Shown here piece by piece: positions 1 through 64,000 of a stretch of 64,000 bases of DNA. The translations under genes were made by a program, and so were the position numbers. Each line of letters opens with the position of its first letter. The stretch's first letter is position 1. The notes under the pieces were generated by a model. It had not been told where the DNA came from, ran no database searches, and saw only the letters and a list, made by a program, of their open reading frames with translations. The stretch comes from Denitratisoma oestradiolicum (GTDB lineage Bacteria > Pseudomonadota > Gammaproteobacteria > Burkholderiales > Rhodocyclaceae). The stretch covers positions 868,001-932,000 of the forward strand of contig NZ_LR778301.1 in assembly GCF_902813185.1 (NCBI RefSeq). Direction: 5' to 3'.

Positions 1-1
1 G

Positions 2-1069
2 GTGATGCAACTGCCCACCGGGGTGCTGGTGGATACCCTGGGCTGTCGCCGGGTGCTGGTCTGGGGCGGTGTGACGGCGGGGCTGGGTTCTCTCCTGCTG
101 GGGCTGGCCCCCAGCTTCGAGTGGGCCCTGGCGGGCCGCACCCTGGTCGGGCTGGGCGTATCGGTGGCCTTCATCGCCATGTTGAAACTGATTGCCACCG
201 ACTATGACGAGTCCCGTTTTGCCTCCATGGTGGGCCTGGGCATCCTGCTGGCCAACCTGGGCTCCGTGGCGGCTGGAGCCCCCCTGGCCTGGTTGGCCCA
301 GGCCATCGGTTGGCGCACGGTGTTCCTGGCCGTGGGGGGCCTTTCCCTGGCACTGGCGCTGCTGAGCCGATTCGGCATCCGTGAAGTACCGAGGGTCCGT
401 GGCGATCGAACCGTCTGGCTGGGGGGGCTGTGGCGAGTGATGAGCAATCGGGCCACCTGGCCAGGCTTCTTCGCCAACCTGGGTCTGGCAGGGGCTTTCT
501 TTGCGTTTGCAGGACTCTGGGCCGTGCCCTATCTGACCCAGGTGCATGGCATGGGCCGGGGGCTGGCATCGACCCATGTCAGTGTCTATTTCATCGGCTA
601 CGCCTGCGGCGCCGCGCTTTGGGGGCAGGTCTCCGACCGCCTGGGCAGGCGCCGGCCAGTGATGATCGGGGTTTCCGGCGCCCATGCCCTGCTCTGGTGG
701 GTCTGGCTGATGGGATCGCTGCCCCTGTGGGGCAGTCTCCTGTTGTGCTGTGCCCTGGGGCTGTGCTCGGCGGGCTTCACCCTGTCCTGGGCCTGCGCCA
801 AGGAAGTCAATCCGGTGGCCCTCTCGGGCATGGCCACGGGCCTGGTAAATGTGGGATGCTTCCTGGGGGCCAGTATCCTGCAACCCCTGTTCGGCTGGGT
901 GATGGACCTGGGCTGGCAGGGGGCCATTCTGAACGGCGCCCGGCTTTACAGCGCCGCCGACTACGCCAACGGCATCCGCCTGCTGGCCTTGGCGGCTCTG
1001 ATGGGTTGGTGCGCCACTTTTTTCATCCGCGAGACCCGCTGTCGCAACATTTCCGGAGAACTGAAATGA
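2..1069 (+). CDS. MFS transporter, 5'-truncated by window edge
   Basis: About 355 residues of a major facilitator superfamily permease. The frame is open to the window edge and begins at what looks like the second membrane helix (QLPTGVLVDTLGCRR is the usual MFS motif A between TM2 and TM3), so roughly the first 50 residues lie upstream. Hydrophobic helices follow to the C terminus, and a second loop motif (GQVSDRLGRRRP) marks the second six-helix half. The substrate cannot be read from the sequence. It lies directly upstream of the sirohydrochlorin chelatase gene, separated only by a tandem repeat. The family assignment is firm; the substrate is unknown. Confidence 0.88.
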   Translation: MMQLPTGVLVDTLGCRRVLVWGGVTAGLGSLLLGLAPSFEWALAGRTLVGLGVSVAFIAMLKLIATDYDESRFASMVGLGILLANLGSVAAGAPLAWLAQAIGWRTVFLAVGGLSLALALLSRFGIREVPRVRGDRTVWLGGLWRVMSNRATWPGFFANLGLAGAFFAFAGLWAVPYLTQVHGMGRGLASTHVSVYFIGYACGAALWGQVSDRLGRRRPVMIGVSGAHALLWWVWLMGSLPLWGSLLLCCALGLCSAGFTLSWACAKEVNPVALSGMATGLVNVGCFLGASILQPLFGWVMDLGWQGAILNGARLYSAADYANGIRLLALAALMGWCATFFIRETRCRNISGELK

Positions 1070-1223
1070 AACCACCCCCACGCTCGCTTCGCTCGCTGCC
1101 TCCCGAGGGGGTGTCAGTACGCTTGGGGCGGCCCGGCGCGTACTATGAAACCACCCCCACGCTCGCTCCGCCCGCTGCCCCCCGAGGGGGCGCCAGTACG
1201 CTTGGGACGGCCCGGCGCGTACT
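1066..1223. repeat. Tandem 79-bp repeat between MFS gene and cbiX
   Basis: Two tandem units of exactly 79 bp (1066-1144 and 1145-1223) with a few substitutions. Each begins ATGAAACCACC and ends GGCCCGGCGCGTACT. The first unit starts at the overlapping ATGA that ends the upstream gene, and cbiX starts ATGAAAGG at 1227 right after the second unit. The ATGAAA word is therefore present three times, as if the element had expanded an original stop/start overlap. Confidence 0.85.
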
Positions 1224-1226
1224 GGC

Positions 1227-1592
1227 ATGAAAGGCATCGTCCTGTTTGGTCACGGCGCCCGTAACGCGGAGTGGGTGGAACCCTTCCATCGCATCCGTGC
1301 CGCCATCCTAGCCCGAGTCCCGGAGGTGCCGGTGGAAATGGGTTTTCTGGAATTGATGCGCCCCACCTTCGCCGAGGCGGTGGATGGTCTGGTGGCACGG
1401 GGTGTGACGGAGATCGTGGTGGTGCCGGTGTTCATGGCGGCAGGTAGCCATGTGAAAAAGGATCTGCCCCTGATGGCAGCAGAAATCATGGAACGGCATC
1501 CGCAACTGGAAATCGCTATCGCTGCCGCCGTGGGGGAGTCGCCCCAGGTGATCGACGCCATGGCGACCTACATCCTCGGTGCGGCGGGGTGA
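1227..1592 (+). CDS. cbiX: CbiX/SirB-type sirohydrochlorin chelatase
   Basis: 121 residues, the size of the short single-domain CbiX(S) chelatases that insert Co or Fe into sirohydrochlorin. The N-terminal VLFGHGARN carries the catalytic His typical of the family, and VVPVFMAAGSHVKKDLP carries the second metal-binding His region. Cytoplasmic. Siroheme is the cofactor of the nitrite reductase NirB encoded at 15.7 kb, so a ferrochelatase role in siroheme synthesis is plausible, but a cobalt role cannot be excluded. The start ATG follows the 79-bp repeat. The gene converges with the chemoreceptor gene, leaving 7 bp between them. Confidence 0.87.
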   Translation: MKGIVLFGHGARNAEWVEPFHRIRAAILARVPEVPVEMGFLELMRPTFAEAVDGLVARGVTEIVVVPVFMAAGSHVKKDLPLMAAEIMERHPQLEIAIAAAVGESPQVIDAMATYILGAAG

Positions 1593-1599
1593 CAGTCCC

Positions 1600-2721
1600 C
1601 TAGAACAACTCGACGCTGTTGCCTTTGGCCGGTCTGGCTTCCGAGGGATTGTCCGAGAAGACTTCGAGGGCATGGAAGACTTCCTGACTGGCCTTGTCCA
1701 TGGCGTCCAGGATCGAGCTTGCCTGACCGATGTCCCGGTTTTTCAGGGCCGCGAAGAGGCGGCTGCCGCATTCATGAAAGCGGGTGTGGGGTGCTTCGAT
1801 GGCGCGGAAAGCCGAAGAGTGGCCCAGTTCGGCAGTATTGGCGTAGTACCACTGGCCCATTCGGCATTCCGTATGGCTGACGCAGTGTTTGTTCCCGTCT
1901 GCGCTCAGCAACTGGCGATAAATGCCGAGACGGAACATCGCGTGGTCCAGCTTGATCAGCAGGATCCAGGCCTTGTGGGCCGAGCCGGTGATTACGTTGC
2001 TGGTCTTGTCGAGGGATTGCTCCAGGGTGGTCAGGGACTGGCTGACATTGCCGCCGAAGCCGGCCAGTTCCTGGCCGCTCTCCGACATTTGTTGGACGTT
2101 GCTGTTGGCGCTGTCGATGCCGCCGCGGATCTCGTTCAGGATGTTGCCGATGTCCTTGGCTGCGATGGCGGACTTTTCCGCCAGTTTGCGCACTTCGTCG
2201 GCCACGACGGCGAAGCCCCGTCCCGCTTCCCCGGCCCGGGCCGCCTCGATGGCGGCGTTGAGGGCCAGCAGATTGGTCTGGTTGGCGATGTCCTTGATCA
2301 CGGTCAGGATGCCATCCACCGCTCCGGTTTGCTGGCCCAGGCGGGTGATGTCCGCGCCTATGCTTTCCGAGTTCCGGGTCATGGTTTTCACGCCGCTGGC
2401 GAAGGCTGCGGTGGATTCCTCGCCATAACCCGAGGCCATGGTGTCTTCCTGCAATGCGCGTTTTTCCGTCTGCAAGTGTTCGGAAATGTCGCTGGAGCAG
2501 CGCTGGATGACGGTCAGCATGTCCTCCAGACCGCCCAGGTGATCCGCCACGGTGCGATACCAGGCGCAAGCCGTCCTTTCCTTTTCCAGGGTGGCCTGGG
2601 TGCTGGCCTGTCCGGCCCGGGCCTCGGCCAGGTCGGCCTCCAGGCGGGCAATACGCTCCTGGAGCATTGCGATATCTATATCCTGGTGTTTGGGCTGGTG
2701 TGCGGAAAACAGGCCGAACAT
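1600..2721 (-). CDS. Soluble methyl-accepting chemotaxis protein with C-terminal CZB domain
   Basis: 373 residues with no membrane segment, so a cytoplasmic receptor. An N-terminal coiled coil (about residues 15-50) leads into the signalling hairpin, whose tip [20 protein letters not shown] is the conserved CheA/CheW-binding region. The C-terminal third matches the chemoreceptor zinc-binding (CZB) fold: His in LDHAMF, Cys in ECRMGQW, His in LGHSSAF and His in APHTRFHE are in the right order for the zinc ligands. Related soluble CZB receptors (TlpD type) sense zinc or oxidants such as HOCl. ATG at 2721 has a good Shine-Dalgarno (GGAG, 6-nt spacing). It is divergent from the RND operon; a functional link is possible but only inferred. 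Confidence 0.9.
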
Positions 2722-2838
2722 GGAACACTCCTATGTATTTCGCCGGGAACCCGGGGTGGCGAATTATCCCAGAGTCCCACCGCGAAGACTATGACCATAT
2801 AAACATGACGGGAAATTGTGGAATGGACGGAGGTTTCC

Positions 2839-2868
2839 TTGAAAAATCACCGTATATAAGAATATACT
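2839..2868 (+). promoter_or_regulatory. Sigma-70-type promoter with overlapping palindromic operator for the RND operon
   Basis: A TTGAAA -35 (2839-2844) lies 18 bp before a TATACT -10 (2863-2868). A perfect 6-bp inverted repeat GTATAT-AAGA-ATATAC (2852-2867) covers the spacer and the -10 element, the position expected for a repressor operator. AT-rich palindromes of this size are typical of ArsR/SmtB-family repressors such as BigR/YgaV, whose regulons often include DUF2892 proteins like the one at 7334. No such repressor gene is in the window, so the regulator is inferred. Confidence 0.6.
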
Positions 2869-2899
2869 GATTTACCATTGAATCATGGAGAGTATGTCG

Positions 2900-3886
2900 A
2901 TGCGCTGGCTAGTCTTGTCGTTGTCGCTGCTGTGCGCCTTCCCGGCGGGGGCCGCACTCGTGTCGCCGCCTGTCACGGCTCTGGCCGAATTGCGGGAAGT
3001 GGATGCCGGCTATGCCGCCGAGGGCACCGTGGAAGCCGTGCGCCAGGCCATCGTAGCGGCCCAGGTGGCGGGGCGGGTAGTGGATCTGCCGGTGGATGCG
3101 GGGCAACGGGTGCGCCAGGGCCAGGTGCTGGCGCGGCTGGACAGCCGGGAGGCGGCCGAGGGCGTGGCCGCGGCCCAGGCCCAGTTCAAGCAGGCCCAGG
3201 CCCAGTACGAACGGACCCGGGATCTCCATGCCCGCCAGTTCGTCAGCCAGGCGGCCCTGGATCGGGCCGAGGCCGATTTCCGGGCGGCACGGGCCCAGGC
3301 CGGTGCCGCCGGGGCCGGTCTTTCCCACGGCACGGTGACATCTCCCCTGGCGGGCCTGGTGGGCCTGCGCCATGTGGAACTGGGGGAGATGGCCCAGCCC
3401 GGCCGCCCCCTGTTGACGGTGTTCGATCCCCGCAGCCTGCGGGTGGTGGCCAGCCTGCCCCAGCAGCATCTGGCGGAGGTGACCAAGGCGACCCGAGCGC
3501 GGGTGGAATTTCCCGAGACGGGGCGCTGGATCGACGGTGTCCGCTTTGAAGTGCTGCCCATGGCCGACCCCCAGACCCATGCCGCCACCGCCCGGGTGCT
3601 GTTGCCGGAAGGCGTCGAGGGCCTGGTGCCGGGACTGTTCGCCCGGGTTCATTTCGTTTCGGGGCGGGTCAGGAAACTCACCGTGCCACCCAGCGCGGTG
3701 GTGCGGCGGGGAGAGGTGACGGGCCTCTACGTGGTGGACGAGAAGGGCGGCCAGCGCCTGCGCCAGGTGCGCCTGGGAGAGCCTCTGGCCAATGGGGAAA
3801 GGGAAGTCCTGGCCGGCCTGCGGCCGGGGGAACGCTATGCCGTGGATGGCGCCCGGGCGACCCTGAATCGTGACGTGGTCCGCTGA
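2900..3886 (+). CDS. RND efflux periplasmic adaptor (membrane fusion protein)
   Basis: 328 residues. A cleavable signal peptide (MRWLVLSLSLLCAFPAGAAL) precedes a biotinyl-lipoyl-like half-motif (AAQVAGRVVDLPVDAGQRVRQGQVLARLD), an alpha-hairpin rich in Ala/Gln (about 85-140), the second lipoyl half (GTVTSPLAGLVGLRHVELGEM), and a beta-barrel ending GLFARVHFVSG. It bridges the inner-membrane pump to an outer-membrane channel. I chose ATG 2900 because GGAG at 2887 is 9 nt upstream; ATG 2885 and 2894 are in frame and possible. The pump gene follows after 10 bp. No outer-membrane factor gene is present nearby. Confidence 0.9.
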   Translation: MRWLVLSLSLLCAFPAGAALVSPPVTALAELREVDAGYAAEGTVEAVRQAIVAAQVAGRVVDLPVDAGQRVRQGQVLARLDSREAAEGVAAAQAQFKQAQAQYERTRDLHARQFVSQAALDRAEADFRAARAQAGAAGAGLSHGTVTSPLAGLVGLRHVELGEMAQPGRPLLTVFDPRSLRVVASLPQQHLAEVTKATRARVEFPETGRWIDGVRFEVLPMADPQTHAATARVLLPEGVEGLVPGLFARVHFVSGRVRKLTVPPSAVVRRGEVTGLYVVDEKGGQRLRQVRLGEPLANGEREVLAGLRPGERYAVDGARATLNRDVVR

Positions 3887-3896
3887 ATCGAATGCC

Positions 3897-6800
3897 ATGA
3901 GCGACGCCAATACCCCTCGCGCCATGGGTATTTCCGGCCGCATCGCCGGTTACTTCCTGGGCAATTCCCTGACCCCGCTGATCGCCCTGATCGCGCTGCT
4001 GCTGGGCCTCTTCGCCGTCCTGGTGACGCCCCGGGAGGAAGAGCCCCAGATCAACGTCACCATGGCCAACGTCTTCATTCCCTTTCCCGGCGCCTCGGCC
4101 AAGGATGTGGAAAGCCTCGTGGCGCGGCCGGCGGAGCAGGTGCTGTCGCGCATCTCCGGCATCGAGCATGTGTATTCCGTATCCCGTCCGGGCATGGCGG
4201 TGATCACCGTGCAGTACGAAGTGGGGCAGGACCCCACCCAGGCCCTGGTGCGCCTCTACGACACCATCCACTCCCACCGGGACTGGGTGTCTCCGAATCT
4301 TGGCGTCGGCGAGCCCATCATCAAGCCCAAGGGCATCGACGACGTGCCCATCGTCAGCCTCACCTTCTGGAGCCGCAATCCGGATCAGTCGGGCTTTGAC
4401 CTGCAACAGGTGGCCCGGGCGGCCGAGATCGAGTTCAAGCGCATCTCCGGCACCCGGGATGTCTACACCATCGGCGGCCCCGGCCACATGATCCGGGTGG
4501 TGATGGACGCCGACCGCATGAACGCCCACGGGGTGACCGCCCAGGATCTGAAGGCGGCCCTGCAACTGGCCAACGCCTCCCAGCCCGCCGGGCAACTGGT
4601 GGCCGGCAACCGGGAGGTGCTGGTGCAGACCGGCAGCTACATCGAATCCGCCGAGGACGTGAAACGCCTGGTGGTGGGGGTGAGCCGGAACCGGCCGGTG
4701 TTCATGGCCGACGTGGCCCAGGTGGTCGATGGTCCCAATCAGCCCTTCCAGTATGTCTGGCACGGCCTGGGCGGCGAGGAATATCCGGCGGTGACCCTGG
4801 CCGTCTCCAAGAAGCCCGGGGTCAATGCCGCCGACGTGGCCGCGGCGGTGATCGCCCGTGCCCACAGCCTGGGAGACACGGTGATCCCGCAAGGGGTCGA
4901 GTTCACCGTCACCCGGAATTACGGTGCGACGGCCACCGACAAGGCGCAAAAACTGATCGGCAAGCTGGTCTTCGCCACCACCTTCGTGGTGCTGCTGGTG
5001 TTCTTCGCCCTGGGCCGGCGGGAGGCGCTGATCGTCGGCGCCGCCGTGACCCTGACCCTGGCCGCGACGCTCTTTGCTTCCTGGGCCTGGGGCTTCACCC
5101 TGAACCGGGTGTCCCTGTTCGCCCTGATCTTTTCCATCGGCATCCTGGTGGACGATGCCATCGTGGTGGTGGAGAACATCCACCGCTGGCAGGGCCTGGA
5201 GTCGGGCACGCCGCTGGTGAAACTGATCCCCCGGGCGGTGGACGAGGTGGGCGGCCCCACCATCCTGGCCACCTTCACGGTGATCGCGGCCCTGCTGCCC
5301 ATGGCCTTCGTCACCGGCCTGATGGGGCCCTACATGAGCCCGATCCCGATCAATGCCTCCATGGGCATGTTCATCTCCCTGGCCATCGCCTTCGTGATCA
5401 CGCCCTGGCTGGCGCTGCGGCTGATGAAACCCGCCCACGCTCCCCTCCCACCCGGCGGGGGAGAGGGAAAAAATTCTCCGGCCCGCCTGGAAGCCTTCTT
5501 CCGCCGCACCCTGACACCTTTCCTGTGGGGCGCCGCTGCCCGGGCCGCCCGCCGCAGGCTCTGGATGGGGGTCGCCTTCGCCATCCTGGTTTCGGTAAGC
5601 CTCGGCCTGGTCAAGCTGGTGGTGCTGAAGATGCTGCCCTTCGACAACAAGAGCGAGTTCCAGGTGGTGCTGGACATGCCCGTGGGCACGCCCCTGGAGC
5701 AGACCGCCGGGGTGCTGCGGGAAATCTCTGCTCATTTGGCCACGGTGAAGGAGGTGCGTGACACCCAGAGCTACTCGGGCGCCGCCAGTCCCATCAACTT
5801 CAACGGTCTGGTGCGCCAGTACTATCTGCGGGCTGGGCCGGAGATGGGGGACATCCAGGTGAATCTGGTGGACAAGAGCCAGCGCTCCCGCAAGAGCCAC
5901 GACATCGCGGTTGGGGTGCGGGAAACGGTGGTAGCCATCGCCGCCCGCCACGGCGGCAATGCCAAGGTGGTGGAGGTGCCCCCCGGCCCGCCGGTGCTCT
6001 CGCCCATCGTGGCCGAGGTCTACGGCCCGGATTACGAAGGCCAGCTGGCGGTGGCAAAGGCCGTGCGCCAGGTCTTTGAGGGCACCGCCGACATCGTCGG
6101 CGTGGACGATACTGCCGACGAGGATGCGAAGAAGGTGCTGCTGCGGGTGGACCAGGCCAAGGCGGCCCTGATGGGCGTGGCCCAGCAGGACATCGTCGAG
6201 GTGGTGCGCCTGGGGCTCTCCGGCGAGGACGTGACGCCGGTCCATGACGGCGAATCCAAGTACGAGGTGCCGGTGCGGGTGGTGCTGCCGGCGGAACGCC
6301 AGGACTCCCTGGACCCGTTGCTCAAGCTGAGGGTGCGGGCCGATGCTGCCCATGGCGGCAGGCTGGTGCCGGTCTCCGAACTGGTGACGGCCCAGCCCAC
6401 TTTGCGCGACAAGACCCGCTTCCACAAGGATTTGCTGCCGGTGGTCTATGTCACCGCCGACATGGGGGGCCGTCTCGACTCGCCGCTGTACGGCATGTTC
6501 GACGCCCGCGGCAAGCTGAAGGATCTGGCCCTGCCCCAGGGCGGCCGCCTGGGCGAGTATTTCATCCGCCAGCCCGCCGACCCCTACGCCAGTTATGCCA
6601 TCAAGTGGGACGGCGAATGGCAGGTCACCTTTGAAACCTTCCGCGACATGGGCACTGCCTACGGCGTCGGCCTGATCCTGATCTATCTGCTGGTGGTAGC
6701 CCACTTCAGGAGCTATCTGGTGCCCCTGATCATCATGGCGCCGATCCCCCTCACCCTCATTGGCGTGATGCCGGGCCATGCCCTGTTCGGCGCCCAGTTC

Positions 6801-7124
6801 ACCGCCACTTCCATGATCGGCATGATCGCCCTGGCCGGCATCATCGTGCGCAACTCCATCCTGCTGGTGGATTTCATCCGCCAGCAGGTGGCTGGCGGCA
6901 TGGAGCTGGCCGAGGCGGTGGTGCAGTCCGCCGCGATCCGGGCCAAGCCCATCGTCCTGACGGGCCTGGCGGCCATGCTGGGGGCCCTGTTCATCCTTGA
7001 CGATCCGATCTTCAATGGGCTGGCCATCAGCCTGATCTTCGGCATTCTGGTCTCCACACTCTTGACCCTGGTGGTGATCCCGGTGCTGTACTACGCGGCC
7101 ATGCAGGGCCGTCCAACGACTTGA
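3897..7124 (+). CDS. RND-family efflux pump, inner-membrane proton antiporter
   Basis: 1075 residues, normal for an AcrB/HAE-type RND pump. TM1 (FLGNSLTPLIALIALLLGLF) is followed by the large periplasmic porter domain, then TM2-6 with the proton-relay Asp pair in GILVDDAIVVVENI, a second porter loop and TM8-12 (MIGMIALAGIIVRNSILLVDFI). It would form a trimer and export organic substrates or metals; the substrate is not readable. ATG 3897 lies 10 bp after the adaptor stop; a GTG at 3870 would overlap the adaptor and looks unnecessary. Unusual: around 5431-5485 the linker after the first helix bundle reads PLPPGGGEGKNS, encoded by a CTCCC...GGGGGAG inverted repeat resembling this genome's intergenic repeats. 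Confidence 0.93.
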   Translation: MSDANTPRAMGISGRIAGYFLGNSLTPLIALIALLLGLFAVLVTPREEEPQINVTMANVFIPFPGASAKDVESLVARPAEQVLSRISGIEHVYSVSRPGMAVITVQYEVGQDPTQALVRLYDTIHSHRDWVSPNLGVGEPIIKPKGIDDVPIVSLTFWSRNPDQSGFDLQQVARAAEIEFKRISGTRDVYTIGGPGHMIRVVMDADRMNAHGVTAQDLKAALQLANASQPAGQLVAGNREVLVQTGSYIESAEDVKRLVVGVSRNRPVFMADVAQVVDGPNQPFQYVWHGLGGEEYPAVTLAVSKKPGVNAADVAAAVIARAHSLGDTVIPQGVEFTVTRNYGATATDKAQKLIGKLVFATTFVVLLVFFALGRREALIVGAAVTLTLAATLFASWAWGFTLNRVSLFALIFSIGILVDDAIVVVENIHRWQGLESGTPLVKLIPRAVDEVGGPTILATFTVIAALLPMAFVTGLMGPYMSPIPINASMGMFISLAIAFVITPWLALRLMKPAHAPLPPGGGEGKNSPARLEAFFRRTLTPFLWGAAARAARRRLWMGVAFAILVSVSLGLVKLVVLKMLPFDNKSEFQVVLDMPVGTPLEQTAGVLREISAHLATVKEVRDTQSYSGAASPINFNGLVRQYYLRAGPEMGDIQVNLVDKSQRSRKSHDIAVGVRETVVAIAARHGGNAKVVEVPPGPPVLSPIVAEVYGPDYEGQLAVAKAVRQVFEGTADIVGVDDTADEDAKKVLLRVDQAKAALMGVAQQDIVEVVRLGLSGEDVTPVHDGESKYEVPVRVVLPAERQDSLDPLLKLRVRADAAHGGRLVPVSELVTAQPTLRDKTRFHKDLLPVVYVTADMGGRLDSPLYGMFDARGKLKDLALPQGGRLGEYFIRQPADPYASYAIKWDGEWQVTFETFRDMGTAYGVGLILIYLLVVAHFRSYLVPLIIMAPIPLTLIGVMPGHALFGAQFTATSMIGMIALAGIIVRNSILLVDFIRQQVAGGMELAEAVVQSAAIRAKPIVLTGLAAMLGALFILDDPIFNGLAISLIFGILVSTLLTLVVIPVLYYAAMQGRPTT

Positions 7125-7125
7125 A

Positions 7126-7284
7126 CCGGCCAAGCCGGAGCCCAACAAGGGAGGTTTCGATGAAGGGTGATGCCGCTCGGCCGGAAAAGCGCAAGAAGAC
7201 CCCCCCCCACCCCCTTCGACGGGCTCAGGACAGGCCAAGCTCCCCCACTCCGGGGGCGGTGACGGTATTGGCTCGCTACGCTCG
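7126..7284. repeat. Dispersed intergenic repeat, family B, copy 1
   Basis: About 160 bp beginning CCGGCCAAGCCGGAGCCCAA and ending GTATTGGCTCGCTACGCTCG. The same end sequences and internal blocks recur in the same orientation at 34262-34390. It fills the gap between the RND pump and the DUF2892 gene; no coding potential is apparent. The central part is a C-run/G-run inverted repeat that could act as a hairpin in mRNA. Confidence 0.75.
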
Positions 7285-7333
7285 TAGGTTTGACTTGTCT
7301 TTCCGATCCACCATTTCACATTAAGGAGCAATC

Positions 7334-7561
7334 ATGAACACCGAACGCCTGATCCGCATCTTTGCCGGCGCCTTCATCCTGATTTCCCTGACCCTGGCCC
7401 ATCTCTACGGCCAGGCCGACCTGTCAAAACTGTCCTGGCTCTGGTTCACCGTCTTCGTCGGCGCCAACCTGTTCCAGAGCGGCTTCACCTGCTTCTGCCC
7501 CCTGGAGATGATCCTGCTCAAGCTGGGGGTGCCCAGGGGTTCCTCCGGCCAGTGCAAGTGA
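7334..7561 (+). CDS. DUF2892 (YgaP-like) small inner-membrane protein
   Basis: 75 residues with two hydrophobic helices (about 7-25 and 34-52) and a C-terminal GFTCFCPLEMILLKLGV containing two cysteines. This matches the DUF2892 family, the membrane anchor found alone or fused to rhodanese in YgaP. Stand-alone members commonly end RND adaptor-pump operons controlled by BigR/ArsR-type repressors. Start ATG has a strong AAGGAG 7 nt upstream. It is probably the third gene of the efflux operon, although the family-B repeat separates it from the pump by 209 bp. Molecular function is unknown. Confidence 0.85.
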   Translation: MNTERLIRIFAGAFILISLTLAHLYGQADLSKLSWLWFTVFVGANLFQSGFTCFCPLEMILLKLGVPRGSSGQCK

Positions 7562-7589
7562 TGGCCTGATCTTTACCCTCGAGTAGCGG

Positions 7590-7616
7590 CATGGTCCTTG
7601 CTGAAGCAAGGCCATG
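7590..7616 (+). promoter_or_regulatory. Hairpin covering the nasT start codon
   Basis: CATGG-T-CCTTGC, loop TGAA, GCAAGG-CCATG: eleven base pairs with one bulged T. The 3' arm contains both the AAGG in front of the gene and its ATG (7614-7616). In mRNA this would hide the translation start; as DNA it could also be a weak terminator for the preceding gene, though no T-run follows. Role inferred. Confidence 0.45.
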
Positions 7617-8189
7617 TTGCGTGTTCTGGTCATAGACGAATCCCAGGAGCGAGCCGGCGAGCTATGCGCGGGCCTGGCTCTCTCCGGCTATCAGGTGGTG
7701 GCCCTGTTGCCTTCATCGGCCGATCTCCACGACCGGGTGGAGGCCATCTCTCCCGACGTGATTCTGATCCAGACCGACTCCCCCTCCCGGGACACCCTGG
7801 AGCATCTGGCCATGCTCAACGCGGACCTGCCCCGGCCCGTGGTGATGTTTGCCAAGGATCACAACAGTCGTCAGATTCGCCGGGCCATCAAGGCCGGGGT
7901 CTCCGCCTATGTGGTGGATGGCCTGGCCACCCATCGTCTGCAGCCGGTGATCGAAGTGGCCATTGCCCGTTTCGAGGAGCACCTGCAACTGCGTACGGAA
8001 CGGGACCGAGCTACCCGCAAGCTGGCTGACCGGGTGGTGATCGACCGGGCCAAGGGCGTGCTGATGAAGGCCCGTGGCTTCGACGAGGAGGGCGCCTACC
8101 AGGCCCTGCGCAAGATGGCCATGGACCGGGGCCAGCCCCTGCGCGACGTGGCCGCCAATGTGCTGGAGATGGCGCAACTGCTGCTCTGA
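7614..8189 (+). CDS. nasT: NasT-type response regulator with ANTAR RNA-binding domain
   Basis: 191 residues. An N-terminal receiver-like domain (VLVIDESQERAG, then SPDVILIQTDSPSRDTLE) is followed by a coiled linker and the ANTAR domain (about 130-190: ADRVVIDRAKGVLMKARGFDEEGAYQALRKMAM). ANTAR proteins bind paired hexaloop hairpins in leader RNA and prevent transcription termination. NasT acts on nitrate-assimilation operons and is normally held inactive by the nitrate sensor NasS. The next gene's leader has exactly such hairpins at 8411-8457. A nasS gene is not adjacent, which is unusual. Cytoplasmic. Confidence 0.92.
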   Translation: MLRVLVIDESQERAGELCAGLALSGYQVVALLPSSADLHDRVEAISPDVILIQTDSPSRDTLEHLAMLNADLPRPVVMFAKDHNSRQIRRAIKAGVSAYVVDGLATHRLQPVIEVAIARFEEHLQLRTERDRATRKLADRVVIDRAKGVLMKARGFDEEGAYQALRKMAMDRGQPLRDVAANVLEMAQLLL

Positions 8190-8278
8190 CGCGCCAGGCC
8201 GCACTCTTCGCATCTTCGCAGCGTCCTGTTTTCACAGCGCATGTCGCTCCTCCGCCACCTAGAGGGATGAGGCAGGCG

Positions 8279-8329
8279 GGACCACCCTGGATGGTGCGGT
8301 CCATAAGGTTTTTGCACCGGCTCTGTGCA
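8279..8329 (+). promoter_or_regulatory. NtrC-like enhancer sites upstream of nrtA
   Basis: TGCACCGGCTCTGTGCA at 8313-8329 matches the NtrC consensus TGCACC-N5-GGTGCA with one mismatch. A second imperfect palindrome, GGACCACC...GGTGCGGTCC (8279-8302), is a weaker candidate. They lie about 55-120 bp upstream of the sigma-54 promoter, the usual enhancer distance. Confidence 0.75.
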
Positions 8330-8381
8330 TGATTGCCCCTCGATCCAGTCTTGTTCCCGCTATTTAGCCGGAAACAGAACT

Positions 8382-8397
8382 TGGCACAGGCTTTGCT
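8382..8397 (+). promoter_or_regulatory. Sigma-54 (-24/-12) promoter of nrtA
   Basis: TGGCACAGGCTTTGCT has GG (8383-8384) and GC (8395-8396) separated by exactly 10 nt, an almost perfect RpoN site. Transcription would start near 8408, placing the ANTAR hairpins at the very 5' end of the RNA. Confidence 0.85.
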
Positions 8398-8410
8398 GAA
8401 TGGATATCGA

Positions 8411-8457
8411 GTCCCGGTCAATGGCGATGGGGACAGCAGGTGGACAACGGCGTCCAC
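8411..8457 (+). promoter_or_regulatory. ANTAR target: tandem P1/P2 hexaloop hairpins
   Basis: P1 (8411-8434) pairs GTCCCGGTC with GATGGGGAC around the hexaloop AATGGC, with one G-G mismatch. P2 (8440-8457) pairs GTGGAC with GTCCAC around AACGGC. Both loops have A at position 1 and G at position 4, the defining ANTAR consensus, and the hairpins are 5 nt apart. P2 overlaps the 5' arm of the downstream terminator, so the two folds exclude each other. Confidence 0.85.
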
Positions 8458-8507
8458 GCCTCCGGGTCAGACTCTGGCCAGGTGTGCGTGTGACGCCGTT
8501 TTTGTTT
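8447..8507 (+). terminator. Conditional intrinsic terminator in nrtA leader
   Basis: ACGGCGTC(C)ACGC at 8447-8459 pairs with GCGTGTGACGCCGT at 8486-8499 and is followed by TTTTGTTT. The interior 8465-8479 forms a small apical hairpin (GGTCAG/CTGGCC). The 5' arm uses the loop and 3' arm of P2, so binding of the ANTAR regulator to P1/P2 should block termination 37 nt before the nrtA start. Confidence 0.82.
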
Positions 8508-8536
8508 GAAATCTGGGCAATGAAAGGGAAAGCAAA

Positions 8537-9802
8537 ATGGATCATGATCATGACGTCTACAACACGACCCGCCGTGAATTCCTGCGCCTGGCCGGCGGCC
8601 TGGCCCTGGGGGGCGGCATGAGCGGCCTGCTGCCGGGCGGGGCCTGGGCGGCGGGCTCGGACGCGCCGGAAAAGAAGGAAGTCCGCATCGGCTTCATTCC
8701 CCTCACCGATTGCGCCTCGGTGGTGATGGCGGCGGTGAACAAGTTCGACGAGAAGTACGGCATCAGGATCATTCCCACCAAGGAGGCTTCCTGGGCCTCG
8801 GTGCGGGACAAGCTGGTGAATGGCGAACTGGACGCGGCTCACGTGCTCTACGGCCTGGTCTATGGCGTGCAGATGGGTGTCGGCGGCCCCAAGAAGGACA
8901 TGAACGTGCTGATGACCCTGAACAACAACGGCCAGGCCATCACCCTTTCCAACCAGTTGCGGGACAAGGGCGCCATCGACGGCGCCAGCCTGGCCAAGCT
9001 GGTGGCGAAAAGGGAGCGGGAATACACCTTCGCCCAGACCTTCCCCACCGGCACCCACGCCATGTGGCTCTATTACTGGCTGGCGGCCCAGGGCATCAAT
9101 CCCATGAAGGACGTCAAGACCATCACCGTGCCGCCCCCCCAGATGGTGGCCAACATGCGGGTCGGCAACATGGACGGCTACTGCGTGGGCGAACCCTGGA
9201 ACAACCGGGCCATCGTGGACAACATCGGCTTCACGGCGGTGACCACCCAGGACATCTGGACCGACCATCCGGAGAAGGTGCTGGGCACCACCGCCGAGTG
9301 GGTGGCCAAGTATCCCAACACCGCCCGGGCCATGACGGCCGCCATCATCGAGGCCGGGCGCTGGATCGACGCTTCGCTTTCCAACAAGCAGAAGACCGCC
9401 GACACCATCGCCAGCAAGGCCTACGTGAACACCGACAGCGAGGTCATCGTCGCCCGCATGCTGGGCCGCTACAACAATGGCCTGCCCGGCGCCCAGAACC
9501 GGACCTGGGATGACAGGAACGCCATGAAGTTCTTCAACGACGGCATGGCGCCCTTCCCCTACCTGTCGGATGGCATGTGGTTCATGACCCAGCACAAGCG
9601 CTGGGGCCTCTTGAAGGATGAGCCGGACTACCTGGCGGTGGCAAAGAAGGTGAATCGCATCGACATCTACCGGCAGGCCGCCGCTGCTGCGGGCGCCGCT
9701 GTGCCCAAGAGCGACATGCGCAGTTCCAAACTGATCGACGGCACGGTCTGGGATGGCAAGGATCCGAAGAAGTACGCGGCGTCCTTCAAGGTTCGAGCCT
9801 GA
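8537..9802 (+). CDS. nrtA: ABC transporter nitrate-binding protein, NrtA/CmpA family, Tat-exported
   Basis: 421 residues. A twin-arginine signal (TTRREFLRLAGGLALGGG, ending near AWA) exports the folded protein. The body is the CmpA/NrtA-type solute-binding fold: VRIGFIPLTDCASVVMA at the start, KEASWASVRDKLVNGELDAAHVLYG, and the FPTGTHAMWLYYWLAAQGINP region of nitrate/bicarbonate binders. It would deliver nitrate (possibly nitrite or cyanate) to the NrtB-NrtC transporter encoded next. The start ATG has only a modest purine-rich RBS (AAAGGGAAAG). It is first gene of the operon behind the sigma-54 promoter and ANTAR leader, so expression should need both low nitrogen and nitrate. Confidence 0.9.
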   Translation: MDHDHDVYNTTRREFLRLAGGLALGGGMSGLLPGGAWAAGSDAPEKKEVRIGFIPLTDCASVVMAAVNKFDEKYGIRIIPTKEASWASVRDKLVNGELDAAHVLYGLVYGVQMGVGGPKKDMNVLMTLNNNGQAITLSNQLRDKGAIDGASLAKLVAKREREYTFAQTFPTGTHAMWLYYWLAAQGINPMKDVKTITVPPPQMVANMRVGNMDGYCVGEPWNNRAIVDNIGFTAVTTQDIWTDHPEKVLGTTAEWVAKYPNTARAMTAAIIEAGRWIDASLSNKQKTADTIASKAYVNTDSEVIVARMLGRYNNGLPGAQNRTWDDRNAMKFFNDGMAPFPYLSDGMWFMTQHKRWGLLKDEPDYLAVAKKVNRIDIYRQAAAAAGAAVPKSDMRSSKLIDGTVWDGKDPKKYAASFKVRA

Positions 9803-9827
9803 TCCGATGTCGCAAAAGGAGAATGAG

Positions 9828-10745
9828 ATGAGCACAGTACTGGCGTTCAAGCCGCCGGAGGAGGAGGTCTCCTCCATCGCCGTGCCGGTGGCAGAAGTCG
9901 AAGCCGTGGCCGAGCCAGTGAGCGAACTGGCGGAATTCCCTCAGCTCAGCGCCGGTCACCGTCTGCGGGAGGGGCTGGCCCGGGTGGCGGGCCGCATGTT
10001 GCCGCCCCTGATCGGCTTTGGTCTGTTGATCGGGCTTTGGGGCCTGGCGACGATGAAGGGAGGCGCCATTCCCAGTCCGGCCCAGGTCTGGGCGGCGGCG
10101 GTGCAGCTCTTCTCGGACCCCTTCTATCGCAACGGACCCAACGACCAGGGCATCGGCTGGAACGTGCTGTCCTCCCTGCAACGGGTCGGCATCGGCTTCG
10201 GCTTCGCGGCCCTGGTGGGCATTCCCCTGGGCTTCCTGCTGGGGCGCTTCGAGACCCTGAACCGCATGTTCGACCCAGTGATCTCCCTGTTGCGTCCGGT
10301 CTCGCCCCTGGCCTGGCTACCCATCGGCCTGCTGGTGTTCCAGAAGGCCGACCCGGCCGCCACCTGGACCATCTTCATCTGCTCCATCTGGCCCATGATC
10401 ATCAACACCGCCGTGGGCGTGCAGCGGGTGCCCCAGGACTACCTGAACGTGGCCCGGGTGCTGAACCTGCCCGAGTCCAAGGTCATCACCAAGATTCTCT
10501 TCCCCGCCGTGCTGCCCTACATGTTGACCGGCATCCGCCTGTCCATCGGCACCGCCTGGCTGGTGATCGTGGCGGCGGAGATGCTCACCGGCGGCGTCGG
10601 CATCGGCTTCTGGGTCTGGGACGAGTGGAACAACCTCAAGGTGGAGCACATCGTCATCGCCATCTTCGTCATCGGCATCGTCGGGCTGATCCTGGAACAG
10701 GCGCTGTTGCTGCTGGCCAGCCGCTTCCAGTACGAATCCCGCTAA
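9828..10745 (+). CDS. nrtB: Nitrate ABC transporter permease NrtB
   Basis: 305 residues. A cytoplasmic N-terminal tail of about 60 residues is followed by five to six helices and the ABC permease EAA-like loop (VPQDYLNVARVLNLPESKVITKILFPAVLPYMLTG region). The C-terminal WDEWNNLKVEHIVIAI is typical of NtrB/NrtB permeases. I chose ATG 9828, six nt after AAAGGAG; an ATG at 9807 is in frame. It follows nrtA by 25 bp. Forms the membrane channel for the ATPase encoded at 10911. Confidence 0.91.
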   Translation: MSTVLAFKPPEEEVSSIAVPVAEVEAVAEPVSELAEFPQLSAGHRLREGLARVAGRMLPPLIGFGLLIGLWGLATMKGGAIPSPAQVWAAAVQLFSDPFYRNGPNDQGIGWNVLSSLQRVGIGFGFAALVGIPLGFLLGRFETLNRMFDPVISLLRPVSPLAWLPIGLLVFQKADPAATWTIFICSIWPMIINTAVGVQRVPQDYLNVARVLNLPESKVITKILFPAVLPYMLTGIRLSIGTAWLVIVAAEMLTGGVGIGFWVWDEWNNLKVEHIVIAIFVIGIVGLILEQALLLLASRFQYESR

Positions 10746-10750
10746 CGCGC

Positions 10751-10870
10751 ATGGTCGCCAGCACCACCCCCGAGGATGAAATGCGTAAAGTCAAATTGAA
10801 CGCCCCCCACCCCCATCCCCGCCCCGGGGCGGGGCTACCCATCGGTTCGCTGCGCTCAACGGTCACACCC
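10751..10870. repeat. Dispersed intergenic repeat, family C, copy 1
   Basis: 120 bp starting ATGGTCGCCAGCACCACCCC and ending CGCTGCGCTCAACGGTCACA, with a CCCCGCCCCGGGGCGGGG core. A highly similar copy lies in inverted orientation at 34461-34580. Fragments appear near 15123 and 19638. The element sits inside the nrt operon between permease and ATPase genes without obvious terminator T-runs. Confidence 0.8.
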
Positions 10871-10910
10871 GGCTCCGTTGATGCTTTTTTACGTTAAAGG
10901 AGAGTGGATC

Positions 10911-11702
10911 ATGAAACCCCTGGTGAAAATCGAGAGCGTGGCCCAGGTCTTCAACACCAAGCAGGGCCGCTTCACTGCCCTGCGCAACATCGACCTATCC
11001 ATCCGCGAGCATGAGGTGGTGTCCCTGATCGGCCACTCGGGCTGCGGCAAGAGCACCCTGCTGAACCTGATCGCCGGACTCGCCCTGCCCAGCGAGGGCG
11101 CCCTGATCTGCGACGGCCGCGAGATCAGCGGGCCGGGGCCGGAGCGGGCGGTGGTGTTCCAGAACCATTCCCTGCTGCCCTGGCTCACCTGCTTCGAGAA
11201 CGTCCATCTGGCGGTGGAGCGGGTCTTCGGCCGCAAGGAAGGCAAGGCCAGGCTCAAGGTCCGCACCGAGGAGGCTCTCAAGCTGGTGCATATGGGCCAT
11301 GCCATGCACAAGTATCCCCATGAGGTATCCGGCGGCATGAAGCAGCGGGTGGGCATCGCCCGGGCCTTCGCCATGGAGCCCAAGATCCTGTTGATGGACG
11401 AGCCCTTCGGCGCCCTGGACGCCCTGACCCGGGCCAGCCTCCAGGACGAGCTGATCAAGGTGATGGCCCAGACCGGCGCCACCGTGGTGATGGTCACCCA
11501 CGATGTGGACGAGGCGGTGTTGCTCTCCGACCGTATCGTGATGATGACCAACGGCCCGGCGGCCACCATCGGCGAGATCCTCGAAGTGGATCTGTCCTGG
11601 CCCCGGGATCGCCTGGCCCTGGTGGAGCAGCCCCGCTTCGCCGAGTACCGGGCGGCGGTGCTGGACTTCCTCTATCGCAAGCAGATGAGAAAGGCCGCCT
11701 GA
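10911..11702 (+). CDS. nrtC: Nitrate ABC transporter ATP-binding protein
   Basis: 263 residues, a single ABC ATPase domain. Walker A GHSGCGKST, Q-loop VVFQNHSLLPW, signature VSGGMKQRVGIARAF, Walker B ILLMDEPFGALD and H-loop MVTHDVDEAV are all intact. It is the NrtD/NtrC-type short ATPase; the sensor-like C-terminal domain of cyanobacterial NrtC is absent. Start ATG 10911 follows AAAGGAGAG. It pairs with NrtB and NrtA for nitrate import. The gene is separated from nrtB by the family-C repeat. Confidence 0.91.
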   Translation: MKPLVKIESVAQVFNTKQGRFTALRNIDLSIREHEVVSLIGHSGCGKSTLLNLIAGLALPSEGALICDGREISGPGPERAVVFQNHSLLPWLTCFENVHLAVERVFGRKEGKARLKVRTEEALKLVHMGHAMHKYPHEVSGGMKQRVGIARAFAMEPKILLMDEPFGALDALTRASLQDELIKVMAQTGATVVMVTHDVDEAVLLSDRIVMMTNGPAATIGEILEVDLSWPRDRLALVEQPRFAEYRAAVLDFLYRKQMRKAA

Positions 11703-11739
11703 GGCTGCCTGCTCCATGCTTGTGCCTCGCTGGGGTCTT

Positions 11740-11756
11740 CGCACTGCATTGGTGCC
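11740..11756 (+). promoter_or_regulatory. NtrC-like site upstream of nitrate porter gene
   Basis: CGCACTGCATTGGTGCC fits TGCACC-N5-GGTGCA with three mismatches and keeps the dyad. It lies 90 bp upstream of the sigma-54 promoter at 11846. Confidence 0.55.
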
Positions 11757-11845
11757 TGAATCCGCGCTGAAACGGGGCTTGGGAAAGCCTGGGGGGCGAC
11801 TTGCAATGCCTTGTGGCACAAGGGTTGTGCGAATTCGTCGGTCTT

Positions 11846-11861
11846 TGGCATGGCGATTGCC
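11846..11861 (+). promoter_or_regulatory. Sigma-54 promoter of nitrate/nitrite porter gene
   Basis: TGGCATGGCGATTGCC has GG and GC with the exact 10-nt spacing of RpoN promoters. The transcript would start near 11873, leaving a leader of about 45 nt with no ANTAR hairpins. Confidence 0.75.
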
Positions 11862-11918
11862 TAGAGGTGAGCAAGTTGGGGCGCGCCCCGCTTGTTCACT
11901 TCTTGAAGGCAGGACACC

Positions 11919-13133
11919 ATGGACCGCAAATCATTTCTCCAGGCAGGGCATTTGCCAACGCTGCTGACCGCATTTCTCTACTTCGACCTGGCCTTCATGG
12001 TCTGGGTCATCCTCGGCCCCCTGGGCATCCAGATCGCCGCCGACCTGCATCTGAGCTCGGCCCAGAAGGGCCTGATGGTGGCCACGCCGCTCCTGGCCGG
12101 CGCCGTGCTGCGGGTGGCGATGGGCCTGCTGGTGGATCACCTCAAGCCCAAGAAGGCCGGCGCCATCGGCCAGATCATCGTCATCGCGGCGATGGCCGTG
12201 GCCTGGCTGCATGGCATCCACTCCTTCGAGCAGGTGCTGATCCTGGGCATCTTCCTCGGAGTGGCGGGGGCGGCCTTCGCCGTGGCTCTGCCCCTGGCGT
12301 CCCGCTGGTATCCGCCGGAGCATCAAGGCAAGGCCATGGGCATCGCCGGCGCCGGCAACTCGGGCACGGCCCTGGCGGCCCTGTTCGCGCCGGTGCTGGC
12401 CGAAATCTTCGGCTGGACCAATGTCTTCGGCCTGCTGCTGATGCCCCTGAGCCTGGTTTTCGCGGTCTATCTGTTCTGCGCCAAGGATGCCCCCAACTGC
12501 CCGCCGCCCCAGCCCCTGTCGGACTACTTCAAGGTGCTGAAGGACAAGGACGCCTGGTGGTTCATGTTTTTCTACGCCGTCACCTTCGGCGGCTTCTCCG
12601 GGCTGGCCTCCTCCCTGGCCATCTACTTCAACGCCGAGTATGGCCTCGACCCCAAGACCGCCGGCTATTTCACCGCCGGCTGCGTCTTCGCCGGGTCCCT
12701 GGTGCGGCCCCTGGGGGGCGCCCTGGCCGACCGCATCGGCGGCGTGAAGAGCCTCTCCTTCATGTACCTTGCGGCGGCGGGCTTCCTGGTCATCGTCAGT
12801 TTCGGCATGCCCGATGTGTGGACCTGCTCGGCGGTCTTCGTTGGCGCCATGCTGGCCCTGGGCCTGGGCAACGGCGCGGTGTTCCAGTTGGTGCCCCAGC
12901 GCTTCCGGCGCGAGATCGGCGTCATCACCGGCCTGGTGGGCATGGCCGGCGGCGTCGGCGGCTTCTATCTGGCCTCCAGTCTTGGATATGCCAAGCAGAT
13001 CACCGGCAACTATCAGATGGGCTTCCTGATCTTCGCCGCCCTGGCCTTGCTGGCCCTGGTTGGCCTCACCGGCGTCAAGCAGCGCTGGCGCACCACCTGG
13101 GGCGCCGTCCATCTGAGCGCGGCGCGGATCTGA
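11919..13133 (+). CDS. nasA: Nitrate/nitrite porter (NarK/NasA family MFS)
   Basis: 404 residues with about twelve transmembrane helices. The nitrate/nitrite porter signatures are present: GAGNSGTALAALFAPVLAE in TM5 and GNGAVFQLVPQRF with GVITGLVGMAGGVGGFYL in TM10-11, where glycine-rich helices line the nitrate path. A conserved Arg in the ALADRIGG loop region is also visible. Its place between an nrt ABC system and nirBD suggests uptake of nitrate or nitrite for assimilation. NasA and NarK cannot be separated by motif alone. Its own sigma-54 promoter lies at 11846. Confidence 0.88.
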   Translation: MDRKSFLQAGHLPTLLTAFLYFDLAFMVWVILGPLGIQIAADLHLSSAQKGLMVATPLLAGAVLRVAMGLLVDHLKPKKAGAIGQIIVIAAMAVAWLHGIHSFEQVLILGIFLGVAGAAFAVALPLASRWYPPEHQGKAMGIAGAGNSGTALAALFAPVLAEIFGWTNVFGLLLMPLSLVFAVYLFCAKDAPNCPPPQPLSDYFKVLKDKDAWWFMFFYAVTFGGFSGLASSLAIYFNAEYGLDPKTAGYFTAGCVFAGSLVRPLGGALADRIGGVKSLSFMYLAAAGFLVIVSFGMPDVWTCSAVFVGAMLALGLGNGAVFQLVPQRFRREIGVITGLVGMAGGVGGFYLASSLGYAKQITGNYQMGFLIFAALALLALVGLTGVKQRWRTTWGAVHLSAARI

Positions 13134-13410
13134 TGGACTATGCTGCGGGCGATAGGAATGTTCTTCCTGGGAACGCCCGATAACGTCAAATGCGGGGCAA
13201 TCTCGTGAAACCTCACAAAGCACCCCCCGTGTCATTCCGGCGCAGGAACGTCACCCTGGAATGCCTGAATCCGGGGCCGGAATCTAGCGGGCCGCCAAAC
13301 TGGACCCCGGCCTGCGCCGGGGTGACGGGTTCCATTATTCGGTGGGCGCCTGTCGCCATGATTTCCGCGGCGAAGGGTTTTTCACGGCTTCATCAATTTG
13401 CCAATTCCTG
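13134..13410. repeat. Intergenic stretch holding a family-E REP-like repeat
   Basis: 277 bp without a gene. Positions 13231-13326 contain GTCATTCCGGC, CCGGAATCTAG and ACTGGACCCCGGCCTGCGCC, the reverse orientation of the element at 23781-23843. It can form CCGG-rich hairpins. Nothing else is recognised, including no sigma-54 promoter for the kinase gene. Confidence 0.65.
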
Positions 13411-15099
13411 ATGCCCTCAAGCCTTTCCATCGATGTCGGCTATTCCTCCCTGACAGGGCCCCGGCCCCGTAATGAGGACTTTGTCGGCTTCGTCACGCCG
13501 GAGGACGGCTCCCTGGAAACCAAGGGCATGCTGCTGGCCCTGGCCGATGGGGTGGGGGGCTCGGCCGCCGGGGGCGAGGCGGCGGAATACACGGTGCGGG
13601 GCCTGCTCGCCGACTACTACGCCACTCCCGACACCTGGGCCGTGCCCAAGGCCCTGGACACCGTGCTGCTGGCCATCAACCGCTGGCTGCTGAGCCATGC
13701 GGCGGCGCGGCGCGAGGCGGCGGGCATGGCCACCACCCTCTCGGCCCTGGTGCTGCGGGGCAGCCGCTGGTATTCCTGCCACGTGGGCGACAGCCGCATC
13801 TACCGGCTGCGCGGCGGCCAACTGGAATGCCTGACTCAGGACCATGTCTGGGACCACCCGGAACTGCGCCATGTGCTGACCCGTGCCGTGGGCCTGGACG
13901 CCCATCTGGTGATGGACTACGGCGAAGGCGAACTGGCGGTGGGGGATGTCTTCGCCCTGATGAGCGACGGCGTCTGGAACACCCTGGGCGTGGCCCGCAT
14001 CGGCGAACTGCTGGGGCGCCACGTCCAGTCCCAGGACGCGGCCGCCGATCTTGCCGGCAGCGCCCTGCAACGGGGCGCCCAGGACAATTGCAGCGCCCTG
14101 GTGTTGCGGGTGCTCACTGTGCCCGATGCCAACCTGCGCGACCGTCTCACCGGCGCCCAGCAGTGGCCCCTGCCGCCGCGCCTGAAGCCGGGCCAGACTC
14201 TGGATGGCCTGACGGTGGAGGAACTGCTCCATGAGTCCCGGGTGACCCTGCTCTATCGGGTGCGCCGCGAGGTCAGCGGCGAGTCCCTGGTGCTGAAGAC
14301 CCTGTTGCCCGAGGCCGCCGACGCGGAAGCGCGCAATGCCCTGATCCATGAGGAATGGCTGGCGCGGCGGGCGACTTCCCGCTATTTCCCCCAGGTGGCG
14401 GACCATCCGCCCCGGGCGCACCTGTATTACCTGATGAGCTGGCACGAAGGCGAGACCCTGCGGACGATGCTGGAGCGGGGCCATCGCTTTTCCCTGGTGG
14501 AGGCCACCGAGATCGGCATCCATCTGCTTCAGGGCCTGGCGGCCCTGCACCGGCTGGGTATCGTCCATCGGGACATCAAGCCCGACAACATCCACCTGGG
14601 TCGTGACGGGCGACTGCGCATCCTGGACCTGGGGGTGGCGGCCTCCGACGGCGTGGACCTTCAGGAAATCAACAATCCCGGCACCCCCAGTTACATGGCG
14701 CCGGAACTGTTCCAGGGCCAGGGCGCCACCGTGGCCAGCGATCTCTACGCTGCCGGTGCCACCCTCTATCAACTGCTGACCCGCAAGTATCCCTATGGCG
14801 AGGTCGAACCCTTCCAGACCCCGCGTTTCGGCGATCCCGCCACGCCCCTGCGCTACCGCGCCGACATTCCCGCTTGGCTCGAATCGGTGCTGCTGAAGGC
14901 CGTGGCTCGGGACCTGCCCGACCGCTTCGAGACCGCCGAGGAATTTCTCCTGGCCCTGGAGCAGGGCGCCCACAAGCCCCTGCGCATGCACCGCAGGATG
15001 CCCCTGGTGCAGCGGGATCCCCACTTTCCCCTGAAGCTGCTGGCGGCCCTTTCCCTGGTGCTGAACTTCTTCCTGCTCTGGCTGCTGTTCCTGCGTTAA
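13411..15099 (+). CDS. Bifunctional PP2C phosphatase-Ser/Thr protein kinase, membrane anchored
   Basis: 562 residues. The N-terminal PP2C domain (1-230) has metal-binding and core motifs RNEDF, LADGVGG, GMATTL, VGDSRIYR, SDGVWN and DNCSALVLRV. The Hanks-type kinase (about 270-530) has the ATP-site lysine in LVLKTL, catalytic HRDIKPDNIHL, DLG in place of DFG, and GTPSYMAPEL. A single C-terminal helix (LAALSLVLNFFLLWLLFL) anchors it with both domains in the cytoplasm. Such fusions recur beside nitrate/nitrite assimilation genes in Betaproteobacteria; the substrate is unknown. ATG 13411 places the start just before the conserved PP2C beta strand. Confidence 0.9.
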   Translation: MPSSLSIDVGYSSLTGPRPRNEDFVGFVTPEDGSLETKGMLLALADGVGGSAAGGEAAEYTVRGLLADYYATPDTWAVPKALDTVLLAINRWLLSHAAARREAAGMATTLSALVLRGSRWYSCHVGDSRIYRLRGGQLECLTQDHVWDHPELRHVLTRAVGLDAHLVMDYGEGELAVGDVFALMSDGVWNTLGVARIGELLGRHVQSQDAAADLAGSALQRGAQDNCSALVLRVLTVPDANLRDRLTGAQQWPLPPRLKPGQTLDGLTVEELLHESRVTLLYRVRREVSGESLVLKTLLPEAADAEARNALIHEEWLARRATSRYFPQVADHPPRAHLYYLMSWHEGETLRTMLERGHRFSLVEATEIGIHLLQGLAALHRLGIVHRDIKPDNIHLGRDGRLRILDLGVAASDGVDLQEINNPGTPSYMAPELFQGQGATVASDLYAAGATLYQLLTRKYPYGEVEPFQTPRFGDPATPLRYRADIPAWLESVLLKAVARDLPDRFETAEEFLLALEQGAHKPLRMHRRMPLVQRDPHFPLKLLAALSLVLNFFLLWLLFLR

Positions 15100-15177
15100 T
15101 GTGAAAAAACATAACGGCGCCGCGTGTGACCGTCGAGCGCAGCGAACCGCTGAATAGCCTTGCCCTGGAGAACCGCC

Positions 15178-15453
15178 ATGAATGCCATGAAAACCCTGCG
15201 TGTTACCGTCCTGGGGAGTCTGCTGCTGTCCTCCCTGGCCCTGGCCCAGCCCGCCCGGATGATGATGCCACCGGCCCTGCCGGCCATCGAGACCCACCTG
15301 CAACAGCAGCGCGCCGCGGAGCAACGCGAGGCCATGGACAAGCCCGGTGCCGCAGTCGCGCCATCGGGCCAGGTCGAGCAGGCCAAAAGCCCGGCGCCGG
15401 CAAGGAAGACGCCTCCGAAAAAGAAACGCAAACCCGCTCCCAGCCAGCCCTGA
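15178..15453 (+). CDS. Small secreted Pro/Lys-rich protein, function unknown
   Basis: 91 residues. An N-terminal signal peptide (MKTLRVTVLGSLLLSSLALAQP region, cut likely after ALA) leaves a mature part of about 65 residues: a short Gln/Glu-rich helix (ETHLQQQRAAEQREAMD) and a strongly basic tail (RKTPPKKKRKPAPSQP). No known domain is recognised. ATG 15178 follows CTGGAG. It lies between the kinase/phosphatase and nirB; no membrane or enzyme motif. A family-C repeat fragment precedes it. Confidence 0.6.
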   Translation: MNAMKTLRVTVLGSLLLSSLALAQPARMMMPPALPAIETHLQQQRAAEQREAMDKPGAAVAPSGQVEQAKSPAPARKTPPKKKRKPAPSQP

Positions 15454-15503
15454 CTTTCCTCTTTTCGGCGTTTCCCGAATTGGGGCGCGGCCATGGTGCA
15501 TGC

Positions 15504-15520
15504 CGCGCCATTCTGGTGCG
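15504..15520 (+). promoter_or_regulatory. NtrC-like site upstream of nirB
   Basis: CGCGCCATTCTGGTGCG keeps the TGCACC-N5-GGTGCA layout with three mismatches and lies about 75 bp upstream of the nirB sigma-54 promoter. Confidence 0.5.
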
Positions 15521-15595
15521 CAGCTCCCTTCCGGCAGGCGGTTCCGTGCTTCCAAAAAACCTTTAAATCCGCTGTCTGAGAGCCTTCTGCCCGAG

Positions 15596-15611
15596 TGGCA
15601 CAGCGATTGCT
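15596..15611 (+). promoter_or_regulatory. Sigma-54 promoter of nirBD
   Basis: TGGCACAGCGATTGCT has GG (15597-15598) and GC (15609-15610) 10 nt apart, an excellent RpoN match. The predicted start near 15622 gives a leader of about 70 nt, without ANTAR-type hexaloops. Confidence 0.85.
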
Positions 15612-15692
15612 GTATCCGGGCACGGCGCCATCCTCCTTGCCTGGGGCAGGGGGAATAGAGAGCCCGGAACCTGGCAGCAGAGAGGAAGCATC

Positions 15693-18134
15693 ATGAAAAA
15701 AATGAAACTGGTCCTGGTGGGCAACGGCATGGCCGGCGTGCGCACCCTGGAGGAACTGATCAAGCTGGCGCCGGACATGTACGACGTCACGGTATTCGGC
15801 GCCGAGCCCCATCCCAACTACAACCGCATCCTGCTCTCGCCGGTGCTGGCCGGCGAGATGACCTTGCAGGACATCGTGCTCAACGACTGGGACTGGTATC
15901 GGGACAACGGCATCCAGTTGCACACCGGCAAGAAGGTGGTGAAGATCGACCGCATCGGCCGCAAGGTGGTCGCCGACGATGGCACCGAGGCTCCCTACGA
16001 CCGCCTGCTGCTGGCCACCGGCTCCATGCCCTTCATCCTGCCGGTGCCGGGCCACGATCTGCCGGGGGTGATCGCCTACCGGGACATCGCCGATACCGAG
16101 GCCATGGTCGATGCCGCCGCCCATCACAAGCACGCGGTGGTCATCGGCGGCGGCCTCCTCGGCCTGGAGGCCGCCAACGGCCTCAAGCTGCGCGGCATGG
16201 ACGTGACGGTCGTCCATGTCATGCCCTGGATCATGGAGCGCCAGCTCGACAAGACCGCGGCCGATCTGCTGATGAAGTCGCTGGAAGCCAAGGGCCTCAA
16301 ATTCATGCTCGAAGCGCAGACGGACGAACTCGTCGCCGGAGAGTCGGGCCGCGTCTGTGCGATCAAATTCAAGAACCGCGAAAGCGTGCCGGCCGACCTG
16401 GTAGTCATGGCGGTCGGCATTCGTCCCAATGCCGAGCTGGCCCAGAAGTCCGGCATCCATTGCGAGCGCGGCGTGGTGGTGAACGACACCTTGCAGACCT
16501 ACGATCCGCGCATCTACGCGGTGGGCGAGTGCGCCAACCATCGCGGCACCGCCTACGGCCTGGTGGCGCCCCTGTTCGAGCAGGCCAAGGTCTGCGCCAA
16601 CCACCTGGCCATGTACGGCATCGGCCGCTACCAGGGCTCGGTGACCTCCACCAAGCTCAAGGTCACCGGCATCGACGTCTTCTCCGCCGGCGACTTCTCC
16701 GGCGGCGAGGGGGTGGACGAGATCGTGCTGCGGGACCCGGCCGGCGGCGTGTACAAGAAGCTCTGCGTCAAGGACGACACCCTGGTCGGCGCGGTGATGT
16801 ACGGCGACACCGCCGACGGCGCCTGGTACTTCCAGTTGCTGCGGGAGCGCAAGAACATCGCCGGCATCCGCGAGCAACTGATGTTCGGCCAGAGCCATAT
16901 CGGCGACGGCGGCCATGCCGGCCAGAACAAGGCCGCCGCCATGGCCGACAGCGCCGAGGTCTGCGGCTGCAACGGCGTGTGCAAGGGCACCATCGTCAAG
17001 GCCATCAAGGAGCAGGGCCTGTTCACCGTGGAGGATGTGCGCAAACACACCAAGGCATCTTCCTCCTGCGGCTCCTGCACCGGCTTGGTGGAACAGATCC
17101 TGGCCTCCACCGTGGGCGGCGCTTACCAGCCCTCGGCGGGCAAGGACAAGCCGGTCTGTGCCTGCACCGAGCATTCCCACGGCGAGGTGCGCCGGGCCAT
17201 CCGCGAGCAGAAGCTGCTCACCATTCCCCAGGTCATGCACTTCCTGGAATGGAAGAGCGCCGACGGCTGCGCCTCCTGCCGCCCGGCCCTGAACTACTAC
17301 CTGATCTCCACCTGGCCCGGCGAGGCCCTGGACGATCCCCAGTCCCGCTTCATCAACGAGCGCGCCCACGCCAACATCCAGAAGGACGGCACCTATTCCG
17401 TGGTGCCCCGGATGTGGGGCGGGCTCACCACCCCCGACGAGTTGCGGGCCATCGCCGACGTGGCCGAGAAATACCGGGTGCCCACCGTCAAGGTCACCGG
17501 CGGCCAGCGTATCGACCTGCTGGGCATCAAAAAGGAAGACCTGCCCAATGTCTGGGCCGACCTGGCCAAGGCCGGCATGGGCTCGGGCCACGCCTACGGC
17601 AAGAGCCTGCGCACCGTGAAGACCTGCGTCGGTTCCGAGCACTGCCGCTTCGGCACCCAGCGCTCCATGGACATGGGGGTGAAGCTGGAGAAGGTGCTGT
17701 TCGGCATGTGGTCGCCCCACAAGGTGAAGCTGGCGGTCTCCGGCTGCCCCCGCAACTGCGCCGAGTCCGGCATCAAGGACGTGGGCGTGATCGGCGTGGA
17801 TTCCGGTTACGAGCTGCACATCGGCGGCAACGGCGGCATCAAGACCGAGGTGGCCCAGTTCCTTTGCAAGGTGAAGGACGACGCCGAGGTGCTGGAATAC
17901 ACCTGCGCCTTCCTCCAGCTCTACCGGGAGGAGGGCTACTACCTGGAGCGCACCTGCCATTATCTGCAACGGGTCGGCATGGAGCATGTGAAGGCCGCCG
18001 TGTTGGAAGACGCCCCGCGCCGCCGCCTGCTCCACCAGCGCCTGCTCGACGCCCTGCGGGACTACGAGGACCCCTGGGCCGAGGCCGTGGCCAAGCCGCC
18101 GGTGCACCGCGAATACGAAATGCTGGAGGTCTGA
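15693..18134 (+). CDS. nirB: Assimilatory NADH-nitrite reductase large subunit
   Basis: 813 residues, the normal NirB length. Domains in order: FAD-binding (LVLVGNGMAGVRTLEEL) and NAD-binding (VVIGGGLLGLEAANGLK) oxidoreductase folds, two BFD-like [2Fe-2S] segments (CGCNGVCKGTIVKAI with CGSCTG, then VCACTEHSHGEVRRAI with CASCRP), the sulfite/nitrite reductase ferredoxin-like domain and the siroheme-[4Fe-4S] site (TCVGSEHCRFG and SGCPRNCAESG). It reduces nitrite to ammonium in the cytoplasm with six electrons from NAD(P)H. nirD follows after 3 bp. Preceded by sigma-54 and NtrC-like sites. Confidence 0.96.
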   Translation: MKKMKLVLVGNGMAGVRTLEELIKLAPDMYDVTVFGAEPHPNYNRILLSPVLAGEMTLQDIVLNDWDWYRDNGIQLHTGKKVVKIDRIGRKVVADDGTEAPYDRLLLATGSMPFILPVPGHDLPGVIAYRDIADTEAMVDAAAHHKHAVVIGGGLLGLEAANGLKLRGMDVTVVHVMPWIMERQLDKTAADLLMKSLEAKGLKFMLEAQTDELVAGESGRVCAIKFKNRESVPADLVVMAVGIRPNAELAQKSGIHCERGVVVNDTLQTYDPRIYAVGECANHRGTAYGLVAPLFEQAKVCANHLAMYGIGRYQGSVTSTKLKVTGIDVFSAGDFSGGEGVDEIVLRDPAGGVYKKLCVKDDTLVGAVMYGDTADGAWYFQLLRERKNIAGIREQLMFGQSHIGDGGHAGQNKAAAMADSAEVCGCNGVCKGTIVKAIKEQGLFTVEDVRKHTKASSSCGSCTGLVEQILASTVGGAYQPSAGKDKPVCACTEHSHGEVRRAIREQKLLTIPQVMHFLEWKSADGCASCRPALNYYLISTWPGEALDDPQSRFINERAHANIQKDGTYSVVPRMWGGLTTPDELRAIADVAEKYRVPTVKVTGGQRIDLLGIKKEDLPNVWADLAKAGMGSGHAYGKSLRTVKTCVGSEHCRFGTQRSMDMGVKLEKVLFGMWSPHKVKLAVSGCPRNCAESGIKDVGVIGVDSGYELHIGGNGGIKTEVAQFLCKVKDDAEVLEYTCAFLQLYREEGYYLERTCHYLQRVGMEHVKAAVLEDAPRRRLLHQRLLDALRDYEDPWAEAVAKPPVHREYEMLEV

Positions 18135-18137
18135 ATC

Positions 18138-18488
18138 ATGGAAGCCCTTGAGAACGCAGTATCCGATCTGAACGTGACCCCGGTGTGGAAGCGCCTGTGC
18201 CTGATGGAGGAGATTCCCCGCCTGGGCAGCCGGGTGGTGAAGTCATCGGCGGGAGACCTGGCGGTGTTCCGCACCGCCGACGACGAAGTCTTCGCCGTCC
18301 ATGACAAGTGCCCCCACAAGGGCGGTCCCCTGTCCCAGGGCATCGTCCATGGCCGCAGCGTCACCTGTCCCCTCCACTCCTGGAAGATCGACCTGACCAC
18401 CGGCCAGGCCCAGGCCCCCGACGTGGGCTGCACCAAGCCCTTCCGCGTCAAGGTGGAAGACGGCCTGGTGTGGCTGGCCCTGGGATAA
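18138..18488 (+). CDS. nirD: Nitrite reductase small subunit, Rieske-ligand type
   Basis: 116 residues with a Rieske fold. It retains CPHKGGPL and CPLHSW, the full Cys-X-His / Cys-X2-His ligand set for a [2Fe-2S] cluster; many NirD proteins have lost these residues. It partners NirB, starting 3 bp downstream. No clear intrinsic terminator follows. Confidence 0.93.
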   Translation: MEALENAVSDLNVTPVWKRLCLMEEIPRLGSRVVKSSAGDLAVFRTADDEVFAVHDKCPHKGGPLSQGIVHGRSVTCPLHSWKIDLTTGQAQAPDVGCTKPFRVKVEDGLVWLALG

Positions 18489-19040
18489 ACCGAAAAAGAC
18501 TGCATTCACTGATGGGCACCCCTCTCCCTTGTGGGGGAGGGGGTAGCGATCGATTTCGGAAGCAGCATCGTGCAGGCACCTCTTTCCCCTTGTGGCGACC
18601 AAAGGAAGTCCCTGTGGGAGTGAGGGGCCGGGGGAGAGGGGGCTCGATGCCTCAGTAAACCCGAAAGACCGACCAACACCCCCACCAAACAGACGACGGC
18701 CGGCACCCCAGGTGCCCCGGCTTGCCATGGGCATTGTCCCCGCCGGAGATGCGCGCTATTCTGCCGCCATATTCAGGCGAGCCGAGATGCTTCCCCATTC
18801 CTCCAAACCACCGCGGACCGCTATTCCCTCATCCGGCAGAGGCGGCAGTATCGTCACCAAGAAACTTGCGCCGGGCGCAGCCGGCATCAAGCGTGTCGAG
18901 AAGGAATCGTGGTCTGTCCCCTTTTCTTGCCTTGGTCCGTTGGGAGCAAGCCTTTGCCGATGCCTCGGTGGCCAGCGCCGTGCGTCCCATCGTCGTGCCT
19001 GCCAACGAACAGAACCTTGACCGCCTGAGCGCTGAAGTTC
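18489..19040. other. Gene-poor stretch with G/C-run inverted repeats and a possible gene remnant
   Basis: About 550 bp. Positions 18522-18640 hold CCTCTCCCTTGTGGGGGAGG and a matching GGGGCCGGGGGAGAGGGGG, a repeat-like segment similar in style to the other intergenic elements. From about 18910 to 19057 a frame reads ALVRWEQAFADASVASAVR and PANEQNLDRLSAEVRADNH, which looks protein-like and could be the end of a decayed gene overlapping the next start; I do not recognise it. Confidence 0.4.
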
Positions 19041-19718
19041 GTGCAGACAATCACTGAGGATGGCGCTTCCCGACTCGTTTTCCGGGTTCGTTCGCCCTTG
19101 CAGAATGCGGTCGGGGGACTGGGCGTGGTTTTCCTTGTCTGGCTTGCCGTGCACTGGGCGACCGGCCACCCGAACAGCGATAGATTCGTCGGGCTCATCG
19201 GCGCAAGCGTGACCTGCATGCTCTTTGCGCTCCTTTCGGAAACGAGTGATTTTGTGTTCGATGCCGGTACCCGTCGGCTCGCCTGGTCCCGGCGCGTCGG
19301 CCTGCGACATCGCTCGGGCATGGTGCCTTTCGAAGAAATCGAGCAGGTGGTGGTGAGGACGGTTCTCGGCGGCGATGCCGTGGCTCCGAGCCAGCGCCTT
19401 GTTCTGCTGACGCGCGCTGGCGAGCTTCCCTTGACCGCAAGCTACACACCCGGCGACGAGCACGAGGCAAATGCCGAGCGGCTGCGGGCCTTCCTGGGGC
19501 GAAGCCAGGGCGACGCGTTTTCGGCTTCGGTCGAAAATCTGGTCTCCGCCGGCCGCGACATGGATGCAATCCGCGAATTGAGGCTTGCACGGGGGATATC
19601 GCTGAGCGAAGCCCATGACGAGGTGGCGCGGATTCGCGCTAACGCGCATGATCGCCAGCCTCCCCCCCGCCCTCTGCCGGTTCGTCAAAAAGTGAAACAC
19701 GGGCCTGGGCAAGGATAG
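19041..19718 (+). CDS. Hypothetical membrane protein with PH-like cytoplasmic part
   Basis: 225 residues from a GTG start. Two hydrophobic helices (VGGLGVVFLVWLAVHWATG and FVGLIGASVTCMLFALLSE) form an N-terminal hairpin. A beta-rich part follows (FVFDAGTRRLAWSRRVGLRH, VPFEEIEQVVVRTV), the pattern of small bacterial PH-like membrane proteins, then a helical region (SASVENLVSAGRDMDAIRELR) like the short ribosomal-L7/L12-type helix pairs appended to such proteins. The last 25 residues read through a fragment of repeat family C (GCTAACGCGCATGATCGCCA at 19638), so the original C terminus may have been replaced. Function unknown. Confidence 0.6.
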   Translation: MQTITEDGASRLVFRVRSPLQNAVGGLGVVFLVWLAVHWATGHPNSDRFVGLIGASVTCMLFALLSETSDFVFDAGTRRLAWSRRVGLRHRSGMVPFEEIEQVVVRTVLGGDAVAPSQRLVLLTRAGELPLTASYTPGDEHEANAERLRAFLGRSQGDAFSASVENLVSAGRDMDAIRELRLARGISLSEAHDEVARIRANAHDRQPPPRPLPVRQKVKHGPGQG

Positions 19719-19844
19719 AATTCGCCGTCAGACATGGGCGGGATGGGCGGTGGCTTGCCTGCGGCTTGCATCAAAGCGGCCGACAAGCCCGAATCCGCTA
19801 GATTCCTGGTCTGTTTGCAACGGAAAAATCATTGGAAATCAATT

Positions 19845-19929
19845 GCCCGGGTGGTGAAATTGGTAAACACAGCGGACTTAAAATCCGCCGCCGCAAGGCC
19901 TGACGGTTCGAGTCCGTTCCCGGGCACCA
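19845..19929 (+). tRNA. tRNA-Leu (anticodon UAA)
   Basis: 85 nt with acceptor stem GCCCGGG/CCCGGGC, encoded ACCA end, the long variable arm of a class II tRNA, T loop GGTTCGAGTCC, and anticodon loop CTTAAAA with TAA at 19879-19881. Downstream CCGGC/GCCGG at 19951-19966 may form a weak hairpin. Confidence 0.97.
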
Positions 19930-19993
19930 CAGTGACTAATGACTGAAAGGCCGGCATTTGCGCCGGTCCCAAGGCAGGGCGAGAGGCTTGGCT

Positions 19994-20002
19994 TGCTATA
20001 AT
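19994..20002 (+). promoter_or_regulatory. Extended -10 promoter of ribF
   Basis: TGCTATAAT contains a perfect TATAAT (19997-20002) with the TGn extension; no convincing -35 at 17 bp. The ribF start lies 24 bp downstream, so the leader is short. Confidence 0.6.
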
Positions 20003-20025
20003 TGCCGCTTTTTCCGGCATCCGTG

Positions 20026-20961
20026 ATGCGCGTATTTTTTGGCCCTTCCGAGCAGCAGACCACCCCCACGGTGCTCACCATCGGCAACTTCGATGGCATC
20101 CACCGGGGGCATGCGGCCATGCTGGAGCGGCTCACGGCCAAGGCCCGGGAACTCGGCCTGTCCTCGACGGTGCTGACCTTCGAGCCCCATCCCCGCGAAC
20201 TGTTTACGCCTGACCAGGCACCGGCCCGGCTCACCAGCCTGCGGGAGAAACTGGTGTTGATGGAAGGCTATGGCGTCGATAACGTCTTTCTTTGCCACTT
20301 CGACCGGCGCCTGGCGTCCCTGGGCGCGGAGGACTTCATCCGTCAGATCGTGGTGGAGGGATTGAAGGCACGGCACGTGATCATCGGCGACGATTTCCGC
20401 TTCGGCAAGGGCCGCGCCGGCAACTTCGAGATGCTGGAAACAGCGGGGCGGCAGTGGGGCTTCAGCGTGGAAGCCATGGGCACGGTGGATCACGATGGCC
20501 TGCGGGTTTCCAGCTCGGCGGTGCGTGACGCCCTGGCGGCCGGGCAACTGGAACTGGCGGCCTACCTGCTGGGACGGCCCTACGGCATCGCCGGCCGGGT
20601 CTACCACGGTGACAAGATCGGCCGCACCCTGGGTTTCCCCACGGCCAACGTGCAATTGAAGCGCAAGCGTGTGCCCCTGACCGGGGTCTATGCAGCCATG
20701 GTGGCGGGTCTGGACAAACGCCACCTGCCGGGAGCCGCCAGCATCGGTGTGCGCCCGACCCTGCGGGATGGACTGAAGCCGACCCTGGAAGTGCATTTGC
20801 TGGACTTTGACCGGGAAATTTACGGCGCCCATGTGACGGTGTACTTCATGCACAAACTGAGGGAAGAGGAGAAATACCCCTCCCTCGAAGCCCTGACGGC
20901 CCAGATCGCCCTCGATGTGGAAGCAACCAAGAAATATTTTGCAGGCAACTCAAATGGCTGA
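20026..20961 (+). CDS. ribF: Bifunctional riboflavin kinase/FAD synthetase
   Basis: 311 residues, the usual size. The N-terminal FAD synthetase (nucleotidyltransferase) domain shows [16 protein letters not shown] and [13 protein letters not shown]; the C-terminal flavokinase shows [13 protein letters not shown] and the conserved [11 protein letters not shown]. It makes FMN and then FAD from riboflavin. ATG 20026 (MRVFFGP) fits family starts better than the upstream in-frame GTG codons. The end overlaps ileS by 8 bp, the conserved ribF-ileS order of proteobacteria. Confidence 0.96.
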
Positions 20962-23761
20962 TTACCGCAAGACTCTCAACATGCCCGACACGCCCTTTCC
21001 CATGCGGGGCGACCTCGCCAAGCGGGAACCGGCCTGGGTGGCGCAATGGCAGCAGAAGCAGCTCTATCGCCGGATTCGCGAGACGAGCCAGGGGCGGCCC
21101 CGCTTTCTGCTCCATGACGGCCCGCCCTACGCCAATGGCGACATCCACATTGGCCATGCGGTGAACAAGATCCTCAAGGACATCATCATCCGCGCCAAGA
21201 CCCTGGCCGGCTTCGATGCGCCCTATGTGCCGGGCTGGGATTGCCATGGCCTGCCCATCGAGCACCAGATCGAGAAGCAGCACGGGCGCAACCTGCCGGG
21301 GGACAAGGTGCGCAGCCTGTGCCGGGATTACGCCCGGGAGCAGGTGGAGCGGCAGAAGAAGGATTTCATCCGCCTGGGCGTGCTGGGGGAGTGGGACAAC
21401 CCCTACCTGACCATGAACTTCCAGGCCGAGGCGGACGAGATCCGCGCCCTGGGCAAGATCCTGGAGCAGGGCTATCTCTACCAGGGCCTGAAGCCGGTGA
21501 ACTGGTGTCTGGACTGCGGTTCCGCCCTGGCCGAGGCCGAGGTGGAATATGAAGACAAGACGTCCCCGGCCATCGACGTGGCCTTCGAGGTGCACCCGAA
21601 CCACGCCGACAAGCTGGCCCAGGCCTTCGGCCTCAAGCATTCCCCCGGCTCGGCCTTTGCGGTGATCTGGACCACCACGCCCTGGACCCTGCCGGCCAAC
21701 GAGGCGGTCAGCGTTCATCCCGACATGAGCTACGACCTGGTGGAGACCGATCGTGGCTGCCTGATCCTGGTCCATGAACTGGCCGAGTCCTGTCTGGCCC
21801 GTTACGAACTGGCAGGCAAGACGATCGGCTCCGCTCCCGGCTCGGCCCTGGAGCACCTGCTGCTCAAGCACCCGTTCCAGGAGCGGGATGTCACGGTGAT
21901 TCTCGGCAACCATGTCACCACCGAGGCCGGTACCGGCCTGGTGCACACCGCCCCGGCCCATGGCGTGGACGACTACAACGTGGGCCGCCGCTACGGCTTG
22001 CCGGTGAACAATCCGGTCGGCGACGACGGCAAGTTTCTCGCCAACACGCCGGCCCTGTCCGGCGAGGTCCTGGCGGGCAAGAGCGTGTGGGAGGCCAATC
22101 CCCTGGTACTGGTGGAACTGGAGGCCCAGGGCCGGCTGCTCCGGCAGGAGAAGATCCGCCATAGCTATCCCCACTGCTGGCGCCACAAGACGCCGATCAT
22201 CTTCCGCGCCACCACCCAGTGGTTCATCGGCATGGACCAGCGCCGAGACGAGACTGCGCCCACACTGCGTCTGGCCGCCGAAAAGGCCGTGGACGAGACC
22301 CGCTTTTTCCCCACTTGGGGTCGAGCCCGGCTCGAAGGCATGATGAAGACCCGGCCCGACTGGTGCGTCTCGCGCCAGCGCAACTGGGGCGTGCCGATTC
22401 CCTTCTTCCTGCACAAGGAGACCGGCCAGCTCCATCCCCGCACCGCCGAGTTGGTGGAAACCGTGGCCCAACGTGTCGAACAATCCGGCATCGAGGCCTG
22501 GTTCGCCCTGGAGCCGAAGGAACTGCTGGGCGAGGAAGCGGACCAGTACCGCAAGATGCGGGACACCCTGGATGTCTGGTTCGATTCCGGCGTCACCCAC
22601 TGGAGTGTGCTGCGGGGCTCCCACCGGGAACAGAGCGCCTTCCCCGCCGACCTCTACCTGGAAGGCTCGGATCAGCACCGGGGCTGGTTCCAGAGTTCGT
22701 TGCTGACCGGCTGCGCCATCGACGGCCGGGCGCCCTACCAGGCCCTGCTGACCCACGGTTTCGTGGTGGATGGCAAGGGCATGAAGATGTCCAAGTCCAA
22801 GGGCAATGTGATCGCGCCCCAGGAGGTCTCCGACAAGCTGGGGGCCGAAATCCTCCGCCTCTGGGTGGCCTCCACCGACTACTCGGGGGAGCTGTCCATT
22901 TCCAAGGAGATCCTCGACCGGGTGGTGGAAACCTATCGCCGCCTGCGCAACACCCTGCGCTTCCTACTGGCCAATACCGCCGACTTCGACGCCGCCACCC
23001 AGATGCTGCCCCCGGAACAGTGGCTGGAAATCGACCGTTACGCCCTGGCCCTGACGCGTCAGTTGCAGGCCCAGGTGACGGCGGACTACGAGAGCTACGA
23101 GTTCCTCAAGATCGTCCAGGCCCTGCAAGGCTTCTGCGCCGAGGACCTGGGGGCCTTCTACCTGGACATCCTGAAGGACCGCCTGTACACCACGGCGGTT
23201 GATTCCCCCCAACGCCGGGCCGCCCAGAGCGCCCTGTGGCACATCCTGCAAACCGTGACCCGGCTGATGGCCCCCATCCTGGCCTTTACCGCCGAGGAAA
23301 TCTGGCAGGTGCTGGGCCAGGGGGCGGAGGACAGCGTGATGCTGCACACCTGGTATGCGCTGCCGGCCGGGGAAGGGGAGGCCGAACTGCTGGCGCGCTG
23401 GGAACAGATACGGGAAGTGAAGGCCGAGGCCAGCAAGGTGCTGGAGGATCTGCGCACCGCAGGTGGCATTGGTTCCTCGCTCCAGGCCGAGGTGGAAGTC
23501 CGCGCCAGTGGCGCCCGGCATGAGTTGCTGGCCTCCCTGGCGGACGACCTGCGTTTCATCCTGATCTGCTCCAAAACGACCTTGGTGCCTGTGGTCGATG
23601 CCGCCGCCGAGGCGGTGATCGCCACCCCCAGCGCTCACGCCAAGTGCGGCCGCTGCTGGCACTGGCGCCAGGACGTGGGCAGCCATGGCGAACATCCTGA
23701 GCTTTGCGGTCGCTGTGTCGACAACCTGTTCGGTGCCGGCGAGGCGCGCCAGCGTGCTTAA
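20954..23761 (+). CDS. ileS: Isoleucyl-tRNA synthetase
   Basis: 935 residues. Class I synthetase with the HIGH-type motif ([17 protein letters not shown]), the editing domain (CP1; [25 protein letters not shown]), the KMSKS motif (KMSKSKGN) and a C-terminal zinc finger (CGRCWHWR...CGRC). Bacterial type 1 IleRS. ATG 20954 ([11 protein letters not shown]) overlaps ribF. It is followed by a REP-like repeat, then lspA. Confidence 0.97.
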
Positions 23762-23780
23762 GAAAATGATTTATTCGTTG

Positions 23781-23843
23781 CCCCGGCGAAAGCCGGGGTC
23801 CAGTCCATTGATTTTCCTAGATTCCGGTTTTCGCCGGAATGAC
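23781..23843. repeat. Family-E REP-like repeat between ileS and lspA
   Basis: CCCCGGCGAAAGCCGGGG (23781-23798) and ATTCCGGTTTTCGCCGGAAT (23821-23840) are two strong hairpins. The element is the inverted counterpart of 13231-13326. Such CCGG palindromes are common extragenic repeats in proteobacteria. Confidence 0.75.
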
Positions 23844-23922
23844 GAAATTGAATTTAGTCAGCACCTCCTTAACGAAAAAACGAACTTTCCCGCAGCCCCG
23901 CCCCGGGATAGGGCTGGTGACC

Positions 23923-24402
23923 ATGCGCGCTAGACTTTTTCCCTGGTATGCCCTGGCTGCCGCCGTGGTGGCGGCCGATCAGGTCACCAAGGCCTGGGTG
24001 CTGGCGGTGCTCCGGCTGGGGGAGGGCATGGTGCTGACGCCCTTTTTCAATCTGGTGCTGGTGTTCAACCGGGGGGCCGCCTTCAGCTTCCTGGCCAGTG
24101 CCGAGGGTTGGCAGCGCTGGTTTTTCGTGGTGCTGGCCCTGGTCATTTCCGTCGGCATCGTCATTGCCATGAGAAAGGCTGCTGCCAACCGTTGGCTGCT
24201 TGCCGCCCTGGCCCTGGTGTTGGGGGGCGCCCTGGGCAATGTGATCGACCGTCTGATCTACGGCGCGGTGGTGGATTTCCTCGACTTCCACGCCGCCGGC
24301 TGGCACTGGCCAGCCTTCAATCTGGCCGACAGCGCGATCTGCGTCGGTATCGTCCTGCTGCTCTGGCAGGAGTTCAAACACAAGGATTCGCGCCATGGCT
24401 GA
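23923..24402 (+). CDS. lspA: Lipoprotein signal peptidase
   Basis: 159 residues with four transmembrane helices. Conserved blocks ADQVTKAWVL, FNRGAAFSFLA, GNVIDRLIYGAVVDFLDF (catalytic Asp) and FNLADSAICVGIVLL (second catalytic Asp) are intact. It cleaves prolipoprotein signal peptides before the lipidated Cys. The start ATG (MRARLFPWY) lies after a GGTGACC stretch. fkpB overlaps its end by 8 bp. Confidence 0.96.
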   Translation: MRARLFPWYALAAAVVAADQVTKAWVLAVLRLGEGMVLTPFFNLVLVFNRGAAFSFLASAEGWQRWFFVVLALVISVGIVIAMRKAAANRWLLAALALVLGGALGNVIDRLIYGAVVDFLDFHAAGWHWPAFNLADSAICVGIVLLLWQEFKHKDSRHG

Positions 24403-24826
24403 GACCGTCCAGGCCGACAGCTTCGTCACCCTGCATTACCGCCTCAGCGCCGACGACGGCCTGGAGTTGATGAACACCTTTCGCAATGCGCCGGGCACCC
24501 TGCAAATGGGCAGCGGCCAGTTGGCCCCTTCCCTGGAGCAGCGCCTGATCGGTGTGGCCGAGGGGGAACGCCGGGTCTTTGAACTGGCGGCCGGTGAAGC
24601 CTTCGGGGCACGGGTGGACCAACTGGTGGTGTGGGTGCCGAAGAGTCAGTTGCCGCCCAAGACCGAGGCCGAGGTTCATGCCCAGATCGACTTCGTTTCC
24701 GCAAACGGCCAGGCCTATTCCGGCCTGGTGCGGGAAGTGCACGATGATGCGGTGCTGATGGATTTCAACCATCCTCTGGCGGGCAAGTCCGTCCGCTTCG
24801 AGGTGGAAGTGATCGGAGTCCTGTGA
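24395..24826 (+). CDS. fkpB: FKBP-type peptidyl-prolyl isomerase, FkpB/SlpA
   Basis: 143 residues, an FKBP domain with the inserted IF domain of the SlpA/SlyD class ([59 protein letters not shown]). The His-rich metal-binding tail of SlyD is missing, which identifies SlpA. Conserved partner of lspA and ispH. Confidence 0.94.
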
Positions 24827-25752
24827 TGGAAATCTTCCTTGCCAACCCCCGGGGCTTCTGTGCCGGCGTGGAACGGGCCATCGCCATTGTGGAGCGGGCC
24901 CTGGAAAAATTCGGCGCGCCCATTTATGTGCGCCACGAGGTGGTGCATAACCGCTACGTGGTGGAGGACCTGCGGGCCAAGGGTGCGATCTTCATCGAAA
25001 GCCTGGACCAGGTGCCTGCCGGCGCTACCCTGATTTTCAGCGCCCATGGCGTGCCCAAGGCGGTGCGGGAAGAAGCCGAGCGCCGCGGCCTGCGGGTCTT
25101 CGACGCCACCTGCCCCCTGGTTACCAAGGTTCATGTGGAAGTGAGCAAGATGCGGGAACAGGGCCGGGAGATCGTCATGATCGGCCACAAGGGCCACCCG
25201 GAAGTGGAAGGCACCATGGGCCAGTTGCGGGACGGCATGTATCTGGTGGAGAACGTCGAGGATGTGGCTCAGCTTAAGGTCAGGGACCCGGCCCGGCTGG
25301 CCTATGTGACCCAGACCACTCTCTCGGTGGATGATGCCGGCGCCGTCGTGGCGGCTCTGCGGGCGCGCTTTCCCGAAATCGCCGGCCCCAAGAAGGATGA
25401 CATCTGCTACGCCACCCAGAATCGGCAGGATGCCGTGAAGCAGATGGCCAGCCAGATGGACCTGATGCTGGTGGTGGGTTCTCCCACCAGTTCCAACTCC
25501 AATCGCCTGCGGGAAGTGGCGGCGAATCTGGGCATCCCGGCCTATTTGATCGACGATGCCGATGCCATCGACCCGGCCTGGATTATCGGCGGCGCCCGTG
25601 TCGGCCTGACCGCCGGCGCCTCGGCCCCCGAGGTGCTGGTGACCGACGTGATCCTGCGTCTGCAACAACTGGGCGCGAAGCGGGTGAACCAGATGCCGGG
25701 CAAGGAGGAGGGGGTGCAGTTCCCCCTGCCGAAGGAATTGATCTCCCAGTGA
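24826..25752 (+). CDS. ispH: 4-hydroxy-3-methylbut-2-enyl diphosphate reductase
   Basis: 308 residues. Last step of the MEP isoprenoid pathway, producing IPP and DMAPP. The three [4Fe-4S] cysteines are seen in [16 protein letters not shown] and [11 protein letters not shown]; substrate-binding His in RHEVVHN and SAHGVPK and the SSNSNRL motif are present. ATG 24826 shares one base with the fkpB stop. The gene converges with the TonB-like gene with only 4 bp between. Confidence 0.97.
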
Positions 25753-25756
25753 GATA

Positions 25757-26431
25757 TCAGGGAGTCGGCGCTTCCAGCGCCGGCATCCCGACCCGTGGCG
25801 CTTCGCTCGGTTCGAAAACGACCTCCACCAGCAACTGGCTACGGACGGGATAGCCGGTGATCAGGCCCGGGGCATAGCGGGCCTGGGTGAAGGCGGCGAG
25901 GGTTGCCTCCTCGAAGACCCCTGCGGGGCTGGCCTCCTGAACCCGATAACTGTCGAGCCCCCCTTGTTCATTGATCAACAGCAGTAGCCGCACCCGGCCG
26001 GCGATCTGGCCGGCGGCGGGCGGGTATTGCGGAAGGATGGGATGCAGGGGGGTGGGCCGGCGGTGCAGCCATTTCGCCGTGTAGTACCAGGGGCCGAGCA
26101 ACAGGCCGGGGGCCTGGGCGACGGCCGGGCCGCCAGGGCTCGGGGGTGCCGGGGTGGGCACGATCGATGGACTGTCGGCCGTTTCATCCTGGACAGGCCT
26201 CCCGGCGGTGGCGGGCGGCGGCAACGGGGCCGGCGGTACGGCGAGGAGCGTGGCAGTCAGCGGGGCATGGATGACTGCCGCTCCGGCGCCAGCAGCCGGA
26301 TGGGGGGTGATCCAGCCGGGATGGCCCAGCAGCAGGCCATGGGCCAGGGCCGACAGGAACAGGCAGAGTCCCAGCCTACTTCCGGCGGGAAGGCGGCGGT
26401 ATCGCAGCCGGGGGCTGGCGGCCTGCGACAC
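25757..26431 (-). CDS. TonB-like protein, C-terminal TonB domain
   Basis: About 224 residues. An N-terminal signal anchor (GLCLFLSALAHGLLLGHPG), a Pro-rich periplasmic spacer (PAPLPPPATAGRP, PTPAPPSPGGP) and a TonB C-terminal fold (QIAGRVRLLLLINEQGGLDS, FEEATLAAFTQARYAPG) are visible. It would transmit proton-motive force to an outer-membrane receptor or, in this setting, act as a pilus-linked accessory. I prefer GTG 26431; a TTG at 26458 would overlap pilY1 by 22 nt. It is last in pilus cluster A; no exbBD lies nearby. Confidence 0.75.
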   Translation of the reverse strand: MSQAASPRLRYRRLPAGSRLGLCLFLSALAHGLLLGHPGWITPHPAAGAGAAVIHAPLTATLLAVPPAPLPPPATAGRPVQDETADSPSIVPTPAPPSPGGPAVAQAPGLLLGPWYYTAKWLHRRPTPLHPILPQYPPAAGQIAGRVRLLLLINEQGGLDSYRVQEASPAGVFEEATLAAFTQARYAPGLITGYPVRSQLLVEVVFEPSEAPRVGMPALEAPTP

Positions 26432-26436
26432 ATCGC

Positions 26437-29400
26437 CTATTGAATGATTTCCCGCCAACTGACCCGCTTGCCCACGGGTGGCGCGACATCGAAGGGAGCA
26501 GCGACGGTGATCTGCTCCGCTCCCGAGGTGGTCGCGATGACCACAGTCTTGCCGCTGGGCAGACGCACCACGGTGATGCCCACCGCCAGGGATTCGGTGC
26601 CCCCCGCCTTGACCAGCCGCTGGCCGATCTGGCCGCCGGTGGAATTGGCCACGGCGCAGCCCGTGGCGTAGTTGAAGTAGTTGAGCCAGGCATAGCCGCC
26701 GATGTTGCAGGCATTGTTCTGGGGCACGTTGCTGGCCGCGATCAGGGTGCCCAGTTGCAGTTTGATATCCACATTCACCCGTTCGCCGCTGTCGGGCAGG
26801 TCAGCGTACCAGCCGTCGGGGGAGCTGCATTCGGTCGCGGCCGAGACGGCGCGGGTGGCGGTCAGGCCGCTGCCCTGGTTCTCGATGGTGATGGGGTTGA
26901 GGGTCGAGCGGAGACTGGTGACCGCCGTGGTGCTCAGGGGGTCCTTGATACTCCAGATGGTCTGGGTCTGGGTGTTGCTGCTGTCGGTGCTGCCCAGGTA
27001 ACGTCCGGTGCCCACATAGACGAAAGGCTCGCCACCGACCTCGGCCAGTTCCGGCCGGGTGGTGATGGGCTGAGGTGTGCCGGTCCCATCAACCGCCTGG
27101 GCCACCAGGGTGGCTTCCCGGCCGGCCGGCAGGTAGCTGTTGTTCACGTCGAAGCGCCAGATGTTGCCGAGCAGGTCGACGCCGTAGATACGGTCCACCG
27201 TGTTGTTGCGCAGACCGTTGCTGACCCAGCCATTGATGTGATTGAGGCCGCTCGGGCTCGCCGATGAACCGGCGCCGGTGCTGATCTTGTACAGGATCTT
27301 GCCGGTGGCGGCTTCCAGGACATAGAGATAACCCTGGCCATCGCCCGCCACGGCCGGGGCGTTGACGTTGTTGTAGCCGGAGGTGACGAACACCACCCAG
27401 CGCCCGTCGGCGAGCTTGCTGATGATGGGGTTGTTGAAGGTGTAGCCCACATGGCAATCGGAATACCAGGTGGCGATGCTGGCGGCGTCGTAGCAGGTGC
27501 TGCTCCACTTGAATTCCCACAGGCCTTTGGGTGAGGCCGGGTCGGTGATGTCCAGGGCGTAATAACCCTTGCCGCCCTTGTTGAGCCCCCCCACCAGGAT
27601 GGTTTTCCAGCAGTTCTCCGGCTGGGCCGGGGAACTGTCGCAGCCGGTGACGGTGGTGTCGAAAATGTCTCCCACCGACGGCGTGCCATCCACCATATAG
27701 GTATGTTGGCTGGCGTAGTTCTCCGTGGCCAGCTTGTACATGTTGGGCAGCACCATGGTCGGGATGAAGGCCCAGGCCTCTTCGCCCCCCTGGCTGTCCA
27801 CGATGGAGGTGCCGGCATGGAAGGCGTGCAGCATGCCGTCGTTGGCGGCGGTGAAGACCAGGGGGGTGCGGCCGGCCTGGTTGGTCTTGAAGGTGGTGTA
27901 GCCCGAGTCGTCGTATTCGGCGAAGGGGGCTTTCACATAGACCGGCTGGGCGTTGATGATGTCGCCCATCACGTGATCCCGGCTTCGATAGAGTTCGCTC
28001 AGGTCGTTGGCGGTGAATGAGTCGACAATTTCCTTGCCGCTCTGGCCCCGCAGATAGTTCACCAGATTGGCGCCCGCGGCGGCGGAACGCTGATCCACCG
28101 TACCGGCCGTGCCATCCGTCATTGAGGGGTACTGACTGAAGAGGCTCACCTGGCTGGTGCCGAAGTTGGCCTGCTCGCCGGCGTTCAGGCCGGTGGAGGC
28201 GCTGCCGGTGGGACTGCCGCTGCTGTCACAGGCATAAGTGTTCCAGGTGAAGTCCGTCAGGTTGTTGGTGGCGCCGCTGCGGAACAGCTTGATGGTCCGG
28301 TTGTCGCAGGCGCTCTTGGCCTTGGCGTCCAGTTTGGTCTGGGCGGACCAGATGATGGTGCTGGTGACCTCGCCCGTGGTCAGGTCGATTTCATGGGCTT
28401 CCAGGTCGCCCTCCCATTTCTGGGTGACGTACTTGGCGGTATAGGCGAAGTTGTCGCCGGCCACGGGTTCCAGGTTCGAGGTGGCTGCGGCCGCCGCCGA
28501 GGCGACCCGGGCATTGATGCCCGCCAGGGCTGAAGTGAGGGCATCCACCACCGAGTCCGGATCCCGGGCGCTGAAATACTGCCCCCGGCCATTCACCGCT
28601 CCGTGCCACAGATCATCCAGAGCGGTGGGGTCGTCGGCGCTGGGGGTGGGCCAGTTCCGGGTGCCCTGCTTGATGTCGTAATAATCGCCGGAAGTGGCGG
28701 TCTTGTAGTCGGAGCGATAGGTCAGGGTGCCGGAGAGCCCCAGGCCCATGGTGAAGGTGGTCAGATGCTGCCAGTTGGCCGTGTCGGCCTCGGCGCCGGT
28801 GCCGGAGGAGGGCACGTTGTTGTCGCAGACGCTGACGGTTCCGCCCAGGGCGCCGGTGCAGTTGCCCAGGCCGGAAGTTCGCAGGTCGGTCTTGTAATAG
28901 TGCTGGGCCACATCCGCCAGGGTGTTGCTGGTGCCGCCGCTGGTGGTGGCGGTTTCGCAGGGCCAGGCGCTACAGCCGGCGGGCAGCGCGGGAGGGCCGC
29001 TGCCGGTCACGATCTGGGGATTGGGGTTGGGCAGGGCGGGCACCGAGGCGGCTGGATAGCAGGTTCCGGTCTGATCGGTCCAACTGCCGACACTGCTGGT
29101 AGGGCCGCTGATGATGGATCCGCTCTGGCTGGGACCGGGATAGGTGGTGCTGGTGGTGGTGCTCTGATACTGGATCTTCTGGCCAGTGGCATCCGGAACG
29201 GTCTGGCAGACTGTTTGCTGGCCGCTGCCATCGACGACGGATGGGGTACAGGAGCCTACATTGGCCCAGGCGGTGAGGTCCACCGTCTGGCATTCCTGGG
29301 TGGCGGAGGGAACGCACGTGCCGCCGGTATTGGTCCATGGGCCATACGCTGTCTGACACTCTCTTGCCGTGCCGACGGAGTAAGGGTCGGAGGAATCCTT

Positions 29401-31290
29401 GGCGATGGCGGTGCAGGAGCCTGTGCCGCTCCAGGCCGACCAGTCGGAATATTGGCACTGGCGCGCGGTGCCGACGCTCCATGTGCCGCTGGTGTCCTGA
29501 TTTACCGCATCGCAGGAGCCGGTATTGCTCCAGGCCGTCCAGTCCGTGTATTGACAGTCGCGGGCGGTGCCGGTGCTCCATGTGCCACTGGTGTCCTGGG
29601 AGACCGGCGTACAGGATGTCGTATTCGTCCAGTCGCTCGTCAGGGCGTATTGACATTGGCGGGCGGTGCCGACGCTCCATGTCCCGCTGGTATCCTGGTT
29701 GGCAGGGGAGCAGGAGCTGGTGTTGTTCCAGGCTGTCCAGTCGGTGTATCGGCATTCCCTGAGGCTGGGGTTGGACGTGTCCGGTGCGCAGGAGGAGGTG
29801 TTGCTCCAACTGCTCCACGTGCTGCCGCTGTTGGACGATGTCCTGGTCTGTAGCGTCGACGTCCGGGCCTGAAGCGTCCAGATACGTTCCTGCAAGGAGG
29901 AGGTTCGTTCCTGTAGGCTGGCAGTGCGCTCTTCGAGGCCCAGCGGGCGCGACTGCCACTGCACCGTCTTCTGCTGGGGCTGGTTGTAGGTGCAGGAGGC
30001 GTAGCGGTACTGATTGGAGGCGCTGTTCCAGACATACTGGGATGCGGCGCCGTCGTAGATGGGGCGGGGCGAGACGGCGATCTTGCTGCCGGAAGGGTTG
30101 TAGGCATCCAGTTCGGAGAGCACGCCGTCCTGGTTGTTCATCAGGGTGCTGCCGTTTACCTGCCGGCCATCGCCCGAGTTCCAGTAGCCGTCCGTGGTGA
30201 AGATGGCAAAGTTCTGCTGGCAGGAATACTGGATCGGATCGTCGGTCTGGGCCGGCACCATGCCCTTGTTGATCAGGTCGTTCTTGCCGGTGAAGTAGCG
30301 GCCGGCAACGGACAGGGCGGTGCGCAGGGGCGTGGCGGAGTTGCCATCCTGGGAATAGAGCTTGCTGTACCAGTTGGCGCGTTGGGTGGTGTCGAAATCG
30401 GCGACCTTGAGGAACTTGCTGGCGGAGACCGAACTGCCGTTGGCCGCGCCGTTGCTATCGACGGTGCCGGGGTGAATGGTCATGAAGCCGATCCGGTAGC
30501 TGTCGTTGAGCTGGGCCATGGCGCGACCGGCGGCGGACTTCATCATTTTCATGCGGGAGCGGTAGTAGCTGTACCAGTTGGCGAAATTCTGGCGTTCGTC
30601 GCTGCTGCCGGGACCGGATGTCGCGCCGACCTGGGTTTTCTGCCAGACCAGGGTTTTCCCGGTACCGCAGGTGGGTGGGCTGCTGGTGGGGTATTCAGCG
30701 CTGGTGCAGGTGCTGCTGGACACCGAGGGGCTGCTGCAACAGATGCCGGTAGTGGCGCTGGTCACCGAACTGGTGGAGTAGTTGCACAGGCCCGCATCCG
30801 GGGTCGGCGTGCCCAGGCTGGTGGCCGCGTAGGTCCAGTAGTAGGCGGCCCGCGAACTTTCGCTGCCATCGGCCGAGAAGGAGGTGCTCAGGTTGTTCCG
30901 GGTGGTGCTGCCTGACGACATGTAGGTATTGAAACCCTCCACATAGGCGCTGGTGAAACTGGTCTGGCTGGCACTGTTGAGATCGGTGCCGGCCGAATCC
31001 TTGGGAATGAGGTAATTGACCGCCGGGTTGTAATAGACCGTGTTGCACAGGTGGTTGCGATAGCCGATGGCATTGCTGCTGACGCCATCCGGCATCCAGG
31101 TCCAGTCCATGGAACCGGAATCGTCCAGCACGAACAGGATGTTGGGTTTGACCTGGGTGGATGAGGAGCTGGCCAGGGGCACATCGGCCAGGTCGGTGAG
31201 GGCCAGGCTGGTGACGGGGAGTGCCGCCAGGGCCAGAGTGAGCGACAGGGCGGCGGATCGGCAAGGCCGGGTGGCGGAGAACGGGAACAT
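26437..31290 (-). CDS. pilY1: PilY1-type pilus tip adhesin with heptad and TSP1-like repeats
   Basis: 1617 residues, long for PilY1. A signal peptide is followed by a von Willebrand A domain with a canonical MIDAS (DDSGS, residues 56-60). At 452-486 come five heptads (LEERTAS, LQERTSS, LQERIWT, LQARTST, LQTRTSS). At about 490-700 come about seven Cys/Trp repeats of the pattern DWTAW..(T/S)(S/G)SC...R.CQY. The C-terminal beta-propeller of PilY1 follows (NDGMLHAFHAG, LVGGLNKGGKGYYALDITDP). PilY1 primes minor-pilin assembly and presents the adhesin at the pilus tip. ATG 31290 precedes the signal peptide. Last pilin-type gene of cluster A. Confidence 0.9.
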   Translation of the reverse strand: MFPFSATRPCRSAALSLTLALAALPVTSLALTDLADVPLASSSSTQVKPNILFVLDDSGSMDWTWMPDGVSSNAIGYRNHLCNTVYYNPAVNYLIPKDSAGTDLNSASQTSFTSAYVEGFNTYMSSGSTTRNNLSTSFSADGSESSRAAYYWTYAATSLGTPTPDAGLCNYSTSSVTSATTGICCSSPSVSSSTCTSAEYPTSSPPTCGTGKTLVWQKTQVGATSGPGSSDERQNFANWYSYYRSRMKMMKSAAGRAMAQLNDSYRIGFMTIHPGTVDSNGAANGSSVSASKFLKVADFDTTQRANWYSKLYSQDGNSATPLRTALSVAGRYFTGKNDLINKGMVPAQTDDPIQYSCQQNFAIFTTDGYWNSGDGRQVNGSTLMNNQDGVLSELDAYNPSGSKIAVSPRPIYDGAASQYVWNSASNQYRYASCTYNQPQQKTVQWQSRPLGLEERTASLQERTSSLQERIWTLQARTSTLQTRTSSNSGSTWSSWSNTSSCAPDTSNPSLRECRYTDWTAWNNTSSCSPANQDTSGTWSVGTARQCQYALTSDWTNTTSCTPVSQDTSGTWSTGTARDCQYTDWTAWSNTGSCDAVNQDTSGTWSVGTARQCQYSDWSAWSGTGSCTAIAKDSSDPYSVGTARECQTAYGPWTNTGGTCVPSATQECQTVDLTAWANVGSCTPSVVDGSGQQTVCQTVPDATGQKIQYQSTTTSTTYPGPSQSGSIISGPTSSVGSWTDQTGTCYPAASVPALPNPNPQIVTGSGPPALPAGCSAWPCETATTSGGTSNTLADVAQHYYKTDLRTSGLGNCTGALGGTVSVCDNNVPSSGTGAEADTANWQHLTTFTMGLGLSGTLTYRSDYKTATSGDYYDIKQGTRNWPTPSADDPTALDDLWHGAVNGRGQYFSARDPDSVVDALTSALAGINARVASAAAAATSNLEPVAGDNFAYTAKYVTQKWEGDLEAHEIDLTTGEVTSTIIWSAQTKLDAKAKSACDNRTIKLFRSGATNNLTDFTWNTYACDSSGSPTGSASTGLNAGEQANFGTSQVSLFSQYPSMTDGTAGTVDQRSAAAGANLVNYLRGQSGKEIVDSFTANDLSELYRSRDHVMGDIINAQPVYVKAPFAEYDDSGYTTFKTNQAGRTPLVFTAANDGMLHAFHAGTSIVDSQGGEEAWAFIPTMVLPNMYKLATENYASQHTYMVDGTPSVGDIFDTTVTGCDSSPAQPENCWKTILVGGLNKGGKGYYALDITDPASPKGLWEFKWSSTCYDAASIATWYSDCHVGYTFNNPIISKLADGRWVVFVTSGYNNVNAPAVAGDGQGYLYVLEAATGKILYKISTGAGSSASPSGLNHINGWVSNGLRNNTVDRIYGVDLLGNIWRFDVNNSYLPAGREATLVAQAVDGTGTPQPITTRPELAEVGGEPFVYVGTGRYLGSTDSSNTQTQTIWSIKDPLSTTAVTSLRSTLNPITIENQGSGLTATRAVSAATECSSPDGWYADLPDSGERVNVDIKLQLGTLIAASNVPQNNACNIGGYAWLNYFNYATGCAVANSTGGQIGQRLVKAGGTESLAVGITVVRLPSGKTVVIATTSGAEQITVAAPFDVAPPVGKRVSWREIIQ

Positions 31291-31301
31291 GGCGATGCTC
31301 C

Positions 31302-31958
31302 TCAATACATGATGACCTGGGTGTAGGCCACGGTGTTCAGGGGGCCAACGGCCCGGGCGCTGACGCGGTAATAGGGCTGAATGGTGTTGGACAGCGAGGT
31401 GACGCCATAGCTGGCGACGCCCATCGATGCGCCGGAGGAGGCCGAACCGATGGTGACGCATTGCTGGCCGGCGACATTGATGGCGCCGGGAATCCGGCAG
31501 AGGCGGTGGATCACGTAGCGGATCTCGTTGCCGCTGCCGTCGTCGGCGGTGGCCACGGCCCCATTGGCCCAGTTGTAGGTGGTGGGGTTGAAATCGGAGG
31601 GCGGCGGGCTGGTGCCGCAATCGTCCGTCACGCCGTTGTTGTCCTCGTCGGGACGGTTGCCGGCATCGACGGACACATTGCACCAGGCGGGGAAATAGCC
31701 GGCCGCCAGGTTGGGCTGTTCCAGCGCTCCGGCACCCTGGGCGACCAGCCAGGCGCGTCCGGCTTCGATGCCGCGATCCGCCGCGATGGTGGAGCCCTGC
31801 TTGAAAGTCAGATTGCGGGCGATGACCACGCCCGCTCCCACCTGACGGAACAGGATGATCCCGGCCATGGTCATGGCCAGCAGCATGATCAGGGCAATGA
31901 CCAGGATCACCCCCTGCTGGCGGGGCCGCGCCGAAGCGCAGGGGCCGCGGGGACTCAT
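31302..31958 (-). CDS. pilX: PilX-type minor pilin
   Basis: 218 residues. A short leader ends in QQG, followed by VILVIALIMLLAMTMAGIILF, the hydrophobic helix with the PilX-type N terminus. The ectodomain contains DEDNNGVTDDCG, resembling a calcium-binding thrombospondin-3/dockerin loop, and several cysteines. Part of the PilVWX-FimT-PilY1 tip complex. Its ATG overlaps the pilW stop (ATGA). Confidence 0.86.
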   Translation of the reverse strand: MSPRGPCASARPRQQGVILVIALIMLLAMTMAGIILFRQVGAGVVIARNLTFKQGSTIAADRGIEAGRAWLVAQGAGALEQPNLAAGYFPAWCNVSVDAGNRPDEDNNGVTDDCGTSPPPSDFNPTTYNWANGAVATADDGSGNEIRYVIHRLCRIPGAINVAGQQCVTIGSASSGASMGVASYGVTSLSNTIQPYYRVSARAVGPLNTVAYTQVIMY

Positions 31959-33079
31959 GGCGCCGTGCCCCAGATGGCGTTGCGCAAGGGAATCATGGCC
32001 TGGTAGACCCGGTAGCGGTAGTGGCGCCAGTCGTTGGGGTCGTCCGGGTTGGAGTCCGCGCCGCCGTCCAGGTCGGTCATGGTGAAGGCGCCGCCGGCCC
32101 AGACGGGGGCCGTGGGGGTCACCGCAACTTTCTCGTATTGCTGGCTGCGGGCCAGCAAGCCGATGCGGATGGCTGAAACGCTGCTCCAGGCCTGGGGCGC
32201 CGCCCAGTTGGGGGGGGCCAGCGCCGACCACTGCATGACGCCGGCGACGCGGATGCCGTATTCCGCCTGAAGATCGATGATGCCCTCGGCCACTTCCGTC
32301 CAGTCGTTCTGATTGTCCGGATTGCCCAGCCCGTCGCTGTCCCTCAGGTCGCTGTAATGCAGATCGTCGGTGCTGGTCAGCAGGCGGCCATTGGAAATCT
32401 GCCAGATGTTGCGGCGCGGATCGGCTCCCAGGTTGTAGATGCCGCCGGGGGTGAAGACGATGCCCAGTCCCGCGGCTGCGTTGTAGCGGGCCGTGACTGC
32501 GGCATTGTCCTGGCCGGTGTAGTTGCCCGAGGCATGATTGACGGTGATGCCGTCGGCATTGGTATTGTCAGTGGTCTCCACCAGTCCGCAGGTGGTGGCG
32601 TCCTGGGTGATCAGGATCAGATCGCCGCGTTCCACGCCGCTGCGGGTGCTGAGGGTTTTCGAGGTGGGGGCGGAGGCGGTATAGGTGATGCTCTCCGAGG
32701 CGAGATTGGAGTTGCCGTAGAGCACGGTGACAGTGTCGGGAGCGCCGCCGGCGCCATCGGCGATGAGCACCGGCACCAGGGGGAAGGTGAAGGCCGTGAC
32801 GGGGCGCAGACGGTCGTAGGCATTGACCGTGCAGCCCATGACGTTCGTCGCTCGGCCGAAGCCGTAGCCCGCCATGCGCATGTCCCGCTCGACGCTGTAC
32901 AGGGCGATGGAGCCGGAGACCTGAGCATCGCTGCCCGAGGACGCGGTGCGCTTTTGTTGGTCCCAGCGTTGCAGCATCTGGAACATGACCAGGATGCCGA
33001 GCAGCCCGATCAGCATGCCCACCATCACCTCGACAATGGAAAAGCCGTGCTGGCCTGGGCGGAGAGTGGGGGCGCTCAC
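31955..33079 (-). CDS. pilW: PilW-type minor pilin
   Basis: 374 residues. The prepilin cleavage region is QHGFSIVEVMVGMLIGLLGI with Glu at mature position 5, followed by a long beta-rich PilW domain. I chose GTG 33079, nine residues before the class-III leader: GGAGGG sits 7 nt upstream. The longer in-frame extension to 33235 would translate repeat DNA ([11 protein letters not shown]) and is rejected. The upstream junction with pilV is filled with a repeat that carries the Shine-Dalgarno. Confidence 0.88.
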   Translation of the reverse strand: MSAPTLRPGQHGFSIVEVMVGMLIGLLGILVMFQMLQRWDQQKRTASSGSDAQVSGSIALYSVERDMRMAGYGFGRATNVMGCTVNAYDRLRPVTAFTFPLVPVLIADGAGGAPDTVTVLYGNSNLASESITYTASAPTSKTLSTRSGVERGDLILITQDATTCGLVETTDNTNADGITVNHASGNYTGQDNAAVTARYNAAAGLGIVFTPGGIYNLGADPRRNIWQISNGRLLTSTDDLHYSDLRDSDGLGNPDNQNDWTEVAEGIIDLQAEYGIRVAGVMQWSALAPPNWAAPQAWSSVSAIRIGLLARSQQYEKVAVTPTAPVWAGGAFTMTDLDGGADSNPDDPNDWRHYRYRVYQAMIPLRNAIWGTAP

Positions 33080-33224
33080 TGGACTACCCTCCCCCCGACC
33101 CCCTCCCCGAGGGAGGGGGTTCGCGGGGCGAACCCCGTGGGGAATTGGAGAGCCCTCCCCCCCGGCCCCCTCCCCGAGGGAGGGGGTGACGAGGGTTCGC
33201 TGCTTCGCGGCTCCGGGTCTTTGC
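33080..33224 (-). repeat. Junction repeat between pilV and pilW (family A)
   Basis: On the minus strand, two CCCCCTCCCTCGGGGAGGGGG blocks (one partly diverged) lie between the pilV stop (CTGAGC) and the pilW start (GTGAGC). The downstream end reads GGAGGGTAGTCCA, the same end as at lpxA (59862-59874) and nearly that at rseP. Confidence 0.82.
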
Positions 33225-33701
33225 TCAGTTGACATAGGCGATGACCGTGTGCCGCCGGGGGGTGGCGTCGGCGGCGGTCTGCCAGCAGAGGGTTACCGTC
33301 ACCTGGTTGAAGGCGGCGGTGGTGACGGCGATCTGCTGCATCGTGGCGGCGCTGCCGGGTAACTGTGTCGCCACGTCGGCCAGCCAGTCGATGACCTGCT
33401 GATTGGCCGAGGCATCGCCGCTGAAGGCGCAGGTGGCGTCGGTGGCGGCCTGATGGGCATAGGCCACCAGGGAATTCTGCAAGGTGGCCGAACTGGTCCG
33501 GTCCACGTTGAGGTCGATCTCGCCGATGATCCGATCCGCCAGGTTGGCGGCTTCGATGCGGAACTGGGCATCGTTCTGGGCGGAAATGGCCGTGGCCTGG
33601 AGGGCCACCATGGACAGAATCCCCAGGGAGAAAATGAGGATGCCCATCAGGGCCTCGATCAGGACGATGCCCGATTGCCGGTACGGAGTGATCGTCAGCA
33701 T
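33225..33701 (-). CDS. pilV: PilV-type minor pilin
   Basis: 158 residues. Leader YRQSG is followed by IVLIEALMGILIFSLGILSM with Glu5, the class III prepilin signature cut by PilD. The ectodomain has two cysteines (TCAFSG, LCWQTA). ATG 33701 overlaps the fimT end by 7 bp. Confidence 0.86.
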   Translation of the reverse strand: MLTITPYRQSGIVLIEALMGILIFSLGILSMVALQATAISAQNDAQFRIEAANLADRIIGEIDLNVDRTSSATLQNSLVAYAHQAATDATCAFSGDASANQQVIDWLADVATQLPGSAATMQQIAVTTAAFNQVTVTLCWQTAADATPRRHTVIAYVN

Positions 33702-34243
33702 TGTCTTGTGTCGCCTGCGGTGGCGATGGCCGGGTCGCACATCCTGATCTGTCCGCCGACGGTAATTTGTATGTTCAGGCAGCGCATCGGGCCGGCGGGA
33801 GCACAGGCTCCTCCGGTCGGATTGCTGAACTGAAGGGTGGCGGTGGTGGCCAGGTCGCTCCGGCCCAGGCCATTGAAGGTGATCCCCGAGACCCCGCCAC
33901 CATCCACCTCCACTGTCGCTTGGGTGATCTGGGGACTGCCTTCGATGAAGGTGGTCAGATCGGCGCTGCGGATCATCCAGTTTCTACCGTTGGCGAGGGG
34001 AGCCGCGATGGCGACATTCGCCGCTGTGGCGGCGCTGTCGGTGAGGATGAATTGGATGTTGCTGTTCTGTCGCACCGCTTCGGCCCGGGCTCTTTGCAGT
34101 CCGGCCAGGCAGCTCTCCGCCGCGCCCCGCAACCTGGAGTTCTGGATGTAGCCGGTAAAGGAGGGAATCCCCATCACCAGCAGGAAACCCATGATCGCGA
34201 TCGCGATCATCAGTTCCACCATCGAGAAGCCCCGGCTTGTCAC
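33695..34243 (-). CDS. fimT: FimT/GspH-type minor pilin
   Basis: 182 residues. Leader MTSRG, then FSMVELMIAIAIMGFLLVMG, with Glu5. The C-terminal GspH/FimT domain shows LQRARAEAVRQNSNI and GLGRSD. First minor pilin of cluster A after pilE. FimT has a DNA-binding role in uptake in other bacteria; whether this one does is not visible. Confidence 0.88.
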   Translation of the reverse strand: MTSRGFSMVELMIAIAIMGFLLVMGIPSFTGYIQNSRLRGAAESCLAGLQRARAEAVRQNSNIQFILTDSAATAANVAIAAPLANGRNWMIRSADLTTFIEGSPQITQATVEVDGGGVSGITFNGLGRSDLATTATLQFSNPTGGACAPAGPMRCLNIQITVGGQIRMCDPAIATAGDTRQC

Positions 34244-34261
34244 GGCTGTCTTTCTCTTAAG

Positions 34262-34390
34262 CCGGCCAAGCCGGAACCCAATAATGAAGGCTTCGCTGGA
34301 GAGTCATGGCGCCTGGAAAGCAAATTAAGGCCCGCCCCCTCCCTTCCTCCCCCTCGCGGGGGAGGTGACTGTATTGGCTCGCTTCGCTCG
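34262..34390. repeat. Dispersed repeat family B, copy 2
   Basis: CCGGCCAAGCCGGAACCCAA at the left end and GTATTGGCTCGCTTCGCTCG at the right end match the copy at 7126-7284. It lies directly upstream of fimT on the opposite reading strand. Confidence 0.75.
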
Positions 34391-34460
34391 AAACTCTTCT
34401 CACGATTTGTCATGACTTGACCGATTAATGATTAACGTGAAACAGCGAATTGAAACGGTA

Positions 34461-34580
34461 GGTCGAACTGTCGAGCGCAGCGAGCTGATTGGTAGCCCCG
34501 CCCTGGGGCGGGGATGGGGGTGGGGGGCGTTCAATTTGCCTTTGCGAATTTGCATCCTCGGGGGTGGTGCTGGTGGCCAT
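34461..34580. repeat. Dispersed repeat family C, copy 2 (inverted)
   Basis: About 120 bp, reverse complement of 10751-10870 at most positions, including CCCCGCCCTGGGGCGGGG and GGGGGGCGTTCAATTTG. It abuts the pilE stop codon at 34582. Confidence 0.8.
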
Positions 34581-34581
34581 C

Positions 34582-35016
34582 TCAGCAGGAGCCGTCCTTC
34601 TTCAGTACCCAGCAGGTGTTGCCAGTACCGTTCCAGTCTGCGGGTACGCTGACCGTGGTGCGGGTGTTGGCCTGGTCGATCTGGTAGCTGAAGCCCGCCA
34701 TGGAGCCTGTTCCTGTGGCCAATACCTGGAATCTGGTGGCATCGAGGGCCGGGCAGGTATAGGTGAAATTGGCACTGTTGGCGGGTAGGGGGGCGAGAGT
34801 TCCTGCGGCGCAGGCGCCCGCGTAGCTCCGGTTGTCCTGGAAATACTGCTCCAGCTTCACCCGCATGTCCGAAAGATTGGCCACCGCCTCGGTGATGCGG
34901 GCCCGGTTCACATAATCCCGATAGGACGGCAGTGCCACTGCGGTCAGGATGGCGACCACCACGATAACGATCATGAGTTCGATCAGGGTGAAGCCGGCGT
35001 GTCGAGCGGATTTCAT
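34582..35016 (-). CDS. pilE: PilE/PilA-like type IV pilin
   Basis: 144 residues. MKSARHAG leader, then FTLIELMIVIVVVAILTAVA with Glu5. The body is a PilE-type short pilin: RARITEAVANLSDMRVKLEQYF, and a C-terminal disulfide region (CPALDAT...TCWVLKKDGSC). ATG 35016 has GGGAG 8 nt upstream; ATG 35031 is possible. Leads cluster A, 338 bp upstream of fimT across two repeats. Confidence 0.9.
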   Translation of the reverse strand: MKSARHAGFTLIELMIVIVVVAILTAVALPSYRDYVNRARITEAVANLSDMRVKLEQYFQDNRSYAGACAAGTLAPLPANSANFTYTCPALDATRFQVLATGTGSMAGFSYQIDQANTRTTVSVPADWNGTGNTCWVLKKDGSC

Positions 35017-35127
35017 CGCAAGGACTCCCATAGAAGGCGACTGTGGCGAATCTATGGCAAGCCGGAGGGAGAATCTATCGCGTGCTCGTGGATTCTTGCG
35101 TAGTGGAACGACTACATGGGAGCGGCC

Positions 35128-35381
35128 GGCGCCAGCCGCAACCCCTCGGCGCTGCTACGACGCGCTCCGTGATATCGAGCGGAGCGAGCCGTATCGCCCC
35201 CCCGGAGGGGGCGAAGGGGGCGAGCCTTAGCGTAAAAAGCGAGCTTTCCCGCCGGGCCGTCCCAAGGGAAAGCGGCACGCGGCGCCAGCCGCAACCCCTC
35301 GGCGCTGCTACGACGCGCCCCGTGATATCGAGCGGAGCGAGCCGTATCGAACCCCCCGGAGGGGGGCGAAGGGGGCGAGCC
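35128..35381. repeat. Direct repeat pair, family D
   Basis: Two copies of about 100 bp (35128-35226 and 35281-35381), each starting GGCGCCAGCCGCAACCCCTC and ending GGGGGCGAGCC, with AGCGGAGCGAGCCGTATCG inside. Between them lies GCCGGGCCGTCCCAAG, related to part of the 79-bp repeat at 1066-1223. The second copy ends 2 bp before the stop codon of the response regulator. No promoter is clear. Confidence 0.85.
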
Positions 35382-35383
35382 AG

Positions 35384-36013
35384 TTACTTGATGAGCTGGT
35401 GCGTCAATGCATAATGGGTCAGTCCGGCATTGGTCTCGATGCCCATCTTGTGCAGGATGCGGGTGCGGTAGGTGCTGATGGTGTTCGGGCTGCGATGGAG
35501 CGTGGCGGCGATGTCGCTGATGGACTTCCCGCTGGCCAGCAGGCAGAGCACCTGATATTCGCGATCCGAGAGCCGCTCGTGGGGAAGACTTTCCCGGTGG
35601 CCACTGATGTCGACTGCCAGCCATTCGGCCAGGCGGGGGCTGATGTAACGTTTGCCGCGCATGACCGAGCGTACGGCCTTGACCAGTTCCTCGGGGGCGC
35701 TTTCCTTGTTCAGGAATCCGCTGGCGCCGGCCTTGAGCGCCCGGACGGCCATGTGTTCCTCAGGCTGGATGCTCAGGATGAGCACGGGAAGGTCGGGATG
35801 AATGCGGCGGACTTCCTTGAGTACCCAGAAGCCGTTCTGGTCCGGCAGATTGAGGTCCAGCACTATCAGGTCCAGCGCCTGGTGTCGCGCCTGCTCCATG
35901 GCCTCGCGGGCGTTGGCGGCTTCGGCCACCACTTCGATTTCCGCATCGGCCCCGAGGATCAGGCGAATTCCCTGGCGCACTACGGGATGGTCGTCGACAA
36001 TCATGATCTTCAT
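35384..36013 (-). CDS. NarL/FixJ-type response regulator
   Basis: 209 residues. Receiver domain with acidic pair IVDDHPVVRQG, phospho-acceptor LIVLDLNLPDQNG, and KAGASGFLNKES with the conserved Lys. LuxR-type HTH at the C terminus (LSDREYQVLCLLASGKSISD, then SPNTISTYRTRILHKMG). ATG 36013 overlaps the kinase stop (ATGA). Cognate partner of the HisKA_3 kinase. Confidence 0.93.
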   Translation of the reverse strand: MKIMIVDDHPVVRQGIRLILGADAEIEVVAEAANAREAMEQARHQALDLIVLDLNLPDQNGFWVLKEVRRIHPDLPVLILSIQPEEHMAVRALKAGASGFLNKESAPEELVKAVRSVMRGKRYISPRLAEWLAVDISGHRESLPHERLSDREYQVLCLLASGKSISDIAATLHRSPNTISTYRTRILHKMGIETNAGLTHYALTHQLIK

Positions 36014-37410
36014 GGGGAATCTCCGGCGCCGGCGGGCGGATTCGTCTCCGCCGGCAGGATATAAGGCGTCGTCACCCGCACCCGGGTGCCCTGGAAATCC
36101 GGGGTGGAGTCGATAGTGACGATTCCGCCGAGCCTGTGGGTTCGTTCGCGTATGCCCAGCAGGCCGAGGGATTTCTCTCCATGACTGCTGGCCTGGATGC
36201 CGATGCCATTGTCGCTGACCTCCAGGGTCAGGCGCTGGGCGGCCTCCAGGCGAATTTCCACTCGGCTGGCCCGGGCATGGCGCGCCACGTTGGTGAGCAG
36301 TTCCTGGCAGATGCGAAACAGGTGGGTGGCCACTTCCGGGTCCACCCGGAGTTCCTGGGCGGGCACGGTCACCCGGCAGCGGGTGGCCATGCGCCGCTGG
36401 AAGTCCTCGCCCAGCCATTCGATGGCGGCGGTGAGACCCAGGGTGTCAAGCACGCTGGGACGAAGGTCCCAGGAGATTTCCCGCACGGCCTTGACCGTGT
36501 CGTCGACCATGCGGCCGATTTTCAGGGCTTCCGGATCCATGGTTCCGTTCCGTTCTCCGAGATGGCGGGCGATCTCCAGCTTGAGGGCCGTCAGCCGCTG
36601 GCCCAGGTCGTCGTGTATTTCATGGGCGATGCGGGTGCGTTCCTCTTCCCGGATCGCCTGCTGGCGCGCGTTCAGCGCCCGCAACTGGTCCCGGGACTTG
36701 CGCAGGGACTGGTCCCGCTGGGCCAGGGAGTCCAGCATGCTGTTGAAGGCCGCCCCCAGGCGGCCGACCTCGTCCTGATAGGAAATCCGGACCCGGATGC
36801 CCTGATCGCCATGGGTCGAAATCAACTGGGATAGCCGCGCCAGCTCTCCCAGGGGTCCCGAGATCGTGCCGACGATATGGTGGAAGACCGGCAGTGCGAT
36901 GAACATGAACACTGCCACCAGCAATACGCCGAACAGCACCACCGCGCCGAACTGCACATTCAGCTCCGTGAGGTCGGCGCCGAGCAGCAGTTCTCCCCTG
37001 ATGATGCCATCGTAAATAATGTCCTGCCTCAGGACGATCCGGCTCAAATGCTCGATGACCCCGTTATTTTCCCGCAACTTGCGATGCAGGCTGTCCAGGT
37101 CTTCCGGTACCTGGCCGTAATGAACCAGCCTTTCGCCATCCGCCACCAGAATGGCCCAGCGCACGGCCTTGACGTGATGGAGTACCCCCAGGTTTTCGGT
37201 CATCGCCTGGACATCGTTGAACATCACCGCAGCCGAACTCTGGGCTGCAACAATGGAGGCATCGACCAGCAGCGCCTCGCGCATTTCCTGTCTTTCATAA
37301 TGGAAAAACCAGGCGATGGAGATTCCCAGGGCCGCAAACAGCATGATGGTCGTGAAGGCGCTGAAGGCCATCATGAAGCGGCCATGGATGGAGTGCTTGC
37401 GCGTCAGCAT
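36010..37410 (-). CDS. Membrane histidine kinase, CHASE8-like sensor, HAMP, HisKA_3
   Basis: 466 residues. TM1 (FTTIMLFAALGISIAWFF) and TM2 (FGVLLVAVFMFIALPVFHH) flank a periplasmic domain of about 120 residues with SSAAVMFNDVQAMTENLGVL, resembling CHASE8 of YfiN/TpbB. HAMP, then a NarX-type HisKA_3 box (EERTRIAHEIHDDLGQRL) and HATPase (NVARHARAS, DNGIGI, LGLLGIRER). The phosphorylated His is in HEIHDDLG. It sits in an operon with YfiR and a TonB-dependent receptor, implying YfiR-type periplasmic control of the sensor, which is inference. Confidence 0.9.
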   Translation of the reverse strand: MLTRKHSIHGRFMMAFSAFTTIMLFAALGISIAWFFHYERQEMREALLVDASIVAAQSSAAVMFNDVQAMTENLGVLHHVKAVRWAILVADGERLVHYGQVPEDLDSLHRKLRENNGVIEHLSRIVLRQDIIYDGIIRGELLLGADLTELNVQFGAVVLFGVLLVAVFMFIALPVFHHIVGTISGPLGELARLSQLISTHGDQGIRVRISYQDEVGRLGAAFNSMLDSLAQRDQSLRKSRDQLRALNARQQAIREEERTRIAHEIHDDLGQRLTALKLEIARHLGERNGTMDPEALKIGRMVDDTVKAVREISWDLRPSVLDTLGLTAAIEWLGEDFQRRMATRCRVTVPAQELRVDPEVATHLFRICQELLTNVARHARASRVEIRLEAAQRLTLEVSDNGIGIQASSHGEKSLGLLGIRERTHRLGGIVTIDSTPDFQGTRVRVTTPYILPAETNPPAGAGDSP

Positions 37411-37416
37411 GGCGCC

Positions 37417-37950
37417 TCAGTACACCCGCCGGGCGAGTTGCAGCAGACGGGAACTGATCTGCAATCTGGCATTCCGTGCCGCTGAAAGGTTGATGTCGAA
37501 TTCGAGCTTCCGCTCCCGTCCCTCGAAGACCGAAATGGCGGCCCCCAGGGGTGCGGCGGCTTCGCCCTCGGAGACCACCAGCACCGGTAACCCATGGGTG
37601 GTTTCGATGAGTCGCGCCAGGGTGCTGTCGTTCCCGGCGGGCAGATAGACCACATGGCATTTCCCCAGAGGCGCGGTTTTGTCCTCCTGCTGGATTTGTA
37701 TTCTCATGCGTCGCACCGGCCGGCCGTTCAAGGCACCGATCCGGCCACCCGGGTCGCCCCCCACGATGCAAAGCCGCAAGGTGTTGCTGTTGGTCGTGTC
37801 GCCGCTGGCTTCCTGGGGCCAGGTGACGAACTGGACGAAGTTGTAGAGGTAGAGGGCCTTCAGGGTGGGTTCGTCCAGGGCGTCGGCCGGGAGTGGCAGC
37901 GCCATTGCCAGGGTTATGAGCAGCATCGAACTCAGCCTGGACAGGGGCAT
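37417..37950 (-). CDS. YfiR-family periplasmic protein (DUF4154)
   Basis: 177 residues. Signal peptide (SMLLITLAMALPLPADA) then LKALYLYNFVQFVTWPQE, the YfiR hallmark, plus RLCIVGGDP, CHVVYLPAG, LPVLVVSEGE and the C-terminal LEFDINLSAARNARLQISSRLLQLA. YfiR is a periplasmic redox-sensitive inhibitor of the CHASE8 diguanylate cyclase YfiN in Pseudomonas. Here the nearby CHASE8-like protein is a histidine kinase. The start codon overlaps the receptor stop (TGATG). Confidence 0.91.
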   Translation of the reverse strand: MPLSRLSSMLLITLAMALPLPADALDEPTLKALYLYNFVQFVTWPQEASGDTTNSNTLRLCIVGGDPGGRIGALNGRPVRRMRIQIQQEDKTAPLGKCHVVYLPAGNDSTLARLIETTHGLPVLVVSEGEAAAPLGAAISVFEGRERKLEFDINLSAARNARLQISSRLLQLARRVY

Positions 37951-39959
37951 CAGAATTTCCAGATCAGGCGTCCCAGGAGGGTGCGGCCATCCTGGGGCAT
38001 CGTCGTCATAGGGGCGATCATCGTGCCAGGGTAGGCGAAGTTGAATTCCGCACCGGTTACATCCGCATATTTTCGGTCAAAGAGATTACTGATCCGCAAT
38101 AGCCAGCCCAGTTGTTGATTGATGTGTCCGGACAGCGTTCCATGGGATACACCATGCCCACCCAGGGTGGCGCCCGGTATGGAAACGTCCCCGGTGTCGA
38201 CATTGCGCCGGCCGATGAGATGGGTTTCCCAGCTCAGCCGCAGGTTTCCGGGCAGGGGCGCCGAGAACAGCAGCTTGGACAGCCTGCGCGGCGAGTTGGC
38301 AATGGGGATGCCCGATTCATGCCTGGCGTTCTGCCATGCCATGCTGGCTCGCAGTTCGATGGCCGCGAGGCGGCCGACGACCTCCACTTCCAGGCCCCCC
38401 AATGTTGCTCCACCCACATTGTGGTGTTGCTGAAGGCCGGTCAGGGGATCAGTCTCCAGGGCGATCAGGTGGTCGATCCGGTTTCGATAGAGTGTCATCG
38501 ATAGTGTCGTGCCGGATCCCAGCCGGTGTTCCATGCCGAGCTCCGTGCTGCGAATGTGCTCGGAATGGAGCGTCGGATTGGCGATGTTGTCCCCTTCGTA
38601 GGCGTAATCGGTCTCGAAGGCGTTGGGGGGCCGAAAGGCCCTGCCGACGATCAGTTTCACCGTGGTTTCCGCGCCCGGCTGAGTGATCAGCGCCAGGCGC
38701 GGGCTGTTGAAGCTGCGGCCGAAGGAGTCCCGGTCATGACGCAGGCCGGCGCTCAGTGTGGTTGACGTTCCGAACTTCCAGTCGTCCTGGAGGAATATGC
38801 CCATCGTGCCGCGGGGCGAGTCGGTATCGATCGTCGGGTTGATTTGCCGCCGGGCTTCGTCGCGCCGCCATGAAAATCCGGCTACGAGGGTCTGGGCTGG
38901 CAGTGCCCGGGTGGTGATGCGTCCTTCGCCACCCCAGTAGCGATTCTCGAAGAAGTCCGGGTAGGGGATGCTGTCGTACGCCCAGTGGGAGTTGTAGCTG
39001 TATTGTCCCAGGTAGGCGTTCAGGTCCAGGTGGCAGGTCGTATTGAGCCGGTATTCATAGCGGACGTTGGCGAGGGCGTGGCGCTCCCGCTCCTGGCTGG
39101 CCGGATCGTTCAGGTCGATACCGTAGGGGCCGCCGGGCAGACCGGCGGAGCGCTCGTTCATCAGCAGGGTGGCGGTCAGACCACCCCGGGAAAACCGGGC
39201 GAACAGGCGCTCGCTTGCTCGATGGTCAAGTCCCCGGCTCCAGGCATTGGCGCCAGGGGCGGCATAACTCTCGAAGTACATGTCCCGGCCTTCCCGATGT
39301 TCCCGGGAAGCGGACAGCAACCAGTCATCGCCGTCCTGGGTGCGGTGGCCGAAGGTGGCCCGCATTCCCCGCTGACCAGCCTCGCCGACGGTGATCTCGG
39401 CTTCACGGCCGCGTTTTGCGCCGGCCATGGTGACAATGTTGACCACGCCGAAGAAGGCGTTGCCGCCATAAAGCGCCGATCCGGGACCCGGGACATACTC
39501 GATGCGCTCGATCAACGCCAGATCGAGGGGGAAATCATTGCCGATCAGGGCCTGGTCATAGACGCCGTCATTGATGGGCAGGCCGTCGATCAATAGCAAC
39601 AGGCGGCTGTTGTAATCTCCCGGCCGGCCGAAACCGCGTATACCCAGGTAGCTGTTGGCCCGGTCGGAGGTCACATGGACGCCACGCAGGCTCGCCAGGG
39701 CTTCATCCAGGGTGCGCCAGCCCTGGTGCCGGATTTCGTCGGCAGTGATCAGGCTCACCATGGAAGGTGCCTCCTCCGGTGGCTGAGGACGTTTGGAGGC
39801 ACCATCGACGGTGACTGCGACCAGTTTTTCCATGGGAACCTGCAGCAGATCGTCGAAGGGTGTGGGATCTCCAGCCCATGTCGGCGCTGCCATGCCGGCG
39901 GACAGGATCAGGAGCGCCAGCCACATTCTTGCCGGTTTACGTCGCATTCGATCTTCCAT
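37950..39959 (-). CDS. TonB-dependent outer-membrane receptor
   Basis: 669 residues. Signal peptide (MWLALLILSAGMAAPTWAG), plug domain (APSMVSLITADEIRHQGWRT, GIRGFGRPGDYNSRLLLLIDG, RIEYVPGPGSALYGGNAFFGVVN region), then the 22-strand barrel ending in IWKF with terminal Phe. A canonical TonB box is not clear. Ligand unknown. ATG 39959 follows GGGAG at 8-nt spacing. First gene of the receptor-YfiR-kinase-regulator operon. Confidence 0.9.
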   Translation of the reverse strand: MEDRMRRKPARMWLALLILSAGMAAPTWAGDPTPFDDLLQVPMEKLVAVTVDGASKRPQPPEEAPSMVSLITADEIRHQGWRTLDEALASLRGVHVTSDRANSYLGIRGFGRPGDYNSRLLLLIDGLPINDGVYDQALIGNDFPLDLALIERIEYVPGPGSALYGGNAFFGVVNIVTMAGAKRGREAEITVGEAGQRGMRATFGHRTQDGDDWLLSASREHREGRDMYFESYAAPGANAWSRGLDHRASERLFARFSRGGLTATLLMNERSAGLPGGPYGIDLNDPASQERERHALANVRYEYRLNTTCHLDLNAYLGQYSYNSHWAYDSIPYPDFFENRYWGGEGRITTRALPAQTLVAGFSWRRDEARRQINPTIDTDSPRGTMGIFLQDDWKFGTSTTLSAGLRHDRDSFGRSFNSPRLALITQPGAETTVKLIVGRAFRPPNAFETDYAYEGDNIANPTLHSEHIRSTELGMEHRLGSGTTLSMTLYRNRIDHLIALETDPLTGLQQHHNVGGATLGGLEVEVVGRLAAIELRASMAWQNARHESGIPIANSPRRLSKLLFSAPLPGNLRLSWETHLIGRRNVDTGDVSIPGATLGGHGVSHGTLSGHINQQLGWLLRISNLFDRKYADVTGAEFNFAYPGTMIAPMTTMPQDGRTLLGRLIWKF

Positions 39960-40025
39960 CAGCGCTACTCCCCTCCCGCCTTGGTAATGCGCATTTTTTG
40001 CCTGGCGATTGCCAAAGGGTCACAT

Positions 40026-40140
40026 TCTCACTCAATTCCGCTTGAGTGAGAAAAGGGGTGCTGGCGCGGGCCAGGGAAAATCCCGAGTGGCGAGGGGGAA
40101 TGAAGCGGGAGGGCAGGCGGAGGAGGGGGCTTCTCCGCCT
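40026..40140. promoter_or_regulatory. Two inverted repeats between pilY1-B and the receptor operon
   Basis: 40026-40051: perfect 10-bp arms TCTCACTCAA/TTGAGTGAGA with a 6-nt loop, 67 bp upstream of the receptor start. 40115-40140: arms AGGCGGAG/CTCCGCCT, nearer the pilY1-B stop. Neither has a T-run, so the first could be an operator or terminator and the second a processing hairpin; undecided. Confidence 0.5.
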
Positions 40141-40193
40141 TGCAGTCATCTCATTTTGGCCTCAACGCAGACGCGTGGTTTTATGAGGCTGCC

Positions 40194-43100
40194 TCAGTCC
40201 TGCCGACGGTACCAGTAGGTCCGCAGTCGGGCATCCAGCGGTGTGGCTGACGGTGTCAAGCAGTGTATGCCGAAGCAATCGGTGCGTACCGTATTGCCGC
40301 TATCTGCGTCTTTGAGGGTTGTCGTAATTGGGGCAGGAAGGAAACCGCCTCCTGCCACGGCCTCGGATCGATTGTAGTTGCCGTCCTCGGCAAACACGGT
40401 CGCTGTCGCATCGCGGAAATTCACTGCGTAGATACGGGCGGTCCCCAGGTCATTGACGCATTGGGTGGTGGAGGCGCTGCCTTGCTGGGGGGAATGAGTG
40501 CTGAACAGGACTGATCCTCCATCCACCTTGGCCGGGTCTGTGCTGATCTCGCCTTCGTCCGTCAGTCGCAGCATCCAACCCTGGGCAGCTGCCAAATCCG
40601 CCTGGGCGCCGGTGCGCTCACCCGCGGTGGCGCAGGCCTGAATACAGTTGTCAGTCACATCGTAGAGGTCGCTTTCGGTAATGGGGTTGGCCTGGGTTAC
40701 CGAACCCACGGTATTGCTGGCCATGGCGGTGTCCTTGAGCATGTAAAAGCGATGGTCCACCACCATGTCGAAGGGATGTTCCCGGTCGCCGCTGCCCAGC
40801 AGTACCGCGTCGTAGGCGGGAGAGGTGGTTCGAGATAAGGCTACGTCGGGGCGGCTGAGGAATTTGCGGCGATCCGTCAGGGGGGCCGTGGCATCGCTGC
40901 CCGACAGTGAGGCGAGCTTGGTAAGGGTCCAGTTGCTGGTGGTGGTGGAGCCGATGTCGATACGCCAGACATTGCCGCCGGTGTCTGCGGCATAGATGCG
41001 GTCCAGATAGCCCCGAAATACGCCGGTTTCCGTTCCGACGGGCAGGGTGCGGCGGCGGTCCAGGTCGCCATTGAAGGCTGCCACGCCGGCCGCTACGGAG
41101 TATTGAATGGTGCCGCTGCGCTTGGCGACCGGCACGGTACTGGCACGCCAGAGCATGTCGCCATCCTCGGCATCAATGATATAAACATCCCGTCCCATGC
41201 TGCGGCTCGCCGTGGCGGTGGTGCCCCCGTCCGGCGGGCAGTTGCTGGTGTCCATGCTGTTGGGCAGGGCGACGCCGGTCTTGGCGCTGACGCTGCTGCT
41301 GCTGTGGGCCGTCACCATGCAGGGCTGGAAGTCCTCCACGGCCGCGTCGTAACCGGCACCCATGAGCACCACCAGTTTTTCTGCAGTCACCACGTTGGAG
41401 GCATTCTTGGTTTGGTAGGCCTCGACGTAACCCAGCATGGGTTCCGACCAGGTCTGGCCAATCTCGCCGTAATCGGTGTCGCAACTGGCCGTTCCCGAGG
41501 ATTCTGTGCAGCCTTTTTTCCAGAGTAGCTTGGGGTTATCCGGGTCGCTGACGTCCAGAGCGTAGATCATTCTTCCCCCCCGGCGCATGGTGACGAAAAG
41601 ATAGGCCTTGTCACCGTCATCGGCGACGAGGCTGCCATCCTTGTTGACGTCCAGGGTATAGACCACGATGGGACCATCGAAGAAGTAGCCCTTGGGGGCA
41701 TTGGATGAGATCAGGGGGCTGTTGTCCCGGAGGCGCTTGAGCTTGCTGAAGAACTCCGGGGCGACGAAGCCCCATTTCTCGTTGCCGCCGTCGCTGCCTG
41801 TGCCGCCCTTGATGGCGTGGAAAATGCCATCGTTGGTGCCGTAGAACACATAGACGTCGTTGTCGTCGCCATTGCGGTTGTAATTGACCGTGGCGGGTTT
41901 GGAATGCAGTACGTCTGCATGGACCGAGGCGCGCACGTCGGTGCTGGAGGTGGCGCCGGAGTTCGAATTCTCGTTTTCCTTGTTGTCGATACCCCGAACC
42001 CAGTTGATCAGGTTGGCCCGCTCATTGACGTCGGCGCTGGAGGCCAGGCCGGCGACGATGGTGCCGCTGGCCACGGCCTGGGTGCCCAGGGTGGTGGTGG
42101 GGCTGGTCAGGTCGCCGGTTTTGCTGGCGTAGGTGGTGCCGGTGGCGGTGGCAATGGCATTGCCGGGAACTGCGGAGCTCACGCTTTGCGCCGTCAGTTG
42201 GCAACTGGCGTTGCCACTTTGGGGCCAGCGCAGGGTGGCGCTGCTGAGGGTTACGCTGGCCGTGTTGTTGTCGGTGGCCATGGATACCTGGGTGCCGGAG
42301 ATGATGTTGCCGGCGGCCAGGGTGAGGTTATAGGAGGAGGCAACCGGGGTGGTGGTACTGCCGGTGCTGCAATTCTGAACGGTGTTGTTGGAGCGCTTGC
42401 AGGTAATCCCGGAAATGGTGATCTGGTCTCCGGCCGCCAGGGTCCTGGTGCAGCCGTTGGCCGTGGTGGCCGTGGCGCTGTAGGTGAAGGTGATGATCTT
42501 GTTGGCGCCGGAACCGGACACCGCACCGGCGCTGACAGCGCGGGTGTTGTTGTCCTGGACGGTCTTGCTGACCGTCAGGGTGCCTGTGGCGTTGTTGCTG
42601 ACGGTGCCGCTGGTGGTATAGGCGAAGGTGGTGGCGGTGGGCTCCGGGCTGGCCAGCACGGTGGTGGTGTTGTTGTAGGCGGTGTTGGGGGCGGTGGCGC
42701 CCGCTACCACGATGCTGTCCCCCGCCTGGAGGCCATGGGCTGCCGCCGTGGTGGCGATGGCTGTGGTGGGCGTACCGCCAGGGATGGCGCTGGCGGTGGT
42801 GTAGGTGAAGGTGTTGGCGTTGACCACAGAGATGGTAAAGGTCCCATTGAACTCAGCGGGCGTGGCGCCGGAAATGGTCACCGAGTCATTATTGGAATAG
42901 CCATGGCCAGTGAGATTTACGGTGGCGGTGCTGCCCGTGCCGGTCAGGTTGTTGGCATTGATGCGGCGCTTGGCCGTGATGGCGTAGCCGGAGGAATTGG
43001 CACTGACCGTGGCGGCCAGGGGGTAGCTGTACTGGGTCGAGGTGACCGGGGTGACAGCAACCTCGCTGACGTTGTAGCCGGCGGGGGTGGAGCCGGTAAC

Positions 43101-44852
43101 AGTGATCTTGTCATTGACCGTCAGATTGTGGGATGCCGAGGTGGTGCCGTAGGCATTGGTGGAGTCCGGTGCCGTGGCGGGGGTGTAGCGGAAGGTGTTG
43201 TCGTCCACCTTGGTGATGGTGAAAGTGCCGTTGTAGCCGCTGGGGCTGGCGCCGGAGATGACGACGCTGTCGCCGGTGTTGAAACCGTGGGATGGCGCGG
43301 TGGCTGTCGCTGGTGGAGTGTTGGCGGCTGCGTAGCTGAGGGCGCTGACCGAGACCAATTGATAGGTGCCCAGGGATGCGGCGGTGATATCGCTGTTGTC
43401 TACGTTGAATGGGTAGTCGGCGAATTCGCTGTTCGCTGTACAGGTGCCGGTGCAGGTGTAGAGCTTGCGGGTCTGGTCGGACTCTGAATCAGGCAGGGGA
43501 TAAAGGGTGCGGACGCGCTGGCCGGCGCCGCCCTTTTCGCTGATGTCGCCGTCGGGAGCATCGGATTCCTGCCCTACGTCGGTTGTATCGTAGTCAGGGC
43601 CCCGGAAGGACCAGAAGCTGGAGTCCGTTGTCCAGTAGCTGGTGACCGTGTTGTAGATGTTTCCCGTATTGGGATTGCGAATTTGAGCGCCCAGAGAGTC
43701 TATTAATTCCGGGTTTGCCGGGTCAATGTTGCTGGTGTACATCTTCAGATTACCGAACCAGCGGGGCTTCTTCTGGCCATCCGGACGGAACATGCCGATA
43801 TAGACCTGATTAAGGTTCAATCCGGATTGATTGTTTGAAATCGGCAGGGCCACGGCGGCGAAGACGCTGTTGATGGCCTGAACCTCGGAAAAAATGGTGG
43901 AGAGCGCATTCTCGATTTCGCTCAGGTTGGTGGCCTTGAAATAGCGCCCGCCTCCCACATTGGCCATGCTGGTCAGCAAGGTGGCCTGATCGGTGTCGCA
44001 CTGGTCCTTGCAGACATCCACGGAGTAGGTGGTGATGTGGCGATAAACCCCGTTGGAAATCTTGACGCCATACTTGTAGAGAAAGCGGCTCCAGACGTCA
44101 GCATTGACCCCGGTGGCGTTGATGGTGGTCTTGTTGGCCGTGACGGAGGGGTCGTTGAGCAGGGCGGCGGCGTTGTCGATATCGTTCAGGGTTTCCGAAT
44201 TGGGGAAACCGTTGCCGATGAAAATGATGTAGTCGTAGCCGCAGGAGCCGCCGGACTTGTCCGGGGCGACAAAGGTGGTACGGGCGACGGAGGTATAACC
44301 TGCGCTGTCTGCCAGGGCTTCCCCGGCGCCGTTGTAGGTGCCAAAGCCGTTGAAATAACGGAAGGCGTCGTTCATGGGGTTGCCGTAGCTCGAATTGGAG
44401 GCGGTCTTGTCTGCCGGGTCATTGGTGCTGATGGTGGCTAGAGAGGTCCGGAAGCTGGTCTTGTTGGCGGACGTCATGGAACGGACGGCATAGCGCACAT
44501 AGCCCCCCTTGTCCTGATCGTTGAACATCATCAGACCGAGATTTACGGTTTCGCCAAGGTTGGCGACGCTTTTGTATATGGCGCAGACCTCGGCGTCCCC
44601 CTGCTGGTTGCCGGTGATGCCAGCGGCGGTGCAGGTGGCATCCACCATATCGGGCCAATGTTGAGCCTGGTTGGACCAGTTGGAGGTGTTGTCCAGCACG
44701 ATCAGCACGTTGGGGATCTGGGCCGGGTTGTTGGGGTTGGTCATGAAGAGGTCGGTATCGTCCCCCACCAGATCAAGGGCCAGGCCGGACTGACCGGTCA
44801 GGAGGATCAGACTGGCGACAAGGATGCGGCTAAGCAGGCGACGGGTATTCAT
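40194..44852 (-). CDS. pilY1: Second PilY1-type protein with tandem beta-repeat insert
   Basis: 1552 residues. Signal peptide (ILVASLILLTGQSGLA) then a VWA-like domain whose MIDAS reads DNTSN (54-58) rather than DxSxS. At about 510-765 four tandem beta-repeats occur, with HGFNTGDSVVISGASPSGYN and HGYSNNDSVTISGATPAEFN as the clearest. The C-terminal PilY1 propeller has DVNKDGSLVADDGD (about 1064), the calcium loop needed for pilus retraction control in Pseudomonas PilY1. ATG 44852. Last gene of cluster B. Confidence 0.9.
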   Translation of the reverse strand: MNTRRLLSRILVASLILLTGQSGLALDLVGDDTDLFMTNPNNPAQIPNVLIVLDNTSNWSNQAQHWPDMVDATCTAAGITGNQQGDAEVCAIYKSVANLGETVNLGLMMFNDQDKGGYVRYAVRSMTSANKTSFRTSLATISTNDPADKTASNSSYGNPMNDAFRYFNGFGTYNGAGEALADSAGYTSVARTTFVAPDKSGGSCGYDYIIFIGNGFPNSETLNDIDNAAALLNDPSVTANKTTINATGVNADVWSRFLYKYGVKISNGVYRHITTYSVDVCKDQCDTDQATLLTSMANVGGGRYFKATNLSEIENALSTIFSEVQAINSVFAAVALPISNNQSGLNLNQVYIGMFRPDGQKKPRWFGNLKMYTSNIDPANPELIDSLGAQIRNPNTGNIYNTVTSYWTTDSSFWSFRGPDYDTTDVGQESDAPDGDISEKGGAGQRVRTLYPLPDSESDQTRKLYTCTGTCTANSEFADYPFNVDNSDITAASLGTYQLVSVSALSYAAANTPPATATAPSHGFNTGDSVVISGASPSGYNGTFTITKVDDNTFRYTPATAPDSTNAYGTTSASHNLTVNDKITVTGSTPAGYNVSEVAVTPVTSTQYSYPLAATVSANSSGYAITAKRRINANNLTGTGSTATVNLTGHGYSNNDSVTISGATPAEFNGTFTISVVNANTFTYTTASAIPGGTPTTAIATTAAAHGLQAGDSIVVAGATAPNTAYNNTTTVLASPEPTATTFAYTTSGTVSNNATGTLTVSKTVQDNNTRAVSAGAVSGSGANKIITFTYSATATTANGCTRTLAAGDQITISGITCKRSNNTVQNCSTGSTTTPVASSYNLTLAAGNIISGTQVSMATDNNTASVTLSSATLRWPQSGNASCQLTAQSVSSAVPGNAIATATGTTYASKTGDLTSPTTTLGTQAVASGTIVAGLASSADVNERANLINWVRGIDNKENENSNSGATSSTDVRASVHADVLHSKPATVNYNRNGDDNDVYVFYGTNDGIFHAIKGGTGSDGGNEKWGFVAPEFFSKLKRLRDNSPLISSNAPKGYFFDGPIVVYTLDVNKDGSLVADDGDKAYLFVTMRRGGRMIYALDVSDPDNPKLLWKKGCTESSGTASCDTDYGEIGQTWSEPMLGYVEAYQTKNASNVVTAEKLVVLMGAGYDAAVEDFQPCMVTAHSSSSVSAKTGVALPNSMDTSNCPPDGGTTATASRSMGRDVYIIDAEDGDMLWRASTVPVAKRSGTIQYSVAAGVAAFNGDLDRRRTLPVGTETGVFRGYLDRIYAADTGGNVWRIDIGSTTTSNWTLTKLASLSGSDATAPLTDRRKFLSRPDVALSRTTSPAYDAVLLGSGDREHPFDMVVDHRFYMLKDTAMASNTVGSVTQANPITESDLYDVTDNCIQACATAGERTGAQADLAAAQGWMLRLTDEGEISTDPAKVDGGSVLFSTHSPQQGSASTTQCVNDLGTARIYAVNFRDATATVFAEDGNYNRSEAVAGGGFLPAPITTTLKDADSGNTVRTDCFGIHCLTPSATPLDARLRTYWYRRQD

Positions 44853-44912
44853 GACAGTTTCCTTCACGCGATCGGAGTGTCCAGCACTCCCATGGAGTCG
44901 TTGCAATTGGAA

Positions 44913-45341
44913 TCAGGGGCAGCGTCCGGCAGGCTGGCGGATCTTCACGCCCTGGTGAATCTCGACGCTGCTGCCGGCTATGGAGGTCCCGGTCGAGGGG
45001 ATGTCCCAGACGTTGTCTTCCGGGGAAAAGGGGTCCAGAGCGCTATAGCCGTCCGCAGGCTGGGTGTCGATACAGGCCGGTGCCGCTACATCCACGGTCA
45101 TGTTATTGATGGTGCGGGTGGCGGCGGCAGTGCCTGCTTCGAAGTAGGCAATACTTGTGATCTGTTCCTCGATCCCCTGCTGAGCAGCCTTCTCGGCCTC
45201 ATTCTGATTCTGCATGTTGCGGATCACCTGATAATGCACGTCGCTGAACTGCAGCATGGAACTGGCCAACAGTGTGATCAGCACCAGGAAAATCATGGTG
45301 ACCAGCAGGGTGGCTCCTCGCTGGCTGTTTAGGGAATTCAT
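44913..45341 (-). CDS. pilX: PilX-type minor pilin (cluster B)
   Basis: 142 residues. Leader NSQRG, then ATLLVTMIFLVLITLLASSM and a helix EAEKAAQQGIEEQITSIA. Shorter than its cluster A counterpart and without the DxDxNG loop. Starts within the pilW-B stop (overlap 4 bp). Confidence 0.84.
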   Translation of the reverse strand: MNSLNSQRGATLLVTMIFLVLITLLASSMLQFSDVHYQVIRNMQNQNEAEKAAQQGIEEQITSIAYFEAGTAAATRTINNMTVDVAAPACIDTQPADGYSALDPFSPEDNVWDIPSTGTSIAGSSVEIHQGVKIRQPAGRCP

Positions 45342-46465
45342 GGATTTTCCCTCCGGCCGCTGAGATTGGTCAGGCGCACGTCGGCGGCAAAGGCGTGGCG
45401 TCGGTAACCGTCGTTGAAGGGGCCCAGGGTTCCCAGGCTACCCACCGTGTATTGACCCTTGTCGGTGAAATGGAAGCTGATCTCCGGATTGCGTACCAGC
45501 ATGGAAATTCGCGCTGCGACGGCATTGGCGAATTGGGCTGCCGTGGCCGGGTTGGATGCGTAGCTGTCTGGGGTGCCATCGCCGGGAAGGCGGGTGGCGG
45601 AATTGATCTGCTGCCCGCTGCTGTTGACCGTGGCATCGCGGAAGGGATTGCCCGTGTCCAGACCCCAGTCGATGCGCAGATATTCCACGCCTTCCGCAAT
45701 GGGCACGATGCGCATGGTGCGGGTGGTGCCGTCGCTGGTGAGTTCCAGACGCTTCAACGTGGGAATGGGACGGCCATCGTCATCGCTGTTGCCGGTGCAT
45801 AGCCCGGTTGCGTTGTCGTCGGCGGGGATGCTGCATGGGGCGACGAAATATACGTGGACATGTAATTTTCGCACGGGGGAGGCGGTGCTGCCCTTGACGT
45901 TGAGCAGGGTGGGCGGGGCGTTGCCATCGCCGATCTGGATGGCTCCGCTGAAGGCATTGGCATGGAGATAGATATCCTCGGCCAGGGTATTCGTGCCAGC
46001 GGCCCGGATGTCGGTGGTGTCGGCTCGTTGCAGGACGATGATGTCGCTGCCCGGTTGCAGGTTGTCGTCGTTGAGCCAGGTGCCGCAACTGACTGGAAAG
46101 CCGGTGGCACGGGTGTCCTTGTCGGCGGCGTTGTACCCATAGACTGGATTGCCCAGGGCAGCCAGATAGGTGGCGGTGTCGGTGTCCGCGTAACAGGGGT
46201 CGGGGAGTGAAGTGGGAGTGGTGTAACTGCTGTAGTAGCCGTAGAACCCGGCGAGTTGCAGATCCTTGGCGAGTATTTCGATGCCATAGCGCCCATTCTC
46301 ATATTGCTGAGCTTGCTTGGAGAAGTCCCGCTGTTTGTTGCTGGCCACCACGTACATGGCGGTCAAGCCGGAGAGTACGATGACACCGATCACCGTGGCG
46401 ATCAGCATCTCGATCATCGTGAAGCCCCGGCTATGTCGGGCGGCTGGGCGATATATTCGGTTCAT
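45338..46465 (-). CDS. pilW: PilW-type minor pilin (cluster B)
   Basis: 375 residues. Leader RHSRG, then FTMIEMLIATVIGVIVLSGL with Glu5. The long ectodomain has GRYGIEILAKDLQLAGFYGY, the PilW signature also recognisable in cluster A (SVERDMRMAGYGFG). No repeat separates it from pilV-B, unlike cluster A. Confidence 0.89.
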   Translation of the reverse strand: MNRIYRPAARHSRGFTMIEMLIATVIGVIVLSGLTAMYVVASNKQRDFSKQAQQYENGRYGIEILAKDLQLAGFYGYYSSYTTPTSLPDPCYADTDTATYLAALGNPVYGYNAADKDTRATGFPVSCGTWLNDDNLQPGSDIIVLQRADTTDIRAAGTNTLAEDIYLHANAFSGAIQIGDGNAPPTLLNVKGSTASPVRKLHVHVYFVAPCSIPADDNATGLCTGNSDDDGRPIPTLKRLELTSDGTTRTMRIVPIAEGVEYLRIDWGLDTGNPFRDATVNSSGQQINSATRLPGDGTPDSYASNPATAAQFANAVAARISMLVRNPEISFHFTDKGQYTVGSLGTLGPFNDGYRRHAFAADVRLTNLSGRRENP

Positions 46466-46468
46466 GGC

Positions 46469-47104
46469 TCAAATCAGGTTGGCGACCTTGAATGTCGTGG
46501 ATACCACGCGGCGCATGGCGTCGTTGTCATAGAGTCCGCTGCCGCAGGTGTTGCTCGGGGCCATGGTGGGCGAGGTGCCGCGCCAGGCCACGGTCACGGT
46601 GTACATGGTCATGCCGTTGTCGGTGCTGCTGCTGATGCAGGCCCGGGCCTGTACCAGTCCGCCGAAGGCATTGTTGGCTGCTTCGATGCCGGCGCTTTGC
46701 AGGAGAGTGTCCGATTCGCTCAGGTCATTGAGGATCTGGGACTTGAAAGCAGTCTTCTGTTCCTCAGTTAGGCCTGGGGCGTTATCCACACTGGCACAGG
46801 TGTAACCCGCGACATCGGTGGGTACGTCGTAATGGTTGCCGCCGGAGGCGTCGCCCAGATAGGGAGTGCCGGTACCTGCGTCAGTGGTTATGGCGTAGCA
46901 GGGGGCGGCATAGCGGCTGTTCTGGATGCGGTCGACAATGTTGTTGAGGGAAATCACCGCCTGGGTGCGCTGATAGGACTCGAATTCATTGACCATGGCC
47001 AGGGATTGCATGCCAAGCACCCCCATCAGGCCGATCATGATGATCACGATGGAGACCATGACTTCGATGATCGAGAAACCGGTCTGGAGGGAGCGGGCTT
47101 TCAT
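46469..47104 (-). CDS. pilV: PilV-type minor pilin (cluster B)
   Basis: 211 residues. Leader SLQTG, then FSIIEVMVSIVIIMIGLMGV with Glu5, followed by QRTQAVISLNNIVDRIQNSR typical of PilV. Cysteines at CYAITT, TCASV and ACISS. ATG 47104 matches the leader; the longer upstream frame is not coding. Confidence 0.88.
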   Translation of the reverse strand: MKARSLQTGFSIIEVMVSIVIIMIGLMGVLGMQSLAMVNEFESYQRTQAVISLNNIVDRIQNSRYAAPCYAITTDAGTGTPYLGDASGGNHYDVPTDVAGYTCASVDNAPGLTEEQKTAFKSQILNDLSESDTLLQSAGIEAANNAFGGLVQARACISSSTDNGMTMYTVTVAWRGTSPTMAPSNTCGSGLYDNDAMRRVVSTTFKVANLI

Positions 47105-47115
47105 GAGTGCATTCC

Positions 47116-47604
47116 TTAGCAGGCACTTGCCGCCGCACCGTGGGTGACGGTGCGAATGCGAGGCATGCCCCCGGCGTCGATGTCTATCTGCCGGGCCGTA
47201 GGCGATTCCTGGCCCAGCTCGGTGGAATACACCAGCATCTTGACCCGTCCGCCGGTGGCTCGACCGCTGCTGGAATAGACGACCGAGGTTATCAGGGTGG
47301 GACAGAGTTTCAGGGACACACCGGTGGGCAATGAGTCGATGCTCATCAAGGTTGTTCCTCCGGAGGTAGCGACCCAGGCGGACCCGGAGGCGGCGATGGT
47401 GACGTTGGCGGCCCGCTTGATGGCGTCGGAGCGGGACTTGATCAGAATCGAATACATGTCGGACGCGGCGCTGCGAACCCTGGAAGCAAGTATCGTCTCC
47501 CGCATGCTCGGCAGGGCGAGTGCAATCAGGATGCCGAGGATGGCCACGACGACCATGAGTTCGATCAAGGTAAAGCCCCGGGCGGGCGTGTCGTGCTTGG
47601 GCAT
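47116..47604 (-). CDS. fimT: FimT/GspH-type minor pilin (cluster B)
   Basis: 162 residues. Leader TPARG, then FTLIELMVVVAILGILIALA with Glu5; GspH/FimT core SILIKSRSDAIKRAANVTI. ATG 47604 follows AAGGATCCGC. First gene of cluster B, divergent from tRNA-Thr. Confidence 0.88.
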   Translation of the reverse strand: MPKHDTPARGFTLIELMVVVAILGILIALALPSMRETILASRVRSAASDMYSILIKSRSDAIKRAANVTIAASGSAWVATSGGTTLMSIDSLPTGVSLKLCPTLITSVVYSSSGRATGGRVKMLVYSTELGQESPTARQIDIDAGGMPRIRTVTHGAAASAC

Positions 47605-47735
47605 TGCGGATCCTTGCTCGGAATCTATCTGACTTGGAATTTCGCCGAGCATGCCCCGGTGTCGCAAGGCTGACCGGCTTGAACGGCACGGATTACCGGA
47701 TGAGCGGAATGTCTTGCGCGCAACCATCTAACTCG

Positions 47736-47764
47736 TTGCGACCGATCAGGGCGATAGGTATAAT
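47736..47764 (+). promoter_or_regulatory. Sigma-70 promoter of tRNA-Thr
   Basis: TTGCGA (47736-47741), 17-bp spacer, perfect TATAAT (47759-47764), 10 bp before the mature tRNA 5' end. Confidence 0.8.
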
Positions 47765-47774
47765 CCGCCGCCTT

Positions 47775-47850
<76 letters not shown>

Positions 47851-47859
47851 TTAATATCA

Positions 47860-47890
47860 AGGGCTTAGTCGAAAGGCTAGGCCCTTTTTC
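47860..47890 (+). terminator. Intrinsic terminator after tRNA-Thr
   Basis: AGGGCTTAGTC, loop GAAA, GGCTAGGCCCT, then TTTTTC. Stem of eleven pairs including G-T wobbles; ends the tRNA transcript before the rpsB promoter. Confidence 0.85.
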
Positions 47891-47932
47891 TTTGCTTCAT
47901 GCGGCAGTGTTGTCGGTGCCTCGTATTCCGGC

Positions 47933-48083
47933 TTGCCGCCAAGTCGATGAAAACGCTATAATTTCGCGGCTGTTCAGGAATGGTTCCCGGGCAGTAATTC
48001 ACACGCCCGGCGCCGAATGGGTGATCCCGCAAGGGTTGCAAGACGGCCGGGCGGCGGTTTCAAACCCATATCGGAGATATTCG
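47933..48083 (+). promoter_or_regulatory. rpsB promoter and GC-rich structured leader
   Basis: TTGCCG (47933-47938), 18-bp spacer, TATAAT (47957-47962). The roughly 115-nt leader before the ATG contains complementary GC-rich stretches (GCCCGG at 48006 and CCGGGC at 48050 region) and GGGTGATCCCGCAAGGG. Autoregulation by S2 through the rpsB leader is known in other proteobacteria; that this leader does it is inference. Confidence 0.6.
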
Positions 48084-48836
48084 ATGACTACATCCATGCG
48101 TCAAATGCTGGAGGCGGGTGTCCATTTCGGTCACCAAACCCGTTTCTGGAATCCCAAGATGGCCCCCTATATCTTTGGCCATCGCAACAAGATTCACATC
48201 GTCAACCTGGAAAAGACCCTGGTCAAATACCAGGAGGCGATGGAGTTCCTCAAGAAGATGGCGGCCAAGAAGGGTTCCGTCCTCTTCGTTGGCACCAAGC
48301 GCCAGGCCCGGGAAATCGTGGCCGAGGAAGCTCAGCGCGCCGGTATGCCCTTTGTTGATGAGCGCTGGCTCGGCGGCATGCTGACCAACTTCAAGACCGT
48401 CAAGCTTTCCATCAAGCGCCTCAAGGATCTGGAGCAAATGGCCCAGGAGGGTGCTTTCGAGCGCCTGACCAAGAAGGAAGGCCTGATGCTTCAGCGCGAG
48501 ATGGACAAGCTGCGGAAGTCCATCGGCGGCATCAAGGATATGGCTGGCCTGCCCGATGCCCTGTTCGTGATCGACGTGGGCTATCACAAGATCGCCATCA
48601 CCGAAGCCAACAAGCTGGGCATCCCGGTGATCGCCGTGGTCGATACCAACCACTCCCCCGAGGGTGTGAATTATGTAATTCCGGGCAACGACGACTCCAG
48701 CCGTGCCATCCGCCTTTACGCGCGGGGCGCCGCGGATGCCATTCTCGAAGGCAAGAGCCAGTCCCTCCATGAGGTGGTCCAGGCTCTCGCCGGCGACGAC
48801 GAATTTGTCGAGGTCGAGGAAGAGTCTGCCGAGTAA
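48084..48836 (+). CDS. rpsB: 30S ribosomal protein S2
   Basis: 250 residues. [20 protein letters not shown] and [20 protein letters not shown] are S2 family blocks; C terminus acidic ([11 protein letters not shown]). ATG 48084 has CGGAG upstream; the longer in-frame extension to 47892 covers promoter and leader and is not coding. Followed by tsf in the usual order. Confidence 0.97.
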
Positions 48837-48923
48837 GTTTTACCAGGGCGCCGGGGTGTCGGGGCAGGGCTGCCCGGCGCCTGCGGCGCCCAATTGTTTT
48901 TAATCGATTCTGGAGTGACTCTC

Positions 48924-49823
48924 ATGGCGGAAATCACCGCAAGCATGGTCAAGGAACTGCGCGAGAAGACCGACGCGCCCATGATGGAATGCAAGAAGGC
49001 CCTGACTGAGGCCGGTGGCGACATGGACAAGGCCGAAGAGGTGTTGCGCGTCAAGCTGGGCAACAAGGCCAGCAAGGCGGCAACCCGCGTGGCAGCCGAA
49101 GGTGTGGTGGCGATTCATATCGCTGTGGATGGCAAGCTCGGCAGTATTTTTGAAATCAATTCCGAAACGGATTTCGTTGCCAAGAACGACGACTTCCTGA
49201 CGTTGGCCGCGAACTGCGCCCGCCTGGTGGCGGAGAAGAATCCCGCCGATATCGCCGCCCTGGCGGCCCTGCCCCTGGGCGATGGCACGGTGGAGTCCGT
49301 CCGTACGGCCCTGGTGGGCAAGATCGGTGAAAACATGTCGCCGCGCCGCTTCGTGCGTGTTGAAGCCAAGGGCAAGCTGGCTTCCTATATCCATGGTGGC
49401 TCCAAGATTGGCGTGCTGGTGGATGTGGTAGGTGGTGACGAAGCCCTGGCCAAGGATCTGGCCATGCATATCGCCGCTTCCAAGCCCAAGTCCCTGGACG
49501 CTTCCGGTGTTTCCGCCGAGCTGCTGGATACGGAGCGCCGCATCGCCATTGAGAAGGCCCGCGAAGCCGGCAAGCCCGAAGCAATGCTGGAGAAGATCGC
49601 TGAAGGCACAGTGCAGAAGTACCTCAAGGATGTCACCCTGCTGGGTCAGGTCTTCGTCAAGGCCGAGGACGGCAAGCAGACCATCGAGCAACTGCTGAAG
49701 AGCAAGGGCGCTTCCGTTGCCGGCTTCACCCTGTACATGGTGGGCGAGGGCATCGAGAAGAAGGTGACCGACTTCGCCGCCGAAGTGGCCGCCCAGGCTG
49801 CTGCGGCTGCCGCCAGCAAGTAA
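48924..49823 (+). CDS. tsf: Elongation factor Ts
   Basis: 299 residues. N-terminal UBA-like domain ([38 protein letters not shown]), core [14 protein letters not shown] and C-terminal Ala-rich tail. It is the guanine-nucleotide exchange factor of EF-Tu. ATG 48924 (MAEITAS) preceded by GGAGTG. pyrH starts 7 bp downstream. Confidence 0.97.
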
Positions 49824-49830
49824 GGCGATC

Positions 49831-50544
49831 ATGACCGCCGCCTACGGTCGGATATTGCTCAAACTCTCGGGGGAGGCCCTGATGGGGGATGATGCCTATG
49901 GCATCAACCCGGCCATGCTGGCCTCCATCGTGGCCGAGGTCAAATCGGTGGCCGATCTGGGGGTGGAAATCGGCGTCGTGATCGGTGGCGGCAACATCTT
50001 CCGTGGTGTGGCGGGTACCGCCACCGGCATGGACCGGGCCACGGCGGACTACATGGGCATGCTGGCCACGGTCATGAATGCCATGGCCCTGTCCGACGCC
50101 ATGCGCCAGGCCGGCCTCAATGGCCGGGTGCAGTCGGCTCTCAACATCGAGCAGGTGGTGGAGCCCTATATCCGCGGCAAGGCCATCCGCTACCTGGAAG
50201 AGGGCAAGATCGTCATCTTCGCCGCCGGCACCGGCAATCCCTTTTTCACCACCGATACCGCAGCGGCCCTGCGCGGTTCCGAGATCGGGGCGGAAATCGT
50301 GCTCAAGGCCACCAAGGTGGATGGCATCTACACTGCCGATCCGAAACAGGATCCGTTGGCCACGCGTTTCGCCAGGATCAGTTTCGACGAGGCCATCGGC
50401 CGGGACCTGAAGGTCCTGGATTCCACGGCCTTCGCTCTGTGCCGCGACCAGAAATTACCGATCAATGTGTTCTCCATCTTCAAGCCCGGCGCCCTGAAGC
50501 GCATTGTGATGGGCGAGGACGAAGGCACTCTGGTACATGTTTAG
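49831..50544 (+). CDS. pyrH: UMP kinase
   Basis: 237 residues, amino-acid-kinase fold: [13 protein letters not shown] (P-loop-like start), [10 protein letters not shown] and [13 protein letters not shown]. Makes UDP from UMP; hexameric, GTP-activated, UTP-inhibited in the family. Lies between tsf and frr as in most proteobacteria. Confidence 0.97.
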
Positions 50545-50553
50545 GAGTTTGCG

Positions 50554-51111
50554 ATGATCCCGGAACTCAGGAAGACCACTGAACAGAAAATGCAGAAAAG
50601 CCTGGATGCGTTGAAAAGCGATCTGGGCAAGGTGCGTACCGGCCGGGCTCATACCGGTCTGCTGGACCACGTGCAGGTGGATTACTACGGCTCGCCGGTA
50701 CCCATCGCTCAGGTGGCCAACGTAACCCTGGTGGATTCCCGCACCATTGGTGTCCAGCCCTGGGAAAAGAACATGGTGGGCAAGGTGGAAAAGGCCATCC
50801 GGGATGCGGATCTGGGTCTCAATCCTGCTACCCAGGGTGACCTGATCCGGGTGCCCATGCCAATGCTGACTGAAGAGCGTCGCCGCGAGCTGATCAAGGT
50901 AGTCAAGCACGAAGGGGAGAACGCCAAGGTGGCGATTCGCAACCTGCGCCGGGATGCCAACGGTACCTTGAAAGAGGCCCTGAAGAAAAAGGAAGTCTCC
51001 GAGGATGACGAGCGCCGCGCCCAGGACGATATCCAGAAGCTCACCGACCGCTTCGTTGCCGAAGTGGACAAGATGCTCACGGAAAAGGAAAAGGACCTGA
51101 TGGCGGTCTGA
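50554..51111 (+). CDS. frr: Ribosome recycling factor
   Basis: 185 residues. Helical domain I with [23 protein letters not shown] and domain [40 protein letters not shown] is the family signature. Splits post-termination ribosomes together with EF-G. Starts 9 bp after pyrH. Confidence 0.97.
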
Positions 51112-51143
51112 GCTGCGCTCGGCCCCCTTTCAGTCCTTCCGCG

Positions 51144-51914
51144 ATGTCATTTTTCAGCTCCACCCGGGATATCCCCGAAGTGCGGGCCGTGCCCCGTCAT
51201 GTGGCCATGATCATGGACGGCAACGGGCGCTGGGCCAAGAAGCGCTTCCTGCCCCGGGTGGCCGGGCACAAGCGGGGCCTGGAGACTGTCCGCGTCATGG
51301 TCAAGGCCTGCATCGAGCGGGGCATCGACTACCTGACCCTGTTTGCCTTCAGTTCCGAGAACTGGCGCCGTCCGCCGGAAGAAGTCTCCTTTTTGATGCG
51401 CCTGTTTCTTACCGCCTTGCAGGCGGAGGTGGACAAGCTCCATGAAAACGGTGTGCGGCTGCGGGTCATCGGCGATCTTTCCCGTTTCGATCCCCAGACC
51501 GTGGCGTTGATCCGATCCGGCGAAGCCCTGACCGCCGGCAATACCAAGCTCACCCTCACCATCGCCGCCAACTACGGCGGTCGCTGGGACATCCTCCAGG
51601 CCGCCAATGCTATGGCTCTGCAACACCCGGAAAAGCTGGGGTGCTGGACGGAAGAGGATCTGGCCGAGCACCTCGCCATGGCCTATGCACCGGAGCCCGA
51701 TCTGTTCATCCGCACCGGTGGAGAACAACGGGTCAGCAACTTCCTGCTCTGGCAACTGGCCTACGCCGAACTGTATTTCACTGATTGCCTGTGGCCCGAA
51801 TTCGATGGCGCGGCCCTGGATCAGGCCATCGTTTCCTACCGCTCCCGGGAGCGCCGTTTCGGCCGCACCAGTGAGCAACTGATATCGCAAGAGGAGGCCA
51901 ACGGGGATGTTTAA
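51144..51914 (+). CDS. uppS: Undecaprenyl diphosphate synthase
   Basis: 256 residues. Cis-prenyltransferase signature [16 protein letters not shown] with catalytic Asp, [11 protein letters not shown], and the C-terminal [20 protein letters not shown]. Produces the C55 lipid carrier for peptidoglycan and O-antigen. The last 8 bp overlap cdsA. Confidence 0.96.
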
Positions 51915-52692
51915 GCTGCGGGCCATGACCGCCCTGGTGCTGGTGGCGGCCATCCTGGCGATCCTGTTTCTGGCGCCGCCCAGCCTGGCCTTCGCCTTCT
52001 TCGCCCTGGTGGCGGTGGTCGGTGCCTGGGAGTGGGGCGGCCTGGTGGGCGGCGGTGCCTTCTGGCGCCGAGGGTTTCCGCTGCTGGTGATGGCCGCTTG
52101 CGGCGTGCTGTATCTGCTGCCTGAAATCCGTATCCGTCTTTGGCTGGGCGCCGCCCTGTTCTGGCTGCTGCTGGTGCCCGTCTGGTTTCGCTATCGCTGG
52201 CCCCTCAAGGGCAACTTCCAGGCCCTGGTCATCGGCCTGCTCTTGCTGCTGCCCACCTGGGCCGCCCTGGTGCGGATCTACGACCTGGGGCCGGTTCGCC
52301 TGCTGGCGGTGATGGGACTGGTCTGGGTGGCCGACATCGCGGCCTATCTGACTGGCCGGGCCTTCGGCCGCCACAAGCTGGCCCCCGCCATCAGCCCGGG
52401 CAAGACCTGGGAAGGCGCGGCTGGCGCCGTGCTGGCGGTGCAGGTCTATGGCTTCGCCCTGGCGGCGGCCTTCAAACTCGACATCGCCTATGTTCCCTAT
52501 GCCGGCTTGCTGCTGCTGCTGACGGCGGCAAGCATCGCCGGCGACCTGTTCGAGTCCCTGATCAAGCGTCAGGCCGGAGTCAAGGACAGCAGCGCGCTGC
52601 TTCCGGGCCACGGGGGCGTACTGGACCGCATCGACAGCCTGACATCCACCCTGCCTCTGACAGCTCTCGCTCTGAGCTTCGTGTATCCATGA
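51907..52692 (+). CDS. cdsA: Phosphatidate cytidylyltransferase
   Basis: 261 residues, about eight membrane helices. The CdsA signature S-x2-KRxAGVKDSSxLLPGHGGxxDRxD is complete near the C terminus ([27 protein letters not shown]). Makes CDP-diacylglycerol for phospholipids. Overlaps uppS and, by ATGA, dxr. Confidence 0.96.
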
Positions 52693-53870
52693 CCCGCCAA
52701 CGCCTGACCATCCTGGGAGCCACCGGCTCCATCGGCCTCAGCACCCTCGATGTGGTGGCCCGGCATCCCGAGCGCTTCGAAGTCGTCGCCCTGACCGGCC
52801 ATCATCGGGTCGAGGTGCTGGCCCGGCAATGCCGGACGCACCACCCCCGCTATGCTGTCGTTGGCAGTGCCCAGGGCGCCGATCAACTGGCGGCGTTGCT
52901 GGGGGACGAGGCCCATGGCATGGAAATCCTCTGGGGAGAGGCAGCCCTGGAACAGGTGGCGGCCCTGCCCGAGGTGGATGCGGTGATGGCGGCCATCGTC
53001 GGAGCGGCGGGCCTGACCCCCACCCTGGCCGCGGTGCGAGCCGGCAAACGGGTGCTGCTGGCCAACAAGGAAGCCCTGGTGATGGCAGGGCGGGTCTTCA
53101 TGGCCGCTGTGAGCCAGTCTGGTGCCCGCCTGCTGCCCATCGACAGCGAACATAACGCGATCTTCCAGTCCCTGCCTGCCGACTATGCCGGCAATCTGGC
53201 CCGCTCCGGAGTTCGTCGCATCCTGCTGACGGCTTCCGGCGGTCCTTTTCTCAGTGTTCCTCTGGAGCAGTTGCAGGGCGTGACCCCCGAGCAGGCCTGT
53301 GCCCATCCCAACTGGGTGATGGGGCGCAAGATCTCGGTGGATTCCGCCACCATGATGAACAAGGGCCTGGAACTGATCGAGGCCCACTGGCTGTTCAACG
53401 CGCCCCCGGATTTGATCGAGGTGGTGATTCATCCCCAGAGCGTGATCCATTCCCTGGTGGCCTACGCCGATGGTTCGGTGCTGGCCCAATTGGGCAATCC
53501 GGACATGCGCACGCCCATCGCCCATGCCCTGGCCCATCCGGAGAGGATCGAGGCCGGCGTGGAGCCCCTGGATCTGTTCGATGTGGCCCGGCTCACCTTC
53601 GAGCGGCCGGACCTGAGCCGTTTCCCCTGTCTGGATCTGGCCTATCAGGCCTTGCGAGCCGGCGGCAGCGCGCCGGCGGTGCTCAATGCGGCCAACGAGG
53701 TGGCGGTGGCCGCTTTTCTCGATCGCCGTTTGCCCTACCTGCGCATCGCCGATGTCATCGCACGGGTGCTGGATCGAGTGCCGGCGATGGCCGTCGAGGA
53801 TCTGGAATCGGTCCTGGCCGCAGATCAGGCTGGTCGCGAGGCGGCCCTGGCCATCGTGGCTAACCCATGA
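52689..53870 (+). CDS. dxr: 1-deoxy-D-xylulose 5-phosphate reductoisomerase
   Basis: 393 residues. NADPH site [41 protein letters not shown] and metal/substrate [20 protein letters not shown]. Second step of the MEP pathway, whose last enzyme IspH is encoded at 24.8 kb. Its TGA lies in an ATGAGCGC word repeated at the rseP start. Confidence 0.97.
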
Positions 53871-54096
53871 GCGCCCCGCACCGCACGGCCGCCCAAAGGC
53901 GCGGCAGCGTTATCCATGGAGCCGGTGTTAGCCGGCGAACCTTTGTCACCCCCTCCCCCGGGGAGGGGGCTGGGGGGAGGGCGCCGCGCCGCATGGCCGC
54001 CCAAAGGCGCGGCAGCGTTATCCATGGAGCCGGTGTTAGCCGGCGAACCTCCGTCACCCCCTCCCCTGGGGAGGGGGCTGGGGGGAGGGCAGTCCA
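53871..54096 (+). repeat. Junction repeat, two 108-bp tandem copies, between dxr and rseP (family A)
   Basis: Copies at about 53873-53980 and 53981-54088 share GCCCAAAGGCGCGGCAGCG, TATCCATGGAGCCGGTG and GGGGAGGGGGCTGGGGGG blocks; period 108 bp. The element begins right after the dxr stop within ATGAGCGC and ends GGAGGGCAGTCCA before ATGAGCGC of rseP. Confidence 0.9.
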
Positions 54097-55467
54097 ATGA
54101 GCGCGTATACCCTGGCCTGGTATCTGGGGGCCTTCGCCCTGGCCCTGGGCTCCCTGATCGTCGTCCATGAGCTTGGACATTTTCTGGTGGCCCGCTGGTG
54201 CGGCGTCAAGGTGCTGCGCTTCTCGGTGGGATTTGGCCGGACCCTGTGGATGAGAAAGTGGGGCGTCGACCGCACGGAATGGGCCATCTCCGCCTTTCCC
54301 CTGGGGGGCTACGTCAAGATGCTCGACGAACGGGAAGGCGATGTAGCGCCGGAAGAGGTCCACCGCGCCTTCAACCGCCAGAGCGTGGGCAAGCGTATGC
54401 TGATCGTGGCGGCGGGGCCCCTGTCCAACCTGCTGCTGGCAGTGCTGCTGTACTGGGTCATGTTCGTTCAGGGTGTGCAGGAGGTGCGGCCCCTGCTGGA
54501 GCAGCCTGTGGCTGGGAGTCCCGCTGCTCAGGCCGGCATTCATGCCGGGGAACTGGTGCGGTCGGTGGATGGCAACCCGGTGCTCACCTGGAACCAATTA
54601 CGCCTGAAACTGATCAATCGGGCACTGGACGCCAGTGTGGTGGCCCTGGAACTCCAGGCGGCGGACGGCGCGTTGCTTGAACGGCAACTGGACTTGAGTC
54701 GAATCGCGGCAACGGAGGTGGACGAGAACCTGATGAGCCGGATCGGCCTGGCCCTGCAACGCCCCCGTTGGCCGGCCCTGGTGGGTGCGGTGGCAGCGGG
54801 TTCGCCGGCTCAGCAGGCCGGACTGCTGCCGGAGGACAAAATTCTGGAGATCGCCGGGACTCCCATTGCCTTTTGGGATGAGGTCACCGCTGTCATCCGG
54901 GCTCGGCCAGGTCAGCGCCTGCCCCTGAAATTCCTCCGGGCCGGAGAGGCCCGGCAGGTGGAAATCACGCCAGAGGTGATCGCCGAGCAAGGTGGCTCCA
55001 TTGGGCGTATTGGTGTCTCGGTGCGCGCCCCGGAGGGACAGTCACCCCTGCTGGTGGAGGTGCGGTATGGCCCCCTGGAAGCGGCCGGTAATGCCCTGAC
55101 CCAAACCTGGGATACCACCCGGCTGACGCTGGTCATGATGGGCCGCATGGTCACCGGGGATATTTCCTGGCGCAATCTTTCCGGTCCGGTAGCCATTGCT
55201 GATTATGCCGGGCAGTCGGCCCGCATGGGCCTGACTTCCTATCTGCGCTTTCTGGCCCTGATCAGCATCAGCCTCGGGGTGCTCAACCTGCTGCCCGTGC
55301 CGGTGCTGGATGGCGGGCATTTGATGTATTATCTTTTGGAATTTTTCAGGGGCCGCCCGGTTTCGGATGAGGCGCTGGAACTGGGGCAACGCATCGGGTT
55401 GGGTCTGCTGGGATTGCTGATGGCCGTTGCGCTCTACAACGATTTGAATCGTCTTATCTCCGGTTGA
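54097..55467 (+). CDS. rseP: Site-2 protease RseP
   Basis: 456 residues. Zinc protease HExxH is [11 protein letters not shown] near the start, PDZ tandem in the middle ([38 protein letters not shown]), and the LDG motif [19 protein letters not shown] near the C terminus. Cleaves anti-sigma factor RseA and signal-peptide remnants in the inner membrane. ATG 54097 takes its Shine-Dalgarno (GGAGGG, 7-nt spacing) from the repeat. Confidence 0.96.
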
Positions 55468-55471
55468 TCCT

Positions 55472-57754
55472 ATGAAGAAAACCCTGATCGCAGGGCTGTT
55501 GTCGACCCTCTTCGCCACGTCTGCCAGTGCTTTCGATGCCTTCGTGGTCCGCGACATCCGGGTGGAGGGCCTGCAGCGTACCGAGGCCGGCACCGTGTTC
55601 AACTATCTCCCGATCAAGACCGGGGAGACCATGACGGACGAGAAGGCCTCCCAGGCCATCAAGGCCCTCTTCGCCACCGGCTTTTTCAAGGACGTGCGGG
55701 TTGAGGTCGAGGGGGATGCCCTGGTGGTAATCGTCGAGGAACGCCCGGCCATTGCCTCCGTTGATTTCGTCGGCATGAAGGCCTTCGACAAGGACCAGTT
55801 GAACAAGGCCCTGAAGGAAGTCGGTCTTGCCGAATCGCGCATCTTCGACCGGGCGATGCTGGAAAAGTCCGAACAGGAAATCAAGCGACAGTATCTGAGC
55901 AAGGGTTACTACGCCGCCAAGGTCACCACCACGGTGACCCCCCTGGAGCGCAACCGGGTCGGTGTCAGCTTCAACGTCGAGGAAAACGATATTGCCAAGA
56001 TCAGGCAGATCAATATCGTCGGCGCCAAGGTCTTTGAGGAAAGTGAGCTGCTCGACCTCTTCGCCCTGCAAGAACCCGGCTGGCTTACCTGGTACACCAA
56101 AAACGACCAGTACTCCAAGCAAAAACTGTCGGGGGATCTGGAAACCCTGCGCTCCTACTATCTGGACAGGGGCTACCTGGAATTCAATGTGGACTCCACC
56201 CAGGTCTCCATTTCGCCGGACAAGCAGGACATCTACATCACCATCAATATCAGCGAAGGCGCCCAATATTCGGTGTCCGCGGTGAAACTGGCGGGCAATC
56301 TGCTGTTGTCGGAGGAGGAGCTGCGGCAATTGGTGAAGGTCAAGCCTGGCGAGATTTATTCCCGGGAAAAGTTGACCGAGAGTACCAAGGCCATCAGCGA
56401 ACGCCTGGGTAACGAGGGGTATGCTTTTGCCAATGTCAACGCGGCACCCGAACTGGACCGGGAAAAACGGGAGGCGGCCTTCACCATCTTCGTGGACCCA
56501 GGTAAACGTGTTTATGTGCGTCGAGTCAATCTGACCGGCAACAACAAGACACGGGACGAGGTGGTCCGCCGGGAAGTGCGGCAGATGGAGTCGGCCTGGT
56601 ACGACGGCGCCAAGATCAACAAGTCCCGCAGCCGTGTGGACCGTCTGGGCTATTTCGACGAGGTCACCGTGGAGACTCCACCGGTGCCTGGCACATCCGA
56701 TCAGGTGGACGTCAATCTCAACGTCAAGGAAAAGCCCACCGGTAGCCTGATGTTGGGTGCCGGCTTCTCCAGCACGGAAAAACTGGTGCTGTCCACCTCC
56801 ATCAATCAGCAGAACCTCTTCGGCAGCGGTAAGAGCCTGGGCCTTCAGGTCAATACCAGCAAGGTCAATAAGGTGTATTCGGTATCGTATACCGATCCCT
56901 ATTACACTGTGGATGGCGTGAGCCGGGGCTTCGACTTCTACCATCGCTCCACCAATACCAGCAAGCTGAACTACATTGCCAGCTACGACATTTCCTCCGT
57001 TGGTGGCGGGGTACGCTACGGCATCCCCATTGGCGAGGACGACACCATCGCCCTGGGCGCATCGGTGGACTCGACCTCCCTGGATGTGAACCTCACCAGC
57101 CCCCTGATCTACCAGAATTTTGTGCGGGACAATGGTTCCAAGTTCACCACCTTGGTGGGCAGCGCCGGCTGGGTCAAGGATACGGTGGATAGTCGGATAT
57201 TTCCGACCAAGGGCTACATGCAGCGGATTTTCGGCGAAATGGGCCTGCCCGGCGCCAACATGAAATACTACCGGGCCAATTACCAGTATCAGCATTTCTG
57301 GCCGGTGACCCGCTCCGTGACCCTGATGTTCAACGGCGAGGCAGGCATTGCAGGCGGCTATGGCAGCAAGGAGCTACCCTTCTGGAAGAATTTCTATGCG
57401 GGTGGTATCGGCTCGGTACGGGGCTACGAAGGGTCGACCCTGGGGCCAATTGATCCGGCCACGGGCAATTCCCTGGGGGGTACCAAGCGGCTGGTGGGGG
57501 GGGCCGAACTACTGTTTGCCCTTCCGGGTATGGGACAGGACAAGTCCCTACGACTCAGCGCCTTCCTGGACGGTGGTCAGGTTTGGGGCAAGGAGGATAA
57601 GGTTTCCCTGAGCGATTTGCGTTACAGTGTTGGTGTTGCCTTGGCCTGGACCTCCCCCATGGGACCCCTCAAGTTCAGCTTGGCGAAACCTGTTAAAAAT
57701 CAGCCCGAGGACAGATTGCAGCGTCTGCAATTCCAGATGGGCACCACTTTCTAG
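55472..57754 (+). CDS. bamA: Outer-membrane assembly factor BamA
   Basis: 760 residues. Signal peptide (ATSASAFDA end), five POTRA domains ([19 protein letters not shown] first; [19 protein letters not shown] last), then the Omp85 barrel with [16 protein letters not shown] (VRGF-type lid motif) and terminal FQMGTTF. Inserts outer-membrane proteins. rseP-bamA spacing is 4 bp. Confidence 0.97.
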
Positions 57755-57769
57755 TATCGGAGATGTAAG

Positions 57770-58279
57770 TTGAAAAAGACCGTTCTGCTTTTTGCGGCTC
57801 TTGGCAGCCTGGTTTCCCTCCCCGCCGTCGCCGAAGTCAAGGTGGGCGTGATCAGCACCGAGCGGGTGATGCGTGAGTCGGACCCTGCCAAGAAGGCCAT
57901 GAAGAAACTGGAAAAGGAATTCGAGAAGCGCAGCCAGGACATGCAGAAGATGGGCCAGCAGGCCCAGAAGCTCCAGGAGGAACTGGAGAAAAATGGCATG
58001 ACCATGGCGGAAAGCCAGCGCAAGGTCAAGGAGCGGGAGTTGGGTGACCTGAGTCGTGAGTTCCAGCGCAAGCAGCGGGAATTCAACGAGGACGTCAATG
58101 CCCGCCGCAACGAGGAACTGCAATCGGTGATCGAACGGGCCAACAAGGCCATCCGTGCCATCGCCGAGAAGGAAGGCTACACCCTGATCCTTCAGGAAGC
58201 CGTCTATGCGAATCCTGCCATCGACGTGACCGAGAAGGTGGTCAAGGCCCTGGCCGAACCGGCGACCGCCGCCAAGTAA
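57770..58279 (+). CDS. skp: Periplasmic chaperone Skp (OmpH)
   Basis: 169 residues from a TTG start with GGAGATG upstream. Signal peptide (VLLFAALGSLVSLPAVA), then VKVGVISTERVMRESDPAKK and the long coiled-coil tentacles (about 45-115). Holds unfolded OMPs for BamA; trimer. Conserved position between bamA and lpxD. Confidence 0.93.
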   Translation: MKKTVLLFAALGSLVSLPAVAEVKVGVISTERVMRESDPAKKAMKKLEKEFEKRSQDMQKMGQQAQKLQEELEKNGMTMAESQRKVKERELGDLSREFQRKQREFNEDVNARRNEELQSVIERANKAIRAIAEKEGYTLILQEAVYANPAIDVTEKVVKALAEPATAAK

Positions 58280-58293
58280 GGAGCGGCGGCGGG

Positions 58294-59322
58294 TTGGCGA
58301 TCACTCTGAACGACATCGTCGCCCGCCTGGGCGGCGAGCTGTCGGGTGACGGCTCTCAACTCATCCACGCCATCGCTCCCCTGGAAGGAGCTGGCCCCGG
58401 CACGGCGGCCTTTCTCTCCAACCCAAAATATCGCAAGCAACTGGCGGCTACCGCCGCCTCTGTGGTGATCCTGTCTCCCGAGGTCGTAGCCGACTGTCCA
58501 GTGGCCACTATCGCCACGCCCCAGCCCTATCTCTATTTCGCCCGACTGTCCCAGTGGCTGAATCCTCCAGCCCGCCCGGCCCCTGGTGTCCATGAACTGG
58601 CGCGGGTGGAGTCCCCTGTTCCGGACAGCGTTTCCGTAGGTCCCGGAGCCTGGGTCGGGCCCAATGTAGTTCTCGGTGAGAATGTGGTGGTCGGGGCCAA
58701 CTGCACCATAGGGGCTGGTGTGGCACTGGGTGCCGACACGGTGCTTCATCCCAATGTCAGCATCTATGCCGGCTGTTGCCTGGGCCAGCGGGTGCTCGTG
58801 CATTCCGGGGCGGTCATCGGCGCCGACGGCTTCGGTTTCGCACGGGAGTCGGATGGCTGTTGGGTCAAAATTCCCCAGGTTGGGCGAGTGTTGATCGGTG
58901 ACGACGTGGAAATCGGCGCCAATACCACCATAGACCGGGGCGCCCTGGGAGACACGGTGATCGAGGAGGGCGTCAAGCTGGACAACCAGATCCAGGTGGG
59001 CCACAACGTCCGCATCGGCGCCCATGCCGCCCTGGCCGGCTGTGTCGGTATTGCCGGCAGCGCCCGGATCGGCCGGCGCTGCACCATCGGCGGCGGCGCC
59101 ATCATCCTGGGCCACCTGGAAATCACAGATGATGCTCATGTCTCTGCGGGCACTCTGGTGGCCAAGTCCATTTCCAACAAGGGCAGCTACACCGGCACCG
59201 TGCCCTTCATGGCCCACGATGACTGGCTGCGGAATTTCTCCCGGCTGCGCCATCTGGACGCCATGGCCGATAAAATACGCGCCCTCGAAAATCGCATTGC
59301 CGAACTGGAGAAGAAGTCATGA
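58294..59322 (+). CDS. lpxD: UDP-3-O-(3-hydroxyacyl)glucosamine N-acyltransferase
   Basis: 342 residues starting at TTG 58294 (GGAG 11 nt upstream). N-terminal uridine-binding domain ([20 protein letters not shown]), then hexapeptide left-handed beta-helix ([36 protein letters not shown] with the conserved GFGF) and C-terminal helices. Third lipid A step. The 3' end overlaps fabZ by 4 bp. Confidence 0.95.
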
Positions 59323-59765
59323 CCCCGATGGATATCCATCAGATCCTCGAACACCTACCCCACCGTTATCCCTTCCTGCTGGTGGATAGGGTGCTCGACG
59401 TGGTGCCCGGGGAGCGCATCACTGCCTTGAAGAACGTCACCATCAACGAGCCCTTCTTCCCTGGTCATTATCCTCATCATCCGGTGATGCCCGGCGTGCT
59501 GATCATCGAGGCCCTGGCCCAGACCGCTGCCATCCTGTCCTTCAAGACCCTGGGTGGCAAGCCCGACGACAAGTCGGTGTATTACTTCGTCGGCATCGAC
59601 AACGCCCGCTTCAAGCGGCCCGTCAGCCCCGGCGACCAACTGATCTTCGAAGTCTCCATCAATGCCAACAAGCGGGGCATCTGGAAGTTCGCCGCCGTCG
59701 CCAAGGTGGATGGACAGGTGGCGGCGGAGGCCGAATTGATGTGCACCGTGCGGGCCATCGAATGA
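59319..59765 (+). CDS. fabZ: 3-hydroxyacyl-ACP dehydratase FabZ
   Basis: 148 residues. Hot-dog fold with catalytic His in [23 protein letters not shown] and Glu in the same helix; [11 protein letters not shown] at the start. Dehydrates 3-hydroxyacyl-ACP in fatty acid synthesis; shares substrate with LpxA/D. TGA lies in ATGAGCGC. Confidence 0.96.
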
Positions 59766-59874
59766 GCGCCCCGCGCGGCCGCCCGAAGGGGTGCATTCCA
59801 CATTCCGGAGCCGCAGCGCGGCGAACCGTTGTCACCCCCTCCCTCGGGGAGGGGGTCGGGGGGAGGGTAGTCCA
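59766..59874 (+). repeat. Junction repeat between fabZ and lpxA (family A)
   Basis: 109 bp starting GCGCCCCGCGCGGCCGCCCG right after the fabZ stop and ending GGAGGGTAGTCCA before ATGAGCGG of lpxA. The CCCCCTCCCTCGGGGAGGGG hairpin and both ends match the dxr/rseP and pilV/pilW elements; the middle (CATTCCGGAGCC) differs. Confidence 0.88.
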
Positions 59875-60657
59875 ATGAGCGGGGCGGGGATACATCCCAC
59901 GGCCATCGTCCATCCTGGCGCAAAGCTGGGACAGGGTGTCGAGGTCGGCGCCTACTCCATCATCGGCGAGTACGTTGAGATCGGGGATCGCACCCGGATC
60001 GGTCCCCATGGGGTGATCGAGGGCCATACCCGCATCGGTTGCGACAACCAGATTTTCCAGTTCAGCTCCATCGGCGCCGCGCCCCAGGACAAGAAATACG
60101 CCGGCGAGCCCACCCGCCTGGAGATCGGCGATCGCAACGTGATCCGCGAGTTCTGCACCTTCAACCGGGGCACCACTCAGGATGTGGGGGTGACCCGGCT
60201 GGGCAACGACAACTGGATCATGGCCTATGTGCATCTGGCCCATGACTGCCAGGTGGGCAACAACACCATCTTCGCCAACAACGCCCAACTGGCCGGCCAC
60301 ACCATCGTCGGCGACTGGGTGATCCTGGGCGGATTCACGGTGGTTCATCAGTTCGTGCGCATCGGCGCCCACAGCATGACGGCCATGGGTTCCATCCTGT
60401 TGCAGGACCTGCCGCCCTACGTGATGGCCTCGGGCAACACGGCCGAGCCTCATGGCATCAACAGCGAAGGCCTGAAGCGGCGGGGCTTCGCTCCGGAGGC
60501 AATCACCGCGATCCGCCGCGCCTACAAGACTCTCTACAAGTCTGGCCTCAAGCTGGACGAGGCCCGGGCCGCCATCGCCGGCGAAGCCCAGGGCCAGCCG
60601 GCCCTGGAAATCCTGGCAAGCTTCCTGGCCGAGCCGGGACGGGGCATCGTGCGCTGA
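59875..60657 (+). CDS. lpxA: UDP-N-acetylglucosamine acyltransferase
   Basis: 260 residues. Left-handed beta-helix from [20 protein letters not shown]; active-site His in [31 protein letters not shown]. First lipid A step. ATG 59875 (MSGAGIHP) is favoured: GGAGGG lies 7 nt upstream inside the repeat, and the longer frame from 59791 would translate repeat DNA. Confidence 0.96.
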
Positions 60658-60729
60658 CGGTAACAGGCGGGTTTCCCCGCCTTTTGGCGCCTTCAGGCCC
60701 CTTGCCGATAGGCGAGAATTCCGCTCAAT

Positions 60730-61902
60730 ATGAATCCATCCAGAATCGCCCCCAGAATTGCTCTGGTGGCCGGCGAAGCTTCCGGCGACCTGCTCGCCGC
60801 CCACCTGATCAAGGCCCTGCAGGTCCATCTTCCCGATGCCCGTTTCTACGGCATCGGCGGCCCCAAGATGCAGGCGGCCTGCTTCGAGTCCCTCTGGCCG
60901 GCCGAAAAGCTGGCAGTGCGCGGCTATGCCGAAGTCCTGCGCCATTACCGGGAGATCACCGGCATCCGTCGTCAGTTGCTGAAACAGTTGAAGCGGGACA
61001 AGCCCGATGTCTTCATCGGTGTGGATGCGCCGGACTTCAATCTCTGGCTGGAGCGGCGGCTCAAGTCGGCGGGGATTCCCGCCATCCATTTCGTCAGTCC
61101 GTCAGTCTGGGCCTGGCGGGGGGGGCGGATTCGCCATATCGCCCGTTCCGTCACCCGGATGCTGGCCCTGTTTCCCTTCGAACCGGAACTCTATGAGCGC
61201 CACCGGGTGCCGGTGAGTTACGTGGGCCATCCCCTGGCCGATGTCTATCCCATCCAGGTGGACCGTCGCCTGGCCCGGGAGCGGCTGGGGCTGGAAGAGG
61301 GCGGCGGTCCCCTCTTCGCCCTGCTGCCGGGCAGCCGTCAGTCGGAATTGCAGTACATGGCCGAGACCTTCATCGAGACCGGCAAGCGACTGCTAGAGCG
61401 CTTCCCCCAGGCACGTTTTCTGGTGCCACTGGCCACACGGGAAACACGCAATCTCTTCGAAGCGGCTCTATGGCGCCTGGGCGCCCAGGACCTGCCGTTC
61501 AAGCTGCTCTTCGGTCATGCCCCGGATGCTCTTGCGGCCTGCGATGGAGCGCTGGTGGCCAGCGGCACGGCCACCCTGGAGGCAGCTCTGATGAAACGCC
61601 CCCTGGTGATCGCCTACAAGATGTCCCCCTGGTCCTGGCGCCTGATGCGGCGCATGCGCTACCAGCCCTGGGTGGGGCTGCCCAACATCCTGGCGGGCCG
61701 CTTCGTGGTGCCGGAGTTTCTCCAGGACGAGGCCACACCGGAAAACCTGGCCCAGGCCCTGGGCAACCAGGTCAGCGATCCCGTAGTGGCGACCCGGATC
61801 GAAGCCGTGTTCACCGTCATTCATCGTACTCTGCGCCAGAACACGGTGGAAAAGGCCGCCGCCGCGATCCTGCCTTATCTGGGTCAGGGAGCGTCGGGAT
61901 GA
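60730..61902 (+). CDS. lpxB: Lipid A disaccharide synthase
   Basis: 390 residues. [48 protein letters not shown] and GHPLADV are family blocks of this GT-B glycosyltransferase, which joins lipid X and UDP-diacylglucosamine at the inner membrane. The 72-bp gap after lpxA holds GGCGGGTTTCCCCGCC, a short hairpin followed by TTTT (60666-60685) that may be an intrinsic terminator. Ends overlap rnhB (ATGA). Confidence 0.95.
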
Positions 61903-62462
61903 TCTGCGGGGTGGATGAGGCGGGGCGCGGCCCCCTGGCCGGCGCGGTGTATGCCGCCGCGGTGATTTTCGATCCCTCCCGTCCCATCGCCGGTCTGGCC
62001 GATTCCAAGAAACTCAGCGCGCGCAAGCGGGAACACCTGGCCCTGGAAATCCGGGAAAAGGCCCTGGCCTGGCAGGTGGCCTGGGCCTCGGTGGAGGAGA
62101 TCGATCGTATCAATATTCTCCAGGCCTCCCTGCTGGCCATGGCCCGGGCAGTCGAGGGGTTGGCGATCACCCCGGGGGAGGTGCTGGTGGATGGCAACCG
62201 CTGTCCCATCCTGGCGGTGCCCAGTCGGGCCATCGTCGGCGGCGATGCCAGCGTGGCCGAGATTTCCGCCGCCTCCATTCTGGCCAAGGTGGCTCGGGAT
62301 GCCGAAATGCTGGAAATGCACGCCCGTTATCCCCAATACGGTTTCGACGCCCACAAGGGCTATCCCACCGCCGCCCATCTGGCAGCGCTACGCGCCCATG
62401 GCGTGAGCGAGATACATCGCCGAACCTTCGGCCCGGTGCGGCAGTTGTTGAGCGCCCCATGA
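61899..62462 (+). CDS. rnhB: Ribonuclease HII
   Basis: 187 residues. Active-site Asp/Glu in [35 protein letters not shown] and [15 protein letters not shown]. Removes ribonucleotides from DNA. Starts in the lpxB stop and ends overlapping the methyltransferase gene (ATGA). Confidence 0.95.
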
Positions 62463-63253
62463 AAACCCTCAGCTCCCGCGACAATCCCACCGTCCGGCAG
62501 TTGCGCCTGCTGGCCGAGGATGCACGGGAGCAGCGACGCCAGGGGCGGACCCTGCTCGACGGCCCTCATCTCGTATCCACCTACCGGCAGCGGGTGGGGC
62601 TGCCCCGCCTGCTGGTGGTCAGCGAATCGGGCCTGGACAAGCCGGAGCTGGAGGCCCTGTTGGCCCTGCATCCGGGCCAGGAGACCCTCTGCCTGAAGGA
62701 CAGCCTGTTTCGGGAGATCAGCGGCACGGCGGCACCGGTGGGCATCCTTGCTCTGATCGACATACCGGCGACTCCGCCCGGCCCGGCCCGGGGCAGTTGC
62801 CTGCTGCTGGACGCAGTGCAGGATGCCGGCAACCTGGGCTCCATCCTGCGCACTGCGGCGGCGGCGGGCCTGGGGGACATCTTCCTGGGGCCGGGCTGCG
62901 CCGGGGTATGGACCCCCAAGGTATTGCGGGCCGGTCAGGGTGCCCATTTTTCCCTGGCGATCCGCGAGCGGGCCGATCTGGCGGCGGTGATTCGAGGCTA
63001 TCCCGGTCGGGTGCTGACCACCGCTGTCGAGGGCGGGCAATCCCTCTACGCCCTGGACCTGCGGGGTTCCGTGGCATGGCTCTTTGGTAGCGAAGGGCGC
63101 GGCGTCGATTCCAGCCTGGCAAGCCTGGCCCAGGGCCGGGTTACCATACCCCTGATTTCAGAAATGGAATCCTTGAACGTGGCGGCTGCGGCCGCCATCT
63201 GCATCTATGAATCCGTTCGCCAGAACGGCAACGTATTTGGGAGCTCTGCATGA
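62459..63253 (+). CDS. SpoU/TrmH-family RNA 2'-O-methyltransferase
   Basis: 264 residues. An N-terminal L30e-like substrate domain ([18 protein letters not shown]) is followed by the SPOUT knot: [20 protein letters not shown] (motif 1), [11 protein letters not shown] (motif 2) and [20 protein letters not shown] (motif 3). Uses SAM. RlmB-like 23S rRNA or tRNA target cannot be decided. Last gene of the rnhB unit; ATGA overlap with the next receptor. Confidence 0.92.
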
Positions 63254-64000
63254 ATAATCTTGTCCGATCCCTGGCCGCATTGGTGCCAGTGTTGTCCATA
63301 CTGCCGTCCTGGGCACAGGACGCCGACAGTACCGACTTCCCGGTGGTGTTGACCGCCTCCCGCATGAAACAGTCCCAGTTGCGGGCGCCCTCGGCGGTAA
63401 CCGTGATCGACCGGGCCATGATCGAGAAATCCGGCGCCCGCCAGATCGCCGACCTGATGCGCTTCGTGCCGGGGGCCGTGGTGGGCTACAACGACGGCAA
63501 CTGGCCGGTGGTTTCCCTGCGGGGCATGTCCGGGGTCTATGTGTCCGCCTTGCAGGTGCTGCTCGATGGCGTTTCGGTCTACACACCCCTGTGGGGCGGC
63601 ATGCAATGGGCCGATCTGCCCATCGGACTGGATGATGTGGAGCGGATCGAGGTCATCCGTGGTCCCAATGCGGCCCTCTTTGGCCCCAATGCCTTTTCCG
63701 GGGTGATCAACATCATCACCCGGGAGCCGGCGGCAGATCGGGGCTCCCGCATCTCCGGCAACATGGGTCAGGGCGGGACCGCCGACATTGCCTACAGCCA
63801 CGGCGGTTCCGCCGCCGACTGGACCTATCGCGCCAGCATCGGCCAGCGGGCCACGAATGGCTATACCTCTCGTCCCGACAGCCAGCGCCTGAGCTATGCC
63901 AACCTGCGGGCCGAGTACCGCATCGATGGCAGCAATGCCCTGCAACTCACCTCCCGCTTGAGCAATGTGGAGAAGGACGTGGGGGATTACCGGATCAAGG
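63250..64000 (+). CDS. TonB-dependent receptor, 3'-truncated by window edge
   Basis: About 250 residues visible. Signal peptide (SLAALVPVLSILPSWAQ), plug domain with VVLTASRMKQSQLRAPSAVT, PGAVVGYNDGNWPVVSLRGM, LLDGVSVYTP, RIEVIRGPNAALFGPNAFSG and VINIITR, then the first barrel strands to the window end. Its start overlaps the methyltransferase stop. Same general class as the receptor at 38-40 kb; ligand unknown. Confidence 0.92.
   Translation, partial: MNNLVRSLAALVPVLSILPSWAQDADSTDFPVVLTASRMKQSQLRAPSAVTVIDRAMIEKSGARQIADLMRFVPGAVVGYNDGNWPVVSLRGMSGVYVSALQVLLDGVSVYTPLWGGMQWADLPIGLDDVERIEVIRGPNAALFGPNAFSGVINIITREPAADRGSRISGNMGQGGTADIAYSHGGSAADWTYRASIGQRATNGYTSRPDSQRLSYANLRAEYRIDGSNALQLTSRLSNVEKDVGDYRIK

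Follow-up and report, generated by a model that had tools for sequence, protein, structure and literature searches.

A dispersed hairpin repeat forms coupled mini-ORFs at stop-start overlaps in Denitratisoma oestradiolicum and other, mostly betaproteobacterial, genomes

Mycobacterial MIRUs are repeats with units of roughly 40-100 bp, single or in tandem, that insert at DTGA coupling sites and are not known to show obvious dyad symmetry. The available part of a recent account describes them as apparently mobile elements that insert at start codons, with a repeat ORF that is coupled at -4 nt (PMC12548453), and their insertion is considered likely to have a minimal impact on expression (PMC12548453, citing Supply et al. 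1997). Two other groups of short repeats are relevant for comparison. The GTAG REPs often supply a TAG stop, as far as the accessible text of their description goes (PMC3733652), and the Rickettsia palindromic elements (RPEs) are presented in the accessible sections of two papers as palindromic repeats inserted in frame into genes (PMC10969869, PMC3733652). We found no description of such coupling repeats outside the mycobacteria among the openly licensed papers that our searches listed.

Here we describe a repeat between the genes dxr and rseP of Denitratisoma oestradiolicum, located in a window of 64,000 nucleotides (the whole stretch of DNA that was analysed). We consider it very probable that this small repeat is mobile, operates in the manner of a mycobacterial MIRU and preserves translational coupling at operon joints. 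With uninserted overlaps in congeners, recurrent insertions, a maintained phase and a covarying 5' hairpin, the repeat is, judging from sequence comparisons, evidently real, widespread, mobile and coupling-preserving.

The insert forms a mini-ORF of 77 codons, the ATG of which overlaps the dxr stop, whereas its TGA (54098-54100) overlaps the rseP start in a second ATGA (Table 1). This mini-ORF had no Pfam match at E<=0.01. The rseP gene was matched in all 41 genomes searched, including that of D. oestradiolicum. A preliminary description of the locus had placed two 108-bp copies exactly between the dxr stop and the rseP start. Two head-to-tail copies 108 nt apart and 94% identical are indeed present, but the first starts on base two of the dxr TGA, and the second is followed by a tail of 12 nt (54085-54096) before the rseP ATG. 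The same description was right about the sequence shared by both ends of the insert, ATGAGCGC being found at each, and about a built-in Shine-Dalgarno motif, GGAGGG, 7 nt before the rseP start. It had also proposed an unusual mobile or expanding repeat that opens an operon junction yet supplies the next translation start. The supplied start and the mobile repeat both stand, but the open, in-phase nature of the mini-ORF, which explains how a repeat can open an operon junction, had been overlooked, as had the published precedent of the mycobacterial MIRUs.

Table 1. Positions of the dxr/rseP insert, its neighbours and its sister elements, numbered from the first letter of the window.
Feature	Position	Strand	Basis or remark
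dxr (DXP reductoisomerase), upstream gene	52689..53870	+	ORF, start, Pfam DXP reductoisomerase domains
dxr stop TGA	53868-53870, within ATGA 53867-53870	+	ORF
Inserted mini-ORF, 77 codons	53867..54100	+	Sequence, translation; absent in congeners G001 and G002
Repeat copy 1	53869..53976	+	108 nt = 36 codons, frame kept
Repeat copy 2	53977..54084	+	94% identical to copy 1, head to tail
G/C palindrome (hairpin), copy 1	53949..53969	+	
G/C palindrome (hairpin), copy 2	54057..54077	+	
Shine-Dalgarno-like GGAGGG, element-supplied	54084..54089	+	7 nt 5' of the rseP ATG
rseP (site-2 protease), downstream gene	54097..55467	+	Pfam Peptidase_M50 and PDZ
38-codon mini-ORF between fabZ-like and lpxA-like genes	59762..59878	+	ATGA at both ends
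In-frame fusion of the element with the start of a prepilin-like gene (gene name assigned by eye)	33071..33235	-	Cluster 901159
Element of another subtype, MFS/CbiX joint	1066..1230	+	54-codon mini-ORF, ATGA at both ends

The dxr/rseP repeat recurs in its own genome far beyond chance. A BLAST search with the 108-nt unit, in which 40 of 68 first-look candidates were scored, gave at least 64 matches at E<=0.001, and these fall into 39 clusters. The clusters were drawn from the BLAST matches alone, because a pattern based on the end sequence contains RTGAGC and would bias the count toward junctions; the cluster at 633470, found only by that pattern, and others found only by a second pattern were left out. 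Read only in the unit's own orientation, 23 of the 39 clusters are coupled, 22 of them as a strict NTGA-ORF-NTGA arrangement and one as a chain, which bears out the genome-wide bias to stop/start junctions that had been expected of a mobile repeat. The strict ORFs have 16 different lengths, from 28 to 186 codons, and a Shine-Dalgarno-like motif is present at 21 of the 22 sites. The chain (cluster 1645828; L115, 1645828-1646276) consists of four near-identical 38-codon ORFs, 113 nt apart and joined by GTGA, with the first ATG one base after the upstream TGA. When the genome was searched for the end sequence in a slightly shortened form, GGGNAGTCCARTGAGC, as had also been suggested, all 13 exact matches were found to open ORFs or chain units: ten begin ORFs of at least 76 codons and three begin the next unit of this chain.

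Altogether 16 of the 39 clusters lack this coupling. In two of them (651139 and 2885304) the element forms an in-frame fusion with the next gene, at 901159 it is likewise fused and its ORF begins 11 nt before the end of the upstream stop, at 3960748 the overlap is 8 nt, and at 3391552 a leader mini-ORF that no gene precedes has its TAG 4 nt before a GTG start. Another eight lie elsewhere, at no coupled junction. Three clusters (231801, 2897532 and 3766912) look as if they lie in frame inside genes, in the manner of the RPEs; the first (231801-231959, L092) looks like an insert of about 50 residues in a KDO-transferase (waaA-like) and is supported by a Glycos_transf_N match that spans it, and the latter two are called from sequence alone. 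Unlike the RPEs, however, most clusters sit between genes at stop-start overlaps and not inside a single ORF.

The phase of the mini-ORFs was also strongly biased. The downstream start is in the coupling phase at 22 of the 25 clusters with an upstream NTGA right at the element as judged by reading (P=2e-8 against 1/3), at 22 of 29 if the four clusters with a distant NTGA (231801, 395465, 901159 and 3391552) are counted as failures (P=3e-6), and at 16 of 19 if only distinct ORF lengths are considered (P=7e-6), all of which are P values that come out too small because the coupled copies are partly non-independent through shared ancestry and chains. The host junctions include fabZ/lpxA, exbD/tonB, mrpF/mrpG, dusB/fis, cofD/cofC, tsaC/rarA-like and others, with names read from Pfam. 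A Pfam match was obtained for 42 of the 44 flanking proteins, the exceptions being the gene that precedes the site at 414203 and the one that follows the site at 535230, and no common functional theme was seen among the Pfam matches of the genes that flank the strict sites.

One alternative is random landing of an ordinary REP-like palindrome, the survivors being those insertions that happen to keep translation. The element does share features with the GTAG/CGTC REPs and REPINs, which the accessible text presents as short, many-copy palindromes near or inside genes that can give TAG stops (PMC3733652), and related palindromes occur away from coupled junctions (8 of 39 clusters) or, apparently, within the frame of a gene (3 of 39). 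The REPs of that account are mostly extragenic, whereas here an ORF built from units of about 62-113 nt joins two genes, and coupled mini-ORFs are not mentioned in the available parts of the papers on REPs (PMC3733652) or RPEs (PMC10969869). Scaled from the window, the genome would contain about 537, 1,811 and 4,830 NTGA joints for ORFs of at least 200, 100 and 60 codons, many of them spurious, and since such joints are few, random landing would rarely hit one. If a tenth of the genome (some 430 kb) is taken to be non-coding, these joints make up about 0.1-1.1% of it, yet 23 of the 39 clusters sit at them, which means that very strong selection or targeting would be required. Random landing is thus unlikely in our opinion, though it deserves serious consideration.

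Comparisons with related genomes indicate that the MIRU-like repeat arrived by insertion. In both same-genus genomes (G001 and G002), dxr and rseP overlap by a bare ATGA (ATGAGCGCC and ATGAATATC), from which we conclude that the repeat at this junction is an insertion; a plain ATGA overlap in relatives had been named in the preliminary description as support for insertion. A search of 40 relatives gave 29 loci, in 28 of which dxr adjoins rseP, and 20 of these 28 have an NTGA at the dxr stop. In 27 of the 28, no more than 60 nt separate the dxr stop from the aligned rseP start, so that the element would not fit. The remaining locus, L056, has a long spacer of 209 nt that is A/T-rich and bears no resemblance to the element.

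Similar empty sites were found at other junctions. N-terminal pieces of 15 downstream genes of strict sites were searched against G001 and G002, which together with dxr/rseP covers 16 of the 22 strict sites. Three of the queried sites were without usable flanks (535230 and 1127619, no upstream match; 622166, no match), and both flanks were recovered in G001 or G002 for the other 13; at 12 of these, one or both of the two genomes lack the insert. At the empty sites the genes share an NTGA overlap (GTGATG at one site) or have a stop and start that nearly abut. In a second family (f43), all three junctions inserted in one genome have a plain NTGA overlap in at least one congener, which brings the total to 15 of 16 testable inserted sites that are empty in a congener. 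The exception is the dusB-fis joint, where inserts are present in all three congeners, each of them different (L124, L297 and L294), as if this were a hot spot. A separate observation concerns the mreD-mrdA joint, which has the element in G246 and short spacers with a different sequence (67 and 34 nt) in two more congeners (L332 and L334).

These empty sites bear on the possibility that the repeat is kept as a regulator, with hairpins and Shine-Dalgarno motif tuning the ratio of dxr to rseP expression under positive selection, instead of being a selfish insert. Structure is strong in part, with z of -1.8 or lower in three of seven folded stretches, the Shine-Dalgarno motif lies within a G-rich tract that adjoins a C-rich arm, and operons of basic genes are hit (fabZ-lpxA, exbD-tonB, dusB-fis and mrpF-mrpG). 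However, the inserted sites differ between congeners, the flanking genes have no common theme, and the sites that are empty in a sister genome evidently do not need the element there. A role as a regulator therefore seems improbable.

The distribution of the MIRU-like element extends well beyond D. oestradiolicum. A wider scan of named genomes with the 19-nt core of the 5' hairpin, without the ATGA, listed 80 loci among at least 120 stretches. Among the matches listed, the hosts are, by title, mostly Betaproteobacteria (Variovorax, Ramlibacter, Hydrogenophaga, Roseateles, Sulfuritalea, Achromobacter, Aromatoleum and others), and no Mycobacterium title occurs among the 80 loci. These matches include 85 non-redundant copies, of which 57 have an NTGA-ended upstream ORF within 40 nt and 28 do not. 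A script scored 44 of the 57 as coupled (39 to a gene and 5 to a further mini-ORF), with 7 reading far into the next gene, 4 ending at another stop and 2 running off the contig. One copy (L188) was removed because its 4-codon ORF ends before the core, which leaves 43 of 85 listed copies coupled and 42 not; the coupled count includes L246, which is doubtful. Further chains of mini-ORFs were seen at L223 (3 x 21 codons) and L229 (3 x 26 codons). Coupling in the opposite orientation was scored by the script for 8 of 85 copies at an uncontrolled tolerance, and we claim no count for it.

As a control, the same 57 copies were read two bases later, which gave 8 coupled; a shift of one base is uninformative since the TGA is then read at once. 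The elements are rich in G/C and often open in a shifted frame too, so the openness of the ORF says little by itself and the phase carries the weight. With the downstream start located by Shine-Dalgarno motif and ORF alone, 36 of 44 starts are in the coupling phase, and 4 and 4 in the other two (P=5e-11, again too small a value given the partial non-independence of the copies). Within the family to which the window belongs, 30 of 121 genomes contain a match to the element; across the order, 9 of 399 genomes carry the exact 17-nt core. Both counts include D. oestradiolicum. Eleven of the 12 non-own matches to the 17-nt core were read and kept apart from the main counts: five are strictly coupled, three are fused in frame to the next gene, two are not elements, and one is, by eye, coupled at its right end with TAGATG on the left.

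It is also conceivable that the repeat is a REP which a host Y1 (IS200/RAYT) transposase moves, and three Y1_Tnp matches are present in the D. oestradiolicum genome. The GTAG REPs are linked to RAYTs in the available part of their description (PMC3733652). In contrast to such RAYT-linked REPs, the element shows no association with Y1_Tnp, which was identified in 13 of 30 element-bearing and 46 of 91 other genomes among the 121 of the family (Fisher p=0.53), and no element loop or 3' hairpin lies within 1.5 kb of the three own Y1 loci. Mobilisation of this kind appears doubtful to us, and neither the family-wide comparison nor the three own loci linked a transposase to the element, although a Y1 transposase may have been lost since or may act from elsewhere.

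What is conserved among the copies of the coupling repeat is the hairpin and the phase. In 84 of the 85 copies (83 distinct), an 8-bp stem surrounds a fixed 15-nt loop with 88.1% of the cells paired. Stem covariation is 0.589 as compared to 0.146 in shuffled and at most 0.167 in slid alignments, the innermost two pairs being imposed by the search pattern. Few pairs are G-U (14 of 363 in the five inner varying pairs), which is a weak hint that the hairpin may matter as DNA. The outer stem takes in the stop-start TGAGC, paired with GCTC, in many copies, and CGTC directly precedes the 3' hairpin in several. The units are 62, 77, 108, 111 or 113 nt long and occur singly or in arrays. RNA fold energy was dropped as a general signature since the z-scores over the seven stretches were mixed, two of them being positive. 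A known curated RNA family was rejected, with no Rfam match at gathering score for ten loci and window positions 53500-54500.

The encoded peptide, on the other hand, is unlikely to be under selection since one DNA core is read in two frames: among the 38 gene-joined copies in the matches listed, L188 having been dropped, the core reads PHGRPKG in 17 and ARPPEG in 21, and both frames end at a start codon. That the repeats are a family of genuine small protein genes is barely conceivable and was rejected, since the open frame, start codon and Shine-Dalgarno motif that speak for it are set against this two-frame core, the lack of Pfam matches for the two mini-ORFs tested and units that are freely multiplied or shortened.

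Taken together, the coupling repeat is likened to a MIRU by its mode of working. As in the MIRUs, the repeat ORF is coupled to its neighbours by a stop/start overlap of 4 nt (23 of 39 own clusters, 43 of 85 listed copies). Insertion likewise appears, from the 15 of 16 testable sites that are empty in a congener, to take place at start codons and coupling sites, and the 62-113-nt units are single or in tandem, the longest being slightly above the MIRU range. Unlike the MIRUs, the element has a hairpin with a fixed 15-nt loop and a covarying 8-bp stem, has betaproteobacterial hosts and has a core that serves two reading frames and, it seems, either orientation (window 1066; L194). Because of the different hosts and the clear dyad symmetry, and because MIRUs enter this comparison by description and not by sequence, we do not file the element as a MIRU.

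In our reading, the element very probably inserts at the NTGA stop-start overlap of two co-transcribed genes. In the inserted form, the upstream stop overlaps the start of the short ORF of the element, and the TGA of this ORF overlaps the new downstream start, preceded by a Shine-Dalgarno motif that the element supplies. Ribosomes that end dxr may then start anew on the mini-ORF, unfolding its hairpins during translation, and after stopping at its TGA start again on rseP. If so, the insertion would do little harm because translation continues through the mini-ORF onto rseP. The units could potentially multiply in two ways, by re-insertion into their own RTGA, resulting in the 113-, 77- and 62-nt chains of separate mini-ORFs, and by in-frame tandem duplication, resulting in the 108- and 111-nt arrays.

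The left end of the element is nearly always ATGA and the right end RTGA or TTGA, which makes a clean target duplication less than certain; the right RTGA may be either a duplicated target or the end of the element itself. Several sites have ATGA on the left and GTGA or TTGA on the right, while site 3934490 has a left GTGA, as in G002, and a right ATGA. Since the covarying stem overlaps the stop-start letters in many copies, the site might be chosen through base-pairing of one stem arm with the stop-start sequence, which we regard as very improbable. If true, this would be an insertion system guided by DNA to sites of translational coupling, the target of which would shift as the arm changes and which could use either orientation.

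The window contains sister elements with different relations to their neighbours (Table 1). The site between the fabZ-like and lpxA-like genes is a plain overlap in both G001 and G002. In the minus-strand element the ORF begins 11 nt before the upstream stop ends. The element at the MFS/CbiX joint consists of two 79-nt copies, and its hairpin loop looks, when compared by eye, like the reverse complement of the family loop variant GCCGGGCCGCCCCAA. Other repeats were also observed in the window. These are a dispersed repeat of up to 85 nt with 84-90% complementary copies at 10734-10879, 15113-15168 and 34467-34580, two 85-nt copies with G/C-rich ends at 35127-35381 (153 nt apart, 93% identical), and four copies of a 110-nt repeat at 29351-29757 with 99-nt spacing that share 63-81% identity with the reference copy.

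In Betaproteobacteria, an element with a covarying hairpin thus very probably works as the MIRUs do, and it is the hosts and the hairpin that set it apart. For genome annotation, the findings come with the warning that some small proteins annotated as hypothetical at operon joints may be repeats of this kind. The insertions also provide many natural experiments on translational coupling, for example at rseP, lpxA, fis and tonB, where sister sites that lack the insert allow a direct comparison. More broadly, our findings suggest that the coupling-preserving lifestyle of a repeat that hides as a ready-phased mini-ORF within an operon is not a mycobacterial oddity.
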